Assembly: GCF_022814725.1 (NCBI RefSeq)
Contig: NZ_CP093442.1
Location: forward strand, 3,038,001 to 3,102,000
Length of the DNA stretch: 64,000 nucleotides
Direction: 5' to 3'
Source of the DNA: Bdellovibrio reynosensis
GTDB lineage: Bacteria > Bdellovibrionota > Bdellovibrionia > Bdellovibrionales > Bdellovibrionaceae
Shown in pieces: positions 1 to 64,000 of this stretch. Both the position numbers and the translations under genes were made by a program. The first letter of the stretch is position 1, and each line of letters opens with the position of its first letter. Under the pieces are notes generated by a model. It made no database searches, was not told where the DNA came from, and worked only from the letters and a program-made list of their open reading frames with translations.

Positions 1-1
1 T

Positions 2-712
2 CCGGATCTTATTGCATTCAAAGTGACTGACACAGGTATTGGTATTCCGCTTGAAAAACAAAAGCTAATTTTCGAAGCGTTCCAACAGGCCGATGGTACG
101 ACCAGCCGTAAATACGGTGGTACTGGACTTGGTTTAACAATCAGCCGGGAAATTGCGCGTCTATTAGGTGGATTGATCGAAGTTGAAAGTTCACCAGGTG
201 AAGGAAGTACATTCAGTCTTTACTTGCCAGTGAAGTACACAAATTTAGATCAATTTTCCGCTAAAGAATCAAAAGCAGAGTTGCAGTACACGTCGAAGCT
301 TCCCGAAGGAGCTGACTTTACCGGTAGAAAAATCCTCATCGTTGATGACGACGTTCGAAACGTCTTCGCACTTTCTAGCGTTCTAAAAATGCGTGGAATG
401 GAAGTGATCTTTGCTGAAAACGGCAGTCAAGGTGTGAATACGTTGATTGAAAATCCTGATACCGACCTGGTGTTGATGGATACCATGATGCCAGAAATGG
501 ATGGGTTGGAAGCAACTTCAGCTATTCGTCAATTACCAGGTTTCGAAGATCTGCCGATCATCTCTTTGACTGCTAAAGCGATGAAAGGCGATCGTGAAAA
601 ATGTCTGGCGGCGGGAGCTTCCGACTATGTCACAAAACCTGTGGATGAAGGCCATCTGTTATCAGTGATGTATAACTGGCTTAATTCTAAAGTCACATTG
701 ACTGTGAACTAG
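2..712 (+). CDS. Hybrid sensor histidine kinase, C-terminal part (HATPase + receiver)
   Basis: Only the 3' end of the gene is in the window; the frame is already open at base 2. The visible part starts inside a HATPase_c domain: the G1-type motif DTGIGIP, then the [15 protein letters not shown]2 box that binds ATP. After a linker comes a receiver domain of about 120 residues with the acidic pair in ILIVDDD, the likely phospho-acceptor Asp in [13 protein letters not shown], the Thr in SLTAKAM and the Lys in VTKPVDE. All receiver key residues are present, so phosphotransfer from an upstream H-box is expected. The next hybrid kinase begins within 10 nt and its ribosome site overlaps this stop, so the two are probably co-transcribed. 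The sensor domain and His box are outside the window, so the signal is unknown. Confidence 0.93.
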
Positions 713-720
713 GAATGTTT

Positions 721-2772
721 ATGTCTAATGTCGATGTTTTAATAGTAGACGATAGAATAGACGGCTTGATCGCACTTGAAGCCGTCTTAAATCAGCCGGA
801 TATCACGTTAGTAAAAGCTCAATCAGGGCAAGAAGCCCTAGATTTACTTGATCACTATGATTTCGGGTTGATTTTGCTTGATGTGCAAATGCCGGGCATG
901 GATGGTTTCGAAACGGCTTCAAGAATTCGTCAGCATCCCCGCTATAAACTTCGCCCGATTATCTTTGTCACTGCTATTAACAAAGATGATCAGTACATTT
1001 ACAAGGGTTACGAAGTCGGTGGTGTCGATTACATTTTTAAACCTTTTGAGCCGCAGATTTTAAGATCCAAAGTTCAGGTTTTTGCGGATCTTTATCGCAA
1101 AGCTCAACGTCTTAGAGAACAAACCGAAATCATTCGCGAAAGCGAACGTCGTGAAAGATATTTGCGCTTAACCGAACTTGAACTTGAAAGCTTAAAACGT
1201 TACCGCAATCTAGCCAATGCGATTCCCCATGTAGTATGGAGAGCAAAAGCGGATGGCGGCATGGAATACTTCAATGAATTTTGGTCTAGCTACACAGGTT
1301 TTTCGCAAGAAGCCAGCGTGGGATCAGGATGGCAGCTAGCCATGCATCACGATGATTTAAAAAACTTTCTAAAGCTTTGGCTTGGTGCCATGACTGAGGG
1401 ATGTGCGTTTGAATCGGAATGCCGAATTATCGACAAAGATGGTAACTATCGTTGGTTCTGGATTAAAGCTGTTGCCGAGCTGAACTCTGCTGGGCAAATC
1501 ATGAACTGGTTAGGTACTTGTACTGATATTCACGACCGGAAGATGACGGAAATCCGGTTGGTCACAGCAGAACGGGAAGCAAAAGCTGCCAATCGTGCGA
1601 AAACAAGTTTCCTAGCAAACATGAGCCACGAAATAAGAACTCCGATGAACGTGATCTTAGGTTTCACGGAACTGATGCTTGATAGCAATCAGACACACGA
1701 AAAGCGCACTCAATGCATTCACACGGTCCAAAGAAATGCGGGTCACCTTTTAAAAATTATCGACGAAATCTTAGATATTTCTAAAGTCGAATCAGGAATG
1801 ATGACGATAGAAAATATCGACGTTAATTTCGCGACGCTTTTATCTGATACCAATGCCTTGATGCAATTACCGGCAAAAGATCGTGGCATTGAATTAAAGT
1901 TTAATCTGCGTTCGCCAATTCCAAGGTTCATTAAATGTGATCCGACTCGTCTTCGTCAGATTATGAATAACCTGATTGGTAATGCGATTAAGTTTACTCC
2001 GCATGGAAGTGTCACTATCAGTGTGGAATGGCTTCCGGATCAGGGGCAAAACGGCCGTAGCCTTTTACACATCCACGTGATCGATACGGGTGTAGGAATC
2101 AAGCCTGAAAACGTCGAACGCTTATTTAAACCTTTTGTTCAGGAAGATGCTTCTACAACCAGAAAGTTCGGTGGAACTGGTTTGGGTCTTTCGCTTTCTC
2201 GCGAATTAGCTAGAGCATTAGGTGGCGATATTAAATTGATCGCTTCTGAGTCTGGCAAAGGCAGCCACTTCATGATTGAAATTGAAACGACTTCAACTAA
2301 AGAAGCCCCTTTCTTGGAAAATCTTGAATTCAATATTTCAAGCCGCGGCGGAAAAAGCATTAAGATGGACAACCGTCTGCACGGAATGAAAATTCTTTTG
2401 GTGGAAGACGTTGCCGACAACCAAGCCTTGATGTTGCATTTCTTAAATATCGCAGGTGCAGACGTAGAAATCGCCAGCGATGGAATTGAAGCCATCGAAA
2501 AAGCTTCATCGAATTATTACGACGTTATTTTGATGGACGTGCAGATGCCACATATCGACGGCTACGAGGCGACTCGTCAACTGCGTGATAAGGGTTATGA
2601 TGGACTGATCATTGCCTTAACGGCCCATGCTCTGCCCGAAGAAAAAGATCGCAGTATTGAAGCCGGCTGTGATGAACATATAACTAAGCCTATTCAGTTT
2701 AATGAGTTGGTGGAACTGCTTTTGGACCTGCGGTCTGAAATGAGATTTGTAGGTGAAGAGCGTGTCCACTAA
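721..2772 (+). CDS. Hybrid histidine kinase: receiver-PAS-HisKA-HATPase-receiver
   Basis: A soluble two-component kinase of about 683 residues with no membrane segment. Order: receiver 1 (about 1-120; Asp in LILLDVQMPGMDG, Lys in YIFKPFE), a charged helical linker, a PAS domain (about 165-290, ending in WLGTCTDIHDRK), HisKA with the His box FLANMSHEIRTPMN, HATPase with DTGVGI and GGTGLGLSLSRE, then receiver 2 (VILMDVQMPHIDG, THITKP-type Lys). All phosphorelay residues look intact. I chose the ATG at 721 because AGGA lies 6 nt upstream, overlapping the previous stop; the ATG at 715 is possible but badly spaced. The N-terminal receiver suggests that it responds to another kinase, plausibly the one just upstream. 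It overlaps the next gene by 20 nt. Confidence 0.93.
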   Translation: MSNVDVLIVDDRIDGLIALEAVLNQPDITLVKAQSGQEALDLLDHYDFGLILLDVQMPGMDGFETASRIRQHPRYKLRPIIFVTAINKDDQYIYKGYEVGGVDYIFKPFEPQILRSKVQVFADLYRKAQRLREQTEIIRESERRERYLRLTELELESLKRYRNLANAIPHVVWRAKADGGMEYFNEFWSSYTGFSQEASVGSGWQLAMHHDDLKNFLKLWLGAMTEGCAFESECRIIDKDGNYRWFWIKAVAELNSAGQIMNWLGTCTDIHDRKMTEIRLVTAEREAKAANRAKTSFLANMSHEIRTPMNVILGFTELMLDSNQTHEKRTQCIHTVQRNAGHLLKIIDEILDISKVESGMMTIENIDVNFATLLSDTNALMQLPAKDRGIELKFNLRSPIPRFIKCDPTRLRQIMNNLIGNAIKFTPHGSVTISVEWLPDQGQNGRSLLHIHVIDTGVGIKPENVERLFKPFVQEDASTTRKFGGTGLGLSLSRELARALGGDIKLIASESGKGSHFMIEIETTSTKEAPFLENLEFNISSRGGKSIKMDNRLHGMKILLVEDVADNQALMLHFLNIAGADVEIASDGIEAIEKASSNYYDVILMDVQMPHIDGYEATRQLRDKGYDGLIIALTAHALPEEKDRSIEAGCDEHITKPIQFNELVELLLDLRSEMRFVGEERVH

Positions 2773-3136
2773 GATTCCAGACGATGTATATGAATTTATA
2801 AAACAGAATGTTCATTCTGTGGCCCTTCTGGAGATGCTTTTGATGATGAAGCAAAACCCAGATAGGGAGTGGAGTGCGCGTGACCTTAGTAAGGAAATGC
2901 GCACTAACGTAGATTATGCAGCCTCGCAATTAGCTTTCCTGGCCTATAAAGGCTTCATTAATCCCACGGACGACGTTTGTTATAAATATCATTCTGAATC
3001 TCCATACAAGCCCATGGTTGATCAGCTCGAAGAATACTACAATCTTCACCGTCCTTCGGTGATTAACTGCATATACTCCCAACCTATTGATAGCATTCGT
3101 GGCTTTGCCGATGCCTTCAAAATTAAAAAGGACTGA
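2753..3136 (+). CDS. Small winged-helix-like protein, function unknown
   Basis: A 127-residue soluble protein translated from a GTG that overlaps the end of the hybrid kinase by 20 nt. GTG at 2762, behind AGGTGAAG, is an alternative start. The middle (about 25-75) reads like a winged helix-turn-helix: ALLEMLLMMKQNPDREWSA, then a recognition-helix-like MRTNVDYAASQLAFLAYKG and a wing. I recognise no family by name. It sits directly after two hybrid kinases and before two tiny membrane proteins with near-zero gaps, which suggests that it acts in the same signalling pathway, as a DNA-binding output or a protein-interaction module. That role is inference. Confidence 0.75.
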   Translation: MKSVSTKIPDDVYEFIKQNVHSVALLEMLLMMKQNPDREWSARDLSKEMRTNVDYAASQLAFLAYKGFINPTDDVCYKYHSESPYKPMVDQLEEYYNLHRPSVINCIYSQPIDSIRGFADAFKIKKD

Positions 3137-3139
3137 AGA

Positions 3140-3397
3140 ATGGCTTCTATCGTTTATATTTTATGCTCATTGATGAGTTTGGGATGCGCTTTTGTGCTAA
3201 TGCGCGCTTATAAAAATAATAGGACCCGCCTGCTTTTCTGGAGCAGTCTGTGTTTTGTTGGGATCGCTTGGAACAACTTCTTGTTGTCGGTGGATTATCA
3301 CATTGGTGATCTGTATGACTTGAGCCTGGTGCGCTCTCTAACAATTTTGGCAGCGACAAGTCTTCTTGTGTATGGCCTGATCGAGGAGACTATTTAA
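3140..3397 (+). CDS. Small three-helix membrane protein (DUF5985-like)
   Basis: An 85-residue protein made almost entirely of three hydrophobic segments (about 2-22, 30-50 and 62-82). The pattern LLFWSSLCFVGIAWNN followed by LSLVRSLTILAA resembles what I know as the DUF5985 family; this is from memory and unverified. It starts 3 nt after the winged-helix gene, and its stop codon overlaps the start of a second, similar membrane protein (TAATG). Such pairs may form a small membrane complex linked to the neighbouring kinases. No catalytic residues are visible. Confidence 0.75.
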   Translation: MASIVYILCSLMSLGCAFVLMRAYKNNRTRLLFWSSLCFVGIAWNNFLLSVDYHIGDLYDLSLVRSLTILAATSLLVYGLIEETI

Positions 3398-3684
3398 TGC
3401 AGATTAATCTTGTAAATCAGTTCGTTTATGGTGCTGTTATGATGAATTTCCTCATCATAAGTCTTTTCTTTGCGCGATTTTGGCTGAAAACCCGTGATAA
3501 GTTTTTTGCTCATTTTTCTGCATCATTTCTATTGTTGGCCATTGAGCGCTGTATTTTTCTTTTCATCAATGCTGAAAACGAGGCCCACACTTGGGTATTC
3601 CTCATTCGGCTAGTTGCGTTTATGGGAATTATTATGGCGGTGGTTGAAAAGAACCGGGTCAAAAAAGCCTATACACCAAGATAG
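3397..3684 (+). CDS. Small membrane protein, second of a pair (DUF5985-like)
   Basis: A 95-residue protein with three predicted membrane helices and a basic C-terminus (EKNRVKKAYTPR). FWLKTRDKFFAHFSASFLLL lines up in spacing with the FWSSLCFVG region of the preceding protein, so the two look like diverged partners. Translation is coupled to the first gene by a 1-nt TAATG overlap. The 3' end overlaps the convergent livF by 16 bp, so no terminator separates the two transcription units. Confidence 0.75.
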   Translation: MQINLVNQFVYGAVMMNFLIISLFFARFWLKTRDKFFAHFSASFLLLAIERCIFLFINAENEAHTWVFLIRLVAFMGIIMAVVEKNRVKKAYTPR

Positions 3685-4382
3685 GATTTTCTGACCTCGT
3701 CGTTGTTCAAAAGATTTTGGGCTGAGTCCTGCATAACGACTCGGCCGGTTTCCAAAACATAAGCGCGATGGGAAATTTTTAAAGCCATACGCGCGTTTTG
3801 TTCTACTAGCAAAATAGTCATACCTTCGGCATTCAGTTTTTTAATAATCTCAAAAATTTGCGCAACGATGATTGGTGCTAAGCCTAATGAAGGCTCATCC
3901 AGCAATAACAATTTCGGACGGCAGATCAGCGCACGGCTGATTGCCAGCATCTGTTGTTCGCCACCCGATAAAGTCCCTGCCATTTGGTGCAGTCGTTCTT
4001 TAAGGCGTGGGAAAAGCTGATAGCACATCTCAAAGTCCGCTTTGATTTGCGCCTTGTCTTTGCGGGAATAGGCGCCCATCTCTAGATTTTCAAGAACACT
4101 CATTTGTGGGAATACGCCGCGGCCCTCGGGGGACTGGGCGATGCCAAGGCTGACCCGTTTAAAAGTGGGAACGGAGTTTAAGTTTTCACCGGCAAAAGAA
4201 ATCTGACCAATGTTTGGAACCAAGCCAGAGATCGCTCTTAACGTCGTGGTTTTGCCAGCTCCGTTAGCGCCAATCAATGAAACGATTTCACCTTCATGAA
4301 CTGTGAAGCTGACACCTTTAAGGGCTTGAATGGCGCCGTAAAATACTTCCAGGTTTTCAACTGTTAAAAGTGGCGCACTCAT
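3669..4382 (-). CDS. livF: Branched-chain amino-acid ABC transporter ATPase LivF
   Basis: A 237-residue ATP-binding subunit that powers import of Leu/Ile/Val-type substrates. Walker A is GANGAGKTT (about 37-45), the signature is LSGGEQQM, Walker B is LLLLDEPSLGLAP, and the H-loop region reads ILLVEQNARMA, which is typical of LivF rather than LivG. The start overlaps the livG stop by 4 nt (ATGA), so translation is coupled. It is the last gene of the livKHMGF operon. The length is normal for the family. Substrate specificity within branched-chain or related amino acids cannot be read from the sequence. Confidence 0.96.
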   Translation of the reverse strand: MSAPLLTVENLEVFYGAIQALKGVSFTVHEGEIVSLIGANGAGKTTTLRAISGLVPNIGQISFAGENLNSVPTFKRVSLGIAQSPEGRGVFPQMSVLENLEMGAYSRKDKAQIKADFEMCYQLFPRLKERLHQMAGTLSGGEQQMLAISRALICRPKLLLLDEPSLGLAPIIVAQIFEIIKKLNAEGMTILLVEQNARMALKISHRAYVLETGRVVMQDSAQNLLNNDEVRKSYLGV

Positions 4383-5155
4383 GCATGCTCCTCAACACCC
4401 AGGTAAGCTTCGATTACTTTTTTAGAACCTTGCACTTGTTCTGGGGTGCCTTCTTCGATTTTCACGCCGTGATCTAACACGAAAATGTTTTCACAAATTC
4501 CCATTACAAGCTTCATATCGTGTTCGATTAAAAGAACTGTAAGTTTAAATTGTTCACGAATTTTTGCGATGGTTTCCATCAGATGGTGGGTTTCAGAGTG
4601 ATTCATTCCCGCTGCGGGTTCATCTAACAGAATAATCTTTGGATCTGTTGCTAAAGCTCTGACGATTTCAAGCTTGCGCTGTTCACCGTAAGGAAGGCTG
4701 TTTGCAGGCTTATGGGCTTTTTCTTCCAAGTGAAAGATCTTAAGTAAGTTCATGCACTTTTCTTGCAGCTCTTGTTCTGTTTTCACAAAACGCTGAGTTT
4801 GCAAGATGGAATCAACCATCATATATTTCATGTGCTGATGGCCAGCGATCAACACGTTATCTAAAACAGTCAGACCCTTAAAAAGGCGGATGTTTTGAAA
4901 AGTTCTGGCCATGCCCCGCTTTGAAATTTCATAGGGTTTTAAACCCTTCAGGGACTGGCCTTCTAAAATCACTTCGCCTTGGGTGGGTTGATAAACGCCA
5001 GTCAGCATATTGAATACTGTGGTCTTGCCTGCACCGTTTGGTCCGATAAGACCAGCAAGCTGCCCACGGTGAACTTTGAAATCCAACGCACAGACGGCTT
5101 TTAAACCGCCAAACTGCATGGTGATGGTTTTTGCCTCAAGCAGAACGTCGGACAT
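4379..5155 (-). CDS. livG: Branched-chain amino-acid ABC transporter ATPase LivG
   Basis: A 258-residue ATPase partner of LivF. Walker A is GPNGAGKTT, the signature is PYGEQRKLEI (the usual LivG form instead of LSGGQ), Walker B is ILLDEPAAGMNHSE, and the His switch is LLIEHDMKLVM. I chose the ATG at 5155 because GGAGAAA lies 5 nt upstream; a longer frame begins at 5170 without a good ribosome site. The first 20 nt overlap the end of livM, and the stop overlaps the livF start. The two ATPases drive LivH/LivM on the cytoplasmic side of the inner membrane. Confidence 0.96.
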   Translation of the reverse strand: MSDVLLEAKTITMQFGGLKAVCALDFKVHRGQLAGLIGPNGAGKTTVFNMLTGVYQPTQGEVILEGQSLKGLKPYEISKRGMARTFQNIRLFKGLTVLDNVLIAGHQHMKYMMVDSILQTQRFVKTEQELQEKCMNLLKIFHLEEKAHKPANSLPYGEQRKLEIVRALATDPKIILLDEPAAGMNHSETHHLMETIAKIREQFKLTVLLIEHDMKLVMGICENIFVLDHGVKIEEGTPEQVQGSKKVIEAYLGVEEHA

Positions 5156-6107
5156 ATTTTCTCCATACATCTGAAAGTTCCATGTCGCCGAAAAGTCCTT
5201 TAGGGCGCAAGATCATCACTAAAACCAAAGACAAAGAATAAATAATCATGCGCAAATCTACACCGGTCAGTTCCTGCAAGGGGCGAAGGGCTTCAGGCAA
5301 AATAGTAACTAAGGCGGCAGCGACGATGACTCCGGTCATGGAACCCATGCCCCCAAGAACAACCATAATCACGGCATTCACACTTTGCAGGAAGGTGAAA
5401 GAAGACGGATTGATAAAGTTCGTAAAGTGCGCAAACAAAGATCCCGCTACGCCCGCAAAAAAGCTTGATAGAACGAAAGCGCGAACTTTCATTCGTGTGG
5501 TGTTAATACCCATCGATTCAGCGGCGATTTCATCTTCGCGCACGCTTAAGAAACCGCGACCGAAAGTAGAGTGCATGACTCTCCAGATGGTGAAGAAACA
5601 AATTACGATCCAGACGCTGGCGAAAATAAATGAAAACAAGAAAGAGCCAAAGCCTGGGATATTCGCATAGCCGCGCGGTCCGCCTAGGAAATCCATATTT
5701 AATAAAGCCACGCGAATGATCTCACCAAATCCCAAAGTCACGATAGCGAGGTAATCACCTTTTAAACGTAACGACGGAAGGCCCACTAAAAAACCTGCGG
5801 CGGCGGCTAAGGCTCCTCCGCAAAGGGCGTAAATAAAGTATTCAAGGAATTGCACTGTCGGCGGCAAAATATCCCAATGGGTATTTGCATAAGCAGAAAA
5901 GTAAGCGCCGATCGCCATGAAACCGGCATGACCTAAAGAAAACTGTCCGGTGTAGCCGTTGATAAGATTTAAACTCATGGCCATTAAACAGTTCACCAAA
6001 ATAAATAAAATGATCAGCTGATAATAGGCGTCTAAGCCGATATCAAATAGAAACCCTAAAACACACAGACCCAAAAAAGACAGAAGGGGCTTTTTTAAAA
6101 AATGCAT
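5136..6107 (-). CDS. livM: Branched-chain amino-acid ABC transporter permease LivM
   Basis: A 323-residue polytopic inner-membrane protein with 8-10 hydrophobic stretches. The family-typical N-terminal block SLNLINGYTGQFSLGHAGFM is seen, followed by AAAGFLVGLPSLRLKGDYLA, and the EAA-like loop GGMGSMTGVIVAAALVT that contacts the ATPases. The start codon shares one base with the livH stop (TAATG). It forms the heterodimeric channel with LivH. The length is normal. Confidence 0.96.
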   Translation of the reverse strand: MHFLKKPLLSFLGLCVLGFLFDIGLDAYYQLIILFILVNCLMAMSLNLINGYTGQFSLGHAGFMAIGAYFSAYANTHWDILPPTVQFLEYFIYALCGGALAAAAGFLVGLPSLRLKGDYLAIVTLGFGEIIRVALLNMDFLGGPRGYANIPGFGSFLFSFIFASVWIVICFFTIWRVMHSTFGRGFLSVREDEIAAESMGINTTRMKVRAFVLSSFFAGVAGSLFAHFTNFINPSSFTFLQSVNAVIMVVLGGMGSMTGVIVAAALVTILPEALRPLQELTGVDLRMIIYSLSLVLVMILRPKGLFGDMELSDVWRKYVRRSA

Positions 6108-7009
6108 TAGACTTTCTCCACTGTGTATTTGCCTAGAAGCCCTGCGGGTTTAAAGATCAAAATAACAATCAAGATTCCGAATGCCAAAGCATCGCGGTAA
6201 GTACTGGATAAATAAGCCACGACCATTTCTTCAGACAGTCCCATGATAAGGGCACCAAGAACAGCGCCACGCACGTTACCGATGCCCCCAAGAACGGCGG
6301 CAACGAAAGCTTTTAGGCCGATCATCATGCCCATCAGTGGTTCGATCTTTGGATATTTCATCCCCACAAGAACGCTACCGATACCAGCAAGTGATGAACC
6401 CACAATGAAAGTGAAAGCGATGATACGATCTGGGTTTACGCCTAAAAGACTTGCGACAGAGGCATTGGCGCTGACCGCACGCATGGCGCGACCCAGTTTG
6501 GTGTTATAAATTAAGAACTGCAGTCCAAACATCGCAATGATGCTGACTACTAAAACGGTCACATCGAAAGATTTTAATTCAACCGGACCGATGTTGAACA
6601 AAACAAAGTCTTTCATCACATCAGGAAAAACCTTTGGATCTGCGCCAAAAACCAACTGTCCACCGAATTGCAAAAATAAACTGACACCAATGGCAGTGAT
6701 AAGAATGTTTAATTTAGGCGCGCCACGAAGCGGGCGATAGGCAAGGCGTTCAATTGCAAGTCCCAAAAGACTGCAGCTGACCATGGAAACAATAAGAAGA
6801 ATGACTAAAGTGAGGATGCCCGGATTGTTTTCGATATTCAGAAGGCGGGCAGCGAAGTAGGCGGCAAATGCGCCCACCATGTACACGTCAGAGTGGGCGA
6901 AATTGATCATTTTTAGGATTCCATACACCATCGTGTAACCAAGGGCGATCAGAGCGTAAATTGAACCAAGACTGATGCCATTGATTATATGTTGTATGAA
7001 ATCATGCAT
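6107..7009 (-). CDS. livH: Branched-chain amino-acid ABC transporter permease LivH
   Basis: A 300-residue inner-membrane permease. The N-terminus QHIINGISLGSIYALIALGY and the C-terminal loop AVLGGIGNVRGAVLGALIMG are hallmark LivH sequences. AAGGAA sits 6 nt upstream of the ATG at 7009; the ATG at 7015 directly abuts that ribosome site, so 7009 is preferred. It is separated from livK by 40 nt and coupled to livM. Together with LivM it makes the translocation pore for the substrate delivered by the LivK-type lipoprotein. Confidence 0.95.
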   Translation of the reverse strand: MHDFIQHIINGISLGSIYALIALGYTMVYGILKMINFAHSDVYMVGAFAAYFAARLLNIENNPGILTLVILLIVSMVSCSLLGLAIERLAYRPLRGAPKLNILITAIGVSLFLQFGGQLVFGADPKVFPDVMKDFVLFNIGPVELKSFDVTVLVVSIIAMFGLQFLIYNTKLGRAMRAVSANASVASLLGVNPDRIIAFTFIVGSSLAGIGSVLVGMKYPKIEPLMGMMIGLKAFVAAVLGGIGNVRGAVLGALIMGLSEEMVVAYLSSTYRDALAFGILIVILIFKPAGLLGKYTVEKV

Positions 7010-7049
7010 GCACATTTCCTTACTCCGGCGATGAAACCGGAGTTAACAG

Positions 7050-8171
7050 TTAGGGAGTAACTGTGGATACGTACTTACGGTTTTTTCCTTCAACTTGGAT
7101 AACTACAGCGCTTTTCACTGCATCGCGATTTTCGTTCAAAGAAACTTTACCCGTAACGCCCACAAAATCTTTCGTTTTTGCTAGTTCATCACGGATTGCT
7201 GGACCTGACAAGTCGGCAGCGCGTTCCATTGCTGCTACAAGGATTTTTGCAGCGTCGTATCCAAGAGCCGCCAACGCGTCTGGAGTTTCGTTGTATTTCG
7301 CTTTGAATTTTTTAATGAACTCAGTCACTGACGGATCAGAAGATTCTGTCGTGTAGTGATTAGAGTAGTAGTTACCGTTGATAGCATCTTTTCCGATTTC
7401 AGAAAGCTTGTCGCTATCCCAACCGTCGCCACCCATAAGAGGTGCTTTGATACCTAATTGTCTTGCTTGCTGAGCAATCAAACCAACTTCAGTGTAGTAA
7501 CCTGGAATATAGATACCATCTGGATTTTTAGAGCGAATTTCAGTCAATTGCGCTTTGAAATCGATGTCACCTGCTTGGTAGCTGATGTCAGTCACGATTT
7601 CGCCACCGCGTTTTTTGAACTCATCTCTGAATACGTCTGCAAGACCTACAGAGTAGTCATTTTTCACGTCACGCAAAATCGCTACTTTTTTAAGCTTCAA
7701 AGTTTCATTGGCAAATTTCGCCATCACAAAACCTTGGAATGGATCGATAAAGCAAATACGGAAAACATAGTCGCCCGCTTTTGTTACATCTGGATTCGTG
7801 GAAGCCGGTGAAACAAATGGAACTTTGTGAGTTTGTGCAATCGGAGCTGCTGCTTTAGAGCGACCTGAAGCTACGCCACCGATGATCGCTACAACTTTAT
7901 TTTGCGTGATCAAGCGAGTCGTTGCTGCTGCTGCTTCTTCGTTTTTACCTTGGTCATCAAGAGTCACTAGGCTGATTTTTTTACCTTTAACTCCGCCAGC
8001 CGCATTGATTTCATCTAGGGCCAAACGTACACCCTTGTTTGAACTCAATCCGAAAGTGGCATCACTTCCAGTTAAAGAATCGTACTCACCGATAACAATT
8101 TCATTTTGTTTTTTTGTGCAACCACTGACAAGTGGTAAAACAAGGACAAGCGCTAGGAGAAGGCGTTTCAT
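7050..8171 (-). CDS. livK: Branched-chain amino-acid ABC transporter substrate-binding lipoprotein
   Basis: A 373-residue periplasmic binding protein of the LivJ/LivK (Peripla_BP_6) fold. The first 18 residues form a lipoprotein signal ending in the lipobox LVSGC, so the protein is probably anchored to a membrane rather than free. Family features: NEIVIGEYDSLTGSDATFG near the N-terminus, GGVASGRSKAAAPIA around the ligand site, and FVSPASTNPDVT. It is the first gene of the operon and has AGAGG upstream of the ATG. In Gram-negative bacteria these proteins are often soluble, so lipidation is a small oddity. Ligand identity is not readable. Confidence 0.95.
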   Translation of the reverse strand: MKRLLLALVLVLPLVSGCTKKQNEIVIGEYDSLTGSDATFGLSSNKGVRLALDEINAAGGVKGKKISLVTLDDQGKNEEAAAATTRLITQNKVVAIIGGVASGRSKAAAPIAQTHKVPFVSPASTNPDVTKAGDYVFRICFIDPFQGFVMAKFANETLKLKKVAILRDVKNDYSVGLADVFRDEFKKRGGEIVTDISYQAGDIDFKAQLTEIRSKNPDGIYIPGYYTEVGLIAQQARQLGIKAPLMGGDGWDSDKLSEIGKDAINGNYYSNHYTTESSDPSVTEFIKKFKAKYNETPDALAALGYDAAKILVAAMERAADLSGPAIRDELAKTKDFVGVTGKVSLNENRDAVKSAVVIQVEGKNRKYVSTVTP

Positions 8172-8256
8172 TAGGACCTCTTTTCTTCATGCTAATTAGG
8201 ATAACCTATATTCTGCGAAGAAAAAAAGAGGTCAAGATAAAAAAGGAATTCTCGAA

Positions 8257-9246
8257 TTAAGTTGCGAGAATGTTCGCTAGAGAAATCAAATCCAGTTGTG
8301 CTTTTTTCTCATGTTTAGTGACGAGATCAAGTGGCACTTGAATCAATCTTTCTCCTTCAGTGCCGATCATAATATCGCAGTAACCTTTTAAAAGAGCATC
8401 CACCGCGGCCGCACCCATGCGACTTGCTAAAATGCGATCGGCTGCTGTTGGCGATCCACCACGTTGTTGATGTCCCAAGATAGAAACCTTCGCATCAATA
8501 CCCGATTTTTTTCGGATTGCTTCTGCAAGGTCGTACGCTCGACCAGGCTTTTGTCCTTCGGCAGTGATGATAATACTGCTGGTTTTCCCTCTGGATTTTG
8601 CTTCTTTGATTCGATCAAGAGCTTTATCAACAGTGGTGTTACCTTCTGGCGCAAAGATTTCTTCGGCACCACCAGCAAGGCCCACGTGCGAGGCGATGAA
8701 ACCAGAATTTCGGCCCATCACTTCAATGATGAAAAGTCTATCATGGGAAGCAGCGGTATCGCGAATTCTATCAATCGCTTCAAGTGCTGTGTTTACTGCC
8801 GTATCAAAGCCGATGGTTTTATCACTGCCATAAATATCGTTGTCGATAGTGCCTGGAACACCAACGCATGGGATTTGATGTTCTTCCCAAAGTGCGTGGG
8901 CACCGCGGAAAGATCCGTCACCACCGATGCACACAAGTGCATCAATGCCGAAAGCTTTTAAATGTTGGGCGGCTTTTACGCGGCCTTCAGGTTTCATGAA
9001 CTCAGTCGAGCGACCTGTTTTTAAAACTGTACCACCACGTTGAATGATGTTGGCCATATCACGCAGTTGCAGGCGTTCGATTTTATTGTCCATCATACCG
9101 ACATAGCCGTTATGAATTCCGTAAACTTCAAGATTTTGCGCAATACCCACACGCACGACGGCGCGAATTGCTGCGTTCATTCCAGGAGCATCGCCACCGC
9201 TGGTGTAGACGCCGATTTTAGTAACTTTTTGAGAAAATTGAGCCAT
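8257..9246 (-). CDS. pfkA: 6-phosphofructokinase
   Basis: A 329-residue glycolytic enzyme that phosphorylates fructose 6-phosphate. The N-terminus has YTSGGDAPGMNA, the nucleotide site is CIGGDGSFRGA (the Gly after GGD is the ATP-type signature; PPi-type enzymes usually carry Asp there), the catalytic loop is GTIDNDI, and the substrate residues are in EVMGRNSGFIA. The length fits the bacterial ATP-dependent enzyme. No strong ribosome site is seen before the ATG, but a perfect 12-bp inverted repeat lies 15-50 nt upstream and may regulate expression. It is monocistronic as far as can be seen, with livK 85 nt downstream in the same direction. Confidence 0.95.
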   Translation of the reverse strand: MAQFSQKVTKIGVYTSGGDAPGMNAAIRAVVRVGIAQNLEVYGIHNGYVGMMDNKIERLQLRDMANIIQRGGTVLKTGRSTEFMKPEGRVKAAQHLKAFGIDALVCIGGDGSFRGAHALWEEHQIPCVGVPGTIDNDIYGSDKTIGFDTAVNTALEAIDRIRDTAASHDRLFIIEVMGRNSGFIASHVGLAGGAEEIFAPEGNTTVDKALDRIKEAKSRGKTSSIIITAEGQKPGRAYDLAEAIRKKSGIDAKVSILGHQQRGGSPTAADRILASRMGAAAVDALLKGYCDIMIGTEGERLIQVPLDLVTKHEKKAQLDLISLANILAT

Positions 9247-9260
9247 AGATCAACGCTAGC

Positions 9261-9296
9261 ACGAAGGGATTGATGAAAACAACCCAATCCCTTCGT
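9261..9296 (-). promoter_or_regulatory. Perfect 12-bp inverted repeat upstream of pfkA
   Basis: Arms ACGAAGGGATTG (9261-9272) and CAATCCCTTCGT (9285-9296) are exact complements around a 12-nt spacer. The element ends 14 nt before the pfkA ATG. It has no U-run on either strand, so it is not a normal terminator. It could be an operator or a leader hairpin controlling translation. Confidence 0.6.
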
Positions 9297-9301
9297 TGTA
9301 C

Positions 9302-9356
9302 GGAACTTGTCCTCGCTCCGACGTGGCGCTGCCACGCCTGCGCTGCGGGAAGTTCC
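9302..9356. repeat. REP-like nested stem-loop
   Basis: Outer arms GGAACTT (9302-9308) and AAGTTCC (9350-9356) enclose an inner perfect hairpin CGTGGC-GCT-GCCACG (9322-9336) in a GC-rich context unlike the surrounding AT-rich DNA. It looks like a palindromic intergenic unit. No second copy was found in this window. Confidence 0.5.
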
Positions 9357-9475
9357 TACGCCTCGGGCTTAGATTGTTTTGATCAATCCTGTTTTGCGGG
9401 GGTTTCTTTTTATTGGGGAGAGGCTTTGGTTGTCGGGCGATCTGAAAATTTCAGGTCGATCATTCCTGGATTTTG

Positions 9476-9505
9476 ACTTCCGCATCGGTAGCTCGTTATG
9501 TCAAA
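9476..9505 (+). repeat. ACTTCCGCATCGG repeat, copy 1
   Basis: Reads ACTTCCGCATCGGTAGCTCG followed by TTATGTCAAA. It is identical over all 30 bases to copy 2. Flanks differ, so the repeat itself is the conserved unit. Confidence 0.8.
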
Positions 9506-9734
9506 CTCGGCCATGCAGTCTTCAGGCTTACTATCCTGCAGAAATAAAGTTGGTTGATACAGAATAAATCTAGGATCGCAGGATTTATTATCCGAAGGAT
9601 GTGTGCTTATGCATGCGCCCTTGCATCTAACTTCAATATTCGAAAGTTGGGAAACAGTCCTCCAAATTCAATGAACTTTTACTGTGATAAAAGTGACCGA
9701 GTGAGCAGGGACACTTGGGTTGCTTTTTACTTTC

Positions 9735-9764
9735 ACTTCCGCATCGGTAGCTCGTTATGTCAAA
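9735..9764 (+). repeat. ACTTCCGCATCGG repeat, copy 2
   Basis: Identical to copy 1 over 30 bases, starting 259 bp downstream in the same orientation. Confidence 0.8.
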
Positions 9765-9879
9765 AAGTCGGTTCAGAAATTTGGATTAACAGACCTCTTG
9801 TTAGCGCAGGTATGAGCCCTCGGTAAAAAATCAGAATTGAAATCACCAAGTCTTTGAGCAACTGGTGTTTGTTATAGTT

Positions 9880-9908
9880 ACTTCCGCATCGGTAGCTTAC
9901 GGTGTCAA
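9880..9908 (+). repeat. ACTTCCGCATCGG repeat, copy 3
   Basis: The first 18 bases match copies 1 and 2 exactly; the middle reads TTACGG instead of CTCGTTAT, and the end GTCAA is kept. It lies 145 bp after copy 2. Confidence 0.75.
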
Positions 9909-10015
9909 GGCAACCGCTAAGCCTTAGATAGATGGACGTGCAAGGCGGGCCGTCTGTTAGAGTTTCCAGCAGATCTTGTGCGGACCAAGGAAAAATTAAG
10001 TTAAAATAAAAAGTT

Positions 10016-10043
10016 ATTTCCGCTTCGGTTGCTCATGAAGTCA
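10016..10043 (+). repeat. ACTTCCGCATCGG repeat, copy 4 (diverged)
   Basis: Reads ATTTCCGCTTCGGTTGCTCA then TGAAGTCA. It keeps TTCCGC-TCGGT-GCTC with scattered changes. It lies 136 bp after copy 3 and about 225 bp before the HNH start codon. Confidence 0.6.
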
Positions 10044-10268
10044 TATCTAAATTGTCATTCGTGATTTTATTGACGGGATTTTTGTGTCTCTAAATTTCGC
10101 TCTGATTGGTTTGTTTGGCTTGAATCTTTTAAAACCTGTTTTTGACGAAGATCTGATTGTAATGGCCTGATTAAGCTATTTAAAGCGATGTTATTAATTT
10201 CCCTGTACCTTCTGGAAAATGTGCTCCAAAAAACCTGTGGTATACAGTCATTATTCCCAGGAGTTTTT

Positions 10269-11267
10269 ATGAATTCACTTTCTCGATTCACAAATGATGA
10301 GCTTGAATTTCGTCTTAAAGACCTCGTGCAAAAAGAGCGCAAACTTTTGCATGTTATTTTGGAACATATTCGCGAAATTGATTCGCGAAAACTTTATTTG
10401 GAAAAAGCTTACCCTTCGATTTTTGAGTACCTTACTAAGGAGCTTGGATATTCCGCAGCTGCGGCTATGCGACGACTTGAAGCAGCGCGACTTCTACGTG
10501 ATGTTCCTGAAGTGGCCGAACGAATTCAAGAAGGATCTTTAAATCTTTCCCAAATTGGCGAAATTTCTAGAGCAATTAAAGAAAAAGAGAAAGTCAGCGG
10601 TAATAGAATTACTCCTATGCAAAAGCACGAATTAGTTTCGGTTGTTTCTGGTAAAACTACTCAAGAAACTCAACATGAGCTTTCGCAAATTTTGGATTTA
10701 CCTTTAAAGGAATTCGAAACTAAAAAAGTTCAAAAGGATGAATCTGTACGGTTGGAACTGACGCTTTCAAAAGAACAGTTCGAAAAACTTATTAGCTGTA
10801 AAGACCTAGCTGCACCTATTCTTTTACAAGGTAACGGGGGCGTTTCATTGTCGGAAGTGATTGAGTTTTTGGCTGACAGTTATTTGGATGAAAAGTTTAA
10901 AAAGGTTACGAAATTTCAAAGCAATAGCACGCAGTCACGTAACTCTAAAATAAAGAACACATCGCTTAAGCCCAAGATCGAAATTCTCAATACTAACAGA
11001 GGTTCAATAATCACTTCCGATGCGGAAGTGGAGAATAAATCGGTGACACCAAAAACTCGCCGAGAGGTTTTGGTACGAGACAAATGTTGCCAATATATTG
11101 ATTTAAAGACTGGTAATCAGTGTCGCACTACTTTTGCTTTGCAGGTCGATCATAAAACTTCAAAATGGGCCAGTGGTAGAAACACATTAGGAAATTTGCA
11201 AATTCTCTGCGCACAACATAATAGAAGCAAATACAGAAGAGAGGCAGGACTTAGTTTCCACTCTTAG
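10269..11267 (+). CDS. DUF222-like HNH endonuclease-domain protein
   Basis: A 332-residue protein. The helical N-terminal part (about 1-150), with LEKAYPSIFEYLTKELGYS and AAAAMRRLEAARLL, resembles the DUF222 type that precedes HNH domains. The C-terminal 70 residues carry the HNH fold: a Cys pair around DKCCQY and NQC, the QVDHKTS core with the catalytic His, and NLQILCAQHNRSK with the last His/Asn. The basic residues around KTRREVLVRDK fit DNA binding. ATG 10269 was chosen for the AGGAG 5 nt upstream. Several paralogues of this type are known in predatory bacteria, but their role (defence, recombination, selfish element) is unclear. Downstream lies a tetranucleotide repeat; upstream lie four short repeats, a 14-bp part of which recurs inside this gene. 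Confidence 0.85.
   Translation: MNSLSRFTNDELEFRLKDLVQKERKLLHVILEHIREIDSRKLYLEKAYPSIFEYLTKELGYSAAAAMRRLEAARLLRDVPEVAERIQEGSLNLSQIGEISRAIKEKEKVSGNRITPMQKHELVSVVSGKTTQETQHELSQILDLPLKEFETKKVQKDESVRLELTLSKEQFEKLISCKDLAAPILLQGNGGVSLSEVIEFLADSYLDEKFKKVTKFQSNSTQSRNSKIKNTSLKPKIEILNTNRGSIITSDAEVENKSVTPKTRREVLVRDKCCQYIDLKTGNQCRTTFALQVDHKTSKWASGRNTLGNLQILCAQHNRSKYRREAGLSFHS
11012..11030 (+). repeat. Palindrome inside the HNH gene sharing 14 bp with the upstream repeats
   Basis: CACTTCCG (11012-11019) and CGGAAGTG (11023-11030) form perfect 8-bp arms around ATG. Its reverse complement begins CACTTCCGCATCGG, identical to the core of repeat copy 2. It lies in the linker between the helical domain and the HNH domain. 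Confidence 0.6.
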
Positions 11268-11398
11268 TTCCCGGGAAAGAGATTTCCATGGCAGTATTGT
11301 TGGCTTTTTTCCGGTGAATTGAAAAGATTTGTTGGCTGCATGCAAGAAAAGACACTCAAAACTTCTTTGCTGAAATAGCCAAATATGCAGGTGGATTA

Positions 11399-11432
<34 letters not shown>

Positions 11433-11443
11433 GGGTTCAAAAT

Positions 11444-11471
11444 AAAAAAGGCGTTCTTGCGAACGCCTTTT
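11444..11471. terminator. Bidirectional intrinsic terminator between the HNH gene and HU
   Basis: Stem GGCGTTC (11450-11456), loop TTGC, stem GAACGCC (11461-11467), with an A-tract on one side and TTTT on the other. It ends HU transcription on the - strand and can also stop read-through from the HNH gene. Confidence 0.85.
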
Positions 11472-11496
11472 AAGTTAGCATCGTTTTTAAGAACGA

Positions 11497-11769
11497 TTAC
11501 TTAACCATTGATTTGAATTCTGCGCCAGCGCGGAATTTTGGAGCCCAAGAAGCTGGGATTTTGATTGCTTTACCAGTTTGTGGGTTGCGACCAGTGCGAG
11601 CTTTGCGTTTAGCTTTTGTGAAAGTACCGAAGCCTACCAATTTAACATCGTCGCCTTTTTTAACTGCTTTTTTGATGTTTTCTACAGCGCAATCCAAGAT
11701 TGATTCAGCTTGAGCTTTAGAAACTTTAGTTTCAGTAGCGATTTTTTCGATAAGTTGTGCTTTGTTCAT
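11497..11769 (-). CDS. hup: DNA-binding protein HU
   Basis: A 90-residue histone-like nucleoid protein that bends and compacts DNA as a dimer. It starts MNKAQLIEKIATETKVSKAQ; the DNA-binding arm carries the family signature VGFGTFTKAKRKARTGRNPQ with the intercalating Pro in the NPQTG turn. AGGAG lies 5 nt before the ATG at 11769, so the longer open frame to 11859 is not used. A clear terminator follows 25 nt after the stop. The length and all core residues are standard. Confidence 0.97.
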   Translation of the reverse strand: MNKAQLIEKIATETKVSKAQAESILDCAVENIKKAVKKGDDVKLVGFGTFTKAKRKARTGRNPQTGKAIKIPASWAPKFRAGAEFKSMVK

Positions 11770-11916
11770 TGTTAACTCCTGTTTTAGACACATATATGTG
11801 TCCGTCGTTGTATAAATAAATCTTGCTGATAACTCTTCGTCATCCAATGACCGGATCATGAAAAGCCAAAATCAGAAGTTCGTCAATAGTAAAATGTGAA
11901 AGGCGCTCGGGCAAAG

Positions 11917-11940
11917 CGGTTCAGCTACGCGAGTGAACCG
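11917..11940. repeat. Short inverted repeat between HU and yacG
   Basis: CGGTTCA (11917-11923) pairs with TGAACCG (11934-11940) around a 10-nt loop. It has no U-run. It could help terminate yacG transcripts or be a small intergenic palindrome. Confidence 0.4.
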
Positions 11941-11953
11941 AAGTGCAGACTAG

Positions 11954-12187
11954 TTAGTGAGCATCTTCTGAATGATCGTCCGATGGCTCATGATAGTCAT
12001 CATCTATACTTAAAGAATCACTTGAAGAAGGTTTCACAGGAATTTTGTATCCTTCGCTGGCCCACTCACCAAGATCAATAAGTTTGCAGCGTTCGGAACA
12101 GAACGGACGATAAGGATTTTCTGGTGTGTACAAAGCCAAACGCCCGCACTGCGGGCATTTGACCTGTTTAGCTTTTGTATCGGTCAT
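11954..12187 (-). CDS. yacG: YacG-type zinc-finger protein (DNA gyrase inhibitor family)
   Basis: A 77-residue protein with the YacG zinc site: CPQCG near residue 11 and [17 protein letters not shown] around 29-45, giving four Cys in the C-x2-C, C-x3-C arrangement that is typical. The family binds GyrB and can inhibit gyrase in Escherichia coli. The C-terminus is acidic and disordered ([16 protein letters not shown]). It has no obvious operon partner. Confidence 0.9.
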
Positions 12188-12261
12188 AATTTTTAGATCT
12201 AATCTTGAACTTTTAACCAGTGCAAGAAAATAGTCCGATGAGACGTCGGCGTGTAACAGTC

Positions 12262-12936
12262 TTAGTAACGAACTAAATTACCTGAACCAATCAAGCGTTG
12301 AGTAGGGTCTGATGTATGCGCCCACCACAACTTAAACGGCACTGTAGTTTGATTTAAGTTCGAGTTTACGATTTGTAAAGTAAGTCGACCCAAGCCGTAC
12401 TGAACTTCAATACTCGCTGAGTTACAGTCGGAAATATTGCTGCCCACACCAGTCATGTTTGCACCGTTATAACGATATGTAGGCCATGTCCCAAATAATG
12501 TTCCATAGTTCACGTACATATTCAGTGGCGCTTGGATCGCAATATTTACTGTGACTTGAGCGGGAGTCACCTGCTTCGGAGCACAATAGTTACTATTATT
12601 GATGTTACCAGCAATATTGATCTGGAAGTTGTTCGCGCCCCAGTTACCGCAATCATAATAACCAGTAGAGTTATTCTCGCGGCACACATCAAGACCGTAC
12701 TCAAGGAAGTTTCTGATGCCCGAAGAATCACCTCTTGAATAGCTACTAACTTTATATCTGAATGCAGTACTTGCTGAGCCGTTAACACCGACTACGCAAG
12801 ATGTTCCATTCCATACTGAACCAGCAGCACAAACAGGAACTTGAACGACGTTAGTTCCGCCGCCACCGCCCTTATCACAACCAGTAACTAAGAAGGCTGA
12901 ATAAATCGCCATCAAAGATACAAAAAGCTTTTTCAT
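12262..12936 (-). CDS. Secreted lipoprotein, function unknown
   Basis: A 224-residue protein starting at the ATG at 12936, preceded by AGAGAGG. The signal peptide ends in the lipobox VTGC, so the mature N-terminal Cys is probably lipidated; GGGGG follows as a flexible tether. [18 protein letters not shown] is a small Cys-bounded motif often seen after lipoprotein tethers in this bacterial group. Several further Cys (CREN, YDCGNWG, NYCAPK, SDCNS) could form disulfides. The rest is beta-rich with many Asn and Thr. I recognise no family. It stands alone. Confidence 0.8.
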
Positions 12937-13250
12937 GACAGACCTCTCTTTAAAAAATTCTTCATCACTGACAGTGCAATTCACGAGCTGTGCCACGGGA
13001 ATAGGAGGGCCAACTCGAATAGGTCAGAGCTAAAAGCTTTTATGATGTTTAAAAATTTCAAAGAGGGGCCAATTTGTGTCACTGGTGAGCACTCCGGCTT
13101 CGCCGGAATAGTTTCTGAAGTTGAGGGCGCTTTTAGAAAAGTGCTGGGTGTCTCATTATGAGACGCGGATTTTGTTACATCTTTTATATTGATTTCAGGG
13201 GCCGTTAAGATTCCCCCGAGGAGGCCGATACTTGGGTATATTGAGCCCCT
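12937..13250. other. Intergenic stretch with two small palindromes
   Basis: No convincing gene. It contains the hairpin TCCGGC-TTC-GCCGGA (about 13095-13109) and the inverted repeat GTCTCA-TTA-TGAGAC (13150-13164), which could be an operator. A - strand open frame of about 90 codons crosses the region but has no ribosome site and no protein-like pattern. GAGGAGG at 13218-13224 is too far from the next ATG to be its ribosome site. Confidence 0.5.
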
Positions 13251-13391
13251 ATGCAAAAGAAAAAAGCTTTTCCATTCATATTAGCCGGTGTTTTACTTCT
13301 ACTTCTTGTAGGTATGGTGCAATCTCAAAAAGCACTTTTAAAAAGCAAACCCGCATTAGCCAAAGTTTCTAGTCGCCAGAATCAGAACTAG
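13251..13391 (+). CDS. Possible 46-residue single-span membrane peptide
   Basis: The frame encodes a short basic start (MQKKKAF), one hydrophobic helix (PFILAGVLLLLLVGMVQ) and a basic, soluble tail ending SSRQNQN. The charge pattern is what a real small membrane protein shows (N-terminal Lys, then a span). An in-frame stop just upstream fixes the start. There is no good ribosome site at normal distance, so translation is uncertain. The end overlaps the convergent lgt stop by 4 nt. Confidence 0.4.
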   Translation: MQKKKAFPFILAGVLLLLLVGMVQSQKALLKSKPALAKVSSRQNQN

Positions 13392-14224
13392 TTTTGTCGT
13401 GGCTTGGCTAATAATAGATACCAGCCATAGATAAAGATGACAGCGCTGATCCACGACGAAACGGAAATACCGAATTCAGGACCGCGAAAATCATCACGCA
13501 AAGATTCCACAATAAAACGACCCAGAGAATGAAGGATCATCCACAGATAAAAAAGACTGCCTGATTTCTTAAATATCTTTGGCTGGCCACTTTCACGAAC
13601 GCCCTTTTCAATCCCCAATAAAATAAATAATACACCTAGTTCCCATAAAGCTGCGTAGGCTTGGGTAGGGTGTCTTCCGGAAATAGCCCAAGGCAGCTCG
13701 CAGTATTTTCCAAAACAACAACCTGCAAGTAGGCACGCCAATCTTCCGGCGGCATAAGAAAAGCATAGAAGGGGCGCAAGCATATCTAAATAAGTTGGCA
13801 AGCGATGGGAATCTTTTTTTCGTAAGAATAAATATCCACAAAGACCCGCTAACAAAGCTCCGCCATAAAAAACAAAACCACCATTCCAGAATTCAAAAAT
13901 TCGCCACATAGATTCGCGGTAGTAAGCAATGTCCTCATACAACACATGAAACAAGCGTCCACCGATAAAACCAGTAACCATGATCAGAAGACCAAGGTCG
14001 AGGGTGAGTTTTTTAGAAAGATCGTAAGCAAAAGCTCTGCGCGTGGACCAATAAAGACAGATACAAATCGTAAGACTGATCACTAGATAGTACGTCGGAA
14101 TATTTAAAGTTGGACCCAGTGGAATTAAGGGATACAAATCGAAGCCTCCATTTATACCGACTATTGACTTAATTTTCTTTGGTTTTCCTAAATATTCAAC
14201 ACGATTCTGGTCAACAACTGACAA
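13388..14224 (-). CDS. lgt: Prolipoprotein diacylglyceryl transferase
   Basis: A 278-residue inner-membrane enzyme that transfers diacylglyceryl to the lipobox Cys, the first step of lipoprotein maturation. About seven hydrophobic spans. Family residues: GGRLFHVLYE (signature Arg/His region), FWNGGFVFYGG with the essential Asn-Gly, AAGRLACLLAGCCFGK with the conserved Arg, and SGRHPTQAYAA. The N-terminal 25 residues before the first span are longer than usual, and no ribosome site is clear. There is no other in-frame start nearby, so the true start is uncertain. It is divergent from the cNMP-domain gene, with only 20 bp between the starts. Many lipoproteins in this window depend on it. Confidence 0.93.
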   Translation of the reverse strand: MSVVDQNRVEYLGKPKKIKSIVGINGGFDLYPLIPLGPTLNIPTYYLVISLTICICLYWSTRRAFAYDLSKKLTLDLGLLIMVTGFIGGRLFHVLYEDIAYYRESMWRIFEFWNGGFVFYGGALLAGLCGYLFLRKKDSHRLPTYLDMLAPLLCFSYAAGRLACLLAGCCFGKYCELPWAISGRHPTQAYAALWELGVLFILLGIEKGVRESGQPKIFKKSGSLFYLWMILHSLGRFIVESLRDDFRGPEFGISVSSWISAVIFIYGWYLLLAKPRQN

Positions 14225-14244
14225 CTAATTACATAATTAAATCC

Positions 14245-15675
14245 ATGAGAATGCATCCTGCTGAAATCGCCAAGGAAATACGCCAGTTTTCCTTCTTTAA
14301 ATCATTTAGTGAAGATCTGCTTTTGCAGACTGCCACGATGATTCATACAGAGTCCTTTGCTGTAGGCAGTTTCGTTCTTCAAGAAGGCAAGAAGAATAAC
14401 TCTTTATTCTTCCTGCGTTCTGGAAAAGTCGAAGTTTCATTATCTGGCGAAGTGATTGCGACATTAGAAACTCCAGGGGAAGTATTTGGTGAGATGAGTG
14501 TTATCACGGCCAATCTGACTTCCACCACAGTGAAGGCGCTTTCCCCGGTTGAATGTTACATCATAAAAACGGAAGACTTTGCCCACGTTCATCCTAAAGA
14601 CAAAGATCGTTTTCAAGCTTTACTATTTCAAATCTATTGCTTCATCTTGACTGAACGCCTAATGCGTACAAATGAAAAGGCCAGGCTCTTTGAAATCCTC
14701 AATCGCGAACTTCATGAAGCACAAAGTGCCATTGAAAAAAGCGGCGGCGGAAAAGTCCTTTTAGTAGAGCCAGATAAAAAGCAGCAGCTTCCAATTCGCA
14801 TGGCCTTAGGTGGAACCGGAGTTCAACTGGATATCGCCAGTGACTCTGCCATGGGGAATGCCTTTTTAGCAGAAAACACTTACGACATTGTTCTGTGTGA
14901 AGAAGCTTGCGTTGATGTTCTAAAGGAAGTCCAAGATAAAAAATCCTCTCCCTTCCCGGTTCTTCTGACAAGCAAAGACGTTCAAGGCAATCTAAAAATC
15001 CTAGAGCACAATCGATTCGTAAATCATATTATTTCCCGCGATGCGGAAGATAAGAACGCCACCATTCGTTACGTGCTGACGGCATTAAGTAAACTTTTGA
15101 ATAAAGACCTATTCGGAGTAGAAAAATATCTTACTTGGGGAGTCGACGTGCAAAGCCGCACTGTCACTCACTCCGCACAAAGAGAATCTTTGCGTGAAGA
15201 TATTTTCGCTTACTTTAAAAAGATGGGAATTCGCAGCACCGTTTTAGACCGTGTGAACACGGTGGTTGAAGAAATGCTGATGAATGCGATCTATGATGCA
15301 CCAGTGGATTCTCAAGGAAAGTCCTTGTTTAACCATATTTCCCGTAAAGAAGAAATTCAGCTAGATACTCACCAACAATCAGTGCTTCGTTATGGCAGCG
15401 ACGGAGTTATGTTGGCGGTTTCCGTAAAAGATCCATTTGGTTCATTAACCAAAGACATCATTATTGATTATCTAATGAGCTGTTATGGTGGCCAAGCCGG
15501 CAGTCTAAACACCAACAAGGGTGGGGCAGGCCGTGGTCTGCATCAGATCATCGAAAACGCGGACCTTACTGTATTCAATGTGAAAAAAGGTGTTCGCACT
15601 GAAGTGATCTGTCTATTTAACGTCGACGGCCAGAAGCGCGAAGCCCAGCCGTCATTCCATTATTTCTTCGTATAA
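14245..15675 (+). CDS. cNMP-binding / receiver-like / HATPase three-part regulator
   Basis: A 476-residue soluble protein with an unusual order. Residues about 10-125 form a cyclic-nucleotide-binding beta-roll (FAVGSFVLQEGKKNNSLFFL, GEVFGEMSVI). About 165-280 is a receiver-like fold (KVLLVEPDKKQQ ... YDIVLCEEACVD) in which the phospho-Asp position reads Glu, so it is probably not phosphorylated. About 320-476 is an anti-sigma-type HATPase fold with the N-box VVEEMLMNAIYDAP and the lid-like KGGAGRGLHQII. There is no His box, so it is not a classical kinase. Start ATG at 14245; an ATG 6 nt later is possible, and neither has a strong ribosome site. It probably senses a nucleotide and binds a partner protein. 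Confidence 0.85.
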   Translation: MRMHPAEIAKEIRQFSFFKSFSEDLLLQTATMIHTESFAVGSFVLQEGKKNNSLFFLRSGKVEVSLSGEVIATLETPGEVFGEMSVITANLTSTTVKALSPVECYIIKTEDFAHVHPKDKDRFQALLFQIYCFILTERLMRTNEKARLFEILNRELHEAQSAIEKSGGGKVLLVEPDKKQQLPIRMALGGTGVQLDIASDSAMGNAFLAENTYDIVLCEEACVDVLKEVQDKKSSPFPVLLTSKDVQGNLKILEHNRFVNHIISRDAEDKNATIRYVLTALSKLLNKDLFGVEKYLTWGVDVQSRTVTHSAQRESLREDIFAYFKKMGIRSTVLDRVNTVVEEMLMNAIYDAPVDSQGKSLFNHISRKEEIQLDTHQQSVLRYGSDGVMLAVSVKDPFGSLTKDIIIDYLMSCYGGQAGSLNTNKGGAGRGLHQIIENADLTVFNVKKGVRTEVICLFNVDGQKREAQPSFHYFFV

Positions 15676-15678
15676 AAA

Positions 15679-16749
15679 TTAATCTTCGTGGTAGTGATCG
15701 CCAAGGTATGCAACAAGTTGCAGTTCCAATTTTTGATTTAACTGATCATTTTCACCTTGGTTTGTCTGTACTTCGTAGGAGTAGTTAAATCTCACAACAC
15801 TAGAATGTCCCGTACGATAAATCATGGACGGAGTCAGTGCATAGTTCAGGTTTTCCTTTTTAGACAAATCTGCTTCTGTGCGGCTCAGCTCAGTGAATAG
15901 ATCTACACGGAAACCTGCTGACCATTTTTCATTAAGTGATTGTTCCGCATAAACATATGTTCCAAGTTCTTCGGTTGCTGAGGCGCCTGGCGCACTTAGG
16001 TTGCGATACAGAAGTTCTGATTTAATTAAAGACTGGGGCTTTTCGACTTCACCATTTACCTTCGTAAAATCAAAACCATAAATTTGTGTCTGAATACCTT
16101 GCGCATCGGTACGTCCTACATAAGTTGCGCCGAATTTAATGAAACCATTTTCTGTAGCAAATAGCTGAGAAGGGTGAAGATAGTGAGTTGGAACATGGGG
16201 TCTTTCATCTGCCTCTTCTTCTCCTGATTCTTCGTGCGTATGGCCAAAGTGATAACCGTTTGAAACGCCAATAGTGAAGGTAAATCTATTCTTTCCAGCA
16301 GGATGCAAGAAACTATATTCAAAACCAGTATCGTTTAAACCTTCTTCACTAAAAAAATCATTGTGCACCTTCGGAGCTGAGGTAAAGAACCAATCGTGCG
16401 GATGGGTATTATTTAAGCCCCCAACATCTAATAGGAATTTACCAATTTTAAATTTTGATGACGGTATTAGATTTTTAGAAACCACATATGCTTCGTGAAG
16501 TTCCGGTTTAAAATCATCCTCATGGCCATGGGCAGTTAGGTTGATTAACCCTGAAAAATGATGATTGATTGGTCCTTGAATGACTAACTCTGCAGCCTGA
16601 ACATTAAGGGTGTTTCCGCTAGAGTTTTCAAAATCGAAGGGCAGTCTAAGATCTAAGGCGCCACGGGTCTCAAAGTGTTCATGATCCTCTTCCTGGGCAA
16701 AAGCGTTTAAGGAAAGGACTAACCAACTTAGCACTACTAGTAGTTTCAT
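15679..16749 (-). CDS. His-rich outer-membrane porin-like protein
   Basis: A 356-residue protein with an 18-residue signal peptide ending NAFA, then alternating beta strands and an ending LVAYLGDHYHED that fits an outer-membrane barrel. His clusters stand out: EEDHEHFE at the mature N-terminus, TAHGHEDDFKPELHE, NNTHPHDWF, GYHFGHTHEESGEEE and HVPTHYLHPSQ. Such clusters suggest zinc or another transition metal. It resembles barrels associated with metal uptake, but I cannot name the family. It is divergent from a RegB/RegA-like system with a 21-bp palindrome between, which may be its operator. Confidence 0.8.
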   Translation of the reverse strand: MKLLVVLSWLVLSLNAFAQEEDHEHFETRGALDLRLPFDFENSSGNTLNVQAAELVIQGPINHHFSGLINLTAHGHEDDFKPELHEAYVVSKNLIPSSKFKIGKFLLDVGGLNNTHPHDWFFTSAPKVHNDFFSEEGLNDTGFEYSFLHPAGKNRFTFTIGVSNGYHFGHTHEESGEEEADERPHVPTHYLHPSQLFATENGFIKFGATYVGRTDAQGIQTQIYGFDFTKVNGEVEKPQSLIKSELLYRNLSAPGASATEELGTYVYAEQSLNEKWSAGFRVDLFTELSRTEADLSKKENLNYALTPSMIYRTGHSSVVRFNYSYEVQTNQGENDQLNQKLELQLVAYLGDHYHED

Positions 16750-16794
16750 ATTCTAAACCTCATCATTTAAAGGCAGGTACCATTGGGCTTTTTT

Positions 16795-16815
16795 AAATGC
16801 AAGTCTTTTGCATTT
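16795..16815. promoter_or_regulatory. 21-bp palindromic operator candidate
   Basis: AAATGCAA (16795-16802), GTCTT, TTGCATTT (16808-16815): perfect 8-bp arms with a 5-bp centre. It lies 46 bp upstream of the His-rich barrel gene and 74 bp upstream of the sensor kinase gene. The size suits a dimeric regulator such as a Fur/Zur-type protein, but no match to a named box is claimed. Confidence 0.55.
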
Positions 16816-16888
16816 GCCTCATGCAGCGAAAAGTTGCCCTTGCTGATAGTCTTATTGCGGCAAGCCCTAGTCTCAGCTATGAAGGGGC

Positions 16889-18118
16889 ATGTCTGGATTA
16901 GTAAGGTTTCGCTGGATCGCGATGGTTTTTCTGGTGATTGGAATGTTCCCGCTTTTACAGTGGGGGCATCTTCGTACCCGTGACATTCCTTATTTCATTT
17001 TGGTTTTGGCCCTATTAGGAACTTTCAATGTCATCGCCCAAGGCCTGACGGAAAAGGACTTTGGATCTAAGCAAAAGTTTATCCTAATCAATCTGCTTAT
17101 CGATCTTTTAGCAGCAGTTGGTTTACTGTTTGTAAGTGGGTCTGCTTTAAATCCGTTTATCAGTATTTTATGTATTCACGCTTTTTTAGGCGGGATGCTT
17201 TTACGTAATAAGATTTCTTATGTTTTTGCGGCGGCGGTATCGGCTCTTCTTGGTTTGCTGCAGTTTGAAACCTATTTTGATCTTCTTAAAACCACGGATT
17301 TCCAGAAAACTGAACTTGCCCTGCCATTCATTTCTCAGTGGGTGCTTATTCTTGCAAGCTACTTTGTAAGTCTGTATTTCTCTAGGCTCTTGGATAAGAA
17401 CGAGCAACGCATTCGCATGTTGCAAGATCGCCAACACCAAGCGGATCGCTTAAAATCCCTAGGAGCGTTAACTGCGGGATTTTCTCACCAGATGGCAACG
17501 CCAATGAATTCCTTAAAGCTAAGAATGGAAAGGGGCTTGCGCAAACTTGCTGCCCAAGATTTTTCAGCTAAGGAAGAATTTGAAAAAGCGCAAGGTTCCC
17601 TTGATGAATGCGTTAGCGTTTTTCAACACATGGCTTCGATCTTTTCCCATTCAGCCCAAGCTGATTTGACTCGAGTCGAGCTTATTAAATTGGTTCATGA
17701 CTTATTAGCAGTATGGAAAGTTGAAAATCCTGGTGCAGAGGTAGAAGCAATTCTGACCAATGAAGTTTTGCATTGCCGTATTCAGCTCTTGGCCTTTTCC
17801 CAAACCTTCTTTGATCTTTTAGATAATGCCAAGGAAGCGTCCACTGCTAATCAAAAAGTTTACCTTCGTTTATACAAACTAGATAATTGGGCCCAGCTGG
17901 AAATCACAGATAAAGGTTCAGGATTAAGTGCGGAAATTCTATCTCGCTTAGGGGAGCCTTTCGTAACTGATAAACCAGACGGCAACGGCCTAGGACTTTA
18001 TTCCGCAAATATGATGGCCCAAGCTGCGGGCGGCGAGTTTAGCATTTATAATAATAATTCAAACAATCCTGCGGAAGGCGCTACAGCAAGACTGCGCCTC
18101 CCCCTGGAGGAACAATGA
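16889..18118 (+). CDS. Membrane sensor histidine kinase, RegB/PrrB/ActS-like
   Basis: A 409-residue kinase with six hydrophobic spans in residues 1-165, a linker helix, and the His box LGALTAGFSHQMATPMN, in which the phosphorylated His is followed by Gln as in RegB-type kinases. HATPase: DLLDNAKEAS (N), ITDKGSGLS (G1), DGNGLGLYSANMMAQ (G2). Pairing with a short RegA-type regulator supports the redox-sensing RegB group. The quinone-binding and redox-Cys motifs of classical RegB are not obvious, so the signal is open. GAAGGGG sits only 1-2 nt before the ATG, which is tight. The stop overlaps the regulator start (ATGA). Confidence 0.88.
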   Translation: MSGLVRFRWIAMVFLVIGMFPLLQWGHLRTRDIPYFILVLALLGTFNVIAQGLTEKDFGSKQKFILINLLIDLLAAVGLLFVSGSALNPFISILCIHAFLGGMLLRNKISYVFAAAVSALLGLLQFETYFDLLKTTDFQKTELALPFISQWVLILASYFVSLYFSRLLDKNEQRIRMLQDRQHQADRLKSLGALTAGFSHQMATPMNSLKLRMERGLRKLAAQDFSAKEEFEKAQGSLDECVSVFQHMASIFSHSAQADLTRVELIKLVHDLLAVWKVENPGAEVEAILTNEVLHCRIQLLAFSQTFFDLLDNAKEASTANQKVYLRLYKLDNWAQLEITDKGSGLSAEILSRLGEPFVTDKPDGNGLGLYSANMMAQAAGGEFSIYNNNSNNPAEGATARLRLPLEEQ

Positions 18119-18639
18119 GCGATTTCAAAGGTAAAAAACTAATCCTTGTTGAAGACGATGAAAACCTGCGCGATGTTTTAACTGAAGAGCTGCAAGAGCG
18201 TGGCATTCAAGTGACTTCGTTTTCTACTGCTCCCGGTGTCAGCATTGTTCACGATGTCGATTGGGTTCTATTAGACCTGCGCGTGGGTTCTGAAAACAGC
18301 ATGGATTTTTTAAAAGAGATCAAAGCCCGTTATCCACAACCAAAAGTGGTCATGATGAGTGGTTACGGAAGTGTCGCTTCGGCAGTGAAAGCCATGCAGC
18401 TTGGTGCCCACAACTTTATCTCTAAGCCCGTAACGGCCGACATGATTATCAAAGCTTTTGTTGAAGAACCGGCAGGGGAAGAAATCCCCGAAAACGAAAT
18501 CTCGCTGGCAAGAATGGAACGTGAGTACATTGATTATATTTTGCAAAGTTCAGATGGCAATATTACCCAAGCGGCAAAGAAGCTGGGGTTGCACCGACAA
18601 AGCTTACAAAGAAAATTACGTAAGAACATCCCGAAATAA
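18115..18639 (+). CDS. Response regulator, RegA/PrrA/ActR-like, with Fis-type HTH
   Basis: A 174-residue regulator. Receiver: KLILVEDDEN, phospho-Asp in WVLLDLRVGSENS, MMSGYGSVASA, FISKPVTAD. A short linker leads to a C-terminal Fis-type helix-turn-helix NITQAAKKLGLHRQSLQRKL, the hallmark of the RegA family (LGxHRxxLQRKLxK). It is translationally coupled to the kinase by a 4-nt overlap. Likely targets include the divergent barrel gene, but that is inference. An intrinsic terminator follows. Confidence 0.92.
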   Translation: MSDFKGKKLILVEDDENLRDVLTEELQERGIQVTSFSTAPGVSIVHDVDWVLLDLRVGSENSMDFLKEIKARYPQPKVVMMSGYGSVASAVKAMQLGAHNFISKPVTADMIIKAFVEEPAGEEIPENEISLARMEREYIDYILQSSDGNITQAAKKLGLHRQSLQRKLRKNIPK

Positions 18640-18667
18640 GCTTGTTTAAACTCCGCCGCAGTCGAGT

Positions 18668-18698
18668 AAAAAAAAGGGCGCTTATAAAGCGCCTTTTT
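18668..18698. terminator. Bidirectional terminator between the response regulator and lspA
   Basis: GGCGCTT (18677-18683), ATA, AAGCGCC (18687-18693), with A-tracts and T-tracts on the two sides. The hairpin includes the last codons and stop of lspA, so the same DNA codes for the LspA tail and ends both transcripts. Confidence 0.85.
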
Positions 18699-19194
18699 CT
18701 TTCTCTTTTTCTTCTTCTTTATTTCCGATGAACATCAGAATCAAAAGCATCCCTACGCCGCCAACAATCGCCATGTCAGCGATATTAAAGGCAGGCCAGC
18801 TCCAGCGGTTGTATAAATGGAAATCCAAGAAATCGATCACGTAACGGAAGCGAATACGATCGATGTAGTTTCCAATAGCGCCACCAAAGATGCTTGAAAG
18901 TGCCAAGATCTGTTTAGTATCGTCATCTTTCACGCCACGTAAAATGCCAAGGATAATCACCAAAGCAACTGGCGGCATAGATAAGAAGAACAACTCACGG
19001 AAAGACGGGTGGCTGTCAGCTAGGAAGCCGAAAGCCGCGCCAAAGTTTCTTACGTAAGTCAGGTTAAAGAAGTTCGGGATCACGATCACTGACTCACCCA
19101 AGTGGAAGTGAGTGTGCACATAGATCTTAACCAGTTGATCCATTGCCACTAGAATTCCAGAGATTAAGATAAGCCAGATGTATTTTTTCTTCAT
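18682..19194 (-). CDS. lspA: Lipoprotein signal peptidase (signal peptidase II)
   Basis: A 170-residue aspartic peptidase of the inner membrane that cleaves the signal peptide from diacylglyceryl-prolipoproteins. Four spans. Catalytic Asp sites: GGAIGNYIDRIRFRYVIDFL (first) and FNIADMAIVGG (second); the conserved NFGAAFGF block is present. The start ATG at 19194 overlaps the ileS stop (ATGA). The C-terminus is a charged KEEEKEKEKGAL tail. Pairing with ileS is a very common arrangement. Acts after Lgt, encoded about 5 kb away. Confidence 0.96.
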   Translation of the reverse strand: MKKKYIWLILISGILVAMDQLVKIYVHTHFHLGESVIVIPNFFNLTYVRNFGAAFGFLADSHPSFRELFFLSMPPVALVIILGILRGVKDDDTKQILALSSIFGGAIGNYIDRIRFRYVIDFLDFHLYNRWSWPAFNIADMAIVGGVGMLLILMFIGNKEEEKEKEKGAL

Positions 19195-21974
19195 GTTAGT
19201 GCCTCTACACATTTAGGACAGATTCCAGGATGTTTTGGATCGTGACTGATTTCAGTCGAATAAACCCAGCATCTTACGCATTTTTCACCGGGAGCTTTCG
19301 CGGCTTCAATTTTGTAAGGGCCGTTTTTAAGCTCAACTGCTGAAACAATCAAGAACTCACGAAGGTCTGCATAGTTTTGCAGCTTCGTGAATAGATCGCC
19401 TTCCGCAGAAATAGTTAGTTTCGCCTCTAAGCTTGCGCCGATGACTTTTTCAGAACGTAAGCCCTCAAGTACTTTTTGAGAATCGCCACGAACTTTCAAG
19501 TAGTCTTCAAACTTTCCAGCGATTTCAGTGTTTGCCCATTCTTTTGGAAGTTCAGGGTAATCTAACAAAAATACTGAATCTTCTTTATTAGGCGCCTTCA
19601 AGTAAACATAAGATTCTTCAGCCAAGAAGCTTAAAACCGGAGCCATCATACGGATCAAATAATCCGCCATATAATAAAGCACCGTTTGGGAACCACGACG
19701 GGCAACGCCATCTGGTTTCCAAGTGTATAGGCGGTCTTTAAGTACGTCCATGTAAGTCGCTGACAAATCCACCGTAAAGAACAAATTCAAGGCGTGATAG
19801 ATTTTGTAGAACTCATAGTTGTCGTAAGCTTCAGTCACTTCTTTATGTAAAGAGGCCAAGCGAGACAAAGCCCATTTATCAACCCAAGTCAGTTTCTCGT
19901 ATGGGACCATGTCTTTAGACGGATCAAAGTCGCTAGTTGCGCCCAACAAGTATCTCATAGAGTTACGAATACGACGATAAGTTTCAGTCACGCGATCAAG
20001 TTCAGTTTTACCGCATGCGATGTCTTTACCGTAATCACCGTAAGTAGTCCAAAGACGGATGATCTCAGCACCGCTCTTAGATGAAACTTCCTGAGGTTCA
20101 ACGGTGTTACCCAGCGACTTACTCATCTTGCGACCTTGAGAATCCAAAGTGAATCCATGGGTCAACAACGCCTTAAACGGAGTTTCACCGTTTGTGCACA
20201 TTGAAGAAAGCAAAGAAGTATTAAACCAACCACGATGTTGGTCACTGCCTTCAAGGTAAAGATCAGCAGGGAAGCCCATGCCGTCACGTTTTTTCTGAAC
20301 AGCCGCATGGCACACGCCAGAGTCAAACCACACATCCAAGATATCACGGCCATGTTTAAAGCCTTGAGTACCAAACGCGGGGTTTCCTAGTTGCTTACGA
20401 GCTTTTTCAACTGCTTCAGCCGTGATGAACTTCGTTGGATCATTTGAAGTAAAGGCACTGATGCCACCTTCAAACTCAATCACGTCAGCTACTTTCATCA
20501 TCACATCAACGTCAGCCAAAGTTTCGCCAGTGGCATTACAAGTGAATACTGGGATTGGTACACCCCAAAGGCGTTGACGGCTTAAGCACCAGTCAGGACG
20601 ATTTTCCATCATCGCGCGGAAGCGAGCCTCACCCCATTGCGGAACGAACTTGATATCATCAATCGCCTTCATTGTTTTAGCGCGGATGTTTGAACCTTCA
20701 AGATCCAAACCGATAAACCATTGCGGAGTCGTTCTGAAAATAAGCGGCGCTTTTGAACGCCAGCAGTGAGGATAGCTATGCTCAATTTCTTTATGAGAAA
20801 TTAAATGACCGCTTTCTTTGATTTTTTCAACAACCAAAGGGTTGGCCTTAAAGATATTGATACCTTTCCATTCAGGAACTTCGTCTGTGTAAAGACCTGA
20901 GTCATCAACGGGATTGATGATTGGAAGTTTGTATTTAAGACCCACTTTAAAGTCGTCAGCACCGTGTCCCGGAGCCGTGTGAACAGCACCAGTACCGGCA
21001 TCAAGACTGACGTGGTCACCCAATACAAAAATAGAATCGCGATCAATCCATGGATGGCGAGCTTTACCAAGCTCAAGACTTTGACCTTTGAAAGTAAAGC
21101 CTTCAGTCAGATTCAAGCCATTGTCTTTTTCAAAAGCTTCTTTAAGACCTTTTGCGATCACAAGGTTTTCAGAACCAGTATCGTAAACAGCGTATTCAAG
21201 TTCAGGATGTAAAGCGATACCCGTGTTCGCAGGAAGCGTCCATGGAGTCGTCGTCCAGATCACGATGCTAGTTGCTTTCGTTGGGTTACCCAACTTTGCA
21301 AGAGTTGCTGCATCGGTGATATTGAACTTCACATAGATCGAAGGGGATTTGTGATTGTGGTATTCAATCTCTGCATCAGCTAAAGCGGTTTTCAAAACCC
21401 AGTTCCAATAAACTGGTTTTACACCGCGATAGATAAGGCCTTTTGAATATGAACGAGCAAACTCACGAACCTCTTCAGCTTCGTAAGCAGGTTGCATCGT
21501 CAAATAAGGATTTTCCCAATCAGCCAAGATGCCAAGACGTTTAAAGTCTTCACGCTGAACGTTCACCCACTTCGTCGCTTCTTCACGACAAAGTGCCAAG
21601 ATCTCTTGATCTGTTTTTGTGATCTTCTTAGCTTGAAGGTCTTTTAAAACTTTGTGTTCAATCGGCAAACCATGGCAATCCCAACCTGGAATGAACACAG
21701 ATTGAAAACCGCGCATGTTTTTATATTTTACGATGATGTCTTTTAAAGTTTTATTTAAGGCATGACCTAAGTGAATGCCACCGTTTGCATACGGAGGTCC
21801 ATCAGGGAAAACGAATTTTTTCTTCCCTTTGTTCTTACTAGACATTCTTTGATAGATTTTTTTGTCTATCCAATTATCGATGATTTTAGGTTCCTTGATT
21901 GGAAGGTCCCCTTTCATCGGAAAGTCAGTTTGTGGCAAACGGATCGTGGATTTGTAGTCGGGAGTTTCGCTCAT
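19191..21974 (-). CDS. ileS: Isoleucyl-tRNA synthetase
   Basis: A 927-residue class I aminoacyl-tRNA synthetase that charges tRNA-Ile. HIGH motif: GGIHLGHALNK (about 65); KMSKS motif: GRKMSKSLGNTVEP (about 605). The CP1 editing domain has the TTPWTLPANTGIAL hallmark. WFDSGVCHAAV matches the bacterial type, and the C-terminal zinc finger has CVRCW and CPKC. AGAGGAA lies upstream of the ATG. It is coupled to lspA. The length is normal. Confidence 0.97.
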   Translation of the reverse strand: MSETPDYKSTIRLPQTDFPMKGDLPIKEPKIIDNWIDKKIYQRMSSKNKGKKKFVFPDGPPYANGGIHLGHALNKTLKDIIVKYKNMRGFQSVFIPGWDCHGLPIEHKVLKDLQAKKITKTDQEILALCREEATKWVNVQREDFKRLGILADWENPYLTMQPAYEAEEVREFARSYSKGLIYRGVKPVYWNWVLKTALADAEIEYHNHKSPSIYVKFNITDAATLAKLGNPTKATSIVIWTTTPWTLPANTGIALHPELEYAVYDTGSENLVIAKGLKEAFEKDNGLNLTEGFTFKGQSLELGKARHPWIDRDSIFVLGDHVSLDAGTGAVHTAPGHGADDFKVGLKYKLPIINPVDDSGLYTDEVPEWKGINIFKANPLVVEKIKESGHLISHKEIEHSYPHCWRSKAPLIFRTTPQWFIGLDLEGSNIRAKTMKAIDDIKFVPQWGEARFRAMMENRPDWCLSRQRLWGVPIPVFTCNATGETLADVDVMMKVADVIEFEGGISAFTSNDPTKFITAEAVEKARKQLGNPAFGTQGFKHGRDILDVWFDSGVCHAAVQKKRDGMGFPADLYLEGSDQHRGWFNTSLLSSMCTNGETPFKALLTHGFTLDSQGRKMSKSLGNTVEPQEVSSKSGAEIIRLWTTYGDYGKDIACGKTELDRVTETYRRIRNSMRYLLGATSDFDPSKDMVPYEKLTWVDKWALSRLASLHKEVTEAYDNYEFYKIYHALNLFFTVDLSATYMDVLKDRLYTWKPDGVARRGSQTVLYYMADYLIRMMAPVLSFLAEESYVYLKAPNKEDSVFLLDYPELPKEWANTEIAGKFEDYLKVRGDSQKVLEGLRSEKVIGASLEAKLTISAEGDLFTKLQNYADLREFLIVSAVELKNGPYKIEAAKAPGEKCVRCWVYSTEISHDPKHPGICPKCVEALT

Positions 21975-22103
21975 GCCAATATTCCTCTAATCTGGAGAAA
22001 GCACTAAAGATGGGCAGTATAGCTTATTTTGCTAAATAAATTAAATGGTTTCCTCTTAGAAGCGGATGGTTCTGAAGGGACTTTGTACAGTTCTGAAAAA
22101 GGC

Positions 22104-22724
22104 CTACTTCGTAAGGCCGCGAGCGCGGGTATAGCCGATTTTAATAAGCATTCTTAAAACTTCTAGATCCGAACTCAGATTGAAAGCCTCTTTGACTTCC
22201 TGAATCATCTCATGGGAAGCAGGATCCAAAAGCTCTGAAATGTCAGAATTTCGAGTCATCGCCGTCATGGTTTTTTCAGTATATGAAACCTGAGTTTGCG
22301 TCGGTACTGGAGCATGAACTGCTACTGGTTGTTGCACATACGCAGTTTGAACCGGAATTGCCATTTGAACAGGAGCTTGCTGAACATGAACATGTTGGAC
22401 CGGTGCATGCTGAACCGGCACGTGCTGAGCGGGAACATGTTGTTGCATTTGCACAGGTGCTTGGGGCTGAATCGGTGGTTGAGTCGGACGGTCTAACTCT
22501 CCCATCATGCCGGCAAGACTTTTAAGTTCATTTTTGAAGTTTTTAATACTTGGACGCTCTAAAGCGTGGTCCCCATCGCGAGTCGCCTTTAAGAAAAGGC
22601 TCACTAAGATATCCGGAGTTGTGGCCATCTCTTTGATCGAAGAATTTTGACTCATCAGCCATTGATAGGCTTTAAGCAAAGTATCTTTCGTATAAGCCTG
22701 TGGCGGTAATGGGTTCATTGTCAT
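22104..22724 (-). CDS. Protein with Pro/Gln/His/Val-rich linker, function unknown
   Basis: A 206-residue protein starting at the ATG at 22724, 9 nt after GGAGAG. The N-terminal 75 residues are helical (DTLLKAYQWLMSQNSSIKEM). About 80-135 is a low-complexity linker built of imperfect VPVQHAPVQ-type units. The C-terminal 55 residues are again helical (SHEMIQEVKEAFNLSSDLEV), possibly a small DNA- or protein-binding domain. No signal peptide. I recognise no family. The two-domain layout with a flexible linker suggests an adaptor or chromosome/cell-cycle protein, but nothing proves it. It stands alone between ileS and the Cys-rich genes. Confidence 0.75.
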   Translation of the reverse strand: MTMNPLPPQAYTKDTLLKAYQWLMSQNSSIKEMATTPDILVSLFLKATRDGDHALERPSIKNFKNELKSLAGMMGELDRPTQPPIQPQAPVQMQQHVPAQHVPVQHAPVQHVHVQQAPVQMAIPVQTAYVQQPVAVHAPVPTQTQVSYTEKTMTAMTRNSDISELLDPASHEMIQEVKEAFNLSSDLEVLRMLIKIGYTRARGLTK

Positions 22725-22925
22725 CTTAAGAAGCTCTCCGGGCAGGGGATTGAAAGTACCGACTCCATTACTGTGAGTCAATCCAGTGTGCCCGAAAAAT
22801 AGCAGGTTTATTTGCCCATAATTTGTGCATCTCTAAATACAGTACTTAAAGTGGATTTTAAAACTAGAGGCGTCGCAGAAATTAAAAAATCGGCGACGGT
22901 TTTTCTTGATTTCTTTTTCTAGAGT

Positions 22926-24521
22926 TTACGGCAGAAGGCTTGATTTTACGGACTCGTAGCGGTTTTTAACTTTTGCCCAAATATTGCTGTGGGGGCCGGT
23001 GATACCGTCTTCACCTACTTTTTCAGTAGTTCCCGCAAGCCCGCGCGCAGGCGCATTCACTTGTCCTGGAAGAAATTTTCTTAATTCTTCAAAGGCAATT
23101 CTTTCTTGTTCTGTCATGGTTTCTTCAGTCTCAGCTTCATCCGGTTTCCCAGGTTTTTTTGCACCCTCGGCTGCGACCACGGGATCTGCTACATTTGGTT
23201 TTGCAGCAGCACCACCACCACCGTAAAATCCACCTAGCACACTGCGATCGCTGATGTTCTTTTTGCCTTTGGTTTTTTTATTAAGTGCGGCGGCACCCAG
23301 CTTAGAGCTTAATGACGGGTCGCCACCTTGTTTACCTTCTGCTGCTGGATCATCGGGAACGCCCGCATGATCGTGGTGTTTTAATTTATCCATATCTGAA
23401 AGATCTAAATTGTCTTTGGCACCTTTTTGTCGATCTGCTAATTCAGAGCTTGAATCTAAGTTGCCACCTGCAGTCGATGATCTGCACATCGCATGATTTG
23501 GATTCCCGCGACACACACAAACTTTATTGTTAGCCATACTTGGATGACTGCAATCCATTGCCTTTTCTTGGCCAGAGTTACCGCAACCAGGATAGTTCGG
23601 ATTCTGCATGCACAATTCACTTGGGCCAGTACCAGCACCGGCAGTCAGCGAAGCGCAGTCTTGGGAATTCATGGTGATCTGTGAATAGTTTTGTGCGGCT
23701 GCTTGCGCGTCAGCCATTTTGCCTGTAAAGCCAGAACAGGTGGTACGATTTTGATTTAAAACCTTGCGAGCTACATCTTGCGAAGCCAGCGATTTTTTAT
23801 TTCCACACATAGGAACAATCTGAGTCGTGGAACAAGTAGCATGGCAAGATTTGATAGCGGAAGTGCACACTTGTCGATAAAGCATTAGCCCAGCACTGAC
23901 TCCTTTACTTAGACTTGCCATCTTTGAGCAGCTTTCATTAACACTAGAGGCTGATTTTTGCCCCATGTAGACCGCCGCTTGGCCTACAAGGTCAGACACC
24001 TTACTCATTGCAGAGCCATTCTCATCGCATGAGCTGGCAGTTTCATTGACCGCTGTTTCACAGGCAGTAATCACTGGTTCGAAATTTTCTTCACACGTAT
24101 CTTCGTTCAACTCACTGATAGCTTCGTCAGGAATCGGTGTCCCGTCCGCCGATGTTTGGTCCCCAGGAGTCTGGGAAGAGCCTGGCTTATCGGTTCTGAT
24201 GATTTGATCCTCGGGCTCACGAGGTAAAAGGTATTCAAAAGTTGTCTGTACAGTTTTTGTACCGTTTGGATAGCATTCCTTTTTACAAGTAGGGCCATCT
24301 TTCCCTGCAATAGCGCAACGTCCATAGCAGATCGTCTCTTCATCCACGCGGGGATCAAGATGATATTCGCAGTATCGTTGACAACCAGCCTCTGGCTTTT
24401 TGGCTCTTTTTTCGCAGGCGCGCCAGCAATCCGCATTTATATCTGTATGTTCCTGGGCAAAGGTATACTGACTACCGAAAAATATGGAAAATCCAAAGAT
24501 CAACGCGCAAAACAACTTCAT
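22926..24521 (-). CDS. Secreted Cys-rich protein 1 (tandem paralogue)
   Basis: A 531-residue protein with a signal peptide (about 1-22, ending TFAQE). The mature N-terminus has spaced Cys (CWRACEKRAK, CQRYCEYH, CYGRCAIAG, CKKECYP). A central domain (about 140-345) is rich in Cys, Ser and Asn and holds SVNESCSKMASLSKGVSAGL, GFTGKM, NSQDCASLTAGAGTGP and CVCRGNPNHAMCRSS. A charged, disordered region follows, then the conserved C-terminus AREL-type FLPGQVNAPARGLAGTTEKV ... ITGPHSNIWAKVKNRYESVK. The next protein has the same layout. No known enzyme motif. CCGATAAG lies 6 nt before the ATG. Probably exported and disulfide-bonded; predation or envelope role is speculation. Confidence 0.82.
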   Translation of the reverse strand: MKLFCALIFGFSIFFGSQYTFAQEHTDINADCWRACEKRAKKPEAGCQRYCEYHLDPRVDEETICYGRCAIAGKDGPTCKKECYPNGTKTVQTTFEYLLPREPEDQIIRTDKPGSSQTPGDQTSADGTPIPDEAISELNEDTCEENFEPVITACETAVNETASSCDENGSAMSKVSDLVGQAAVYMGQKSASSVNESCSKMASLSKGVSAGLMLYRQVCTSAIKSCHATCSTTQIVPMCGNKKSLASQDVARKVLNQNRTTCSGFTGKMADAQAAAQNYSQITMNSQDCASLTAGAGTGPSELCMQNPNYPGCGNSGQEKAMDCSHPSMANNKVCVCRGNPNHAMCRSSTAGGNLDSSSELADRQKGAKDNLDLSDMDKLKHHDHAGVPDDPAAEGKQGGDPSLSSKLGAAALNKKTKGKKNISDRSVLGGFYGGGGAAAKPNVADPVVAAEGAKKPGKPDEAETEETMTEQERIAFEELRKFLPGQVNAPARGLAGTTEKVGEDGITGPHSNIWAKVKNRYESVKSSLLP

Positions 24522-24618
24522 GTTGATCTTATCGGAACCGAGAAACTTTTTATTTAATTTTTGATTACTGGAAATATGGAAAAGCGCTGACTAATTTGTG
24601 CCCTTTTGCCGTCTCATT

Positions 24619-26175
24619 TTAAGGCAGTAAAGTCGACTTTACAGATTCGTACCGATTTTTAACCTTTTCCCATATATTACTGTGGGGTCCAGTAATGCCG
24701 TCTTCACCTACTTTTTCTGTGGTGCCGGCAAGACCTCTCGCGGGAGCATTCACTTGACCAGGAAGAAATTTTCTTAGCTCTTCAAGCGCAATTTTTTCTT
24801 TTTCAGTCATTTCTTCACTAGGTTCATCCGTAGCAATCGTCTTTTTTGCAGACTCGATCGCGACAACAGGCTCGGCGGTATTCGGTTTCGCAGCAGCGCT
24901 GCCGCCATAAAATCCACCAAGTACGCTGCGATCACTGATGTTCTTTCGTGATTTCAGTTTCTTGTTTGCAGCTGCAGCACCTAGTTTAGAACTCAACGAA
25001 GGATCGCTACCTTGTTTGCCATCTGCAGCCGGATCGTCAGGTACACCAACGTGATCTCGGTGTTTCAACTGATCCATGTCTGAAAGATCTAAATTGTTTT
25101 TGGAGCTCTTTGGCTGGCGGTTAGCTAGTTCGGAGTTTGCATCCAACGAATTGCTCGCAGCTGATGATCTGCACATAGAATGATTTGGATTTCCACGACA
25201 TACACAAACTTTGTTGTTAGCCATGCTTGGATGAGTGCAATCCATCTTTTCTTGGGCTGAACTGCCGCAGCCAGGATAATCTGGATTTTTCATGCAAAGT
25301 TCCGTTGGACCGGTTCCAGCACCTGCAGTCAGTGAAGCACAGTCTTGCGAGTTCATAGTGATCTGGGAATAGTTTTGTGCCGCCGCCTGCGCGTCGTTCA
25401 TTTTCCCTGTGAAGCCAGAGCAGGTGTTGCGATTCTGGTTTAAAGCCTTCCGCGCTGCAGTTTGTGCAGCTAATGACTTTTGATCGCCGCACATAGGAAC
25501 GATGCGAGTCACCGAACAGGTTGCGACACAGTTTTTTATCCCTGAGTTGCAAGTTTGGCGGTACAGCATTAAACCTGCACTGACTCCTTTGCTTAAGGTA
25601 GCCATTTTGGAACAACTTTCATTCACACTCGAGGCTGATTTTTGGCCGATGTAAACGGCGGCCTGACTGACTAAATCAGAAACCTTACTAAGTGAAGAGC
25701 TATTTTCATCACAACTAGCGGAAGTGTCGTTAACCGCAGATTCGCAAGCCTCGATAACCGGAGAAAAGTCTTCTTCACAAGGCTTTGTATCTATTACCTC
25801 TGAGTGAGCACTGCTGTCGTCACTGCCAGTTCCAGTACCAGGTTCTTGTTTTTTTGGAGGCGGATACTTGTCATGACATCTTGTGGGGCATTTGTCGCCA
25901 GGACATACTTCTTCGCATTTAATTTCAATATCTTTTCCCGGAGGAGTAGGTACGAACTCCGCACCTTCGCCAGACGAATTTCCCATAGGTCCTGGCAGGT
26001 CGCCCATATTTCCATAGGCTATGTCGTCTGGGCAAGTATCCATACAGTCCGCGAGTTGGGAGTCTGGCACATCGCCCAGCTTCTTTGTACAATAGTTTGC
26101 GCAAGCAGCAGCATCATAAGCGGAAGCTGTATAGTTGAAGCCGAATAGAACGAAGAAAAAAAATAAAGACTTCAT
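24619..26175 (-). CDS. Secreted Cys-rich protein 2 (tandem paralogue)
   Basis: A 518-residue paralogue of the adjacent downstream protein. The start at 26175 begins a clean signal peptide (MKSLFFFFVLFGFNYTASA). The N-terminal Cys pattern differs (CANYCTKK, CMDTCPDD, CEEVCPGDKCPTRCHDKYP), while the central block from VIEACESAVNDTSASCDENS to CVCRGNPNHSMC and the C-terminal 45 residues are nearly the same as in paralogue 1. Duplication with divergence of the N-terminal part is visible. It lies 83 bp downstream of the YD-repeat gene in the same direction, so the three may be one operon. GCCGATAAG precedes the start by 7 nt. Confidence 0.82.
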   Translation of the reverse strand: MKSLFFFFVLFGFNYTASAYDAAACANYCTKKLGDVPDSQLADCMDTCPDDIAYGNMGDLPGPMGNSSGEGAEFVPTPPGKDIEIKCEEVCPGDKCPTRCHDKYPPPKKQEPGTGTGSDDSSAHSEVIDTKPCEEDFSPVIEACESAVNDTSASCDENSSSLSKVSDLVSQAAVYIGQKSASSVNESCSKMATLSKGVSAGLMLYRQTCNSGIKNCVATCSVTRIVPMCGDQKSLAAQTAARKALNQNRNTCSGFTGKMNDAQAAAQNYSQITMNSQDCASLTAGAGTGPTELCMKNPDYPGCGSSAQEKMDCTHPSMANNKVCVCRGNPNHSMCRSSAASNSLDANSELANRQPKSSKNNLDLSDMDQLKHRDHVGVPDDPAADGKQGSDPSLSSKLGAAAANKKLKSRKNISDRSVLGGFYGGSAAAKPNTAEPVVAIESAKKTIATDEPSEEMTEKEKIALEELRKFLPGQVNAPARGLAGTTEKVGEDGITGPHSNIWEKVKNRYESVKSTLLP

Positions 26176-26257
26176 TAAGGTGCTTATCGGCTTTTCATTG
26201 ATCTTTGCAAAGTCTCGCAAATAAAAAATCATTTAATATCTGTGTCTCATTTTGATT

Positions 26258-27715
26258 CTAGTAAGACGGCAATGTTATTTGCGCCATTCGCTGATGGTCA
26301 TAATAAAGCTCGACAGCAGCCGTTTCACTCGCGGTGGATCGTTTGCTGTAAATTTCTAATGGCAATTCTTTATCGTTGTACTTTAATGCTCGGGCTTGAA
26401 GCTTTCCCTCAGGATAAATAGGGTAAACCACAGTGTCTTTATGTGAGACACGGCTAAGACGGTTTTCTTCGTCATAGAAGAATTCGATCTTTTTGCCACC
26501 GGGTTTTGAGGCGCTGATCATGCGATCTTCTTGATCATAAGACAGGGCGTATTTAAGTTTATCTGCAACATGTCCTAAAGCGATTTGTTCGACTAAAACT
26601 GCAACCACCAAGTCACGGCTGGCACCTTGTTTGTAACTATAAGTACGTGCTTCAAATGGCGAACTTACTTTTACGATCTGACCTTTGTTATTTCTTTCAA
26701 TCTTTGTAATCACGGTACCACGCGGACGGTGTTCAGTAACAGTGACGACATTACCATGGTCATCGTATTTATATTCTCTGCGAATTCCGCTTTCATCCAC
26801 TTCGGCAGCAACGATGCGCCGATTATCTAATGAATAAGAATAGGCATAACTTCGTTCAATGATCACGCCACCGTCACATTTTTTAGAAATACTGACTGCA
26901 TAGCGCGCAGGGGATTTCGTTGTATCTGTTTTATAATCATAATTTTCAGAACAGATATCTGTGCCTTTTAAACTTTTCACCCAGTCATTGCCATTGTAAG
27001 TGATATCGATACTTTTTTGCCCGGGCCAGGTGGCTTTAACAAGGTTGTGTTCAGTATCGTATTGATAAGTGTAGGTATTACCCCAGTAGTTCGTCGCACT
27101 GATTAAGTCATTATTTTTATAAGTGTAAGAGGCGATAACTTCCTTCATCGCTTTGTTACCGATCTTTTTGCTTAAGAACGTGATCTGCGTGATTCGCCCC
27201 TCATCATTGGTGTTAACCAAAGCTTTGCGCCCGTTGCCATCGGAGACTTCTTTAAGGTGCTTTTTTTCGTTATACTTTAATGAAACGTAGTCTAAGCCTT
27301 TTTTGATTTCAGTCAGTCTTCCGTTTTTATCAAAGACATCGACAGTTCCATCTTTATAGCTGCGCAAAAAATTAGAACCCTGCTTTACGATAGTACCATT
27401 GGCATCAGAATGTGACTTAAAGACAGAGCCCTTTTTTGAGTACTCAGTCTCTGCACCGTCCCCGCAATGTTTAACTAAAATTGATTCCTTATCAGCGATA
27501 AGTTTAGTTTCTAAATCAGAACACCAACCATAACCAAACCATCCGACATAAGTGGACCGACTGTTATAAGTTCTTTCAAGAGTGAGTTTTAGATCCAGGC
27601 CTTTACCTTGGTAATCAATCCAAGATTCCATAAACGATCCAGACGAAGAATCGACTAGGGCAGAAGCGTGAAAGGAAAAAACCAGTGCGGACAAAAACGT
27701 TAAGTGCCTGATCAT
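26258..27715 (-). CDS. Secreted YD-repeat (Rhs-like) protein, copy 1
   Basis: A 485-residue protein with a signal peptide ending ASA. It opens with the block found at the start of Rhs shells (LERTYNSRSTYVGWFGYGWC) followed by about ten YD-type repeats (YKYDDHGNVVTVTEHRPRG, FFYDEENRLSRVSHKD). It ends in a block shared with copy 2 (YYDHQRMAQITLPSY). It is far shorter than true Rhs proteins and lacks the PxxxxDPxG cleavage motif and toxin tip, so it is probably a beta-sheet scaffold or binding protein rather than a toxin carrier. GGGAG lies 5 nt before the ATG. It is divergent from a small Cys protein and transglycosylase-like gene; an inverted second copy of this set lies 2.4 kb away. Confidence 0.85.
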   Translation of the reverse strand: MIRHLTFLSALVFSFHASALVDSSSGSFMESWIDYQGKGLDLKLTLERTYNSRSTYVGWFGYGWCSDLETKLIADKESILVKHCGDGAETEYSKKGSVFKSHSDANGTIVKQGSNFLRSYKDGTVDVFDKNGRLTEIKKGLDYVSLKYNEKKHLKEVSDGNGRKALVNTNDEGRITQITFLSKKIGNKAMKEVIASYTYKNNDLISATNYWGNTYTYQYDTEHNLVKATWPGQKSIDITYNGNDWVKSLKGTDICSENYDYKTDTTKSPARYAVSISKKCDGGVIIERSYAYSYSLDNRRIVAAEVDESGIRREYKYDDHGNVVTVTEHRPRGTVITKIERNNKGQIVKVSSPFEARTYSYKQGASRDLVVAVLVEQIALGHVADKLKYALSYDQEDRMISASKPGGKKIEFFYDEENRLSRVSHKDTVVYPIYPEGKLQARALKYNDKELPLEIYSKRSTASETAAVELYYDHQRMAQITLPSY

Positions 27716-27754
27716 GGGAACTCCCTATATAGAATATTATCTGTTTAGTTTGTG

Positions 27755-27806
27755 GTCCTGTAAAAGAAATTATTTTCGACTTGGACTGAGGTGCTAATAT
27801 AAAATT
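27755..27806. promoter_or_regulatory. Conserved divergent promoter element, copy 1
   Basis: GTCCTGTAAAAGAAA, then TTTTCGACTT-GACTGA-GTG-TAAT-TAAAAT recurs in reverse orientation at 30022-30074 with few changes. It sits between the YD-repeat gene and the small Cys-protein gene in both places, so it probably holds shared promoter or operator sites. Confidence 0.7.
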
Positions 27807-27831
27807 GTATAAGGCAAGGACGGGTGAGTTT

Positions 27832-28077
27832 ATGAAAATTCTAGTGGTTACTTTTATGCTATTGATTTTCCCGATTGCAGGTTTTGCTACGGATCCAAAC
27901 TTGGATTCCTATAAACGCGCAGGGGAGTGTTTAGACCTTACTAAAAACAAAGACTGCGTTTACTGCCCCCAGCAAAAAAAGTTTATCAGTCTAGCACAAG
28001 ACTCTAGACCGCAAAGTGCCCCTGCCCAACAGCAAGTCATTGAAGATGGCTCTGAAACAAAAGAAGGCAACAGATAA
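27832..28077 (+). CDS. Small secreted Cys protein, copy 1
   Basis: An 81-residue protein: signal peptide (about 1-19, ending GFA), then the motif DPNLDSYKRAGECLDLTKN and a C-x2-C pair (CVYCP), then a polar disordered tail. Copy 2 shares DPNLxSYxRAGEC and CxxCP. Three Cys in the mature protein suggest disulfide or metal binding. GGTGA sits before the ATG at 27832. The stop shares one A with the start of the transglycosylase-like gene (TAATG), so the two are co-translated and probably act together. Confidence 0.78.
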   Translation: MKILVVTFMLLIFPIAGFATDPNLDSYKRAGECLDLTKNKDCVYCPQQKKFISLAQDSRPQSAPAQQQVIEDGSETKEGNR

Positions 28078-28781
28078 TGAAAAATAAAACCCTCGTTATT
28101 TTGATGCTTTTAGTGTTAGTGGCATCTTTTACTGTCAATGACGCTCAAGGAATGGCGCGTGCTAAAAGCTTTTTTTCAGCCATCGGTACTAAGACGTCTA
28201 ATCTGTTTGGAAAAGCTCGTTCCACTTTCACATCCTGTGCAAGTTGTTACAAAGGTTATGCAGGCAGAAAACCACCAGATAACAGCGAACTTCCACTATG
28301 GCATTATGTTGATCGTGGACCCGCATGGACTGAGATGACTTTAGCGGCGATTGACAGGGAAGGACTTACTGCCTTTAGCCCTAAGGATATGGAAGAGTAC
28401 TGTCCTAACTGGAACAGTCTTACCAAGGATCAACGACGAACTTTCTGGTTGCAGTTTTCTGCCAAGCTTTGCGAAATTGAATCTGACTTTACGCCCACGG
28501 CGACTTACAGGGAAAAAAACGGGACTTTGAGTAACGGACTTTTCAGTATGTCCGTCGGTGATGAGTGCGGCATGATGCACGAACCGAAAGACACCTTTGA
28601 TGAAAAAAAGAACATTGATTGCGCGATCCGAACCATGCGCTATAACTTGCAAAGAAACAATTACGTCTGCAAAGGTTTAGATAAAGGACTTTGTGCTTAC
28701 TGGGGTCCCCTTCGCCCGGGACGTGATAGTGGAGCGAACTTAAAAGCCTACACGAAACAACTTCTGTACTGTCGCCGATAA
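28077..28781 (+). CDS. Secreted lytic-transglycosylase-like protein, copy 1
   Basis: A 234-residue protein with a signal peptide (about 1-24). The core has lysozyme-like (SLT) features: FWLQFSAKLCEIESDFTPTA with Glu135 in the position of the catalytic Glu of ESxF motifs, then NGLFSMSVGDE in place of the usual GLMQ block, and a repeated Cys set (SCASCYKG, YCPNWN, CGMM, DCAI, VCKG, LCAYWGP). The spacing fits a peptidoglycan lyase that would act in the periplasm or on prey wall, but activity is unproven. It is paralogous to the protein at 28815-29753 and lacks that protein's Ala/Lys/Asp tail. A terminator follows at once. Confidence 0.82.
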   Translation: MKNKTLVILMLLVLVASFTVNDAQGMARAKSFFSAIGTKTSNLFGKARSTFTSCASCYKGYAGRKPPDNSELPLWHYVDRGPAWTEMTLAAIDREGLTAFSPKDMEEYCPNWNSLTKDQRRTFWLQFSAKLCEIESDFTPTATYREKNGTLSNGLFSMSVGDECGMMHEPKDTFDEKKNIDCAIRTMRYNLQRNNYVCKGLDKGLCAYWGPLRPGRDSGANLKAYTKQLLYCRR

Positions 28782-28782
28782 C

Positions 28783-28810
28783 AAAAAAGCGGCTTATTAA
28801 GCCGCTTTTC
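28783..28810. terminator. Bidirectional terminator at the centre of the mirrored cassette
   Basis: AAAAGCGGCTT (28785-28795), ATT, AAGCCGCTTTT (28799-28809). It serves both convergent transglycosylase-like genes and marks the symmetry centre of the duplicated block. Confidence 0.88.
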
Positions 28811-28814
28811 TGTT

Positions 28815-29753
28815 TTAATTATTCTCTTTTACCGCGTTTTCTTTTTCTTGCGCTGCTTTTTCTGCGGCGGCCTTATCGGCAGCTGCTTTATCTGCGGCTG
28901 CTTTATCTGCAGCGGCCTTATCGGCAGCCGCTTTATCAGCCGCCGCTTTCTTCGCCGCCGCTTCTGCCGCGGCTCTTTCTGCAGCTTGTTCTTCTTTTAA
29001 AGGAACTGCAGGTTTCCCAGTACAGACTGGAAGATTTCTTGTATACCGCAGGATGGCTGCTTTATTGGCCTTGGTCTGATTCACATAGTGCTTCGGATGA
29101 TCATTGATAGGTTGCCACATAACCCCTAGGCCCTTGTTGTAATCACTACCAATGTATCCATTATTTGAAACAATGGACTTCATGCGGTTGATGGCGCAAT
29201 CAATGTTTTTCTTGGGATCGCGACAATCATCATGGGTGCGAAGCCAAGGGCAGTTTCCCTTAGACATCTGAAATAGCCCGATGCTCATATCACCTGTAGA
29301 AGCACCCCTTGTTTCACGAAAGGAAAGATTGGTCTCAAATCCTGATTCGATTTCTGCAAGTTTTGAAGCAAATTGAAGCCAGAACTGTTCCCTTTGCGCA
29401 ACGGATAGTTTATTCCAATTTGGACAGTAGTGTTGACCATCAATCGGATTCAGCTGCCCCAGGCCTTCTTTTTTTATCGCGGCCATGGTGTATTCTGTGT
29501 AACTAGCGCCACCCGGAGCATAATGCCATTGAGGCGCATTGGACCCTAGCTCAGGAGTTTCATATCTAGTTCGATTCGCAGTACACTGCGAACAACCCAT
29601 CGTATTAAAACCTCTAGAAAACGGCGCGAACAGGGACTTAAAAAAGCTAGCTACTTTGCCTTCACCCATCGGCTTTTTAGACATCCCAGTAAGCGCAAGC
29701 AAACTGAAAGCAAGACACAGCCCAAGAAGGATTTTTTTATTCCAGCTTGGCAT
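28815..29753 (-). CDS. Secreted lytic-transglycosylase-like protein, copy 2, with Ala/Asp/Lys tail
   Basis: A 312-residue protein. Signal-like N-terminus (KKILLGLCLAFSLLALTG), then a lysozyme-like domain (about 70-240) with FWLQFASKLAEIESGFETNL (Glu136 as candidate catalytic Glu), SIGLFQMSKGNC and the same Cys framework as copy 1 (YCPNWN, DCAI). The last 55 residues are a TolA-like helical tail of AAADK units absent from copy 1; it may span the periplasm or bind wall. The start shares one base with the upstream small gene's stop (TAATG), exactly as in copy 1. Peptidoglycan cleavage is likely but unproven. Confidence 0.83.
   Translation of the reverse strand: MPSWNKKILLGLCLAFSLLALTGMSKKPMGEGKVASFFKSLFAPFSRGFNTMGCSQCTANRTRYETPELGSNAPQWHYAPGGASYTEYTMAAIKKEGLGQLNPIDGQHYCPNWNKLSVAQREQFWLQFASKLAEIESGFETNLSFRETRGASTGDMSIGLFQMSKGNCPWLRTHDDCRDPKKNIDCAINRMKSIVSNNGYIGSDYNKGLGVMWQPINDHPKHYVNQTKANKAAILRYTRNLPVCTGKPAVPLKEEQAAERAAAEAAAKKAAADKAAADKAAADKAAADKAAADKAAAEKAAQEKENAVKENN
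28855..28959 (-). repeat. 15-bp tandem repeat encoding AAADK units
   Basis: Seven 15-bp units lie in one frame, reading GCTTTATCTGCGGCT with variants on the + strand. They translate to Ala-Ala-Ala-Asp/Glu-Lys on the - strand. Third-position changes between units show the repeat is not brand new, but unit-number change is possible. Confidence 0.85.
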
Positions 29754-30001
29754 TAATTGACTCCCTCTTCAGTCACTTCTTCTTCGACTTCAAAACCTTC
29801 ATCTGTTGGAGTCGCCTGTGTGGTATTCGTCGGCAAAGTAATTTTTAACTTTTTAAGAGGGCATTCGCCACAAGTGTTGTTATTCGAAATATCAGAGCAT
29901 TCACCGGCGCGAAGATAGCTGTTAAGATTTGGATCTCCAGTACCAAATGAAATTGAAATATTGAAGAATACGAAGAGAAAAAATAAACTTCCACGCAACA
30001 T
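29753..30001 (-). CDS. Small secreted Cys protein, copy 2
   Basis: An 82-residue paralogue of the protein at 27832-28077: signal peptide (MLRGSLFFLFVFFNISISFG), then DPNLNSYLRAGECSDISNNN and CGECP, then an acidic tail (FEVEEEVTEEGVN) instead of the polar tail in copy 1. AGAGGCGG lies about 6 nt before the ATG at 30001. Translation is coupled to the following transglycosylase-like gene. Confidence 0.78.
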   Translation of the reverse strand: MLRGSLFFLFVFFNISISFGTGDPNLNSYLRAGECSDISNNNTCGECPLKKLKITLPTNTTQATPTDEGFEVEEEVTEEGVN

Positions 30002-30021
30002 AACAGACCGCCTCTTATAAA

Positions 30022-30074
30022 CCATTTTAGATTAACACTTCAGTCTAAGTCGAAAAGTTTTTCTTTTACAGGAC
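30022..30074. promoter_or_regulatory. Conserved divergent promoter element, copy 2
   Basis: Reverse-complement counterpart of 27755-27806. Read on the - strand it gives GTCCTGTAAAAGAAAAACTT then TTCGACTTAGACTGAAGTG and TAATCTAAAATGG. It lies between small Cys gene 2 and YD-repeat gene 2. Confidence 0.7.
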
Positions 30075-30111
30075 TATAAAACTAATTCGATACTAATATG
30101 GTGGAGTATTG

Positions 30112-31569
30112 ATGAAAAACCTTTGTGTGAGTCTGTTTATTTTAGCATCTTCCATTACAGCGCAAGCCATGGTGGACACCTCATCAGGATCTTATATTCA
30201 TTCCTGGATTGATTTTGAAAAGCCAGGTCTAGAACTTGCGATGAAACTTGAAAGAACCTATAACAGTCGTTCTAACCGTACCGGTTGGTTTGGTTATGGA
30301 TGGTGTACGGATTTAGAAACTTCAATTGATGTCAGTGAAAATGGTGTCCACTTTGTCTATTGTGGCGCTGGCCGAGATGTCACTTTCCGCAAAAAAGGAT
30401 CTAGTTTTGTAAGTAAAGATCCGTCAATGGGAGTCTTTACTAAAGAGGGTTCTACCTATATCAGAACTTTAAAAGATGGAACTCGAGAAAAGTATAACAA
30501 CGGTGTGCTGACTGAAATTGCTAAAGGCGAAGTGAAACTTTTCTTCAAGTATCAAGAAAATGGCCTGCCAAAAGAAATCGTAGATAACGAGGGAAGAAAA
30601 GTAGTATTCACTACCCAAAAAGCATTTGTGACAAAAGCTGTTTTTGTTACGAAAAAGCAAGACGGAACGACGCCGTTAATAAATGATCTAGGAAAATACG
30701 AATACAAAGACGATCTTTTGGTGCGCACCGTGAATTCGTGGGGAAATGCTTACAGCTATGCCTATGACAAAGATAAAAACATGGTGAAAGCGGTGTGGCC
30801 GGGGAATCAAAAAGTCGAAATGACCTATAGCACTTCAAGCGATTGGATCACGGGTATTAAGGGCGATGGCATCTGTTCAGAAGTTTACGACTACAAACTA
30901 GACAGTTCAAAAACTCCGCCAAAGTATGCTGTTGTTGTGAAGAAGGTTTGTGTGAATAACACCACAATTGAAAAATCTTATAGTTATCAGTTTTCTGGGG
31001 ATACACGACGAGTGATCGCCCATGAAAGTGATAACGAAGGAATTCAAAGACGTTACAAGTTTGACGACCAAGGAAACGTAATTGAAGTTACTGAAGAAAG
31101 ACCTCGTGGAAGTGTGACGACAAAAGTTCAGCGAAATAACAAGGGGTTGATCAGTAAGGTAAGTAATTCGTTTGAAGCAAGAAGTTACGTTTATAAAACG
31201 GGTGGCAGCACAGATTTGACTGTGAAGGTTGTTAAAGAAATGCTAGCCTTCGGAAAGTCGGTGGGATCAGAAGAATATCTTTTCACCTATAACGAAAATG
31301 ATCTGATGATCGGTGTGACTGGGCCTGATAAAGTTAAAGTCACTTATAAGTACGATGACAGAAATCGTTTAACACAAATCACAAAGAAAGATTTGGTTAT
31401 TGATGTTCTTTATGAAGAGTCATCAGCAAGCCCCATTGTTCTTAAACTTGCCGGGCAAAAAGTTCCATTAAGCTTAAATCGTTTTACAGCCACAGCCCCA
31501 CAAGTTGCGGCGTTAGAGTCGTACTATGACCATGCCCGAATGGCTGATCTATCAGTTCCTTATTATTAA
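30112..31569 (+). CDS. Secreted YD-repeat (Rhs-like) protein, copy 2
   Basis: A 485-residue paralogue of the protein at 26258-27715 with the same length and layout. Signal peptide ending AQA; LERTYNSRSNRTGWFGYGWC; about ten YD-type repeats (YKFDDQGNVIEVTEERPRG, YKYDDRNRLTQITKKD); final YYDHARMADLSVPYY. No toxin tip and no DPxG motif. GGAG lies 5 nt before the ATG at 30112. Unlike copy 1 it is not followed by Cys-rich genes; a strong terminator comes next. Exported beta-rich scaffold; role unknown. Confidence 0.85.
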   Translation: MKNLCVSLFILASSITAQAMVDTSSGSYIHSWIDFEKPGLELAMKLERTYNSRSNRTGWFGYGWCTDLETSIDVSENGVHFVYCGAGRDVTFRKKGSSFVSKDPSMGVFTKEGSTYIRTLKDGTREKYNNGVLTEIAKGEVKLFFKYQENGLPKEIVDNEGRKVVFTTQKAFVTKAVFVTKKQDGTTPLINDLGKYEYKDDLLVRTVNSWGNAYSYAYDKDKNMVKAVWPGNQKVEMTYSTSSDWITGIKGDGICSEVYDYKLDSSKTPPKYAVVVKKVCVNNTTIEKSYSYQFSGDTRRVIAHESDNEGIQRRYKFDDQGNVIEVTEERPRGSVTTKVQRNNKGLISKVSNSFEARSYVYKTGGSTDLTVKVVKEMLAFGKSVGSEEYLFTYNENDLMIGVTGPDKVKVTYKYDDRNRLTQITKKDLVIDVLYEESSASPIVLKLAGQKVPLSLNRFTATAPQVAALESYYDHARMADLSVPYY

Positions 31570-31585
31570 ATTAAGACGTCTAAAA

Positions 31586-31631
31586 ATAAAAAAGCCGCGG
31601 TAGTACTGATCAGTGCCGCGGCTTTTTTTTT
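31586..31631. terminator. Strong bidirectional terminator after YD-repeat gene 2
   Basis: AAAAAGCCGCGG pairs with CCGCGGCTTTTTTTT around a loop that contains the palindrome ACTGATCAGT. Also positioned to end the convergent NtrC-type gene. Confidence 0.88.
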
Positions 31632-31646
31632 CTAAGTGCGAAAAAA

Positions 31647-33170
31647 CTAGTTCACATAGTCTTTTGCATTGATCCCGTATTTTTCAATTTTACGAAGCAA
31701 AGTCTTTTTAGGAATGTTTGCATGCAATGCAGTTTGGTTGATTCTTCCTCTGAAAGTTTTAAGCGCCTTAATGATAAACTCTTTTTCAAAAGCCTCTTTT
31801 TGCGCGTTAAAGTCTAAATTTTCGCCAGAAAAACTAATAACCATATCGCCGTCAGCATCATCAGACTCTAGGGAGTCATCAGAATCAGAGCCGTCATCGT
31901 CAAGATCTGCATGGGCTTGAACCGCAGCATTTACGCCGGCAGATGCAATACTCTGAGCTGTTTCAAGCGGTTGAAGATCAATCAGATTTGTACCGGTAGC
32001 GATTAACAAAGCCTCAGGTAAAGACGCAATAGTGATGATGTTCGTCATCTCTAGAACAAAGGCATGTTCAATCACGTTTTCTAATTCACGGATATTGCCT
32101 GGCCAAGAATGCTTTTTAAGAACCGCCATGGCGTCAGCCGCGATACCGTTAATGCGTTTACCATGGGCCAGGTTGAATTTCTTAATAAAGATATTCACCA
32201 TGTGTTCCATGTCGTCTTTACGTTCAGCCAAAGCGGGCAAGAATATAGGTACAACGTTCAAACGATAGAAAAGGTCTTCACGGAAAGCACCCGTTTTAAT
32301 CATTTCTTCTAACGGGCGATTTGTCGCTGCAATAATTCTTACGTTAGTTGGGAATTCACGGTTGGAACCCACTGGCGTAAATAACTTTTCTTGAAGGACG
32401 CGTAAGATTTTAACTTGCATCAACTGCGGCATATCGCCGACTTCGTCCAAGAAAAGTGTTCCACCTTCAGCAAACTGAAATTTACCAATCTTGCGTTGAT
32501 CAGCGCCTGTGAATGAGCCCTTTTCGTGGCCGAAAAGTTCAGATTCGAAAAGATTTTCCGGGATCGCTGAACAGTTGATCGCAACAAATTTTTCGTCTTT
32601 GCGAGCAGAATTATAGTGAATGGCTTTTGCAACTAACTCTTTACCTGTACCAGAAGCACCACGAATTAAAACCGGTGTTTCTACTTTCGCCAGACGGTGA
32701 ATGATATTAAACACCTTCTGCATTTGTGACGTGTGACCGATAATTTTACGGCCTGCTTCAACCATCACTGGAGCGGATGCTGCGATATTTGAAATAAGAT
32801 TGTGAGCATTAACGGCTTTATCAATCAGTTGCAGCAAATCTTCGCTGCTAACTGGTTTTTGCAAATAATTGTAAGCACCGTCTTTAACTGCTTGGATTGC
32901 ATCGTTTAAGGTCGCGTGGGCTGTCATGATGATGACAATGATGCCGGGGTCGAACTCTTTAATTTGGCGAAGAGCTTCAAGTCCATTCATGCGCGGCATA
33001 TCGACGTCTAAAATCACAACGTCATATTTTTTCTCGCCACCTTTAACTTTTTCCATGGCATTGACGCCATCGAAAGCTTCATCGACTTCGAAACGTTGGG
33101 TGACTGCCAATGCAGATTTCACCGAGAGTCTTAACCCCTGATCGTCATCAACAACCAAAACCTTAAGCAT
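31647..33170 (-). CDS. NtrC-type sigma-54-dependent response regulator
   Basis: A 507-residue regulator. Receiver (1-120): VLVVDDDQG, phospho-Asp in VVILDVDMPRMNG, LQKPVSSED. AAA+ domain (about 145-385): Walker A GASGTGKE, the sigma-54 contact loop reading GSFTGA instead of the usual GAFTGA, and GGTLFLDEVGDMP. A long acidic insert (DLDDDGSDSDDSLESDDADG, about 420-440) lies before the Fis-type HTH (GRINQTALHANIPKKTLLRK). The start overlaps the CHASE2 kinase gene by 8 nt, so the kinase is its likely partner. It should activate sigma-54 promoters; targets are unknown. Confidence 0.92.
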   Translation of the reverse strand: MLKVLVVDDDQGLRLSVKSALAVTQRFEVDEAFDGVNAMEKVKGGEKKYDVVILDVDMPRMNGLEALRQIKEFDPGIIVIIMTAHATLNDAIQAVKDGAYNYLQKPVSSEDLLQLIDKAVNAHNLISNIAASAPVMVEAGRKIIGHTSQMQKVFNIIHRLAKVETPVLIRGASGTGKELVAKAIHYNSARKDEKFVAINCSAIPENLFESELFGHEKGSFTGADQRKIGKFQFAEGGTLFLDEVGDMPQLMQVKILRVLQEKLFTPVGSNREFPTNVRIIAATNRPLEEMIKTGAFREDLFYRLNVVPIFLPALAERKDDMEHMVNIFIKKFNLAHGKRINGIAADAMAVLKKHSWPGNIRELENVIEHAFVLEMTNIITIASLPEALLIATGTNLIDLQPLETAQSIASAGVNAAVQAHADLDDDGSDSDDSLESDDADGDMVISFSGENLDFNAQKEAFEKEFIIKALKTFRGRINQTALHANIPKKTLLRKIEKYGINAKDYVN

Positions 33171-35043
33171 TTGTGCCCCCTTGCTCGATTGGTAGTTCTA
33201 CCGTAAATGTCGAGCCATTGCCATGGGAAGATTCTACAAAGATGCGTCCTTCATGCAGTTCAGTAAAATACTTCGCTAAGTATAATCCCAAACCAGACCC
33301 TTTGATTGGCGAGCTTTTCACATTTTTGGAACGGAAGAATTTCATAAAAATATTTTGTAATTCGTCAGCAGGAATGCCCGGGCCCTGGTCGGCCACTTGC
33401 ACGACGACCTTCGTATCAGACTCTTCGCTTGAAACTAGAATCTTAGTGTCTTCAGGGCTGTATTTAATCGCGTTCTCCACTAGGTTCGAGAACACTTGCT
33501 TCATCAGATCCGAGTCGACAGGAACTGGGAACAAAGGTTCAAGTTCAGAAACGATTTGAATGCGTTTTACTTTTGCTAAGAATTCATGCTTACGAATGAC
33601 TTCTTGAAGCAACGAATTGATATCCTTGCTTTGCAAATTCAGTTGGACACCTTGGCTTTCGATACGGCCATAATTCAAGATAGCATTAATAAACTTTAAT
33701 AGATCATCGGATGAATGTTTTATCGTATCAACGGCTTCACGCTGTTGCGTGCTTAAGGCCACCGAGTCTTTTAAGATCATATCCGTCATTCCTTGAATGC
33801 GCGCAATCGGCGTTTTTAAGTCATGGGACATCATCGAAATAAAATTCGTTTTTAATTCTTCGACTTGGCTAAGCAATTTATTTTTTTGATAGTATTCCCA
33901 ACTGCGGCGGTTTTCGACAATCAAACGGTAAGGAATAAAGAAGTAATAACAAAGGAAGATAGCCAGTAATGGAGCTGCCTGACCGATCCATAAATTCGCG
34001 GTCCAAAACAGCGCAACCGAAGCCAAGATAAAACCAACAACAGTTCCGCCTAAAGTTAAAATGCCTTTAGCAGGACTCATCGTAAGAACAACATGAACAG
34101 TGAAAACCGACACAAGCCAGATAATTAAAAAATTAATCCATTTAGGAATAGGGGTCGGAGCCGCATTTTTAATAATCGTATCGATCATGTTCGCATGCAT
34201 CTCTGAAGTAGTCATGGCCATCACTTCACGGGAATACGGCGTAAGAATATAATCTTGATTGCTCTGACCGGTATCATTACCAATGATAACGACTTTATTT
34301 TTAAATTTGCCAGTGGGCGACTGGTTTAAAATGTCGCCAGCAGAAATGCGTGGGTAAGTTCCGGGACGGTTGAAGTTGATGAAGACTTGGCTAGAACGGG
34401 CAAATTCAAATTGGCCTGAAATTTTGTCTAAAGATTTAACTTCAGGATTGAAGGCGGCTGCGGCCTCTGCATGAAACAAGGGCTGATCCTGATATGAAAC
34501 CAGCATCCTGCGAGTCACGCCATCTTTCGCATTCACTTTTAAATCAGCAGTGCGTGGAGCCGAAACAATTTTAACATTATTGTAGGGAGCAGCTAATGAA
34601 AGTCCCTCTTGATCGCCTTTCAAAGGCAAGTCGTCGCTTGTGACAGCCAGGCTTGGGACAGATTCAAGAATGCGGGCTAGATTTTTTTTCTCAATTGGTG
34701 TCCCAGGAATTTCTGTCAGGGCCACATTCAGCATAATATATTTCGGTTGATCCTTAGCGACCGCGCTGACGATCTTGCCAAGAACATTCAAGTCTAAGTT
34801 CGTCTTAAGATTTTCGACACTTTTTTGGTCGTAAAGAACAAGCTCGATATTTTCAGAAACTTCTTCAGCCGGTGCAAAGCGCACACGCAGATCGTACAAG
34901 TAGGATTCAAGGTAATCTAAATTTGTCTGTGAAATTAAGAAAGCAAAGACAGAGGCAAAAAGAACCCGCAGCAACAGCATGGCAAGCTGTCGACGTTGAC
35001 CGAAAGATGAAATGTTCTCTCCAAGGGAGGGAGGAAGAGACAT
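33163..35043 (-). CDS. CHASE2-domain sensor histidine kinase
   Basis: A 626-residue membrane kinase. One span at about 20-40, a CHASE2 extracytoplasmic sensor (about 45-285; it opens with YLYDLRVRFAP and closes with KVVIIGNDTG and MTTSEMHANMIDTI), three spans (about 292-385), HisKA with FISMMSHDLKTPIARIQG, and HATPase with NLVENAIKYS, VADQGPGIP and GSGLGLYLAKYF. No receiver. It overlaps the NtrC-type gene and lies 33 bp after the 31-codon peptide gene. CHASE2 binds unknown extracellular signals; the modified peptide encoded just upstream is a tempting candidate, by position only. Confidence 0.92.
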   Translation of the reverse strand: MSLPPSLGENISSFGQRRQLAMLLLRVLFASVFAFLISQTNLDYLESYLYDLRVRFAPAEEVSENIELVLYDQKSVENLKTNLDLNVLGKIVSAVAKDQPKYIMLNVALTEIPGTPIEKKNLARILESVPSLAVTSDDLPLKGDQEGLSLAAPYNNVKIVSAPRTADLKVNAKDGVTRRMLVSYQDQPLFHAEAAAAFNPEVKSLDKISGQFEFARSSQVFINFNRPGTYPRISAGDILNQSPTGKFKNKVVIIGNDTGQSNQDYILTPYSREVMAMTTSEMHANMIDTIIKNAAPTPIPKWINFLIIWLVSVFTVHVVLTMSPAKGILTLGGTVVGFILASVALFWTANLWIGQAAPLLAIFLCYYFFIPYRLIVENRRSWEYYQKNKLLSQVEELKTNFISMMSHDLKTPIARIQGMTDMILKDSVALSTQQREAVDTIKHSSDDLLKFINAILNYGRIESQGVQLNLQSKDINSLLQEVIRKHEFLAKVKRIQIVSELEPLFPVPVDSDLMKQVFSNLVENAIKYSPEDTKILVSSEESDTKVVVQVADQGPGIPADELQNIFMKFFRSKNVKSSPIKGSGLGLYLAKYFTELHEGRIFVESSHGNGSTFTVELPIEQGGTNA

Positions 35044-35076
35044 TGGGTTCTCGCTTTTTTAAAAAGTAATTTGGGA

Positions 35077-35172
35077 CTACGTACCTAATGGAGGACAGTC
35101 TTTAGGACCTTGAGCAATGCCCACAGGTTGAGTCTTCTTAGGAGTTACTTTTTTAATGTGTTTGTCTGACAT
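35077..35172 (-). CDS. Candidate RiPP precursor peptide, 31 residues
   Basis: A tiny gene 5 nt downstream of the radical-SAM/SPASM gene. The peptide starts MSDKHIKKVTPKKTQPVG and ends AQGPKDCPPLGT. The Lys-rich front looks like a leader, and the short C-terminus, with its only Cys and three Pro, looks like a core. AAGGGTG, overlapping the radical-SAM stop codon, gives an ideal ribosome site 8 nt before the ATG, so translation is coupled. There is no signal peptide, and no Gly-Gly leader cut site is evident. One Cys allows at most one thioether link; other ring chemistry is possible. I know no named family with this core. Position, size and ribosome site make it a real gene with good probability. 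Confidence 0.75.
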   Translation of the reverse strand: MSDKHIKKVTPKKTQPVGIAQGPKDCPPLGT

Positions 35173-35177
35173 AATAT

Positions 35178-36506
35178 TCACCCTTTCAAGCCTCTACTAT
35201 GTTCATAATACAACACAGTTAGGCTAATCAAGTATCTTGTTCTTTCACAAAAGCTAATATGTTTTCTGTGTTTGTTCCCCGTAAGGGTTTTATGAACAAA
35301 CATACAACCGCCACCGCATAAATAACGAGCCCAGCAGGTTTGGCAGTTGTTCTTTTCAATCAACGGACTTTGCAATTCTGCGAGTTTGTCAGAATCGATG
35401 TCTTGAGCTAATCCCACTTGATTGTTTTTCTGTCCCACATCCAGGGGACAAGCGAAAATCTTATTGTTTGAATCAATGCTTAATAAGGATTTGCCAGAAC
35501 CACAGTGATTCTCGGTTCTTTGTTGTTCATCTAAAGCGTTAAAGTAGCCATCAAAGAGGCTAATTTTACGTAGCTCTGCCTCGCCACCGCGGGAATAAGC
35601 AAGTTCCGCAACGCGGGCCATTTCATTCATAAAGATGCTGTTGGCAGAAGGATCGGCCTCAGTAATATCAAAAGTAAATTCAAAGGCATTCACCGGGAAT
35701 TCCGAAAAAAAGCGATAAGCCTTTTCGACTTCTAAGTTTTTCTTACTAAAAACGGCATGAATCAGAATTTTTCCCAGGTCGGACTGACGGGATAAAAGTT
35801 TTTCTAAGCCCGCTAACGCAGCCTTAGAAGAGCCCTCGCCATTTTTCTGCGGACGCGCCTTATCCTGGTTTTCTGGCGGACCATCGATACTTACAGTGAT
35901 GTTGGCTTGAATCGAGGTTAAAATCTCAAGGCATTTATCGTTAATTAACGTACCGTTAGTAATAACATTGAAATTAGTTTTAATGCCTTTTGCAGCACCG
36001 ACAGTTTTAGCATGGTCAGCAATCGCCTTCAGTGCATCTGGGTACAACAACGGTTCACCACCCAGAAAAGTAATTGTGAAGCTAGAATTCCCACCTAGTT
36101 TATTTAAAAAGAACTCGATCTGTGGCAACGTTTTTTCAACAGTGATCTTAGTGACTGGATCCCCGTAAGTGCCGTCGCCGCCGGCCGCGCAATAAGTGCA
36201 ATGAAGGTTGCACAGTTGGGTGACGTTTAAAGTAATGCTAGTTACGGACGAGCCGAAATTGCGAGTAGCTACAGAAGAGCTATTTTCTAAGTCCCATCCT
36301 TCAAGTGAAGAATAGGCTTCAGCATTCACTCCTTTTTCAGACGAAAGCATGTTCATCACAAAGCCATTATCAAAAGTGGTCGGCGCCATGGAGGCCCAGA
36401 CCTCTTCCGAAACGGAAGCTACTTCCAGATTGCGCGCATGGAAAGCCACGGGCGCATTGGCTCCGTTTTTTATGGCTATAATGTCTTTATGTCTGCGCAA
36501 TTGCAT
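35178..36506 (-). CDS. Radical SAM/SPASM peptide maturase
   Basis: A 442-residue enzyme. An N-terminal domain (about 1-85) of the size used for precursor recognition comes first. The radical SAM core follows, with CNLHCTYC at 99-106 for the 4Fe-4S cluster, the GGEPLL motif and the VSIDGPPENQD strand. The C-terminal SPASM domain has NHCGSGKSLLSID, FACPLD, CQTCWARYLCGGGC and FCERTR, enough Cys for two auxiliary clusters. This build is typical of enzymes that crosslink ribosomal peptides. I chose the ATG at 36506 for AAGGGAAA about 8 nt upstream. It is the first gene of an apparent four-gene operon: maturase, peptide, CHASE2 kinase, NtrC-type regulator. No exporter or protease gene is adjacent. 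Confidence 0.92.
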   Translation of the reverse strand: MQLRRHKDIIAIKNGANAPVAFHARNLEVASVSEEVWASMAPTTFDNGFVMNMLSSEKGVNAEAYSSLEGWDLENSSSVATRNFGSSVTSITLNVTQLCNLHCTYCAAGGDGTYGDPVTKITVEKTLPQIEFFLNKLGGNSSFTITFLGGEPLLYPDALKAIADHAKTVGAAKGIKTNFNVITNGTLINDKCLEILTSIQANITVSIDGPPENQDKARPQKNGEGSSKAALAGLEKLLSRQSDLGKILIHAVFSKKNLEVEKAYRFFSEFPVNAFEFTFDITEADPSANSIFMNEMARVAELAYSRGGEAELRKISLFDGYFNALDEQQRTENHCGSGKSLLSIDSNNKIFACPLDVGQKNNQVGLAQDIDSDKLAELQSPLIEKNNCQTCWARYLCGGGCMFVHKTLTGNKHRKHISFCERTRYLISLTVLYYEHSRGLKG

Positions 36507-36626
36507 GAACGGTTTCCCTTCGTCACCATTTCCTATGAGTCCAACACCTTTTCTGCAATAGATGGGCCAAAAGCACACTTTAAAATTGCATATAACCTCT
36601 AGTAAAATCAGCTATTTAGATCAGGC

Positions 36627-36658
36627 GACCCAGTGGCGGAACTCACGGTCCTGGGGTC
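36627..36658. repeat. Imperfect hairpin in the divergent promoter region
   Basis: GACCCAG (36627-36633) can pair with CTGGGGTC (36651-36658) with one bulged base, and an inner GTG/CAC pair is possible. It lies between the radical-SAM gene and the divergent CHASE2 kinase gene. It may be an operator or a leader structure; no riboswitch class is recognised. Confidence 0.35.
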
Positions 36659-36739
36659 AAAATGTAACTACTACAGGACTAAAAAAGATTTAAACAATGC
36701 GTAACAACTGGCTAAAATCAAAATCAATCAGGGGAAAAG

Positions 36740-38926
36740 ATGTTCATTCGTTTAGCTGTTATCGTTGTTGTTTGCTTTGGATTGTCTGGGTTACTTACCA
36801 ATTTAAGGCTGCCGACTTTTGAATCTTTCTTCCTAGATCGAAAGCAAATGATAGCTAGCTTTCTAGGCGCAAAACCCAGTTTTAACGATATTCAAATTTT
36901 AGATGTCACTGCGCTTAAGACTGAAACGGCTGAAGGCTTAAAGATACCTGCATCTAAACTTTTAGATGTGATTGAAACTATCTCGCAGACCCCATTTAAA
37001 GCGATGATCTTAAGCGTTTCACCTGAAGAAGTGCAGTTCGATATTTCTGAACAGGAACTTTCAAAGCGTTTATCAAATATTTCTAAACTTTATTTATTTT
37101 CTAATTCCACTATTTTTAAGAACACCACTTTTGATTTTCATAAAAGGTTTGAACGTTATCCTGAGCCTTTATTCTTGCATCTGACCTATGATGCAAAAAT
37201 CGATTTAGTTTCACGAAGGATCATTACTTATTTTGATTTAGAATATAAAAACGCCAACCCTGATTTTGCGGTGATCGATAGAATGTTCGGCCGAGCACAA
37301 TCGCCAGAAAAATTTCATTTTGATTTTCCTTATCAAGGAACATCCCAGGTATTTATGAAAGTTTGGAATCCGGGAAACTTTTCCGAACTTGCCATCGACC
37401 CTGGTGGGGTTTCGGCTGAAAAGTTAGAACAAATAAAAGACAAAGTCGTCATTCTAGGTACGAGTGGAATTTATTCCGTCAATTCCACACCAAGAATCGC
37501 TTCTTCGGCTGAAGAGTACGTCCCGGTTTCCCATCTTTTAGCTACTTATCTGACGAATTTGCGAAGCGGCGAATACGTAAAAACACCACCACCAAAAGCG
37601 AACTGGTTGTGGATGGGAATTGCGCTTTTCTGCTTGTTAAGCAGCTTGACCTTGTTCCCTGTAAGGGCGGCTTTTGCCGCTAGTACTTTTATAATTTTCG
37701 CCTATGTAATTTTAGGACTGATGGTCTTTAGGACGGCGTCGTTAAACTTAGACACGGGCAAAGTGCTTCTTTTGGGTTTTGTCGGACAATACGCCATTTT
37801 ATCGACGCGGTTTTTTAGAATGGTTCGCAGGTTGGATAAAGAAAACTTTCAGCGCGAAAAACAAGCAACCGAAGAAAGATTGCGCAGTCGAATTTTGGTC
37901 CGCGCCGCAACTATGGAATCCACGATGCGCACCTTAGGGAAAATGGCCCACGACATCCGCAGCCCCTTGATGGCCTTACATGTGGCGCATTCTTTATTAA
38001 AGAACCAAGTTAATCCAGAGCTTCGGGACTTAATCAGCAATTCTATTTCACGCATTAACGGGATAGCGGAAGACCTGCTGAAAAAATACAAGTCAAAAAG
38101 TGGCGATGCCAAAGATACCGAAACTTTTTTAGGACCGGTGGTGAACGAGCTTATCGATTCATATATCCACGTTCACCCGCAAGCGAAATTTACGGTGAAC
38201 GTTCCATCAGAAATTGAAGTCAATTGGGGCGCAGCCTCTATCCAGCGTTCTTTTTCAAACCTACTTAATAACTCTTTAGAAGCGTGTTATGCCAATAACA
38301 TCAAACCAGAAATCGAAATCCTGGCCGCAAAAGTTGATGCAAAAATTAGGATCGATTTTAAAGATAATGGTCCTGGGGTTTCAGAAAAAAACATCCCAAA
38401 ACTTTTTCTAGAAGGTAGCACTTTTGGCAAAGAACAGGGGACAGGGTTAGGGTTGTTCCAAGTTAAAAAAGATTTAGAATTCTTCGGTGGAACCATTACT
38501 TACCAAAAGCAACAAGGTGCCTGCTTTACGATTCTTATTCCTGCAGCCCGTGATCCGGTGAAATTTATGATTAGTTCCGCAGTGATACTGGTGCAAAACA
38601 CAGAAAATAATGGGGAGTTAAAAAGAAAGCTAGAAGCCAGCGGAGCCGATGTAAAATATTTTAATGACGTTTCTAAGGCTAGCGACTTTATAAAGAAAGA
38701 AAAATTCATTGAACCGATTACGGTAATAAGTGACTTGATGTTTTCCACTGCAGAAGAAACCGGATTTGATGTTTTAGATGCCTGCGACAATAAGCCGATT
38801 TTCAAGATGGTACTTTGTACGTCACTCGTCGACAGTGCAGAAATTCAAGACCTAGCCAATAAAAAAGGCGCTAGCTTGGTTAGCAGCGCCTTTATGGAAA
38901 CCGTGGTTATTAGCTTACGCAAATAA
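36740..38926 (+). CDS. CHASE2 sensor histidine kinase with degenerate receiver domain
   Basis: A 728-residue membrane kinase divergent from the radical-SAM gene. An N-terminal span (1-20), a CHASE2-type sensor (about 25-275, ending KVVILGTSGIYSVNSTPRIA and a ...VSHLLATYLTNL tail), three spans (about 285-360), HisKA with TLGKMAHDIRSPLMALHVAH, and HATPase with NLLNNSLEACYA, FKDNGPGVSE and GTGLGLFQVKKDL. The last 120 residues fold like a receiver (TVISDLMFSTAEETGFDVLD) but lack the acidic pair at the start and the late Lys, so they are probably a protein-binding module. GGGGAAAAG lies upstream of the ATG. It ends 0 nt from the convergent gene. Confidence 0.9.
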   Translation: MFIRLAVIVVVCFGLSGLLTNLRLPTFESFFLDRKQMIASFLGAKPSFNDIQILDVTALKTETAEGLKIPASKLLDVIETISQTPFKAMILSVSPEEVQFDISEQELSKRLSNISKLYLFSNSTIFKNTTFDFHKRFERYPEPLFLHLTYDAKIDLVSRRIITYFDLEYKNANPDFAVIDRMFGRAQSPEKFHFDFPYQGTSQVFMKVWNPGNFSELAIDPGGVSAEKLEQIKDKVVILGTSGIYSVNSTPRIASSAEEYVPVSHLLATYLTNLRSGEYVKTPPPKANWLWMGIALFCLLSSLTLFPVRAAFAASTFIIFAYVILGLMVFRTASLNLDTGKVLLLGFVGQYAILSTRFFRMVRRLDKENFQREKQATEERLRSRILVRAATMESTMRTLGKMAHDIRSPLMALHVAHSLLKNQVNPELRDLISNSISRINGIAEDLLKKYKSKSGDAKDTETFLGPVVNELIDSYIHVHPQAKFTVNVPSEIEVNWGAASIQRSFSNLLNNSLEACYANNIKPEIEILAAKVDAKIRIDFKDNGPGVSEKNIPKLFLEGSTFGKEQGTGLGLFQVKKDLEFFGGTITYQKQQGACFTILIPAARDPVKFMISSAVILVQNTENNGELKRKLEASGADVKYFNDVSKASDFIKKEKFIEPITVISDLMFSTAEETGFDVLDACDNKPIFKMVLCTSLVDSAEIQDLANKKGASLVSSAFMETVVISLRK

Positions 38927-40897
38927 TTACATCAATGGTGCAGGACGAACGGTGGCTTTAAACTCGCCATCTTCGTCTGTGTACAAACGTAAATCAAAAG
39001 AACGATTATTGATGATGTTTTGGATATACATCAAAGAACGGTATAATTTTTCTTCAGCAAAGCTGCCGTAATAGTGAGTGATTTGCGGCACACCTTTACC
39101 AGAAAGAACCATTTCATATCTTAACAATTTAGGACGTTGTTCCTCTGATAGGAATGACATCAAGAAACCAATGCCTCTTTCTTTCCAAATTGGAAGTTGC
39201 TGCAAATCTTCGAAGGCTTCAAATTTTTGTTCAGCCGTCGTTTTCACATCGACGATCACTGCTAATTTCACACCCACTCTGCGAATATCGCCCGTGAATG
39301 CCGCAGTCCAATTTAAGATATAATCAATAGGTGAATTGCCACCAACCAGTGGGCGCGAACGTGGACGACCTTTTAGTTCAATATACTTTTCAAACAACGC
39401 CGAAATTTGTTTCGGTGTCATGTGCGGTAAAGCGTTAAGAGCTTCAGGGTTGAAGAACACTTCTTGCTTAAAGTAACCATTGACGATTTTCCCGTTTGAA
39501 AAATCCCAGCTGTTCCAAGCGATCTTATTAAATTCTTGGTGGCCGATAGTGTCACGAACTAGGCGTTGGATTTCTTTGAAATCCTTTTCGCTTAAGTCGC
39601 GCATTTTCATTTCGGCACTGGAAGTTAAAGTCACGAAGCGCACTGGATTCCAGTTTTCATCAGACGTGTACATTAAGTTTGAAGTCACTAAAGTTTCTTC
39701 GCCGAAGAGTCCAAAAAGGATCTTTGTTTTTTTATAACGAGATAAAGTGTCTAAAAGGAATTTTTGTTCCTGGTCTTTTTTATCATAGCTTAGAACTTTG
39801 TTTTCCCCATAAGCTCTGCCGGCTTCAAATTTCCAGAAAGTTAATCCTACTTTTAAACGTGCATCTTTTAAGAAACCTTCAGAAGAGCCCTTAAAAACGC
39901 GGTCAATACGACGTTCTGATGGTGGAAGAGCCGCATCAGCCATAGCGATAAGCTCTACATCCGTTAGATCGGTAAGAAGCTCTCGGGTCAGATCGTTTCT
40001 AGAAAGTGTTGGGTTTGCTACTTTAATATCTTTTAGAAGAACTTTCTTATGCATCAGGTGGTCATAAGCAAGTGCTGCTGCTGGATCGTTCAGATCAAAC
40101 ACATAATCAAGCATGATAACGTCGTGCTTGCCTTTACCTGCGCGCAAATCAAGCGGCGTTAGGTTTAACCACTTTTCAATGCGATTATCTATTAGCGAGA
40201 AGCCAAGAACTTCAAGATCATCAAGCTTTACACCCGCGCCAGCGCCCACTCCTTTACCGCGAACGGCGATAAGTTTTACGCGCATTTTATTATCAGGCAT
40301 TCTGAAAAGGTGAACCATGAATTCACCAGAAACATAAGCATGGGTAGAAACGCCTGCATCGAATTGGCCTTGAAGCAAATCGTGGCTTAATGAAACCACG
40401 AAAGACAAACGGCCCTGGAACGCTACGAAGTCACCAGGAACTAAACGTTCAATGGCTTTTTTTGCAGTGAACGGCAAGTTACGTGGTGTGTACGGAAGAG
40501 ACAATAAAGATTCTTTTTGCGATTTAAATTGGCGCGCAAAAATGATTTCTGAATTTTTCTCTAGCTTCATTCCTACCGGAGAATCCAAGGCCTCAATGAA
40601 GTCCCCTGGATTTAAACCGAAGTTCAAAATGTATTTATCTATACGAGTGTAATAGCCTTCGACATAAGAAGGTTCAGATTCAATTTTATAACGAAGTGAA
40701 GTCGACAACCCTGCAAGAATGTCAGCATTCACCAAAGTAACGGTGCCACTGATTTCTTGTTTGGCGACTTCATTTTTTATTGTTTCCCACATGTTAGCAG
40801 GTTGAAGTGCATCCCATCCGGCCTGTGCTGGTTGGTTAGCGAAGAGTGAAAGACTTGACGCCATCATTAGTGCCAAGAAGCTTTTTTTGAACATCAT
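38927..40897 (-). CDS. Large secreted protein, function unknown
   Basis: A 656-residue protein with a signal peptide (about 1-27, ending PAQA). The mature protein is rich in beta strands, with blocks such as FVSLRYKIESEPSYVEGYY-type N-terminal strands, GDFVAFQGRLSFVVSLSHDL and VAVRGKGVGAGAGVKLDDLEV. It has no Cys framework, no catalytic signature and no membrane span after the signal. I recognise no family. AGGGA lies 8 nt before the ATG (ATGATG; either codon could start). A 131-nt structured leader ends just before this ribosome site. Its stop directly abuts that of the convergent CHASE2 kinase. Probably periplasmic or outer-membrane associated. Confidence 0.8.
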   Translation of the reverse strand: MMFKKSFLALMMASSLSLFANQPAQAGWDALQPANMWETIKNEVAKQEISGTVTLVNADILAGLSTSLRYKIESEPSYVEGYYTRIDKYILNFGLNPGDFIEALDSPVGMKLEKNSEIIFARQFKSQKESLLSLPYTPRNLPFTAKKAIERLVPGDFVAFQGRLSFVVSLSHDLLQGQFDAGVSTHAYVSGEFMVHLFRMPDNKMRVKLIAVRGKGVGAGAGVKLDDLEVLGFSLIDNRIEKWLNLTPLDLRAGKGKHDVIMLDYVFDLNDPAAALAYDHLMHKKVLLKDIKVANPTLSRNDLTRELLTDLTDVELIAMADAALPPSERRIDRVFKGSSEGFLKDARLKVGLTFWKFEAGRAYGENKVLSYDKKDQEQKFLLDTLSRYKKTKILFGLFGEETLVTSNLMYTSDENWNPVRFVTLTSSAEMKMRDLSEKDFKEIQRLVRDTIGHQEFNKIAWNSWDFSNGKIVNGYFKQEVFFNPEALNALPHMTPKQISALFEKYIELKGRPRSRPLVGGNSPIDYILNWTAAFTGDIRRVGVKLAVIVDVKTTAEQKFEAFEDLQQLPIWKERGIGFLMSFLSEEQRPKLLRYEMVLSGKGVPQITHYYGSFAEEKLYRSLMYIQNIINNRSFDLRLYTDEDGEFKATVRPAPLM

Positions 40898-40916
40898 GAT
40901 AAATCCCTTTCATTGC

Positions 40917-41047
40917 GTTCCATCTAAACTTCGACTTTGCCGAAGCCGGTTCTGCTCGCAAGGTGGACCATTAAGGCAGATTAATGTGGGTTTGACAACT
41001 AAGCGGTGCGCATTAAATTTTCCTGCACCGTCGGCTTTAGATGGAAC
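40917..41047 (-). promoter_or_regulatory. Structured 5' leader candidate (closing stem plus three hairpins)
   Basis: A perfect 12-bp closing stem (GTTCCATCTAAA 40917-40928 with TTTAGATGGAAC 41036-41047) encloses three hairpins: CTTCG/CGAAG (40929-40945), TCTGC/GCAGA (40951-40980) and CGGTGC/GCACCG (41004-41030). On the - strand the stem ends about 6 nt before the ribosome site of the large secreted protein. This suggests an RNA switch, protein-binding leader or processed small RNA. No known class is recognised. Confidence 0.5.
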
Positions 41048-41134
41048 AGTATTTCTCCAGGAAAAATCGGTAAATACGATCTAGAAAACTAGAAAAGCAT
41101 TGTTCCCTTAGAAGCGCAGTGTTCAGATAAATGT

Positions 41135-41392
41135 ATGAAGATTAAGTTCATACTTAATAAAGAAGAATATGAAGTCGAAGGTGAAGAGGGGCGATCCATC
41201 CTGGATATTGCTTTAATTAATAAACTTTCTCCGCCTTATTCATGCATGGATGGGCACTGCGGAACCTGTGAAGCCAAGGTTTTGCAGGGCCAGACCTCTG
41301 AAGACAAAGAGGGCAGTCAAACAGTTCGCACTTGCCAAGCTATACCATCGTCCGAATATGTAGTTATCGCCTATGATAAAGGGCCTAACTAA
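41135..41392 (+). CDS. 2Fe-2S ferredoxin
   Basis: An 85-residue electron carrier with the plant-type cluster motif: CMDGHCGTC (Cys 37, 42 and 45) and the fourth Cys in RTCQAIPSSEY. The beta-grasp fold is visible (KIKFILNKEEYEVEGEEGRSI). No partner oxygenase or reductase lies next to it, so the redox partner is unknown. It is followed 48 nt later by the MBL-fold gene in the same direction. Confidence 0.92.
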   Translation: MKIKFILNKEEYEVEGEEGRSILDIALINKLSPPYSCMDGHCGTCEAKVLQGQTSEDKEGSQTVRTCQAIPSSEYVVIAYDKGPN

Positions 41393-41440
41393 ATAATATG
41401 TATTTGATTCGTGTTTCTAAACACTGCATCCTATTTTTAT

Positions 41441-42403
41441 ATGTCGCTTCAAATAAAATTCTGGGGAGTTCGTGGTTCATTACCCTCGGCCCCACCACCA
41501 ATAGATTGGACTTACCACATCGAGGGAGTTCTTAGAAACTTCTTCTCTAGTGGTTACCGTGATCCTTCACAAATTTCCAAGTACATTCAAGGAATCGAAG
41601 TTCCTCTTTTAGGTGGTTATGGAGCAGCCACTACCTGTGTGGAAATCAACAGTCCTAAATCCCAATTGATCGTTGATGGTGGTAGCGGCATTCGTAATTT
41701 AAGCGAAAGAATTATGACTGGCACCACGGGCAGAGCAAAAGGCCCTTTTCACATTTTCATGACTCACTTTCATTGGGACCATGTGATTGGTTTGCCATTT
41801 TTTACGCCTCATTTTATTCCCGGTTGTGAAGTGCATTACTATGCCGTGCAACCGGAACTAGAGTCATTAATTCGCGGCATTTTCAAACAACCTTATTTCC
41901 CGGTACCGTTTGAAGCTTTGAAGGCAAAAATCGTGTTCCATGTTTTGGAACCGCGCAAGCCTTATAAAATTGATGATCTTACGATCACTCCTTATAAATT
42001 AGATCATCCAGATCCTTGCTGGGGATTGAAAGTGGAATCCGGCGGTAAAGCTTACGCTCACTGCGTGGATACAGAGGGAACTCGTGTGACGCGTGAAGAG
42101 TTGGGTGAAGATCTTCCGCTTTATCAAGATATCGACCTTATGTATTTCGATGCGCAGTACACGTTGCCTGAACTAGCTGAAAAAGCAAACTGGGGTCACA
42201 GTGCTGCCCAAGTTGGTTTGGATATCGCCATTCGTGAAGGGATTAAGAAAGTAATCTTTGCCCATCACGATCCGGGTGCTCGCATTGAGCAAGTTTTGGA
42301 ATTAAAGCGCCAAACTCGCGAATACTATGAATCGCGTTCGAGAGCACACAAAAATGACATCCTTTGGGATTTCGCCCACGAAGGCTTAGAAATCACAATC
42401 TAA
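41441..42403 (+). CDS. MBL-fold metal-dependent hydrolase
   Basis: A 320-residue metallo-beta-lactamase fold protein. Metal motif THFHWDHVIGLPFF (HxHxDH-type with Trp insertion), then HCVDTEG and FAHHDPGA as later ligands. KFWGVRGSLPSA near the start and TTCVEI are typical of the RNase Z/PhnP-like branch that hydrolyses phosphodiesters such as cyclic nucleotides. The substrate is not readable. I chose the ATG at 41441 (MSLQIKFWGVRG); a longer frame starts 30 nt earlier. The end overlaps the convergent PBP gene by 4 nt. Confidence 0.9.
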   Translation: MSLQIKFWGVRGSLPSAPPPIDWTYHIEGVLRNFFSSGYRDPSQISKYIQGIEVPLLGGYGAATTCVEINSPKSQLIVDGGSGIRNLSERIMTGTTGRAKGPFHIFMTHFHWDHVIGLPFFTPHFIPGCEVHYYAVQPELESLIRGIFKQPYFPVPFEALKAKIVFHVLEPRKPYKIDDLTITPYKLDHPDPCWGLKVESGGKAYAHCVDTEGTRVTREELGEDLPLYQDIDLMYFDAQYTLPELAEKANWGHSAAQVGLDIAIREGIKKVIFAHHDPGARIEQVLELKRQTREYYESRSRAHKNDILWDFAHEGLEITI

Positions 42404-44724
42404 AATCCGTCAGGTATTTTTTCGCTATCAACAACGAGCTCCACTTCGGTGGGGTCGTTTTCGTTTAAAGCATTCAAAGACTTTAAAGTCTCTTCATCTA
42501 AAAGAATCTTTTTAGTGTTTTCAGGCCATGGGAAATCATCTGCAGGAAAGCGCGTTCCGATTTTTTTCATGAACTGCGACCACACCGGCACAGCGCCACT
42601 TCCGCCAGTGAGTTTGTGGGGAAGATTGTTGTCATAGCCGACCCACACCACACTGGTTAGGTAAGGTGTGAAGCCTGCAAACCAAGCATCTTTATTGTCG
42701 CTGGTTGTTCCAGTTTTTCCTGCTGCTGGATTAACAAAACCACTCAGTGTAATTCCTCTGGCAGTTCCTGAAAGAACCGTCTGTTTCATCATACTGACAA
42801 GGCTTGATACCGCGGCAGGATCCACCGTTGCTTGGGGTGAGATGACGTGGACAAAGACTTCATTTCCGTCGGAATTCAAAGCTCTTCTTACGAAAGATAG
42901 ATTTTGCTTTTGTCCTAAATTCGCTAGGGTCACATAACTTTGCAGAACCTCTTTTGGATACATTTCAAAGGCGCCCAAACTCATAGAGGGGACTGCTTGC
43001 AAAGCCGAAGTTACACCCATCGTGTGAGTCACATCGATGATGTTTCCTAAACCCACGTCGATAGCTAAGGAAGCGGTCGCTGCATTTAAAGAGTTTTTTA
43101 AAGCATAGAACATCGGAACAGTGCCGAAATATTTTTTGCCATAGTTATCTGGCGACCAAGATTGACCTTCGTATTTGTGCGTGACCTTTTCATCTCTTAC
43201 CAAAGTCACTGGGTTATAGGGTTCGCCTTCAGGTGTATTATTTAGTAGGGCAGTTAAAAACACGAAAGGTTTCATGATCGAGCCGACTTGGCGGTGACCG
43301 TCGATAGCGCGGTTGAATTGAGTCATACGGTAATTTCGACCACCCACTACGACACTGACTAATCCAGTGGCGTTATTAGCAACTAGAACGCTGCCCTCTA
43401 ATGAATTGCCTTTTTCTTTTAGGCCTTTGATGTACTTGTTATTTTTTTCCAAGTTTTCTAGATGTTGGCGAAGTGATTCTTGCGCCACATCTTGGGCTTC
43501 TAAATCTAAGGCTGTGAAAATTTTAAGCCCTTCAGGATTAATGCCTTTTTCTAAAAGTTGTTTTCTTACGGCATCAAGATAATAAGGCGCGGTTTCTGAA
43601 GCCAAAGTTCTTGGAGATTGCGGTAAAGCTGCTGTGCTCGCATTCGCGAATTCCTCGGCTGTGATGAAATTTAGCCCCTGCATCTTTTCAAGAACTAGAT
43701 TTCTACGGCGAGTGGCATTTTCCGGTTTTTTAAACGGATTGTGCAAACCTGGGCTATTCACGATGGCTGCTAACAAAGCACACTCGCTTAGATTTAAATC
43801 AGCAACGTCTTTATTGAAGTAATACTTAGAAGCAGAACCATATCCACGGACTTGAAAGGCACCGTTCTGGCCCATGTAAATGACGTTTAAGTAAGTTTCA
43901 AAGATTTGATCCTTAGAAAAACGTGACTCCAAAAGAATCGACATCACAAATTCTTGGAATTTTCGTTTTAAGGTTCTTTCAGGTGTTAAAAAATAGTTCT
44001 TAACAAGTTGCTGAGTAATCGTGCTGCCGCCTTGGGCTTTGCGACCGGCAGCGATATTTTTAACTAACGCTCTAAAGATCCCTTTGTAGCTGACTCCGCC
44101 ATGTTCAAGGAAGCTTGAATCTTCAATGGCCATGATCGCATTAAGGCAGATTGGTGGAACTTCGCCCAATGCCACTGTTCTTTGCATCAGTGGTTCATTG
44201 CCAATGTATTGTGCAAGTAAAGGCGCTTCAATTGTGGCTTCAGGAACTGTGACAAAAGGAAAGCCTTTAAAAACTTGGGATACGGTGTTGTCTTTTTGGA
44301 TGATTAGAATCTGGATAGAGCTATCAACATCTTGAACCGGAGTATCTAACGTCACCCAACCAATACAAGCTTCTTGGTTTTCATCTAGTCCCACTTGGAT
44401 TCGCGCCGCGCATTCTTCGCGTCCAGCAATAAAATAATCCCCGGGAAGAATGCGTTGATCATAGTCACGACGACGGTAATTTTGTCGTTGCAGCTGTCTT
44501 TCTACGTCTGAAATTTTCAGCAAACTCTTTGCATAAAAAGTTACAGGTGCGGCGTAAAATTCTGTCGGCACGATGAACTTTTTTGATTCAAGTTTTTCAG
44601 AAAGTTCCCTCTCTAAGGCAAAGTACGAATAGACGCCAACGCCTAGGCCAGAGATGATTACAAGCGTCAGAAGGATTGTAAAAGCAATTAAAATAGTCTT
44701 TAATCGTGGTCGCAACATATACAT
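42400..44724 (-). CDS. Class A penicillin-binding protein (PBP1b-like)
   Basis: A 774-residue bifunctional peptidoglycan synthase. Short cytoplasmic end, one span (about 10-30), a UB2H-like region (VERQLQRQNYRRRDY), the glycosyltransferase domain (AIMAIEDSSFLEHGGVSY with catalytic Glu, then GGSTITQQLVKNYFL), and the transpeptidase with SxxK GSIMKPF, SxN SLNAAT and KTG KTGTTSD. It polymerises and crosslinks the cell wall. ATG 44724 is chosen; 44718 is equally likely. The frame extends to 44811, but the added residues look non-native. It is divergent from the GroES-like gene, whose start is 81 bp away. Confidence 0.94.
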   Translation of the reverse strand: MYMLRPRLKTILIAFTILLTLVIISGLGVGVYSYFALERELSEKLESKKFIVPTEFYAAPVTFYAKSLLKISDVERQLQRQNYRRRDYDQRILPGDYFIAGREECAARIQVGLDENQEACIGWVTLDTPVQDVDSSIQILIIQKDNTVSQVFKGFPFVTVPEATIEAPLLAQYIGNEPLMQRTVALGEVPPICLNAIMAIEDSSFLEHGGVSYKGIFRALVKNIAAGRKAQGGSTITQQLVKNYFLTPERTLKRKFQEFVMSILLESRFSKDQIFETYLNVIYMGQNGAFQVRGYGSASKYYFNKDVADLNLSECALLAAIVNSPGLHNPFKKPENATRRRNLVLEKMQGLNFITAEEFANASTAALPQSPRTLASETAPYYLDAVRKQLLEKGINPEGLKIFTALDLEAQDVAQESLRQHLENLEKNNKYIKGLKEKGNSLEGSVLVANNATGLVSVVVGGRNYRMTQFNRAIDGHRQVGSIMKPFVFLTALLNNTPEGEPYNPVTLVRDEKVTHKYEGQSWSPDNYGKKYFGTVPMFYALKNSLNAATASLAIDVGLGNIIDVTHTMGVTSALQAVPSMSLGAFEMYPKEVLQSYVTLANLGQKQNLSFVRRALNSDGNEVFVHVISPQATVDPAAVSSLVSMMKQTVLSGTARGITLSGFVNPAAGKTGTTSDNKDAWFAGFTPYLTSVVWVGYDNNLPHKLTGGSGAVPVWSQFMKKIGTRFPADDFPWPENTKKILLDEETLKSLNALNENDPTEVELVVDSEKIPDGF

Positions 44725-44804
44725 TAAGAGTAGTACGAAACTCTCTCTGAAGCAAATGAGCCTCTCTATATTTTGCAAAGCTCGTTTTGAAGAAAGGATT
44801 GGTT

Positions 44805-45458
44805 GTGGCAAAGAAGAAAACTTCTGCTAAAAAAGCCAATGTTAAGAAAGCCCCTAAAAAGGCTGTGTCAAAAAAATCTCCAAAAAAAGTAACTAAAAAA
44901 ACTAAAACGGTGAAAAAAGCGGTAGCTAAAAAAGCTGCAGCAAAAAAAGCCGTTTCAAAAAGCACAGCGAAGGTTGCTAAAAAGCCGGTTGCTAAAAAAG
45001 CCGCTGTGAAAGCTCCTGCGAAAAAAGCAGCAGTGAAAAAAGCTTCGGCAAAAGCGGTGACTCCAAAGAAAGCAGCGTCAGCAAAAACAGCGATGAAAGT
45101 TCCTGGCCATTTAGCATTCAATGCTTCGGCCGCAAAACCGGCTAAAACTTTAGATCTTAGCGGTTTTGTAACTCCATTGGATGATCGTTTGATGGTGCAA
45201 GTTTCTGGTACTGAAAAAATGACGGCGGGTGGTTTGTACATCCCGGATACTGTTTCTGATGTGTCTGGGAACCTTGAAGGTTATGTGGTTGCTGTGGGCC
45301 GCGGTCATATGAATAAAAAAGGCCATATCCTAGCTATGGATGTTGTCGTTGGCGACCGCGTGGTGTTTTCTGAATACGCGGGTTCTAAAATCAAAATTCA
45401 AAATGAAGATCTAATCATCCTTCGCGAGTCGGATGTCTTGGGCGTTGTTACCAAATAA
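44805..45458 (+). CDS. GroES-like co-chaperonin with Lys/Ala-rich N-terminal tail
   Basis: A 217-residue fusion-like protein. Residues 1-98 are almost only Lys, Ala, Val, Ser and Pro in AKKA-type units, like histone H1/AlgP tails. Residues about 120-217 are a Cpn10 fold: FVTPLDDRLMVQVSG, a mobile-loop-like TAGGLYIPDT, GYVVAVGRG, VGDRVVFSEYAGSKI and EDLIILRESDVLGVV. AAAGGA lies 6 nt before GTG 44805. No groEL is adjacent. The Cpn10 part matches GroES closely along its length, so the call is firm for that half. The tail suggests binding to DNA, RNA or acidic partners; a role in nucleoid compaction is speculation. Confidence 0.85.
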   Translation: MAKKKTSAKKANVKKAPKKAVSKKSPKKVTKKTKTVKKAVAKKAAAKKAVSKSTAKVAKKPVAKKAAVKAPAKKAAVKKASAKAVTPKKAASAKTAMKVPGHLAFNASAAKPAKTLDLSGFVTPLDDRLMVQVSGTEKMTAGGLYIPDTVSDVSGNLEGYVVAVGRGHMNKKGHILAMDVVVGDRVVFSEYAGSKIKIQNEDLIILRESDVLGVVTK

Positions 45459-45469
45459 AGGGATTTTAA

Positions 45470-46873
45470 ATGTTTAAGAAGAACTTAGTTAAAGTATTGG
45501 GTTTGGCATTGACGGTATTTGCTAGCAGTGCGCAAGCCATGACACTTGATTGGACTGGTGGATATCGCTTCGAATGGACGGAAGTAGACCGCCCAACATT
45601 AGGGACACCTGGGGAACGCAAAGCTTATGGTTTAAACTCTTTGTACCTAAGCCCAAAAATTATTGCTGCTGATGGTGTGAATGTTGTTTCTCGTTTTGAT
45701 TTGCTGACTAACACTTCTTACGAAGGCTCACAGCTAGGTGAAATTTGGGGATTAAACAATCACACCACTGGTTCAAAAGCTGTTTCTAATAATCAAGGAA
45801 CTACAAGCATTCAAACTAGTCATTTATACCTAAATGTAAATCAAGAGTATGGGGCTTTGATCGTAGGACGTGCTCCTTTTGAATTTGGTTTAGGGTTAAC
45901 TTATAGTGCAGGTAAAGGGGCCTTCGATCACTGGTATGATAGCCGTGACATGGTTGCCTACAAAATTGTTGTCGGCGACTGGTTCTTTATGCCGGTGTTA
46001 AGCCGCAAACAATCTGGATCTGGTTTTGGCCAAGGTAAGACTATTTCATCAACTGGATTCCAACTTCAGTATGAAAGCGAAGAAAATAAATCAACAATCG
46101 GTGTATTTCAGGAAAATATCCGTGGGGCTCAGTCAGCCCTTGATTACAGTGCTGATCAAATCACTGCTTACGGTGGTGTTGGTGCTGTGGCAACCTCTGA
46201 TCTTAACATCCAACGAACTAACTTCGTTTTAGGTCGCGGTTTTGATTCTTTTGGTTTTAAAGTCGAGGCAGGTTTTCAAACTGGCGAAACGGGAATTTCA
46301 AATGGCACAGAAGATATCAGCGTAAATGGTTATGGTATCGCTGCTGAATTCTATATCCCGAAATTAGAATCTAAATGGGATTGGTCTTTGAAAGCCGGCA
46401 TGGCCACTGGAGATGATGCTGAATCCACTGAGTTTGGTGGTTACGCATTTAATAAAAATTATGATGTGGCGATGTTGATGTTCAATCATCGATTGGGCCA
46501 GCATGACTTCTTAAACACGAATGTTGGACGCTCAAATTCTAATCTTACTGTCGGAAACTCCGCTGATGATGAATCCATCAGCAACGCGATCTACATCGCT
46601 CCTTCAGCAAACTATGTTTGGAATGAACGCTTCGATGTTCGCAACACTTTGGTGTACGGACAATTATTGAACAGCGTAAAAAACTCAGTTGATTCCACAA
46701 AAGATCTAGGTCTAGAATGGGATATCGAGTTGATTTACAAACCATCTGAAAAAATTCAGTGGGTGAATCAGCTAGGACTTCTTTTCCCTGGCAGCGCTTG
46801 GAAAAACGGTGCTGAAGGTTTGGGAAGTGACTTTACATATGGATTTGCATCTAAAGCCGCCATCAGCTTTTGA
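45470..46873 (+). CDS. Outer-membrane porin-like protein
   Basis: A 467-residue protein with a 23-residue signal peptide ending AQA. The mature start MTLDWTGGYRFEWTEVDRPT, the many alternating amphipathic strands (LIVGRAPFEFGLGL, TNFVLGRGFDSFGFKV) and the final aromatic residue (ASKAAISF) are those of an outer-membrane barrel with about 14-18 strands. No known substrate. It starts 11 nt after the GroES-like gene, so the two may be one transcript. A strong terminator follows at 46943. Confidence 0.85.
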   Translation: MFKKNLVKVLGLALTVFASSAQAMTLDWTGGYRFEWTEVDRPTLGTPGERKAYGLNSLYLSPKIIAADGVNVVSRFDLLTNTSYEGSQLGEIWGLNNHTTGSKAVSNNQGTTSIQTSHLYLNVNQEYGALIVGRAPFEFGLGLTYSAGKGAFDHWYDSRDMVAYKIVVGDWFFMPVLSRKQSGSGFGQGKTISSTGFQLQYESEENKSTIGVFQENIRGAQSALDYSADQITAYGGVGAVATSDLNIQRTNFVLGRGFDSFGFKVEAGFQTGETGISNGTEDISVNGYGIAAEFYIPKLESKWDWSLKAGMATGDDAESTEFGGYAFNKNYDVAMLMFNHRLGQHDFLNTNVGRSNSNLTVGNSADDESISNAIYIAPSANYVWNERFDVRNTLVYGQLLNSVKNSVDSTKDLGLEWDIELIYKPSEKIQWVNQLGLLFPGSAWKNGAEGLGSDFTYGFASKAAISF

Positions 46874-46942
46874 TTACGACGTGATTGCAACTTGTACGAC
46901 AGCTTGATGACTACTTGATTCTTCTTGTTTGGTGGTGAGCAG

Positions 46943-46977
46943 GGCCCGGGGGGCGAAAGTCCCCCGGGATTTTTTTT
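46943..46977 (+). terminator. Intrinsic terminator after the porin-like gene
   Basis: CCCGGGGG (46945-46952) pairs with CCCCCGGG (46961-46968) around GCGAAAGT, followed by TTTTTTTT. Strong, + strand. Confidence 0.92.
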
Positions 46978-47074
46978 GCCTAAAAACAGGTGTTAAGAGT
47001 CGTGCGGCAATTTTTATCAAATAGATTATGATGAAAGAGTCTTCGTTTCCTAGCCAGGAAGGTAGGGGGATGCA

Positions 47075-47470
47075 ATGAAATCACAAATCGTCTTATTTTT
47101 AATGCCCGTTTTTTTCGTCCTTAATTCTTTTGCTGAAGAAAATGCCCCCAATGAAGCCCCGTGGGTGGAAGTCGTGAATCAGTTTGTAGTTGCTGAAACG
47201 ATGACCCTCGCTGAATTATCGAATAAAAAAAACACCCCGGAATATTCTGAAGTTCGCGTGCAAATTCTTAGTTCTGGGGCGCGAATTCAAAGGGCGGAAG
47301 TGGTTAACTTTAGCCGCATGTCTATGCCCATCTGGCAAGTTGAAGGGGATTATAGTGCGGGTATGGAGCGAGCAGATAGGTTTCCTTTAATGCGAGTTCG
47401 TACGATCCGTATGTACTTAACCACCCTGCAGCCATTTGAGGTAGTGCAGATAAAAGTGATGATGCGATAA
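47075..47470 (+). CDS. Small secreted protein, function unknown
   Basis: A 131-residue protein with a signal peptide (about 1-20, ending SFAEE). The mature part has alternating strands (EVRVQILSSGARIQRAEVVN, FPLMRVRTIRMYL) and no Cys. GGTAGGGGG precedes the ATG by a few bases. No family is recognised. It is flanked by terminators on both sides and so is probably expressed alone. Confidence 0.75.
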   Translation: MKSQIVLFLMPVFFVLNSFAEENAPNEAPWVEVVNQFVVAETMTLAELSNKKNTPEYSEVRVQILSSGARIQRAEVVNFSRMSMPIWQVEGDYSAGMERADRFPLMRVRTIRMYLTTLQPFEVVQIKVMMR

Positions 47471-47473
47471 AAA

Positions 47474-47499
47474 TAAAAAACGGGCCCAGCATGGACCCG
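47474..47499 (-). terminator. Intrinsic terminator for the gene at 47530-48846
   Basis: On the - strand ACGGGTCC-ATGCT-GGGCCCGT is followed by TTTTTATTTTT. There is one internal mismatch. The + strand lacks a U-run, so it acts mainly leftward. Confidence 0.75.
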
Positions 47500-47529
47500 T
47501 GGAGGAAACTTTCAATTTTTATCTTAGAA

Positions 47530-48846
47530 CTATTTGCCGAAAACTTTGCGGATTTTAGTTCTCATATCTTTTGATGCGTCGGAAATCGCAGTCATTTCTC
47601 CGAAAGTGATATTCACGTTATCTTTAGGGATGTTTACTGACGACGTTGTTTGGCCATCTAAACGAGTCCCTGTTCTTGTGTTCACTAGAACAGAGTCACT
47701 ACTGCGGCCTGGGTTTGCAAGGCGAGTTCCATACCCAGATCCTAAGTCGTAAGCGCCTGCTACAAGCGAAGAAGGTGTTTTGCCAGTTGCTGCATATTCG
47801 TAAAGGAATTGGTTCATGCTACGTCTGATTTCAGATGCGTAGTTGCCCCAAGTGTCGCCAAAAATATCGCGGTCAGAGGCAGATAAGAATCCTGATCTGC
47901 GTGCATCAGACATACCTTCTACTGAACTTTGATTCAATCCTTTAAGGATTTCGTTTAAGTAGTAATTTCTGCCGTCAGCTTCTTGGTGCAATAAAAGTCT
48001 TTCACGTGGGTCCGTTTGGCGACTTGATTGAACGATAGTGCGCTGTACTTGTAACGCCTCTTCGTCAACGATTTCCGTTTGGATCTTGAAAAGACGTTTT
48101 CTTACATCTTTATATTTTGACGGAATTTTACCGTGAAGCTCTTTTACTAACTCAAGAGTTTCTTCAAGAACTTCTGAAGCATCTCTTGATTCGTCTTCTT
48201 CATCATAATAGTCCCATGATGAACCACGGATTTTTGATTTAAGATTTTTCATGGCAATTCTGTGGGAATCATGCATTTCATTTTTGATGAGCTTTTCGAT
48301 TTCATCTTTGAAGAAATCCATTGCTTCAGCTTCAGAAATGTCTTCTTTATCTTTTTTCAAAGCATCTAAGAATTTTGGAGTTAAGCATTGAAGTTTTTCA
48401 GCATCTTCATCGTGCTTTTCGCATTTCTCTGAAATTTTTTCTAGGATCTCAGTTTTATCGTCTTTCTTGTCCTTTTTGTCTTTCTTGGTTTCTTTTTTTG
48501 CAGTCGTAGTTTCAGCGACAAGTGCTTTAGCTACTAACACATTAAGATCATCAACATTTTGTAGGCTTGTAGAATTTAACTGGATAGAACGTGTTTCACA
48601 CGTGTCGCAGATTTTACCTTCAGTAAGTTGTTTGATTCGCGCGGTAACTTTATCATTTTCATCTACTTTAAAGTATGTCACTGCCAGAACGCCGTCTGCA
48701 GTTGCCAATTTAGTTTCAACAGATTCCACAGATGCGAAATCGGCAGAAGCCACTTTGTCATAAGAATTAAAAGACACATTAAAGCCTAAAACAGCTAGTA
48801 AAGCTGTCGTCATAACCCATTGTTTTTTAGGGTAAGTGAAATTCAT
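47530..48846 (-). CDS. Secreted charged helical protein, function unknown
   Basis: A 438-residue protein starting at the ATG at 48846 behind AGGAGGA, an excellent ribosome site; the open frame continues 54 codons upstream without one. A hydrophobic N-terminal segment (VMTTALLAVLGFNVSF) acts as signal or anchor. A Cys pair (CDTC) near residue 80 is followed by a very charged Lys/Asp/Glu region (KKETKKDKKDKKDDKTE), then long helices (DISEAEAMDFFKDEIEKL, SRDASEVLEETLELV), then a Gly/Ser/Asn-rich end. No family is recognised. It may be a periplasmic coiled-coil scaffold. Confidence 0.78.
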   Translation of the reverse strand: MNFTYPKKQWVMTTALLAVLGFNVSFNSYDKVASADFASVESVETKLATADGVLAVTYFKVDENDKVTARIKQLTEGKICDTCETRSIQLNSTSLQNVDDLNVLVAKALVAETTTAKKETKKDKKDKKDDKTEILEKISEKCEKHDEDAEKLQCLTPKFLDALKKDKEDISEAEAMDFFKDEIEKLIKNEMHDSHRIAMKNLKSKIRGSSWDYYDEEDESRDASEVLEETLELVKELHGKIPSKYKDVRKRLFKIQTEIVDEEALQVQRTIVQSSRQTDPRERLLLHQEADGRNYYLNEILKGLNQSSVEGMSDARRSGFLSASDRDIFGDTWGNYASEIRRSMNQFLYEYAATGKTPSSLVAGAYDLGSGYGTRLANPGRSSDSVLVNTRTGTRLDGQTTSSVNIPKDNVNITFGEMTAISDASKDMRTKIRKVFGK

Positions 48847-49168
48847 AAAGTCCTCCTGGTTATAGGGAACATCCCGTCCCTTTTTTCTACTTATTACTAA
48901 AGCGAGGGACGAGCCAACCGGGCCCTGTTTGTAGTGGGCATCTAAGCCGCTAAAATTATTAAGACTTCTCATGTTGAGATGAGGGTGGCTGGAACCCCTG
49001 ACTGTCAAAGATCTGGTGTCTCAGCCTGGGAATGCATTAAAGCCTGGGAATTTTAATGACTTAGCACCGACGGCGATCCTTTTTAAAAACACCAAAAAAA
49101 CGACCAATTTGGGCACCATTTAAATGCTATCTTGCCTATTTAATGGGATTCATTCATAACCTCCCTCG

Positions 49169-50350
49169 ATGAAGTTTCATTTTCCCCGCAGTCCAAAACC
49201 ACCTGAAATTAGTGAATCCGATTGGAACAATTGGACGTGGCAGCTTCGTCATTCCTTAAAGACCCAGGAAGATTTTGAAAGTGTTTTTGCATTATCGGCC
49301 GATGAAAAAGCGGCTTTTCAAGGTGGTAAGGAATTATTTAATATTCGCACGACACCTTATTACGCAAGTTTGGCCCAAGACGGTGGAAGCTCTATTCGCC
49401 AAATACTGATGCCTCATAAATTTGAAATCGAAGAGGGCAGTCAGCAGATGCTGGATCCTTTGGGTGAAAAGCGCAATAACCCTGCACCAAGAATTATTCA
49501 TCGTTATTCAGACCGCGCCCTTTTTTTAGTGACCGATATTTGCAGTGTTTATTGCCGTTTCTGCACACGCAAGCATTTCACGGGACAAGAGCAAGCTTTT
49601 ATCAAAAATGAGGAATATGAAAAGGCCCTGGCTTATATCAAATCTCATCCGGGCATTCGTGAAGTGATTCTTTCTGGCGGCGACCCGCTGACTATCAGCG
49701 ATGCGCAGTTAGATCGTGTACTCAGTGACCTTCGCCGTATTGACCATGTGGAAATCATTCGTATAGGCAGTCGCATGCCGGTGGTGTGCCCAATGCGTGT
49801 GACAGATGATTTGGTGAAGATATTAAAAAAGAATAAGCCCGTTTTTTTGATGTCACACTTTAATCACCCTAACGAACTGACGGCGGAAGCAGCAGAGGCC
49901 TTAGAAAAGTTTGTCGATAACGGAGTGCCGGTAATGAATCAGATGGTGCTATTAAACGGCATCAACAATCATCCCGCACTTATCCAAGCTTTAAACCGCA
50001 GACTTTTATATTTGCGTGTAAAGCCGTACTACATGTTCCAATGCGATCCTTCGATGGGCACCGACCATTTACGCACATCGATTGAAGACTCTTTAGAAAT
50101 TCAAAAAGAACTATGGGGCCATCTATCGGGTTTAGCGATGCCAAATCTTTCAGTCGATATTCCAAATGGTGGTGGCAAAACTTATCTCGTTCCTAACTTC
50201 GAAACGAAGCAGGAGGGAAGAGTGAGGCATTATTTAGGCTGGGACGGGGTGGAAGCTCAGTACGTCAGCCCTGCACCTGAGAAAATAAAAAAGCCCGATA
50301 TCTCGGGCTTTGAAAAAGAATGGTCTGATCTAAAAAACAGTAAACGTTAA
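49169..50350 (+). CDS. kamA: KamA-family radical SAM aminomutase (lysine 2,3-aminomutase-like)
   Basis: A 393-residue enzyme. Radical SAM motif CSVYCRFCTRKHF (CxxxCxxC, about 123-130); GGDPLT for SAM binding; RIGSRMPVVCPMR; and the PLP Lys candidate in IPNGGGKTYLVPN near the C-terminus. KamA moves the amino group of lysine between carbons 2 and 3 with PLP; related enzymes act on glutamate or on EF-P (EpmB), so the substrate is not certain. The length fits the shorter KamA/EpmB group. No ribosome site is visible before the ATG (CCTCCCTCG precedes it), so the message may be leaderless. The last 60 bp include a terminator for the convergent fibre gene. Confidence 0.88.
   Translation: MKFHFPRSPKPPEISESDWNNWTWQLRHSLKTQEDFESVFALSADEKAAFQGGKELFNIRTTPYYASLAQDGGSSIRQILMPHKFEIEEGSQQMLDPLGEKRNNPAPRIIHRYSDRALFLVTDICSVYCRFCTRKHFTGQEQAFIKNEEYEKALAYIKSHPGIREVILSGGDPLTISDAQLDRVLSDLRRIDHVEIIRIGSRMPVVCPMRVTDDLVKILKKNKPVFLMSHFNHPNELTAEAAEALEKFVDNGVPVMNQMVLLNGINNHPALIQALNRRLLYLRVKPYYMFQCDPSMGTDHLRTSIEDSLEIQKELWGHLSGLAMPNLSVDIPNGGGKTYLVPNFETKQEGRVRHYLGWDGVEAQYVSPAPEKIKKPDISGFEKEWSDLKNSKR
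50283..50310 (-). terminator. Terminator for the fibre gene, inside the kamA coding end
   Basis: On the - strand AAAGCCCGA-GATA-TCGGGCTTTTTTATTTT forms a good hairpin and U-run. It lies 60-90 nt beyond the fibre stop and within the last codons of convergent kamA. Confidence 0.82.
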
Positions 50351-50370
50351 AAGTGCCTGCGGGCAGTTCG

Positions 50371-53300
50371 CTATTGCGCATTCATCTTTTCTTCAAGACG
50401 ATCCAAACGTTCCTTCAACAAACGATTTTCTTCTTTAAGTGCATCCACTTCTGCTTGTTGATCTATGTACATTTTATGAAGTTCTTTGACGGCCTCAACC
50501 AATGGAGCTACTAAGTTTTGGTAGGCTACCGACAAGATACCTTTATCTGAAACGCGGATCGCTTCTGGGAAAACTTTTTGAACATCCTGAGCGATCAAAC
50601 CAATTTGCTTGTCTGGATCGCGTTTACGGTCTTTCCAATAGTAAGTCACACCATTTAATTGTTCAATTTTTTCTAAGGAACTTGGAATGCGTTCGATATT
50701 TTCTTTTAAACGGATATCTGAATTTTGCGTCAGTGATCCGGCCATGGTTCCGTGACCTGTTGATTGGAACATGACATTCGTACCACCATTTGTGCCAAGT
50801 GCGATGGAACCTTCGACGTAGGCATCCCACGCCCATAAACCACCAGCCCAAGCCGGAGGTGAGGTGAGATTTCCGCCTGCTCCATATACTTTCATCCATC
50901 TTGAACCGGCTGATTGCTGAATGATTTGGATCATATCAGAGTCAAAAATACGGAACTTAATGTTTTGAATTTCGCCAGTGGTACTGTTGGAGTTGAACGA
51001 GATTGCAGATCGTTGGCCATCAGTTCCAGTACCGGTAGCTTGGATGATGCCGTTTGCGGCTCCATCACGGGCCATCTCAATACGGCTGCCAGCAGTGATG
51101 TTACCGGTAGCGACTGAGCCTGGCATACTGATGGATCCAGCAGAGTTGATACTTAAGCGACCAACGCCATTTGTTTCTAAAACTACGCTTTGCGCATCAT
51201 TTGTTCCCAGCGTAAGAGCAGCACCTAAAGTGTTACCACCGTTAGTAGCAAGAGTTGATGAAGAATAAGTTGTACAACCCATTACTCCAGACGCATTAAA
51301 CGTAATCAATTGTCCCGTCGAACAAGTGAAAGGAATTAATGCAGTTCCGGTTGTATTCGTCACCATCAAGCGATCACCAGTCAGGGAAGAAGCGCCAGTA
51401 CCGCCGTTAGCAACAGGTAAAGTTCCGGTGACATCCGCAGTTAAGCTGATGGCGCCACCGCTGCTTGCTGAAGTTAAACGGCCTTGGGCATCCACAGTGA
51501 TGCTAGCGCGAGTATAAGAACCCGCAGTGACCGCCGTGTTAGCAAGGGAAATAGTTCCTGAGCCCGTGATAGGACCGCCACTTAAGCCAGTTCCAGTCGC
51601 GACACTTGTCACAGTTCCTGCGTTGGGCGTGATCCATTGTACGCCAGAAGCTTGTGCCGAGTTTGCTGATAGAACTTGTCCGTTCGTACCAACGGCAACG
51701 CGTATATCGTTCGTACCATCGTTTACAACGATGTCACCTTTAGTTGTCAGTGGAGATAAGCCATTAAATGCAGCAACCGCAGTGGTCGCACCCGTGCCAC
51801 CATTTGCTACGGGTAAAGTTCCAGTCACATCCGCAGTTAAGCTGATCGCAGGACCACTGCTAGCCGCGGTCAAACGACCCTGAGCATCTACAGTAATGCT
51901 GGCGCGAGTATAAGATCCCGCAGTCACCGCTGTGTTTGCTAATGAAATTGTGCCCGTTGAAGTGATGGTACCACCAGTAAGGCCTGTGCCTGTCGCAACA
52001 CTCGTCACAGTACCGCCGGCATTATTGTCAGCCGCACACTCCCACCGTGAGTTCGCGTTGATCCATTTCAAAGTTTGACCATCCGTACACGCCACATTAT
52101 TTGGGCGATAAGTTAAATAATCGCCGGTGTTATTATTGATATCACCCCAGTCTAATGTGACTGCGCCAGTTTTAGTGGCAACAGAAGTCACTGGGAAAGC
52201 AATTGCCGCGTTAGATGCTGCGGTTAAACGACCTTGAGCATCGACTGTAAATGTGCCCACTGCAGTAGTTGAGCCATAGGTAGCCGGGGTCACTGCAGTA
52301 TTGGCTAAAGAAATAGTTCCAGTTGAAGTGACAGGTCCACCAGTCAAGCCAGTGCCAGTCGCAACACTAGTCACAGTTCCAGATGTAGGAGTGATCCATT
52401 GTACGCCTGAAGCCTGTGCAGAGTTTGCTGATAACACTTGGCCATTGGTTCCAACTGCCACGCGCACATCATTCGTTCCATCGTTAACAACGATGTCACC
52501 TTTGGTAGTTAGTGGAGATAAACCGTTAAATGCAGCAACCGCAGTCGTTGCACCTGTACCGCCATTTGCCACAGGCAAAGTTCCTGTCACATCCGCAGTT
52601 AAGCTGATTGCGGGACCGTTACTTGCCGCAGTCAAACGACCTTGAGCATCGACAGTGATACTTGCGCGAGTATAAGAACCAGCAGTGACCGCTGTGTTTG
52701 CTAAAGAAATTGTTCCTGAACCCGTGATTGGTCCACCCGATAAGCCCGTGCCAGTAGCAACGCTAGTCACAGTTCCACCAGCGTTGTTATCACTAGCACA
52801 CTCCCAACGCGAGTTTGCATTGATCCATTTCAAAGTTTGTCCATCGGTACAAGCGACGTTGTTAGGACGGTAAGTTAAGTAATCACCAGTGTTGTTATTA
52901 ATATCACCCCAATCAAGAGTGACAGCTCCGGTTTTAGTCGCAATCGAAGTCACCGGGAAGGTGATAGCAGTATTAGAAGCCGCAGTTAAACGACCTTGGG
53001 CATCCACTGTGAAAGTTGGAACTTGAGTCGCAGAACCATAGGAACCCGCAGTGACCGCTGTATTTGCTAAAGAAATAGTTCCAGTGGAAGTAATAGGACC
53101 ACCACTTAACCCAGTGCCAGTTGCAACACTTGTTACAGTACCCGAAGTCGGAGTGATCCATTGTAAACCCGAAGCTTGCGCTGAGTTTGCAGAAAGCACC
53201 TGACCATTGGTTCCAGCAGGCAAACGGATGTCATTAGTTCCATCGTTGACTGCGATATCACCTTTAGTTGTTAAAGGAGAAAGCGCATTGAAAGCAGCCG

Positions 53301-54717
53301 TAGCTGACGTTGCTCCAGTACCACCATTTGCGATTGGCAAGGTGCCAGTCACTTCAGATGCTAGATTTACCGATGCGCCGTTGCTTGCTGCTGTTAAACG
53401 ACCTTGAGCATCGACCGTGATATTTGCACGAGTATAAGAACCCGCAGTGACTGCCGTATTAGCTAAGGAAATAGTTCCAGTAGAAGTGATTGGACCACCG
53501 CTTAAACCAGTGCCAGTAGCGACATTCGTGACAGTACCAGTGTTGTTATCATTGGCTGGGGCAAATTTACTGCCATCGTATTTTAAAGTCTGACCCGCAG
53601 TAAGACCGGTGGTATCGACAGTGATACCTTTAATTTTATTTACACTCACAGCACCAATAGCACCGCTCGCATCACCAGCTAGGGAAACGTTAATAGGAAT
53701 ACATTGAAAACCAAAAATCGCACTCCAAGACATGGTCTCATGAGCAGCACAACCAGCCGCGGAAACGTAACCGTCAAAAGTCGATTTTAAAAGATAAGTA
53801 TTTAAAGTGGCATTAAGGCCCGTCACATCAGCCATTCCGATAACAGCACTCAACCATTGTGCGCCATCGAATTTCATATAATGGCCGACTGTTGGCGCCG
53901 TTGAAGAAACTACGATGTTTTGAATTTTCGTCACCGATGGATTTGGATAGAGGCCACCAAGGTCACCGCCAGCAGAGCCCGTCGGAGTACGAGCATCAGT
54001 GAAGCGCGCGTCGTTACCAGCAGCAACTGTACCTGCGGTCGTACCAACAGAGATGCCAATAGTTGGGATTGTTGCAGTACCACCTTTAGTGATAGGGGCT
54101 GTAACGTTTATATCTGAAAGCATTCCAGCTCCGCCGGCATCGTTTTGACAGACGAAGTTTGTGCCGTCGAAAGTTAAGTACTGGCCGACTGCGCACGTTT
54201 GCAAAGCCGTTTTTAAAACGAAATCATTCGCCGTTTTATTACCTAATTTTTCAGCTGAACTAGCATATCCCGCGAAAGGAACGGTGCGAATTTCATTGGG
54301 AGGATCGATAACTTTCCAGCCGGTGCCATCATGGAATTGAACTTTTAAAACACGGTTGTCGCCAGCAATTGGAGTGTAAGTTGAGCCACCGGAACAGTTC
54401 TGAACTTCCGAGTTATTAAAAGCATCAAGCAAGGTGAACACTGGATCTGCAGGGAAAAGCTTAGTGCCGCTACCGATGGGAACATCAAATATCCCTTTAG
54501 AATTCTGCATGTTGATACCGTCTTTTTGTTCACGGTAAATGACACAGCTTCCGTTAGGGTTGGTGATTTCAAAAAGAAAACTGACGTTATTGTATTCAAG
54601 CGGTTGACCATCCGATTTTACGATTCGACCTTGATAGGTGAAGTTCTTTGGTGCCGCAAATACAAATGCAGGGATTAAAAAAGTAATTAGAATGGACAAG
54701 AAAGTTCCGGTTTTCAT
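50371..54717 (-). CDS. Giant modular fibre with S74 chaperone tip (mosaic-adhesive-trimer-like)
   Basis: A 1448-residue secreted protein. Signal peptide (1-21), N-terminal head (KNFTYQGRIVKSDGQPLEYN), then a long shaft that includes six repeat modules (TVTSVATGTGLSGGPITSTG ... ITVDAQGRLTAASN), then a region with LGTNDAQSVVLETNGVGRLS, and a C-terminal S74 intramolecular chaperone: SDIRLKENIERIPSSLEKIE, QIGLIAQDVQKVFPEAI, ending in a coiled coil (LKEENRLLKERLDRLEEK). S74 domains trimerise tail fibres and cut themselves off at the Ser before DIRLKEN. Bdellovibrio uses such mosaic adhesive trimers to bind prey; that role here is inference. CCGATAAG lies 6 nt before the ATG. A - strand terminator follows. 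Confidence 0.9.
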   Translation of the reverse strand: MKTGTFLSILITFLIPAFVFAAPKNFTYQGRIVKSDGQPLEYNNVSFLFEITNPNGSCVIYREQKDGINMQNSKGIFDVPIGSGTKLFPADPVFTLLDAFNNSEVQNCSGGSTYTPIAGDNRVLKVQFHDGTGWKVIDPPNEIRTVPFAGYASSAEKLGNKTANDFVLKTALQTCAVGQYLTFDGTNFVCQNDAGGAGMLSDINVTAPITKGGTATIPTIGISVGTTAGTVAAGNDARFTDARTPTGSAGGDLGGLYPNPSVTKIQNIVVSSTAPTVGHYMKFDGAQWLSAVIGMADVTGLNATLNTYLLKSTFDGYVSAAGCAAHETMSWSAIFGFQCIPINVSLAGDASGAIGAVSVNKIKGITVDTTGLTAGQTLKYDGSKFAPANDNNTGTVTNVATGTGLSGGPITSTGTISLANTAVTAGSYTRANITVDAQGRLTAASNGASVNLASEVTGTLPIANGGTGATSATAAFNALSPLTTKGDIAVNDGTNDIRLPAGTNGQVLSANSAQASGLQWITPTSGTVTSVATGTGLSGGPITSTGTISLANTAVTAGSYGSATQVPTFTVDAQGRLTAASNTAITFPVTSIATKTGAVTLDWGDINNNTGDYLTYRPNNVACTDGQTLKWINANSRWECASDNNAGGTVTSVATGTGLSGGPITGSGTISLANTAVTAGSYTRASITVDAQGRLTAASNGPAISLTADVTGTLPVANGGTGATTAVAAFNGLSPLTTKGDIVVNDGTNDVRVAVGTNGQVLSANSAQASGVQWITPTSGTVTSVATGTGLTGGPVTSTGTISLANTAVTPATYGSTTAVGTFTVDAQGRLTAASNAAIAFPVTSVATKTGAVTLDWGDINNNTGDYLTYRPNNVACTDGQTLKWINANSRWECAADNNAGGTVTSVATGTGLTGGTITSTGTISLANTAVTAGSYTRASITVDAQGRLTAASSGPAISLTADVTGTLPVANGGTGATTAVAAFNGLSPLTTKGDIVVNDGTNDIRVAVGTNGQVLSANSAQASGVQWITPNAGTVTSVATGTGLSGGPITGSGTISLANTAVTAGSYTRASITVDAQGRLTSASSGGAISLTADVTGTLPVANGGTGASSLTGDRLMVTNTTGTALIPFTCSTGQLITFNASGVMGCTTYSSSTLATNGGNTLGAALTLGTNDAQSVVLETNGVGRLSINSAGSISMPGSVATGNITAGSRIEMARDGAANGIIQATGTGTDGQRSAISFNSNSTTGEIQNIKFRIFDSDMIQIIQQSAGSRWMKVYGAGGNLTSPPAWAGGLWAWDAYVEGSIALGTNGGTNVMFQSTGHGTMAGSLTQNSDIRLKENIERIPSSLEKIEQLNGVTYYWKDRKRDPDKQIGLIAQDVQKVFPEAIRVSDKGILSVAYQNLVAPLVEAVKELHKMYIDQQAEVDALKEENRLLKERLDRLEEKMNAQ
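51400..53550 (-). repeat. Six alternating shaft modules of the fibre gene (A-B-A-B-A-A')
   Basis: Module starts (TVTSVATGTG) lie near 53545, 53140, 52775, 52385, 52015 and 51615 on the - strand. Type A (about 400 bp) has ADVTGTLPVANGGTGATTA and TTKGDIVVNDGTND; type B (about 370 bp) has TKTGAVTLDWGDINNNTGDY and ACTDGQTLKWINANSRWECA. Neighbouring same-type modules are almost identical, a sign of recent exchange. Confidence 0.88.
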
Positions 54718-55282
54718 GAACTTCTTATCGGATCTTTGACAGAAAATACTGAGTTAAATTAATTCGTTAAGGTTTGCTTAATGATTTTGTTTCAAGATGA
54801 TTCAGTCCCATACTTGGGGCCTCACTTTCCTAACCTAAGGGGAGAGAACTTAGGAAAATGAGGCCCGGTTCAGGAGCCACATTCCATGTGGCAAAGATGT
54901 TGGGGTACATCTTCAAAATTTAAATTCCATGGACGATCGAGCATGCTTGCTCACTACTATTATTGTCAGTGCTCTTCCTGAGCTAGGGATCTTCTTGATT
55001 CCTCTGACAAGGTTTCGGGCTTTCTTAGCTCGTCCTGCCTTTATCAGATTGCAACCGCAGGGCCAACGCGCTAACACCGTGAAAATCATTTAAAATGGAA
55101 TACAGTTTTCAAATCCAAGATTTATTCTAAACGCTAAGAGTCTGTGTCCACGATTTTGGACGGGTTCGGCGCACATCAATGCCTAATCTCAAAATGAAAC
55201 GCCTTTGAAGAAGACGAAACTTGGTTTGCCGCTTGCACTAGGTTGGCGTGGCTATTTTTAACGAACCTAAAAAAGGAGTTTT
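54718..55282. other. Intergenic stretch of 565 bp with dense secondary structure
   Basis: No protein-coding frame is convincing. The left half holds four consecutive hairpins (54817-54952, listed separately). Further right are weaker pairings (GCTC-TTCCT-GAGC near 54971) and then the promoter and leader of the small secreted gene at 55283. It is divergently placed upstream of both the fibre gene and that gene. Confidence 0.6.
54817..54952. ncRNA. Candidate structured RNA with four consecutive hairpins
   Basis: Hairpin 1: GGGCCTCACTTTCCTAA (54817-54833) with TTAGGAAAATGAGGCCC (54850-54866), 16 of 17 pairs; an alternative CCTAAG/CTTAGG pairing uses its loop. Hairpin 2: GCCACAT/ATGTGGC (54876-54892). 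Hairpin 3: AAGATGT/ACATCTT (54894-54913). Hairpin 4: GAGCA/TGCTC (54939-54952). The density is far above the intergenic background. The strand is undecided because no terminator is obvious. No known RNA class is recognised. Confidence 0.45.
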
Positions 55283-55723
55283 ATGAAGAAGCTAATTTTC
55301 GCGATGGTCTGCCTTTTAAACCTGGCACCTAGCCTGGGCAGGGCCTTTCAAATTTCGTGTTATCCCCATCCTTCTATTCCTGACATGGCCTATGAGGTGA
55401 TCACAATTCCAGGTTACTCAGTGGCTCAGACTTATCTTCAAATTCAACATTTCGAACATGGTGCAACCACTTATGAAAGTCATCCCGTCAAAGTGTTTGG
55501 CGAAAGGCACCGTTGTGTTCCTAAAAAGAATGGCGAAGTTGTGTGTGCCGAAAATTTAGTTATTTATAAAGGTGAACAGGTTGAGCTGACTCTTCATGTG
55601 AACAGTGTCGCTTCTGATGGGACGTATTTTGGTGAATTTAAATTCTATCGAAATGGAGTGCCTGATCAGGATCGTTTGATTTGTTCGGTGATCAAAGAGA
55701 CGAAGAAAGAAAAGTTGTATTAA
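55283..55723 (+). CDS. Small secreted protein, function unknown
   Basis: A 146-residue protein with a signal peptide (MKKLIFAMVCLLNLAPSLG). The mature part is beta-rich with four Cys (ISCYPHP, RCVPKKNGEVVCAEN, LICSVIK), likely two disulfides. AAAGGAG precedes the ATG. No family is recognised. It ends at a strong bidirectional terminator. Confidence 0.78.
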   Translation: MKKLIFAMVCLLNLAPSLGRAFQISCYPHPSIPDMAYEVITIPGYSVAQTYLQIQHFEHGATTYESHPVKVFGERHRCVPKKNGEVVCAENLVIYKGEQVELTLHVNSVASDGTYFGEFKFYRNGVPDQDRLICSVIKETKKEKLY

Positions 55724-55730
55724 TAAAATT

Positions 55731-55768
55731 AAAAAACCCGGGCTGTGTGACTTATGCCCGGGTTTTTT
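55731..55768. terminator. Bidirectional terminator
   Basis: AAAAAACCCGGGC (55731-55743) pairs with GCCCGGGTTTTTT (55756-55768) around a 12-nt loop. Ends the convergent genes on both sides. Confidence 0.92.
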
Positions 55769-55789
55769 AATTATCTAATTTTTTTCAAA

Positions 55790-56425
55790 TTACCAGTGAA
55801 GAGATGCATTCAAGAAATCGATTTGAATCGCCATATCGATGTCGCCACGTTTTACTAAGCGTAGTTCAGGAGCATACGCGACATTGTTGAACAAAGCGAA
55901 GCGTTTACCGGCACCTAAGAAGAAGCCGAATTTGTTTTCGTAGCCATCGCCGTCATCATTAAGTACCGAATACAAGCCGAAACCTGCTTTCGCATAGATT
56001 GAATCATCTAGATCGCTATTCAAATTATAAACACCAACACCAAGTGCATCGAATAGAGTTGCACTTTTTTGGGATGCAGATGCTTCTTTAGAAAGACTGC
56101 GGAAACGGGCCTCAACACCGTATTGCATATTGTCTTTCCAGTAACGAAGGTAAGTACCACCAACATCAAGAACAGTCGCTGTATCACCATCCTTGTGTTC
56201 TTTGAATGAAAGATAGCTTCCACCTGAACGGCTGCCAGTTAAGTTAAAGAAAATTTCGTGTGTGAACGAACCACCGTAAGAATAAGAATTGTTAGAAGTC
56301 GTTGTATAACTTCTTTCAGTTTGAGTTTGTTTAGAAACGCGAGTTCCAGGTGCTTTTGTTCTTTTTTGTGCTTGCGCACTTACTGTGAAAGCCAATACCA
56401 ACGCGGCGATTGTAAATAACTTCAT
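55790..56425 (-). CDS. Small outer-membrane beta-barrel protein
   Basis: A 211-residue protein: signal peptide ending AQAQ, a short Ser/Thr/Tyr-rich linker (SYTTTSNNSYSYGGSFTHE), then about eight amphipathic strands (DVGGTYLRYWKDNMQYGVEA, IYAKAGFGLYSVL) and a final aromatic (ASLHW), as in OmpA/OmpW-size barrels. AAGGAG precedes the ATG. No enzyme motif. Function unknown. Confidence 0.82.
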   Translation of the reverse strand: MKLFTIAALVLAFTVSAQAQKRTKAPGTRVSKQTQTERSYTTTSNNSYSYGGSFTHEIFFNLTGSRSGGSYLSFKEHKDGDTATVLDVGGTYLRYWKDNMQYGVEARFRSLSKEASASQKSATLFDALGVGVYNLNSDLDDSIYAKAGFGLYSVLNDDGDGYENKFGFFLGAGKRFALFNNVAYAPELRLVKRGDIDMAIQIDFLNASLHW

Positions 56426-56489
56426 TAAAGACTCCTTGTTGTTTAACGATCAAATAATTGTTTGATCTGCAAAAGGAGTCAATCTGAAA

Positions 56490-58787
56490 TTAAATTCGTT
56501 CAAGGCGTGCGTATTTCACGACGAACTTTTTAACGGTGTTATCAGTGAACATTACGCTGACTTTAAAGTTCTCTCCAGTTCCTTCGGTAGCATAAATAGT
56601 TCCGGCACCGAAAGTGGGATGACGAACGCGCATTCCTTTGCTGAAAGCGGCTTTGGATGACCCTTCATTTTCGTAATCTGGGAAATCTTGAGCATCATCA
56701 AAGCTTGGTTGGCGGGCCTTATTGCGATCAGAACTTAGACTTCCCCAGCGTGGACTTGCGTATGATGACTCATCGGTATCATAAGAGCTAGAGCCATAAC
56801 GATTGATGAAGCGTGGGCCCTCTGCTGCCGTTTTGAAATCCTTAAGTTCTTGAGGAATTTCTTGAATGAATCTTGACGGCGGATTCATTTGCTCTTGTCC
56901 CCATACGCGACGCATTTTTGTGAAGGTCAGCCACAACTTTTTTCGCGCACGAGTCATGCCCACATAGGCAAGACGACGTTCTTCTTCGACATCCTCTTCA
57001 CCATCGTTATCAAGGCTGCGGCTGCTAGGGAAAAGATTTTCTTCCATGCCGACGACGAACACATAAGGATATTCTAGGCCTTTAGAAATATGCAAAGTCA
57101 TCAAGGTCACAGAGTTTTGTTCTTGGTTTAAAGTATCCACATCGCTGACTAAAGCCATCTCTTCTAGAAAACTACGGATGGTCGCTTCGTCACCACGCTC
57201 TTTTTCAAATTGTGCAATGGCATTATCAAGTTCTTCTAAGTTTTCAATACGAGCTTGAGCTTCTGGTGATTCATCTTTTTTTAAGTTCAACAAGTATTCA
57301 GAACGATCTAAAACGATCGCATAATATTGACTGAGCTTAGGGAAACTGACAGCACTTCCTTGAAGTTCTTCCATCAGCTCGATAAAGCGACGGATCTTGC
57401 CTGTAGTGCCAGCGTTGAAGATTCTTTCTTCACAGGCCTTGCTTGCAGCTTCAAACATGCTGATATTTCTTTTGCTTGCAAATTCTTCGATCTTTTCAAT
57501 TGTCGTTTTGCCGATGCCGCGGGCAGGGACGTTGATGATTCGTTTTAAAGCGATATCGTCAGCCGGGTTGATTGCAAGCTTCATGTAGGAAAGAATGTCT
57601 TTAATCTCCATGCGCTCATAGAAGCGCACGCCGCCGACAAGTCGGTAAGGGATCGCTAAGGTGCGAAGTTGTTCTTCAAGTACGCGGGATTGGGCATTGG
57701 TGCGGTAAAATACGGCGTAGTCATTATACGTGCCTTCGCCTTCATTCATCATCGTCTGAATATTTTTTGCGACGAAGCGAGCTTCATCGTATTCATTTTT
57801 TTCTTCACGCACTTGGATCTTGTCGCCCGCATCGTTGGAAGTGAAAAGAGTTTTATCTTTTCTTTCGGTGTTGTTTTTAATAACGGCGGTCGCGGCATTC
57901 ACGATGTTTGCAGTTGAGCGATAATTTTCCTCTAGCTTGATAATTTTTGCTTCAGGAAAATCCTTTTCAAAATCCAGGATGTTTTTAATATCCGCACCAC
58001 GCCAGCTATAGATGGACTGATCTTCATCACCCACCACGCACAAATTGCGGTGGGCTTTCGCTAACATCTGCACTAAAAGATACTGAATGTGATTGGTGTC
58101 TTGATACTCATCCACCATGATGTATTTGAATTTTTCCTGATACATTTTTAAAAGATCAGGGTACATGCGGAAAAGTTCATAGGTCTTCATCAACAGATCG
58201 TCGAAATCAAGACTGTTGGCTTTACGCATTTCTGATTCGTAGGCTTTGTAAACCTCAACAGTTTTTTGATCCATCAAGCGTTTGGATGATTTTTCTAAAC
58301 CTTCCGGAGTCAGACCCAACATCTTCGCCTGACTGATGCGGCTTTGAAAGTTTTTAGCTGGATACATTTTGTCGTTGATATCCAAAGCCGTCATAACTTT
58401 TTTAATTTGGCTTAACGTATCTGAAGAATCATAAATACCAAAGAACGGTTTATAATCTAACATCGTGATGTGCTGACGAAGAATACGCACACAGAAACTA
58501 TGGAAAGTATTTATCCAAAGCTGGGAATGGATGCGAGCGCCCATATCTGCAAGAATCTTATAACAGCGATGCTCCATCTCTTTGGCGGCTTTGTTGGTAA
58601 AGGTCACACATAGGATCTCGTCAGCTGAGGCAACACCTTGGCCAATGATGTGGGCCATTCTGTGGGTAAGTACACGGGTTTTGCCTGATCCTGCGCCGGC
58701 AAGGATAAGAACGGGGCCATCTAAGGTTACTACCGCATCTTTTTGTGGTGGGTTTAGATCTTTAGTAACAAAATCAAGTACATCCAT
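56490..58787 (-). CDS. pcrA: ATP-dependent DNA helicase PcrA/UvrD
   Basis: A 765-residue superfamily 1A helicase for repair and removal of protein or RNA-polymerase blocks. It starts with LNPPQKDAV (Q motif), Walker A GAGSGKT (about 31-37), DEYQDTN (Walker B), GDEDQSIYSWRGAD (motif III), LEENYRS (motif IV) and VTLMTLHISKGLEY (motif V). The C-terminal 55 residues (GMRVRHPTFGAGTIYATEG ... VVKYARLERI) are the Tudor-like RNA-polymerase-binding tail of PcrA. AAGGAT lies before the ATG. uvrD would be an equally fair symbol. Normal length. Confidence 0.95.
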   Translation of the reverse strand: MDVLDFVTKDLNPPQKDAVVTLDGPVLILAGAGSGKTRVLTHRMAHIIGQGVASADEILCVTFTNKAAKEMEHRCYKILADMGARIHSQLWINTFHSFCVRILRQHITMLDYKPFFGIYDSSDTLSQIKKVMTALDINDKMYPAKNFQSRISQAKMLGLTPEGLEKSSKRLMDQKTVEVYKAYESEMRKANSLDFDDLLMKTYELFRMYPDLLKMYQEKFKYIMVDEYQDTNHIQYLLVQMLAKAHRNLCVVGDEDQSIYSWRGADIKNILDFEKDFPEAKIIKLEENYRSTANIVNAATAVIKNNTERKDKTLFTSNDAGDKIQVREEKNEYDEARFVAKNIQTMMNEGEGTYNDYAVFYRTNAQSRVLEEQLRTLAIPYRLVGGVRFYERMEIKDILSYMKLAINPADDIALKRIINVPARGIGKTTIEKIEEFASKRNISMFEAASKACEERIFNAGTTGKIRRFIELMEELQGSAVSFPKLSQYYAIVLDRSEYLLNLKKDESPEAQARIENLEELDNAIAQFEKERGDEATIRSFLEEMALVSDVDTLNQEQNSVTLMTLHISKGLEYPYVFVVGMEENLFPSSRSLDNDGEEDVEEERRLAYVGMTRARKKLWLTFTKMRRVWGQEQMNPPSRFIQEIPQELKDFKTAAEGPRFINRYGSSSYDTDESSYASPRWGSLSSDRNKARQPSFDDAQDFPDYENEGSSKAAFSKGMRVRHPTFGAGTIYATEGTGENFKVSVMFTDNTVKKFVVKYARLERI

Positions 58788-58972
58788 GTTTACATCCTTA
58801 CCTTCAGATCTGTCGGGGACTCAATAGAAGTGTCGAACCTTTAGTGAGACTGACAAAGTTTGTCTATCCCTAAGTTTTTATTGAGTTTTTCCTAACTTTA
58901 CACTACAAATATAACGCGTTAAGTCAATAAGCGAGAGGGACCCTCCGTTTTATAGTGCGAAGAGAGGACTTT

Positions 58973-60361
58973 GTGAAGCGCGTTTATACCTGGTTCATAG
59001 CAGCAATTTTGTGTGGCGGTTTATTGTCCGCCTGCGCGCCGCAATCCGATTCGTCTTCGCCATCAGGTTCAATTAAGGTGTTGGCTCCGTTAAACAATTC
59101 TAAGGGTGGTTATTCCTTAGGAATTATGGAGCTTTTAGGGATTAATGACCTGCAAAGTCTGGCAGGTAAGTTTGCACGCTTCTTTTTTAGTCCAAAGGTT
59201 GTTGATCAAAAACTTTATGGAGTCGCACCGAAATCAAGGTTTATCCGAAATGTAAATGGCGATTATATTCCAGCAAATGAAATGACCCAACAGTTAGTTA
59301 CTATCTATGGTCATATTCAAAATCTAGCATTACTTGATAAAGAGTTAGGACTGGCCGGATTGCTTACTTATCCTCGTGATGTCGGTGTTGCCGTCAAAGT
59401 GAAAGGTAAAAACCGAAATAACAATGCATTTTACGATGGCAAAACGGATTCCATGCTTTTTGTTCCGTTCACAAATCAAGGTCTGCCGATTGCGGTAAAC
59501 GGCGGAATTCTAGCCCACGAACATTTTCATTCCTTGTTTTATAAACTTGTCTTGAATACGCCCTCTGCCCAAGTCCATGATCGTGCAGATTTCCTTGATA
59601 AAACATTTATTGAAGAACGTGCGATGAGTGATCGCATTGGGATGCCAGCAGATTCTGATGTAAGTGAGCTTTCTGAAACTCAAGCTCATCTGTATTATCA
59701 TATGGCGCTTCTTCGCGGTATGAATGAAGGTTTAGCTGATTTCTGGGGATGGATGTATACCGGGGATACAGATTTTATTTCCCATTCGCTGCCAAGTGAA
59801 AAATCAAGTCGCAGTCTAAAAAGTTATCAGAAGGCCGATAAACTGGCTTTGCCTACGGAAGCACAAATTAAAAACTTTATTTCTGTGCTTCATGCCCGCG
59901 GCGGCAACCGTCATATGTCAGATCTTATTACGGGCGGTTCCTATTCTATCGGTACAAGCTTTGCGCGTACGATGAAAAGCTTTACTGATGTGTATGCCAA
60001 ATCTAGAAAGCTAGAAGACCGCCAGGCTCGCAGACAGGTGGCTAAACTTGTGATCAAAGTTTTGCCGCAAATGAAAAAAGATTTTGAACAGCTGGGTGAT
60101 TTAAAATTTTATTCTCCGCTTCAGTTTTTGAAAACCCTGCAGGCTTCTGTTTCGGATATGTCTGAAGCTGAGTGCGGATTTCTGTCGACTTTAATGAGCA
60201 ATTCTGCAAGCGACCGTAAAGAGACTTACATTTGCAAAAATGAAGAAGGTTGGAAGATTCAATCCGAGGAAAAAAAAGTTGAGCAAAATAAAGATGATGC
60301 AGTTACGGAATCCCGGGAAGAAACAGGTATTCCCGCTATTTTTAGTGAAGTCCAAAAATGA
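58973..60361 (+). CDS. Lipoprotein with gluzincin-like HEXXH metallopeptidase site
   Basis: A 462-residue protein starting at GTG 58973 (AGAGG 7 nt upstream). Signal peptide with lipobox LSAC (Cys21). ILAHEHFHSLF gives HEXXH at 182-186, and GMNEGLADFWGWMYTG gives a candidate third ligand Glu252 in the EGxADF form seen in gluzincins. The 66-residue gap between them is long but known in some families. A C-terminal helical domain (about 300-420) and a disordered acidic tail follow. It probably cleaves peptides in the periplasm or at the outer membrane. Its stop overlaps the start of the barrel gene (ATGA), implying a joint function. Confidence 0.8.
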   Translation: MKRVYTWFIAAILCGGLLSACAPQSDSSSPSGSIKVLAPLNNSKGGYSLGIMELLGINDLQSLAGKFARFFFSPKVVDQKLYGVAPKSRFIRNVNGDYIPANEMTQQLVTIYGHIQNLALLDKELGLAGLLTYPRDVGVAVKVKGKNRNNNAFYDGKTDSMLFVPFTNQGLPIAVNGGILAHEHFHSLFYKLVLNTPSAQVHDRADFLDKTFIEERAMSDRIGMPADSDVSELSETQAHLYYHMALLRGMNEGLADFWGWMYTGDTDFISHSLPSEKSSRSLKSYQKADKLALPTEAQIKNFISVLHARGGNRHMSDLITGGSYSIGTSFARTMKSFTDVYAKSRKLEDRQARRQVAKLVIKVLPQMKKDFEQLGDLKFYSPLQFLKTLQASVSDMSEAECGFLSTLMSNSASDRKETYICKNEEGWKIQSEEKKVEQNKDDAVTESREETGIPAIFSEVQK

Positions 60362-60954
60362 AATTAATAATCTTTCTTTTTATTATTTTTGGCGGTGTGT
60401 TTTCCGGTGCGCAGACGGTAAAGAAAAAAACCGCGGTAACACCGAAAAATTCCTTCGTGTTTTTTCTGCTGAATCCAGAGTTGCGCTATGAGCGCAGTGG
60501 ATCCCAAGAAATTGAAGATCGTAAACCTCAGAATTATTCTATTGCTTATTATTTTCAGCAATACAGCGTGTTGTTAGAATATGCTTCCTTTAAAGAAGAA
60601 TCGGGAAATGCGACTTCATCGCTTCGCCGAATGCATACGGATGCGCTTTTGTTTGCACGATATCATTTCTTTAAACATTCTTCGCCACAGATGATTTCAA
60701 CTCTTTATGCTGCGGGTGGTGTTGGAGCCTTCAAAGAAGAAGTGACTTCGACTTTATTCACAGAAAGGCGTACAGATAGTTCCGATGCGAAGTTCATGTC
60801 AGCTTTAGCGGTCGGCACAGAATTTCTTTTACCTATCAATAAGTCCGTCGGGTTGGTTGCAGGCGCAGAAGGAAGAGCCCTGATGGGAGATGGTTTTGAT
60901 CCCAATCCTATCTGGAGTCTTCTAGCAAGGATTGGAATCGAATTTAATTTCTAG
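60358..60954 (+). CDS. Small outer-membrane beta-barrel protein coupled to the metallopeptidase
   Basis: A 198-residue protein: signal peptide (KLIIFLFIIFGGVFSGAQ), a Lys/Thr linker, then about eight amphipathic strands (PQNYSIAYYFQQYSVLLEY, LALARYHFF-type middle, SVGLVAGAEGRALMG) ending in a barrel-type aromatic (IGIEFNF). Its ATG lies inside the stop of the upstream lipoprotein gene. It may be a membrane anchor, export partner or substrate of that protein; which cannot be told. Confidence 0.78.
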   Translation: MKLIIFLFIIFGGVFSGAQTVKKKTAVTPKNSFVFFLLNPELRYERSGSQEIEDRKPQNYSIAYYFQQYSVLLEYASFKEESGNATSSLRRMHTDALLFARYHFFKHSSPQMISTLYAAGGVGAFKEEVTSTLFTERRTDSSDAKFMSALAVGTEFLLPINKSVGLVAGAEGRALMGDGFDPNPIWSLLARIGIEFNF

Positions 60955-61019
60955 ACACTGGCCTTGTGTCATCAAAGTACATAATTTCAATTCGGATGAT
61001 GCCTTTTAGAATCGGTGTC

Positions 61020-62009
61020 ATGACAACATTAAAATACACATTAATTTTTATCGTTGGCTTTTGTTCACTTGTTCATGCGCGCACTTGGGAAAAGATCGAT
61101 ATACCCCAGGCCGTGTGTGGTAACGGCGCACAGTACAGTGTCTTTTTAGATCGGAAGAATTCAGACAAACTGTTGATTGAATTCATGGGTGGGGGCGCGT
61201 GTTGGAGTGAATCGACTTGTTACGGGAATACTCCACTGACTTCTTTAAATCCTTTGAAGGAACCCGTAACCAGTGTCATAGCAAAAGAATCTGCAACGAA
61301 CCCCTGGTCGGATCATTCTGTTTTATACCTTCCGTATTGTACAGGCGACGTTCATTCAGGTAATCATGTGGCCTATTACAAGCCGCAGCTTGCGCTTCAT
61401 CATAATGGCTACAGAAATATCCTTTTAACTTTTGAACATCTGCATCGAAATCAGGTCATTCAGTTCGCAAAAATTTTTAAGGTCACGGTTTATGGATCTT
61501 CAGCAGGCGCGCTGGGGGCTTTTGTCCATGGCAAATCTACGATTGAGCCCTATTTAAATCCCTTAGCAAAGAAGTTGCTTATTGCTGACAGTCCCGGTCT
61601 TCATTTCGGTAATACTTTTTGGGATAAATTTTCAGCTAGGTTAAATCAAGATTATAAAGATGGATTTAATAGGGCCGGTTTAAATTATCCTTCGGATGAA
61701 GGTTTGTTAGCCCCTTATATGGGACCGGTGTTTTTAAAACTTTTCGCCTGGGAAATAGGGATTTTACAAGGAACAAAGGATCTTGTGATGTCGATGGTGT
61801 TTGGCGATATTTCCCCAGATGCCCATAGATCTTTAGTGCTTGGGCCGAAGGGTATTCAAGCTGCAGCGAAACTGCATGCAAATGTTGAAACGTGGATTTC
61901 AGAAAGCGTGACCCATACTTTTTTATTACGAGGCGTCAGTCACAATCAGAAAGATCTTAAAGGTGAATCTGCGTGGTCATTTGCCAATCGTCTTTATGGC
62001 GCACAATAA
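61020..62009 (+). CDS. Pectin-acetylesterase/Notum-like serine hydrolase, secreted
   Basis: A 329-residue protein from the ATG at 61020, which gives a clean signal peptide (LKYTLIFIVGFCSLVHA). ATG at 60996 or 60999 would add residues; ribosome sites are weak for all. Family signs: LLIEFMGGGACWSESTCYGN (oxyanion GGGxCW), VTVYGSSAGALGAFVHG (nucleophile Ser), ADSPG (Asp region) and LRGVSHNQ near the end (His). The family removes acetyl or acyl esters from carbohydrates or proteins. Bacterial members' substrates are mostly unknown. It is separated by 65 nt from the barrel gene. A terminator follows. Confidence 0.85.
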   Translation: MTTLKYTLIFIVGFCSLVHARTWEKIDIPQAVCGNGAQYSVFLDRKNSDKLLIEFMGGGACWSESTCYGNTPLTSLNPLKEPVTSVIAKESATNPWSDHSVLYLPYCTGDVHSGNHVAYYKPQLALHHNGYRNILLTFEHLHRNQVIQFAKIFKVTVYGSSAGALGAFVHGKSTIEPYLNPLAKKLLIADSPGLHFGNTFWDKFSARLNQDYKDGFNRAGLNYPSDEGLLAPYMGPVFLKLFAWEIGILQGTKDLVMSMVFGDISPDAHRSLVLGPKGIQAAAKLHANVETWISESVTHTFLLRGVSHNQKDLKGESAWSFANRLYGAQ

Positions 62010-62040
62010 AAAAACCCAACCTTGTGGGTTGGGCTTTTTA
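62008..62040. terminator. Intrinsic terminator between the hydrolase and SPOR genes
   Basis: CCCAACC (62015-62021) pairs with GGTTGGG (62027-62033), with A-tract before and CTTTTT after. Serves the + strand gene and probably also the - strand gene. Confidence 0.88.
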
Positions 62041-62065
62041 GGAATTGAAAATAGAGGATTATAAA

Positions 62066-62869
62066 TTACTCAGTGATTTTTTGAACGATAGCAGAACCAA
62101 CTTTTGTTTTGCTTAAAAGTTCAGTGCGGTAAGTTTGCGCTTCTTTTTGTGTAGCAAACTGACCTACGCTTACACGGAACCAAGTTTTACCGTTGATATT
62201 TGCTGGTACATAAAATGCGCTGTAGCCTTGAGTTTTAAGGCCTGAAGCCATTTTTTGTGCTTCTGCTTCATCAGCATAAGAAGCAACTTGCACGGTGAAT
62301 TTACCTACAGCGTATTGCGCCACATCTTTAGGTAAAGCTGTTGGGACGCGAGGTTGAGTCTTCGATGTTGGAGCTGAGTGAGAAGAAGGATTTTTACCTT
62401 CAACCATGTTTTTAGCAGCCGTTGAAGGTTCCGCGTGAGGAGCTGTGTGCGTTGTAGGAGCTTCGTGAACAGTCGCTGCTGGCTTATGAGCATCCGCTGT
62501 TTTAGCAGCAGGTGCATGACCCGGAGTTGGAGAATGCTCAGTGCCGTGGGCTGGTTCTTCTCCATGTGCTGTTTCGCCGTGTGCTTCGCCGTGGCCAGCG
62601 TCAGCTGTCGCAGGAACAGTTTCATCAGCTACAAACTCTTCAGCAAGTTTTGCGATTTCTTCATCGGTCATTGCGCCCGTGCGCTCTTCACCATGAACAG
62701 AAGCGACTTCACGCTCAGTGCCATGAGTATTTTTTTGCGGTTCAAGAGCTGCAAGCTGATGTTGATTGTCACTATACTTTTTGCCTACAAAGGTACCTAC
62801 AGAAAAAGAAAGCAAAGAGATAAAGAAAACTATCGCTAGTTTTACGACGGCATCAGTTTTAGAACTCAT
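62066..62869 (-). CDS. SPOR-domain membrane protein with His-rich linker
   Basis: A 267-residue bitopic protein. ATG 62869 (AGGA 8 nt upstream). Cytoplasmic end, one span (LAIVFFISLLSFSVGTFVG), a disordered linker with HGEAHGETAHGEEPAHGTEH and Ala/Pro/Thr/His, and a C-terminal SPOR domain (KFTVQVASYADEAEAQKMAS ... KTWFRVSVGQFATQKEAQTY). SPOR domains bind denuded peptidoglycan at the division site, so it is a probable septal or envelope protein. The His-rich part could bind metal. Stands alone. Confidence 0.88.
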   Translation of the reverse strand: MSSKTDAVVKLAIVFFISLLSFSVGTFVGKKYSDNQHQLAALEPQKNTHGTEREVASVHGEERTGAMTDEEIAKLAEEFVADETVPATADAGHGEAHGETAHGEEPAHGTEHSPTPGHAPAAKTADAHKPAATVHEAPTTHTAPHAEPSTAAKNMVEGKNPSSHSAPTSKTQPRVPTALPKDVAQYAVGKFTVQVASYADEAEAQKMASGLKTQGYSAFYVPANINGKTWFRVSVGQFATQKEAQTYRTELLSKTKVGSAIVQKITE

Positions 62870-62999
62870 TTTTTCAATCCTCATAGTATTAAACTCGCGT
62901 GAATGCTTAGTTTAGGGCCCTTCCTTTGACCCCTAGTTCATGTTAGCTTTAAGTCCCGGAATTGGTCAATGATCAGAGCCCTAGCCCAAAGGAGTGTTC

Positions 63000-63851
63000 G
63001 TGGGAAATAGCGAAAAATCATACGATTGGAAGCAAGTCTTAGGTCAAGCTATCAAGGCTGTCAGTTTGGGACGGCAAGTCCTTCTTAATTATTTCGGTAA
63101 CTTAGAGCACATTGAAGAAAAGTTCCAAGCAGGACTGGTCAGTGAAGCTGATAAAGAATCTGAAAGAGTCATCGCAGAGCATCTTAAGAAAAATTTTCCT
63201 GAGATTGAATTCCTCGGCGAGGAAACCTTTGCTGCGACGAATTCTCCCGGGGCCAAGGTCGAGTGGAAGCCTGCGGGTCCCCACGGGCGTTGGATTCTAG
63301 ATCCCCTTGATGGAACTACGAACTATATTCATCGGTTCCCCATTTTCTGCATCAGCCTTGCGCTGGAATACCAAGGACAAATTCAAATCGCGGTGATAGA
63401 TGTGCCGATGTTAAACGAAACCTACACGGCTATTCGCGGACAAGGTGCTTTCGTTAATGGGCGTCCGTTGAAGGTCAGCAAAAATTCAAATCTTGAAAAA
63501 GCGTTGTTAGCTACAGGATTTGTGTCAGAGCATGAACACGTGATCGCTGAACAGTTGAAAATTTTCGATGAAATGGTGCGCGAATGCCGTGGCGTTCGTC
63601 GTCCTGGCGCTGCTGCCTACGATCTTGCGCAAGTGGCTCGTGGGGTGTTTGACGGCTATTGGGAAAGAAATATTCAACCCTGGGATGCAGGTGCCGGAAT
63701 CTTGTTAGTGGAAGAAGCCGGTGGAGTTGTCGAAACCTATCGCGGAGAAAAATACGATCCTTATAAAAATTCGATCGTGGCGGGAAATGCGGACCTTGTG
63801 CACAGCATGCAAAAGGTCCTCGTAAAGCATTTAAGTAAGGAAACTCAATAA
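63000..63851 (+). CDS. suhB: Inositol-1-monophosphatase family protein
   Basis: A 283-residue Mg-dependent phosphatase. Metal motifs FLGEETFAA (Glu), WILDPLDGTTNYIHRFP (the DPxDGTxN signature) and QPWDAGAGILLVEEAGG (WDxAAG-like). It also has VRRPGAAAYDLAQVARG. It hydrolyses inositol phosphate or related sugars; SuhB also affects transcription complexes in other bacteria. AAAGGAG lies before GTG 63000; the GTG at 62994 is inside that site. The symbol is by family resemblance. Confidence 0.92.
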   Translation: MGNSEKSYDWKQVLGQAIKAVSLGRQVLLNYFGNLEHIEEKFQAGLVSEADKESERVIAEHLKKNFPEIEFLGEETFAATNSPGAKVEWKPAGPHGRWILDPLDGTTNYIHRFPIFCISLALEYQGQIQIAVIDVPMLNETYTAIRGQGAFVNGRPLKVSKNSNLEKALLATGFVSEHEHVIAEQLKIFDEMVRECRGVRRPGAAAYDLAQVARGVFDGYWERNIQPWDAGAGILLVEEAGGVVETYRGEKYDPYKNSIVAGNADLVHSMQKVLVKHLSKETQ

Positions 63852-63880
63852 GCCATTCGCAAAATGCAGGCGGCTTATTG
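63846..63880. terminator. Inverted repeat spanning both convergent stop codons
   Basis: CAATAAGCC (63846-63854) and GGCTTATTG (63872-63880) are perfect 9-bp arms around a 17-nt loop. The stop codons of both genes lie in the arms. There is no long U-run, so termination may be weak. Confidence 0.6.
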
Positions 63881-64000
63881 ATTCAAACTTTGCTGAATTT
63901 GCTGAGCTTTTGAAAGATGCTCTTGCACGTGGGACTTGGTTGTCTCTAGGAAAGCTTTAAACTCTGGGTTTTGAACCGCAGGAATAAATTTTTCGTTAAG
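63875..64000 (-). CDS. DUF4142-like protein, C-terminal end (partial)
   Basis: Only the last 41 codons are present; the frame is open to the window edge. NPEFKAFLETTKSHVQEHLS followed by KAQQIQQSL matches the last helix of the ferritin-like DUF4142 family (typical pattern PELKxFxxxTxxxxxxHLxxA), secreted proteins of unknown role. Convergent to suhB. The assignment rests on a short segment. Confidence 0.7.
   Translation of the reverse strand, partial: LNEKFIPAVQNPEFKAFLETTKSHVQEHLSKAQQIQQSLNQ

Follow-up and report, generated by a model that had tools for sequence, protein, structure and literature searches.

A probable radical-SAM maturase and precursor peptide pair in a sigma-54-type operon with a CHASE2 kinase and an NtrC-type activator in Bdellovibrio reynosensis

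Genes and features of the operon

The window analysed here is a 64,000-nucleotide stretch of Bdellovibrio reynosensis (contig NZ_CP093442.1, positions 3,038,001 to 3,102,000). Its minus strand carries genes for a radical-SAM/SPASM maturase and a short peptide, followed by genes for a CHASE2 sensor histidine kinase and an NtrC-type response regulator (Table 1). An earlier note, made from the letters of this DNA, had described the maturase and the peptide and missed the rest of the operon, that is, the CHASE2 kinase, the NtrC-type regulator and the sigma-54 promoter.

Table 1. Positions of the operon's genes and candidate control elements in the window
Feature	Position	Strand	Remarks
Conserved upstream element TAGTTACATTTTGACCCCAG	36651..36670	-	Candidate regulator binding site; sole copy in own genome at this stringency
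Sigma-54 (-24/-12) promoter candidate TGGCCCATCTATTGCA	36554..36569	-	First base 63 nt before maturase ATG
Radical-SAM/SPASM maturase, 442 aa	35178..36506	-	CteB-like; putative leader-recognition-like domain at N-terminus; invariant Cys 3 + 7
Translation-initiation region of peptide	35173..35187	-	AAAGGGTGA-ATATT 5' of ATG, reaching into maturase stop codon
Precursor peptide gene, 31 codons + stop	35077..35172	-	Product MSDKHIKKVTPKKTQPVGIAQGPKDCPPLGT; HIKKV as leader box; only Cys is Cys26, in C-P-P
CHASE2 sensor histidine kinase, 626 aa	33163..35043	-	N-terminal TM helix, CHASE2, further TM helices, HisKA, HATPase_c
NtrC-type sigma-54-dependent response regulator, 507 aa	31647..33170	-	Receiver, AAA+, Fis-type HTH; overlaps kinase gene end

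Homologues begin at the ATG at 36506 (MQLRRHKDI/MEQRR) and the sigma-54-like promoter lies just upstream of it, which favours this ATG as the start of the maturase. Across 37 enzymes exactly ten Cys never vary, three of the radical-SAM motif (C99, C103, C106) and seven of the SPASM domain (C335, C353, C388, C391, C397, C401, C420). Among solved structures, CteB, a RiPP maturase that forms thioethers, ranked first both by profile (E 6e-50) and by Foldseek. The predicted structure (pLDDT 92) was superposed on CteB with VIA-align over 409 residues (Z 36.0, rmsd 3.4); residues 6 to 438 of 442 align with the whole CteB chain including its N-terminal domain, and Pfam PqqD was unmatched. The earlier reading of a full radical-SAM/SPASM maturase, based on the motif CNLHCTYC and the SPASM Cys set, was borne out by the presence of both and by this near full-length match. 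With seven SPASM Cys, one of the auxiliary clusters would be expected to keep an open site, a feature discussed for CteB, and such a cluster would suit a Cys substrate.

The peptide gene lies on the same strand, with its open reading frame at 35080-35172 and its stop codon at 35077-35079. The junction with the maturase gene reads aaagggTGAatattATG, with 5 nt between the maturase stop and the peptide ATG, and the ribosome site of the peptide gene, GGTGA, extends into the maturase's stop codon. Both the 31-codon frame 5 nt after the enzyme and the overlapping ribosome site therefore stand as first described. A peptide-profile search of the whole genome found a single copy. A Pfam match of the peptide to DUF5323 (E 0.0034, 17.7 of 25 bits) was discarded as a chance similarity of Lys/Pro-rich sequence.

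The kinase gene begins 33 nt downstream of the peptide stop, and in the model of its product an N-terminal TM-like helix precedes the CHASE2 domain, which is followed by more long helices and then HisKA. The one-strand order maturase, peptide, kinase, regulator was observed at practically all loci whose flanks reach far enough; at L061/L138, which are the same place, the regulator was found on the other side. The operon and its near flanks hold no exporter or processing protease, in agreement with the earlier note, and no signal peptide was found. Near the operon there are two RHS/YD-repeat-like genes, 26258-27715 (-) and 30109-31569 (+), and genes for two near-duplicate Cys-rich, apparently secreted proteins, 22926-24521 and 24619-26232 (-). 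A second CHASE2 histidine kinase gene, 36740-38926 (+), is divergent from the maturase operon, and its product has a C-terminal extension past the kinase domain. This divergent kinase adjoins the operon only in some relatives (L005, L009, L018, L019, L047), and it is also found at the enzyme-less locus L100.

The precursor peptide and its coupling to the maturase

Within the genus, the maturase was matched in 23 of 24 genomes, at 48-72% identity in those other than the window's own, and the peptide gene adjoins it in all 23, the two genes overlapping by up to 23 nt or standing no more than 27 nt apart. In the 24th genome the kinase lies at a contig end, hence the missing maturase there is uninformative. 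A further 41 named public loci were collected, nearly all labelled Bdellovibrionota and one labelled Streptomyces griseus; the peptide is present in 37/37 of those with an intact 3' flank, four being truncated or broken (L048, L065, L067, L068). The locus with the Streptomyces label (L040/L148, CALQIT020000002.1) has a Bdellovibrio-type gene order and is probably a mislabelled bin. Loss or breakage of the peptide gene beside orthologous enzymes, which would have counted against the earlier proposal, was seen at none of the assessable orthologues.

A peptide profile was made from 34 seed peptides, which match by construction, and compared with 13,907 small ORFs of all loci. Matches at E<0.01 were exclusively enzyme-adjacent and included many unseeded loci, and most of the weaker matches just short of this threshold were enzyme-adjacent too. 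The same small-ORF profile search found no peptide at 27 kinase loci without a maturase, a few of which have short upstream flanks. The peptide gene has a pN/pS of about 0.25 overall and of 0.10-0.43 per pair, as calculated from pairwise substitution rates. Its enzyme-adjacent presence across relatives and this ratio indicate that, as far as sequence can tell, the gene is under purifying selection and thus selected as a protein. The 31-codon gene adjoining the radical-SAM enzyme is confirmed as real, and its coupling to the enzyme is far above chance.

Because the small ORF sits between the enzyme and the kinase genes in one operon, it might instead serve the kinase gene as a leader peptide, regulatory or translationally coupled, with the maturase acting on another substrate. 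This is highly unlikely, as the peptide tracks the enzyme and not the kinase, being missing from 27/27 enzyme-less kinase loci, and as the ORF is under purifying selection at the protein level and keeps its HIKK and Cys boxes.

These boxes were defined in 67 non-identical precursors, in which some over-extended starts add a spurious Cys in two. The leader box H(I/V)KK(I/V/L) lies near the N-terminus and is followed by a variable middle. A Cys stands 3-12 residues from the C-terminus in 67/67, usually as C-x-P. Around it, G(-1) occurs in 40/67, G(-3) in 37/67 and P(+2) in 59/67; no cross-link acceptor at a fixed spacing is conserved in the core, where only these three positions recur. Distant members in the family f9 retain MKHIKK and the near-end Cys, and several of them read C-P-E. 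A variable middle between a kept HIKK box and a single Cys is, at the level of sequence, the pattern of a maturase substrate. The earlier note had named the peptide as the substrate of the adjacent maturase and suggested aligning its C-terminal core; the alignment retains the single Cys with C-x-P across relatives, and together with the peptide's presence beside every assessable orthologue and the kept boxes it supports that assignment. The peptide is thus very probably the substrate of the radical-SAM/SPASM maturase.

The locus has the features of a RiPP system, namely a short precursor gene coupled to a maturase with CxxxCxxC and SPASM ligands, and the core Cys that could serve as thioether donor in ranthipeptides and sactipeptides occurs in all 67 precursors. 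The maturase resembles CteB and the SCIFF, PapB, QhpD and nif11-like maturases in its full-length fold, with a putative recognition-like N-terminal domain, the radical-SAM barrel and SPASM. It shares CxxxCxxC and seven SPASM Cys with the SCIFF maturase CteB and with ranthipeptide maturases, and SCIFF/ranthipeptide systems likewise have an adjacent peptide gene with Cys in the core. PapB, nif11-like, QhpD and SCIFF maturases took the top NCBIfam ranks, all far under their cut-offs. In contrast to known ranthipeptide maturases, the enzyme falls under every NCBIfam cut-off, the best score being that for PapB (NF047865, 179.9 of 340 bits), and its substrate has a single Cys and lacks the repeated CX3D of PapB substrates. 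It differs also from SCIFF (TIGR03974, 128.6 of 425 bits), in which six Cys occur in about 45 residues instead of one. The operon, unlike ranthipeptide systems, has a kinase and a regulator and no transporter or protease. The geopeptide maturase family TIGR04280, whose name implies a short-peptide maturase, matches from residue 1, yet at 108.9 bits against a cut-off of 400. No NCBIfam family matched the precursor peptides at E up to 10. A curated-family name for the system was therefore rejected, as neither the enzyme nor the peptide reaches an NCBIfam cut-off.

NxxC-type RiPPs contain one Cys23-Asn20 bridge (PMC8326336). The present precursor is similar in having a single Cys, and so can form one thioether ring at most; it differs in lacking a conserved Asn at -3, where as at -1 G is commonest, with P at +2, and the host phylum and the neighbouring genes are not the same. 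A thioether is only slightly favoured as the modification. Apart from G(-1/-3) and P(+2), the core offers no conserved cross-link acceptor, and this counts against the preferred explanation.

The short single-copy precursor, near-universal in the family and with a Cys near its C-terminus, as well as the missing exporter, would also suit a small peptide-derived redox cofactor such as PQQ or mycofactocin as the product, in place of a signal or effector peptide. This is improbable: PQQ-like and mycofactocin-like companion genes are absent beside the precursor, whose neighbours are signalling genes (kinase and regulator) together with PBP and MBL-fold genes. Moreover, the C-terminal ends of the precursors differ in length and sequence, and no conserved dehydrogenase partner is adjacent.

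Distribution, promoter and possible link to predation

The maturase was found in 60/66 genomes of its own family, in 13/13 of family f7 and in eight of f9; its absence from G014 and G042 is a contig-end artefact. Strict coupling of the maturase-peptide pair to the kinase was considered and rejected, because the kinase is matched in 120, the regulator in 116 and the enzyme in 81 of 141 genomes of the order. Since enzyme-less kinase loci are without the peptide, and kinase and regulator are wider than the enzyme, the maturase and the peptide form one inseparable module that is attached to a more widespread two-component system. Enzyme and kinase distances correlate (r 0.57-0.76), which was set aside as evidence of partnership because it shows only shared vertical inheritance. 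The gene order is in part the region's general synteny, in which the PBP and MBL-fold genes are likewise retained, and this too counts against the preferred explanation. In several enzyme-less relatives (L104, L110, L112, L114, L116, L120, L126) a lipoprotein-like gene (~300-435 aa) lies directly upstream of the CHASE2 kinase, and its product is possibly an alternative partner of the CHASE2 sensor. Two further loci of the window's own genome, L184 (2092587-2095102, -) and L185 (2041503-2044389, +), contain more radical-SAM-like genes, two of them adjacent in L185, and these may be separate peptide-modification clusters.

In the phylum outside the order, no close maturase match was found and one distant match, in genome G301, was obtained. 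At this locus, L140 (G301:C81), a low-identity maturase homologue is followed by an MKHVKK peptide, MKHVKKVKKLKK...ACSWMSDG. Next come an inserted nucleotidyltransferase-like gene and then the start of a CHASE2-like protein, and a sigma-54-like site is present at -48. The genome lies outside the order and has multihaem-cytochrome genes. The repeat of maturase, peptide and CHASE2 outside the order argues for function rather than mere synteny, and suggests that the module predates the order or extends beyond it.

A sigma-54-like site (TGG...TTGC) was found upstream of the maturase in 61/70 orthologous loci, scoring at a level that 4.4% of shuffles reach, where the sites are consensus matches and the 70 upstream regions come from related, not independent, loci. 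A strong sigma-54-like site also occurs at about 10/26 enzyme-less kinase genes. General palindrome enrichment upstream gave no clear signal; alignment then showed an element that in most genus members has the form GAAATAGTTTCCTTTTGnCCCC. When as many as 3 mismatches were allowed, 13 genomes of the genus had GAAATAGTTTCCTTTTGnCCCC at this operon, and there were only three stray matches, all at 3 mismatches. A -24/-12 promoter sequence and an NtrC-type activator gene are thus combined here, in the manner of a sigma-54-regulated two-component operon. NtrC-type regulators activate sigma-54 promoters, and the element is near-unique to this operon, so autoregulation of the maturase operon by its own NtrC-type regulator is the natural reading that these sequences suggest.

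In G001, which we take to be B. bacteriovorus HD100, the operon lies at ~3.272-3.277 Mb (L180-L183 span G001 3244000-3318000). Around it lie the HD100 markers fliC6 (Bd3342; PMC2791853), HU (Bd3382; PMC12546842), ragB (Bd3393; PMC3818213) and flgE (Bd3395; PMC2277423). By counting between these marker genes, the kinase and the regulator are estimated to map near Bd3359 and Bd3360, and a second nearby two-component pair falls at ~Bd3365 or later by the same count. Bd3359 and Bd3360 are two-component genes that are up-regulated at 30 min of predation and not in host-independent growth (PMC2797640).

Predatory hosts and a possible induction in prey invasion (PMC2797640, by the estimated mapping) raise the thought of a predation-linked, bacteriocin-like RiPP that targets prey. 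We regard this as very improbable, because no immunity, export or protease gene is present and the C-terminal core is near-identical across species within clades instead of diversified. Sporadic bacteriocin-type RiPPs are not near-universally conserved; the near-universal presence of the module in the family points to the core physiology of these bacteria.

Output or input of the two-component circuit

We consider it likely that the operon holds a RiPP maturase-precursor pair placed under the control of the CHASE2 kinase and the NtrC-type activator encoded with it. Its new aspect is this regulatory context of CHASE2 kinase, NtrC-type activator, sigma-54-like promoter and upstream element, and no earlier description of a maturase-peptide-CHASE2 system was found in the open-access literature on Bdellovibrio. 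In the proposed mechanism, the CteB-like maturase would bind the HIKK leader of the 31-residue precursor and then use radical chemistry on the C-terminal core, whose single Cys would form one cross-link, most likely a thioether. Sigma-54 would transcribe the operon, headed by the maturase and peptide genes and ending with those of the kinase and the activator, and the activator would most likely switch on its own operon's promoter. The two-component system would thereby govern production of the modified peptide, which may in turn be a cue for the CHASE2 domain, giving positive-feedback peptide signalling.

That last step is doubtful, though possible: the mature HIKK/C-x-P peptide would be the ligand of the CHASE2 kinase, as a Gram-negative pheromone or an internal messenger, and the kinase and its partner would drive the same operon. 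Clostridial SCIFF-derived ranthipeptides act in quorum sensing and the YydF peptide induces LiaRS, according to work that PMC8326336 cites. These are precedents for radical-SAM-modified peptides that feed signalling, including a two-component system; they are, however, Gram-positive and not co-encoded with a CHASE2 kinase and a sigma-54 activator. The operon and its near flanks also lack the dedicated exporter and processing protease of peptide-pheromone two-component systems, and with neither these nor a signal peptide, there is no obvious route for the peptide to the periplasmic CHASE2 domain. Furthermore, the kinase cannot need a peptide ligand everywhere, because about 27 relative loci keep it without the maturase and peptide.

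These kinase loci fit as well with the modified peptide being the output of the circuit and not its input, a reading that we hold to be a serious contender if somewhat short of even. Here the CHASE2 kinase would respond to a different cue at the envelope, such as prey invasion, and the regulator would turn on a peptide that has its effect within the cell or leaves it by a route unlinked to the operon. Both kinase and regulator occur without the pair at those loci, the conserved upstream element is essentially confined to the maturase operon, and no exporter is adjacent. The approximate correspondence to the predation-induced Bd3359/Bd3360 (PMC2797640), drawn from marker genes, points the same way, but this locus-tag mapping is an estimate. 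The distant L140, where a peptide gene again lies near a CHASE2 gene, fits direct partnership too.

The preferred reading, a RiPP pair governed by its own two-component system, would give radical-SAM peptide enzymes a new substrate class with a single Cys in C-x-P. We know of no established ligand for the widespread CHASE2 sensor domains, and here a CHASE2 sensor is co-operonic with a probable modified peptide in most of its own family and partly in two more families of the order. A single peptide, enzyme, promoter and candidate receptor make a compact, testable set. If the signal role is true, the peptide would, to our knowledge, represent the first class of natural ligands of CHASE2 domains, and it would be a life-cycle switch of the predatory Bdellovibrionales.
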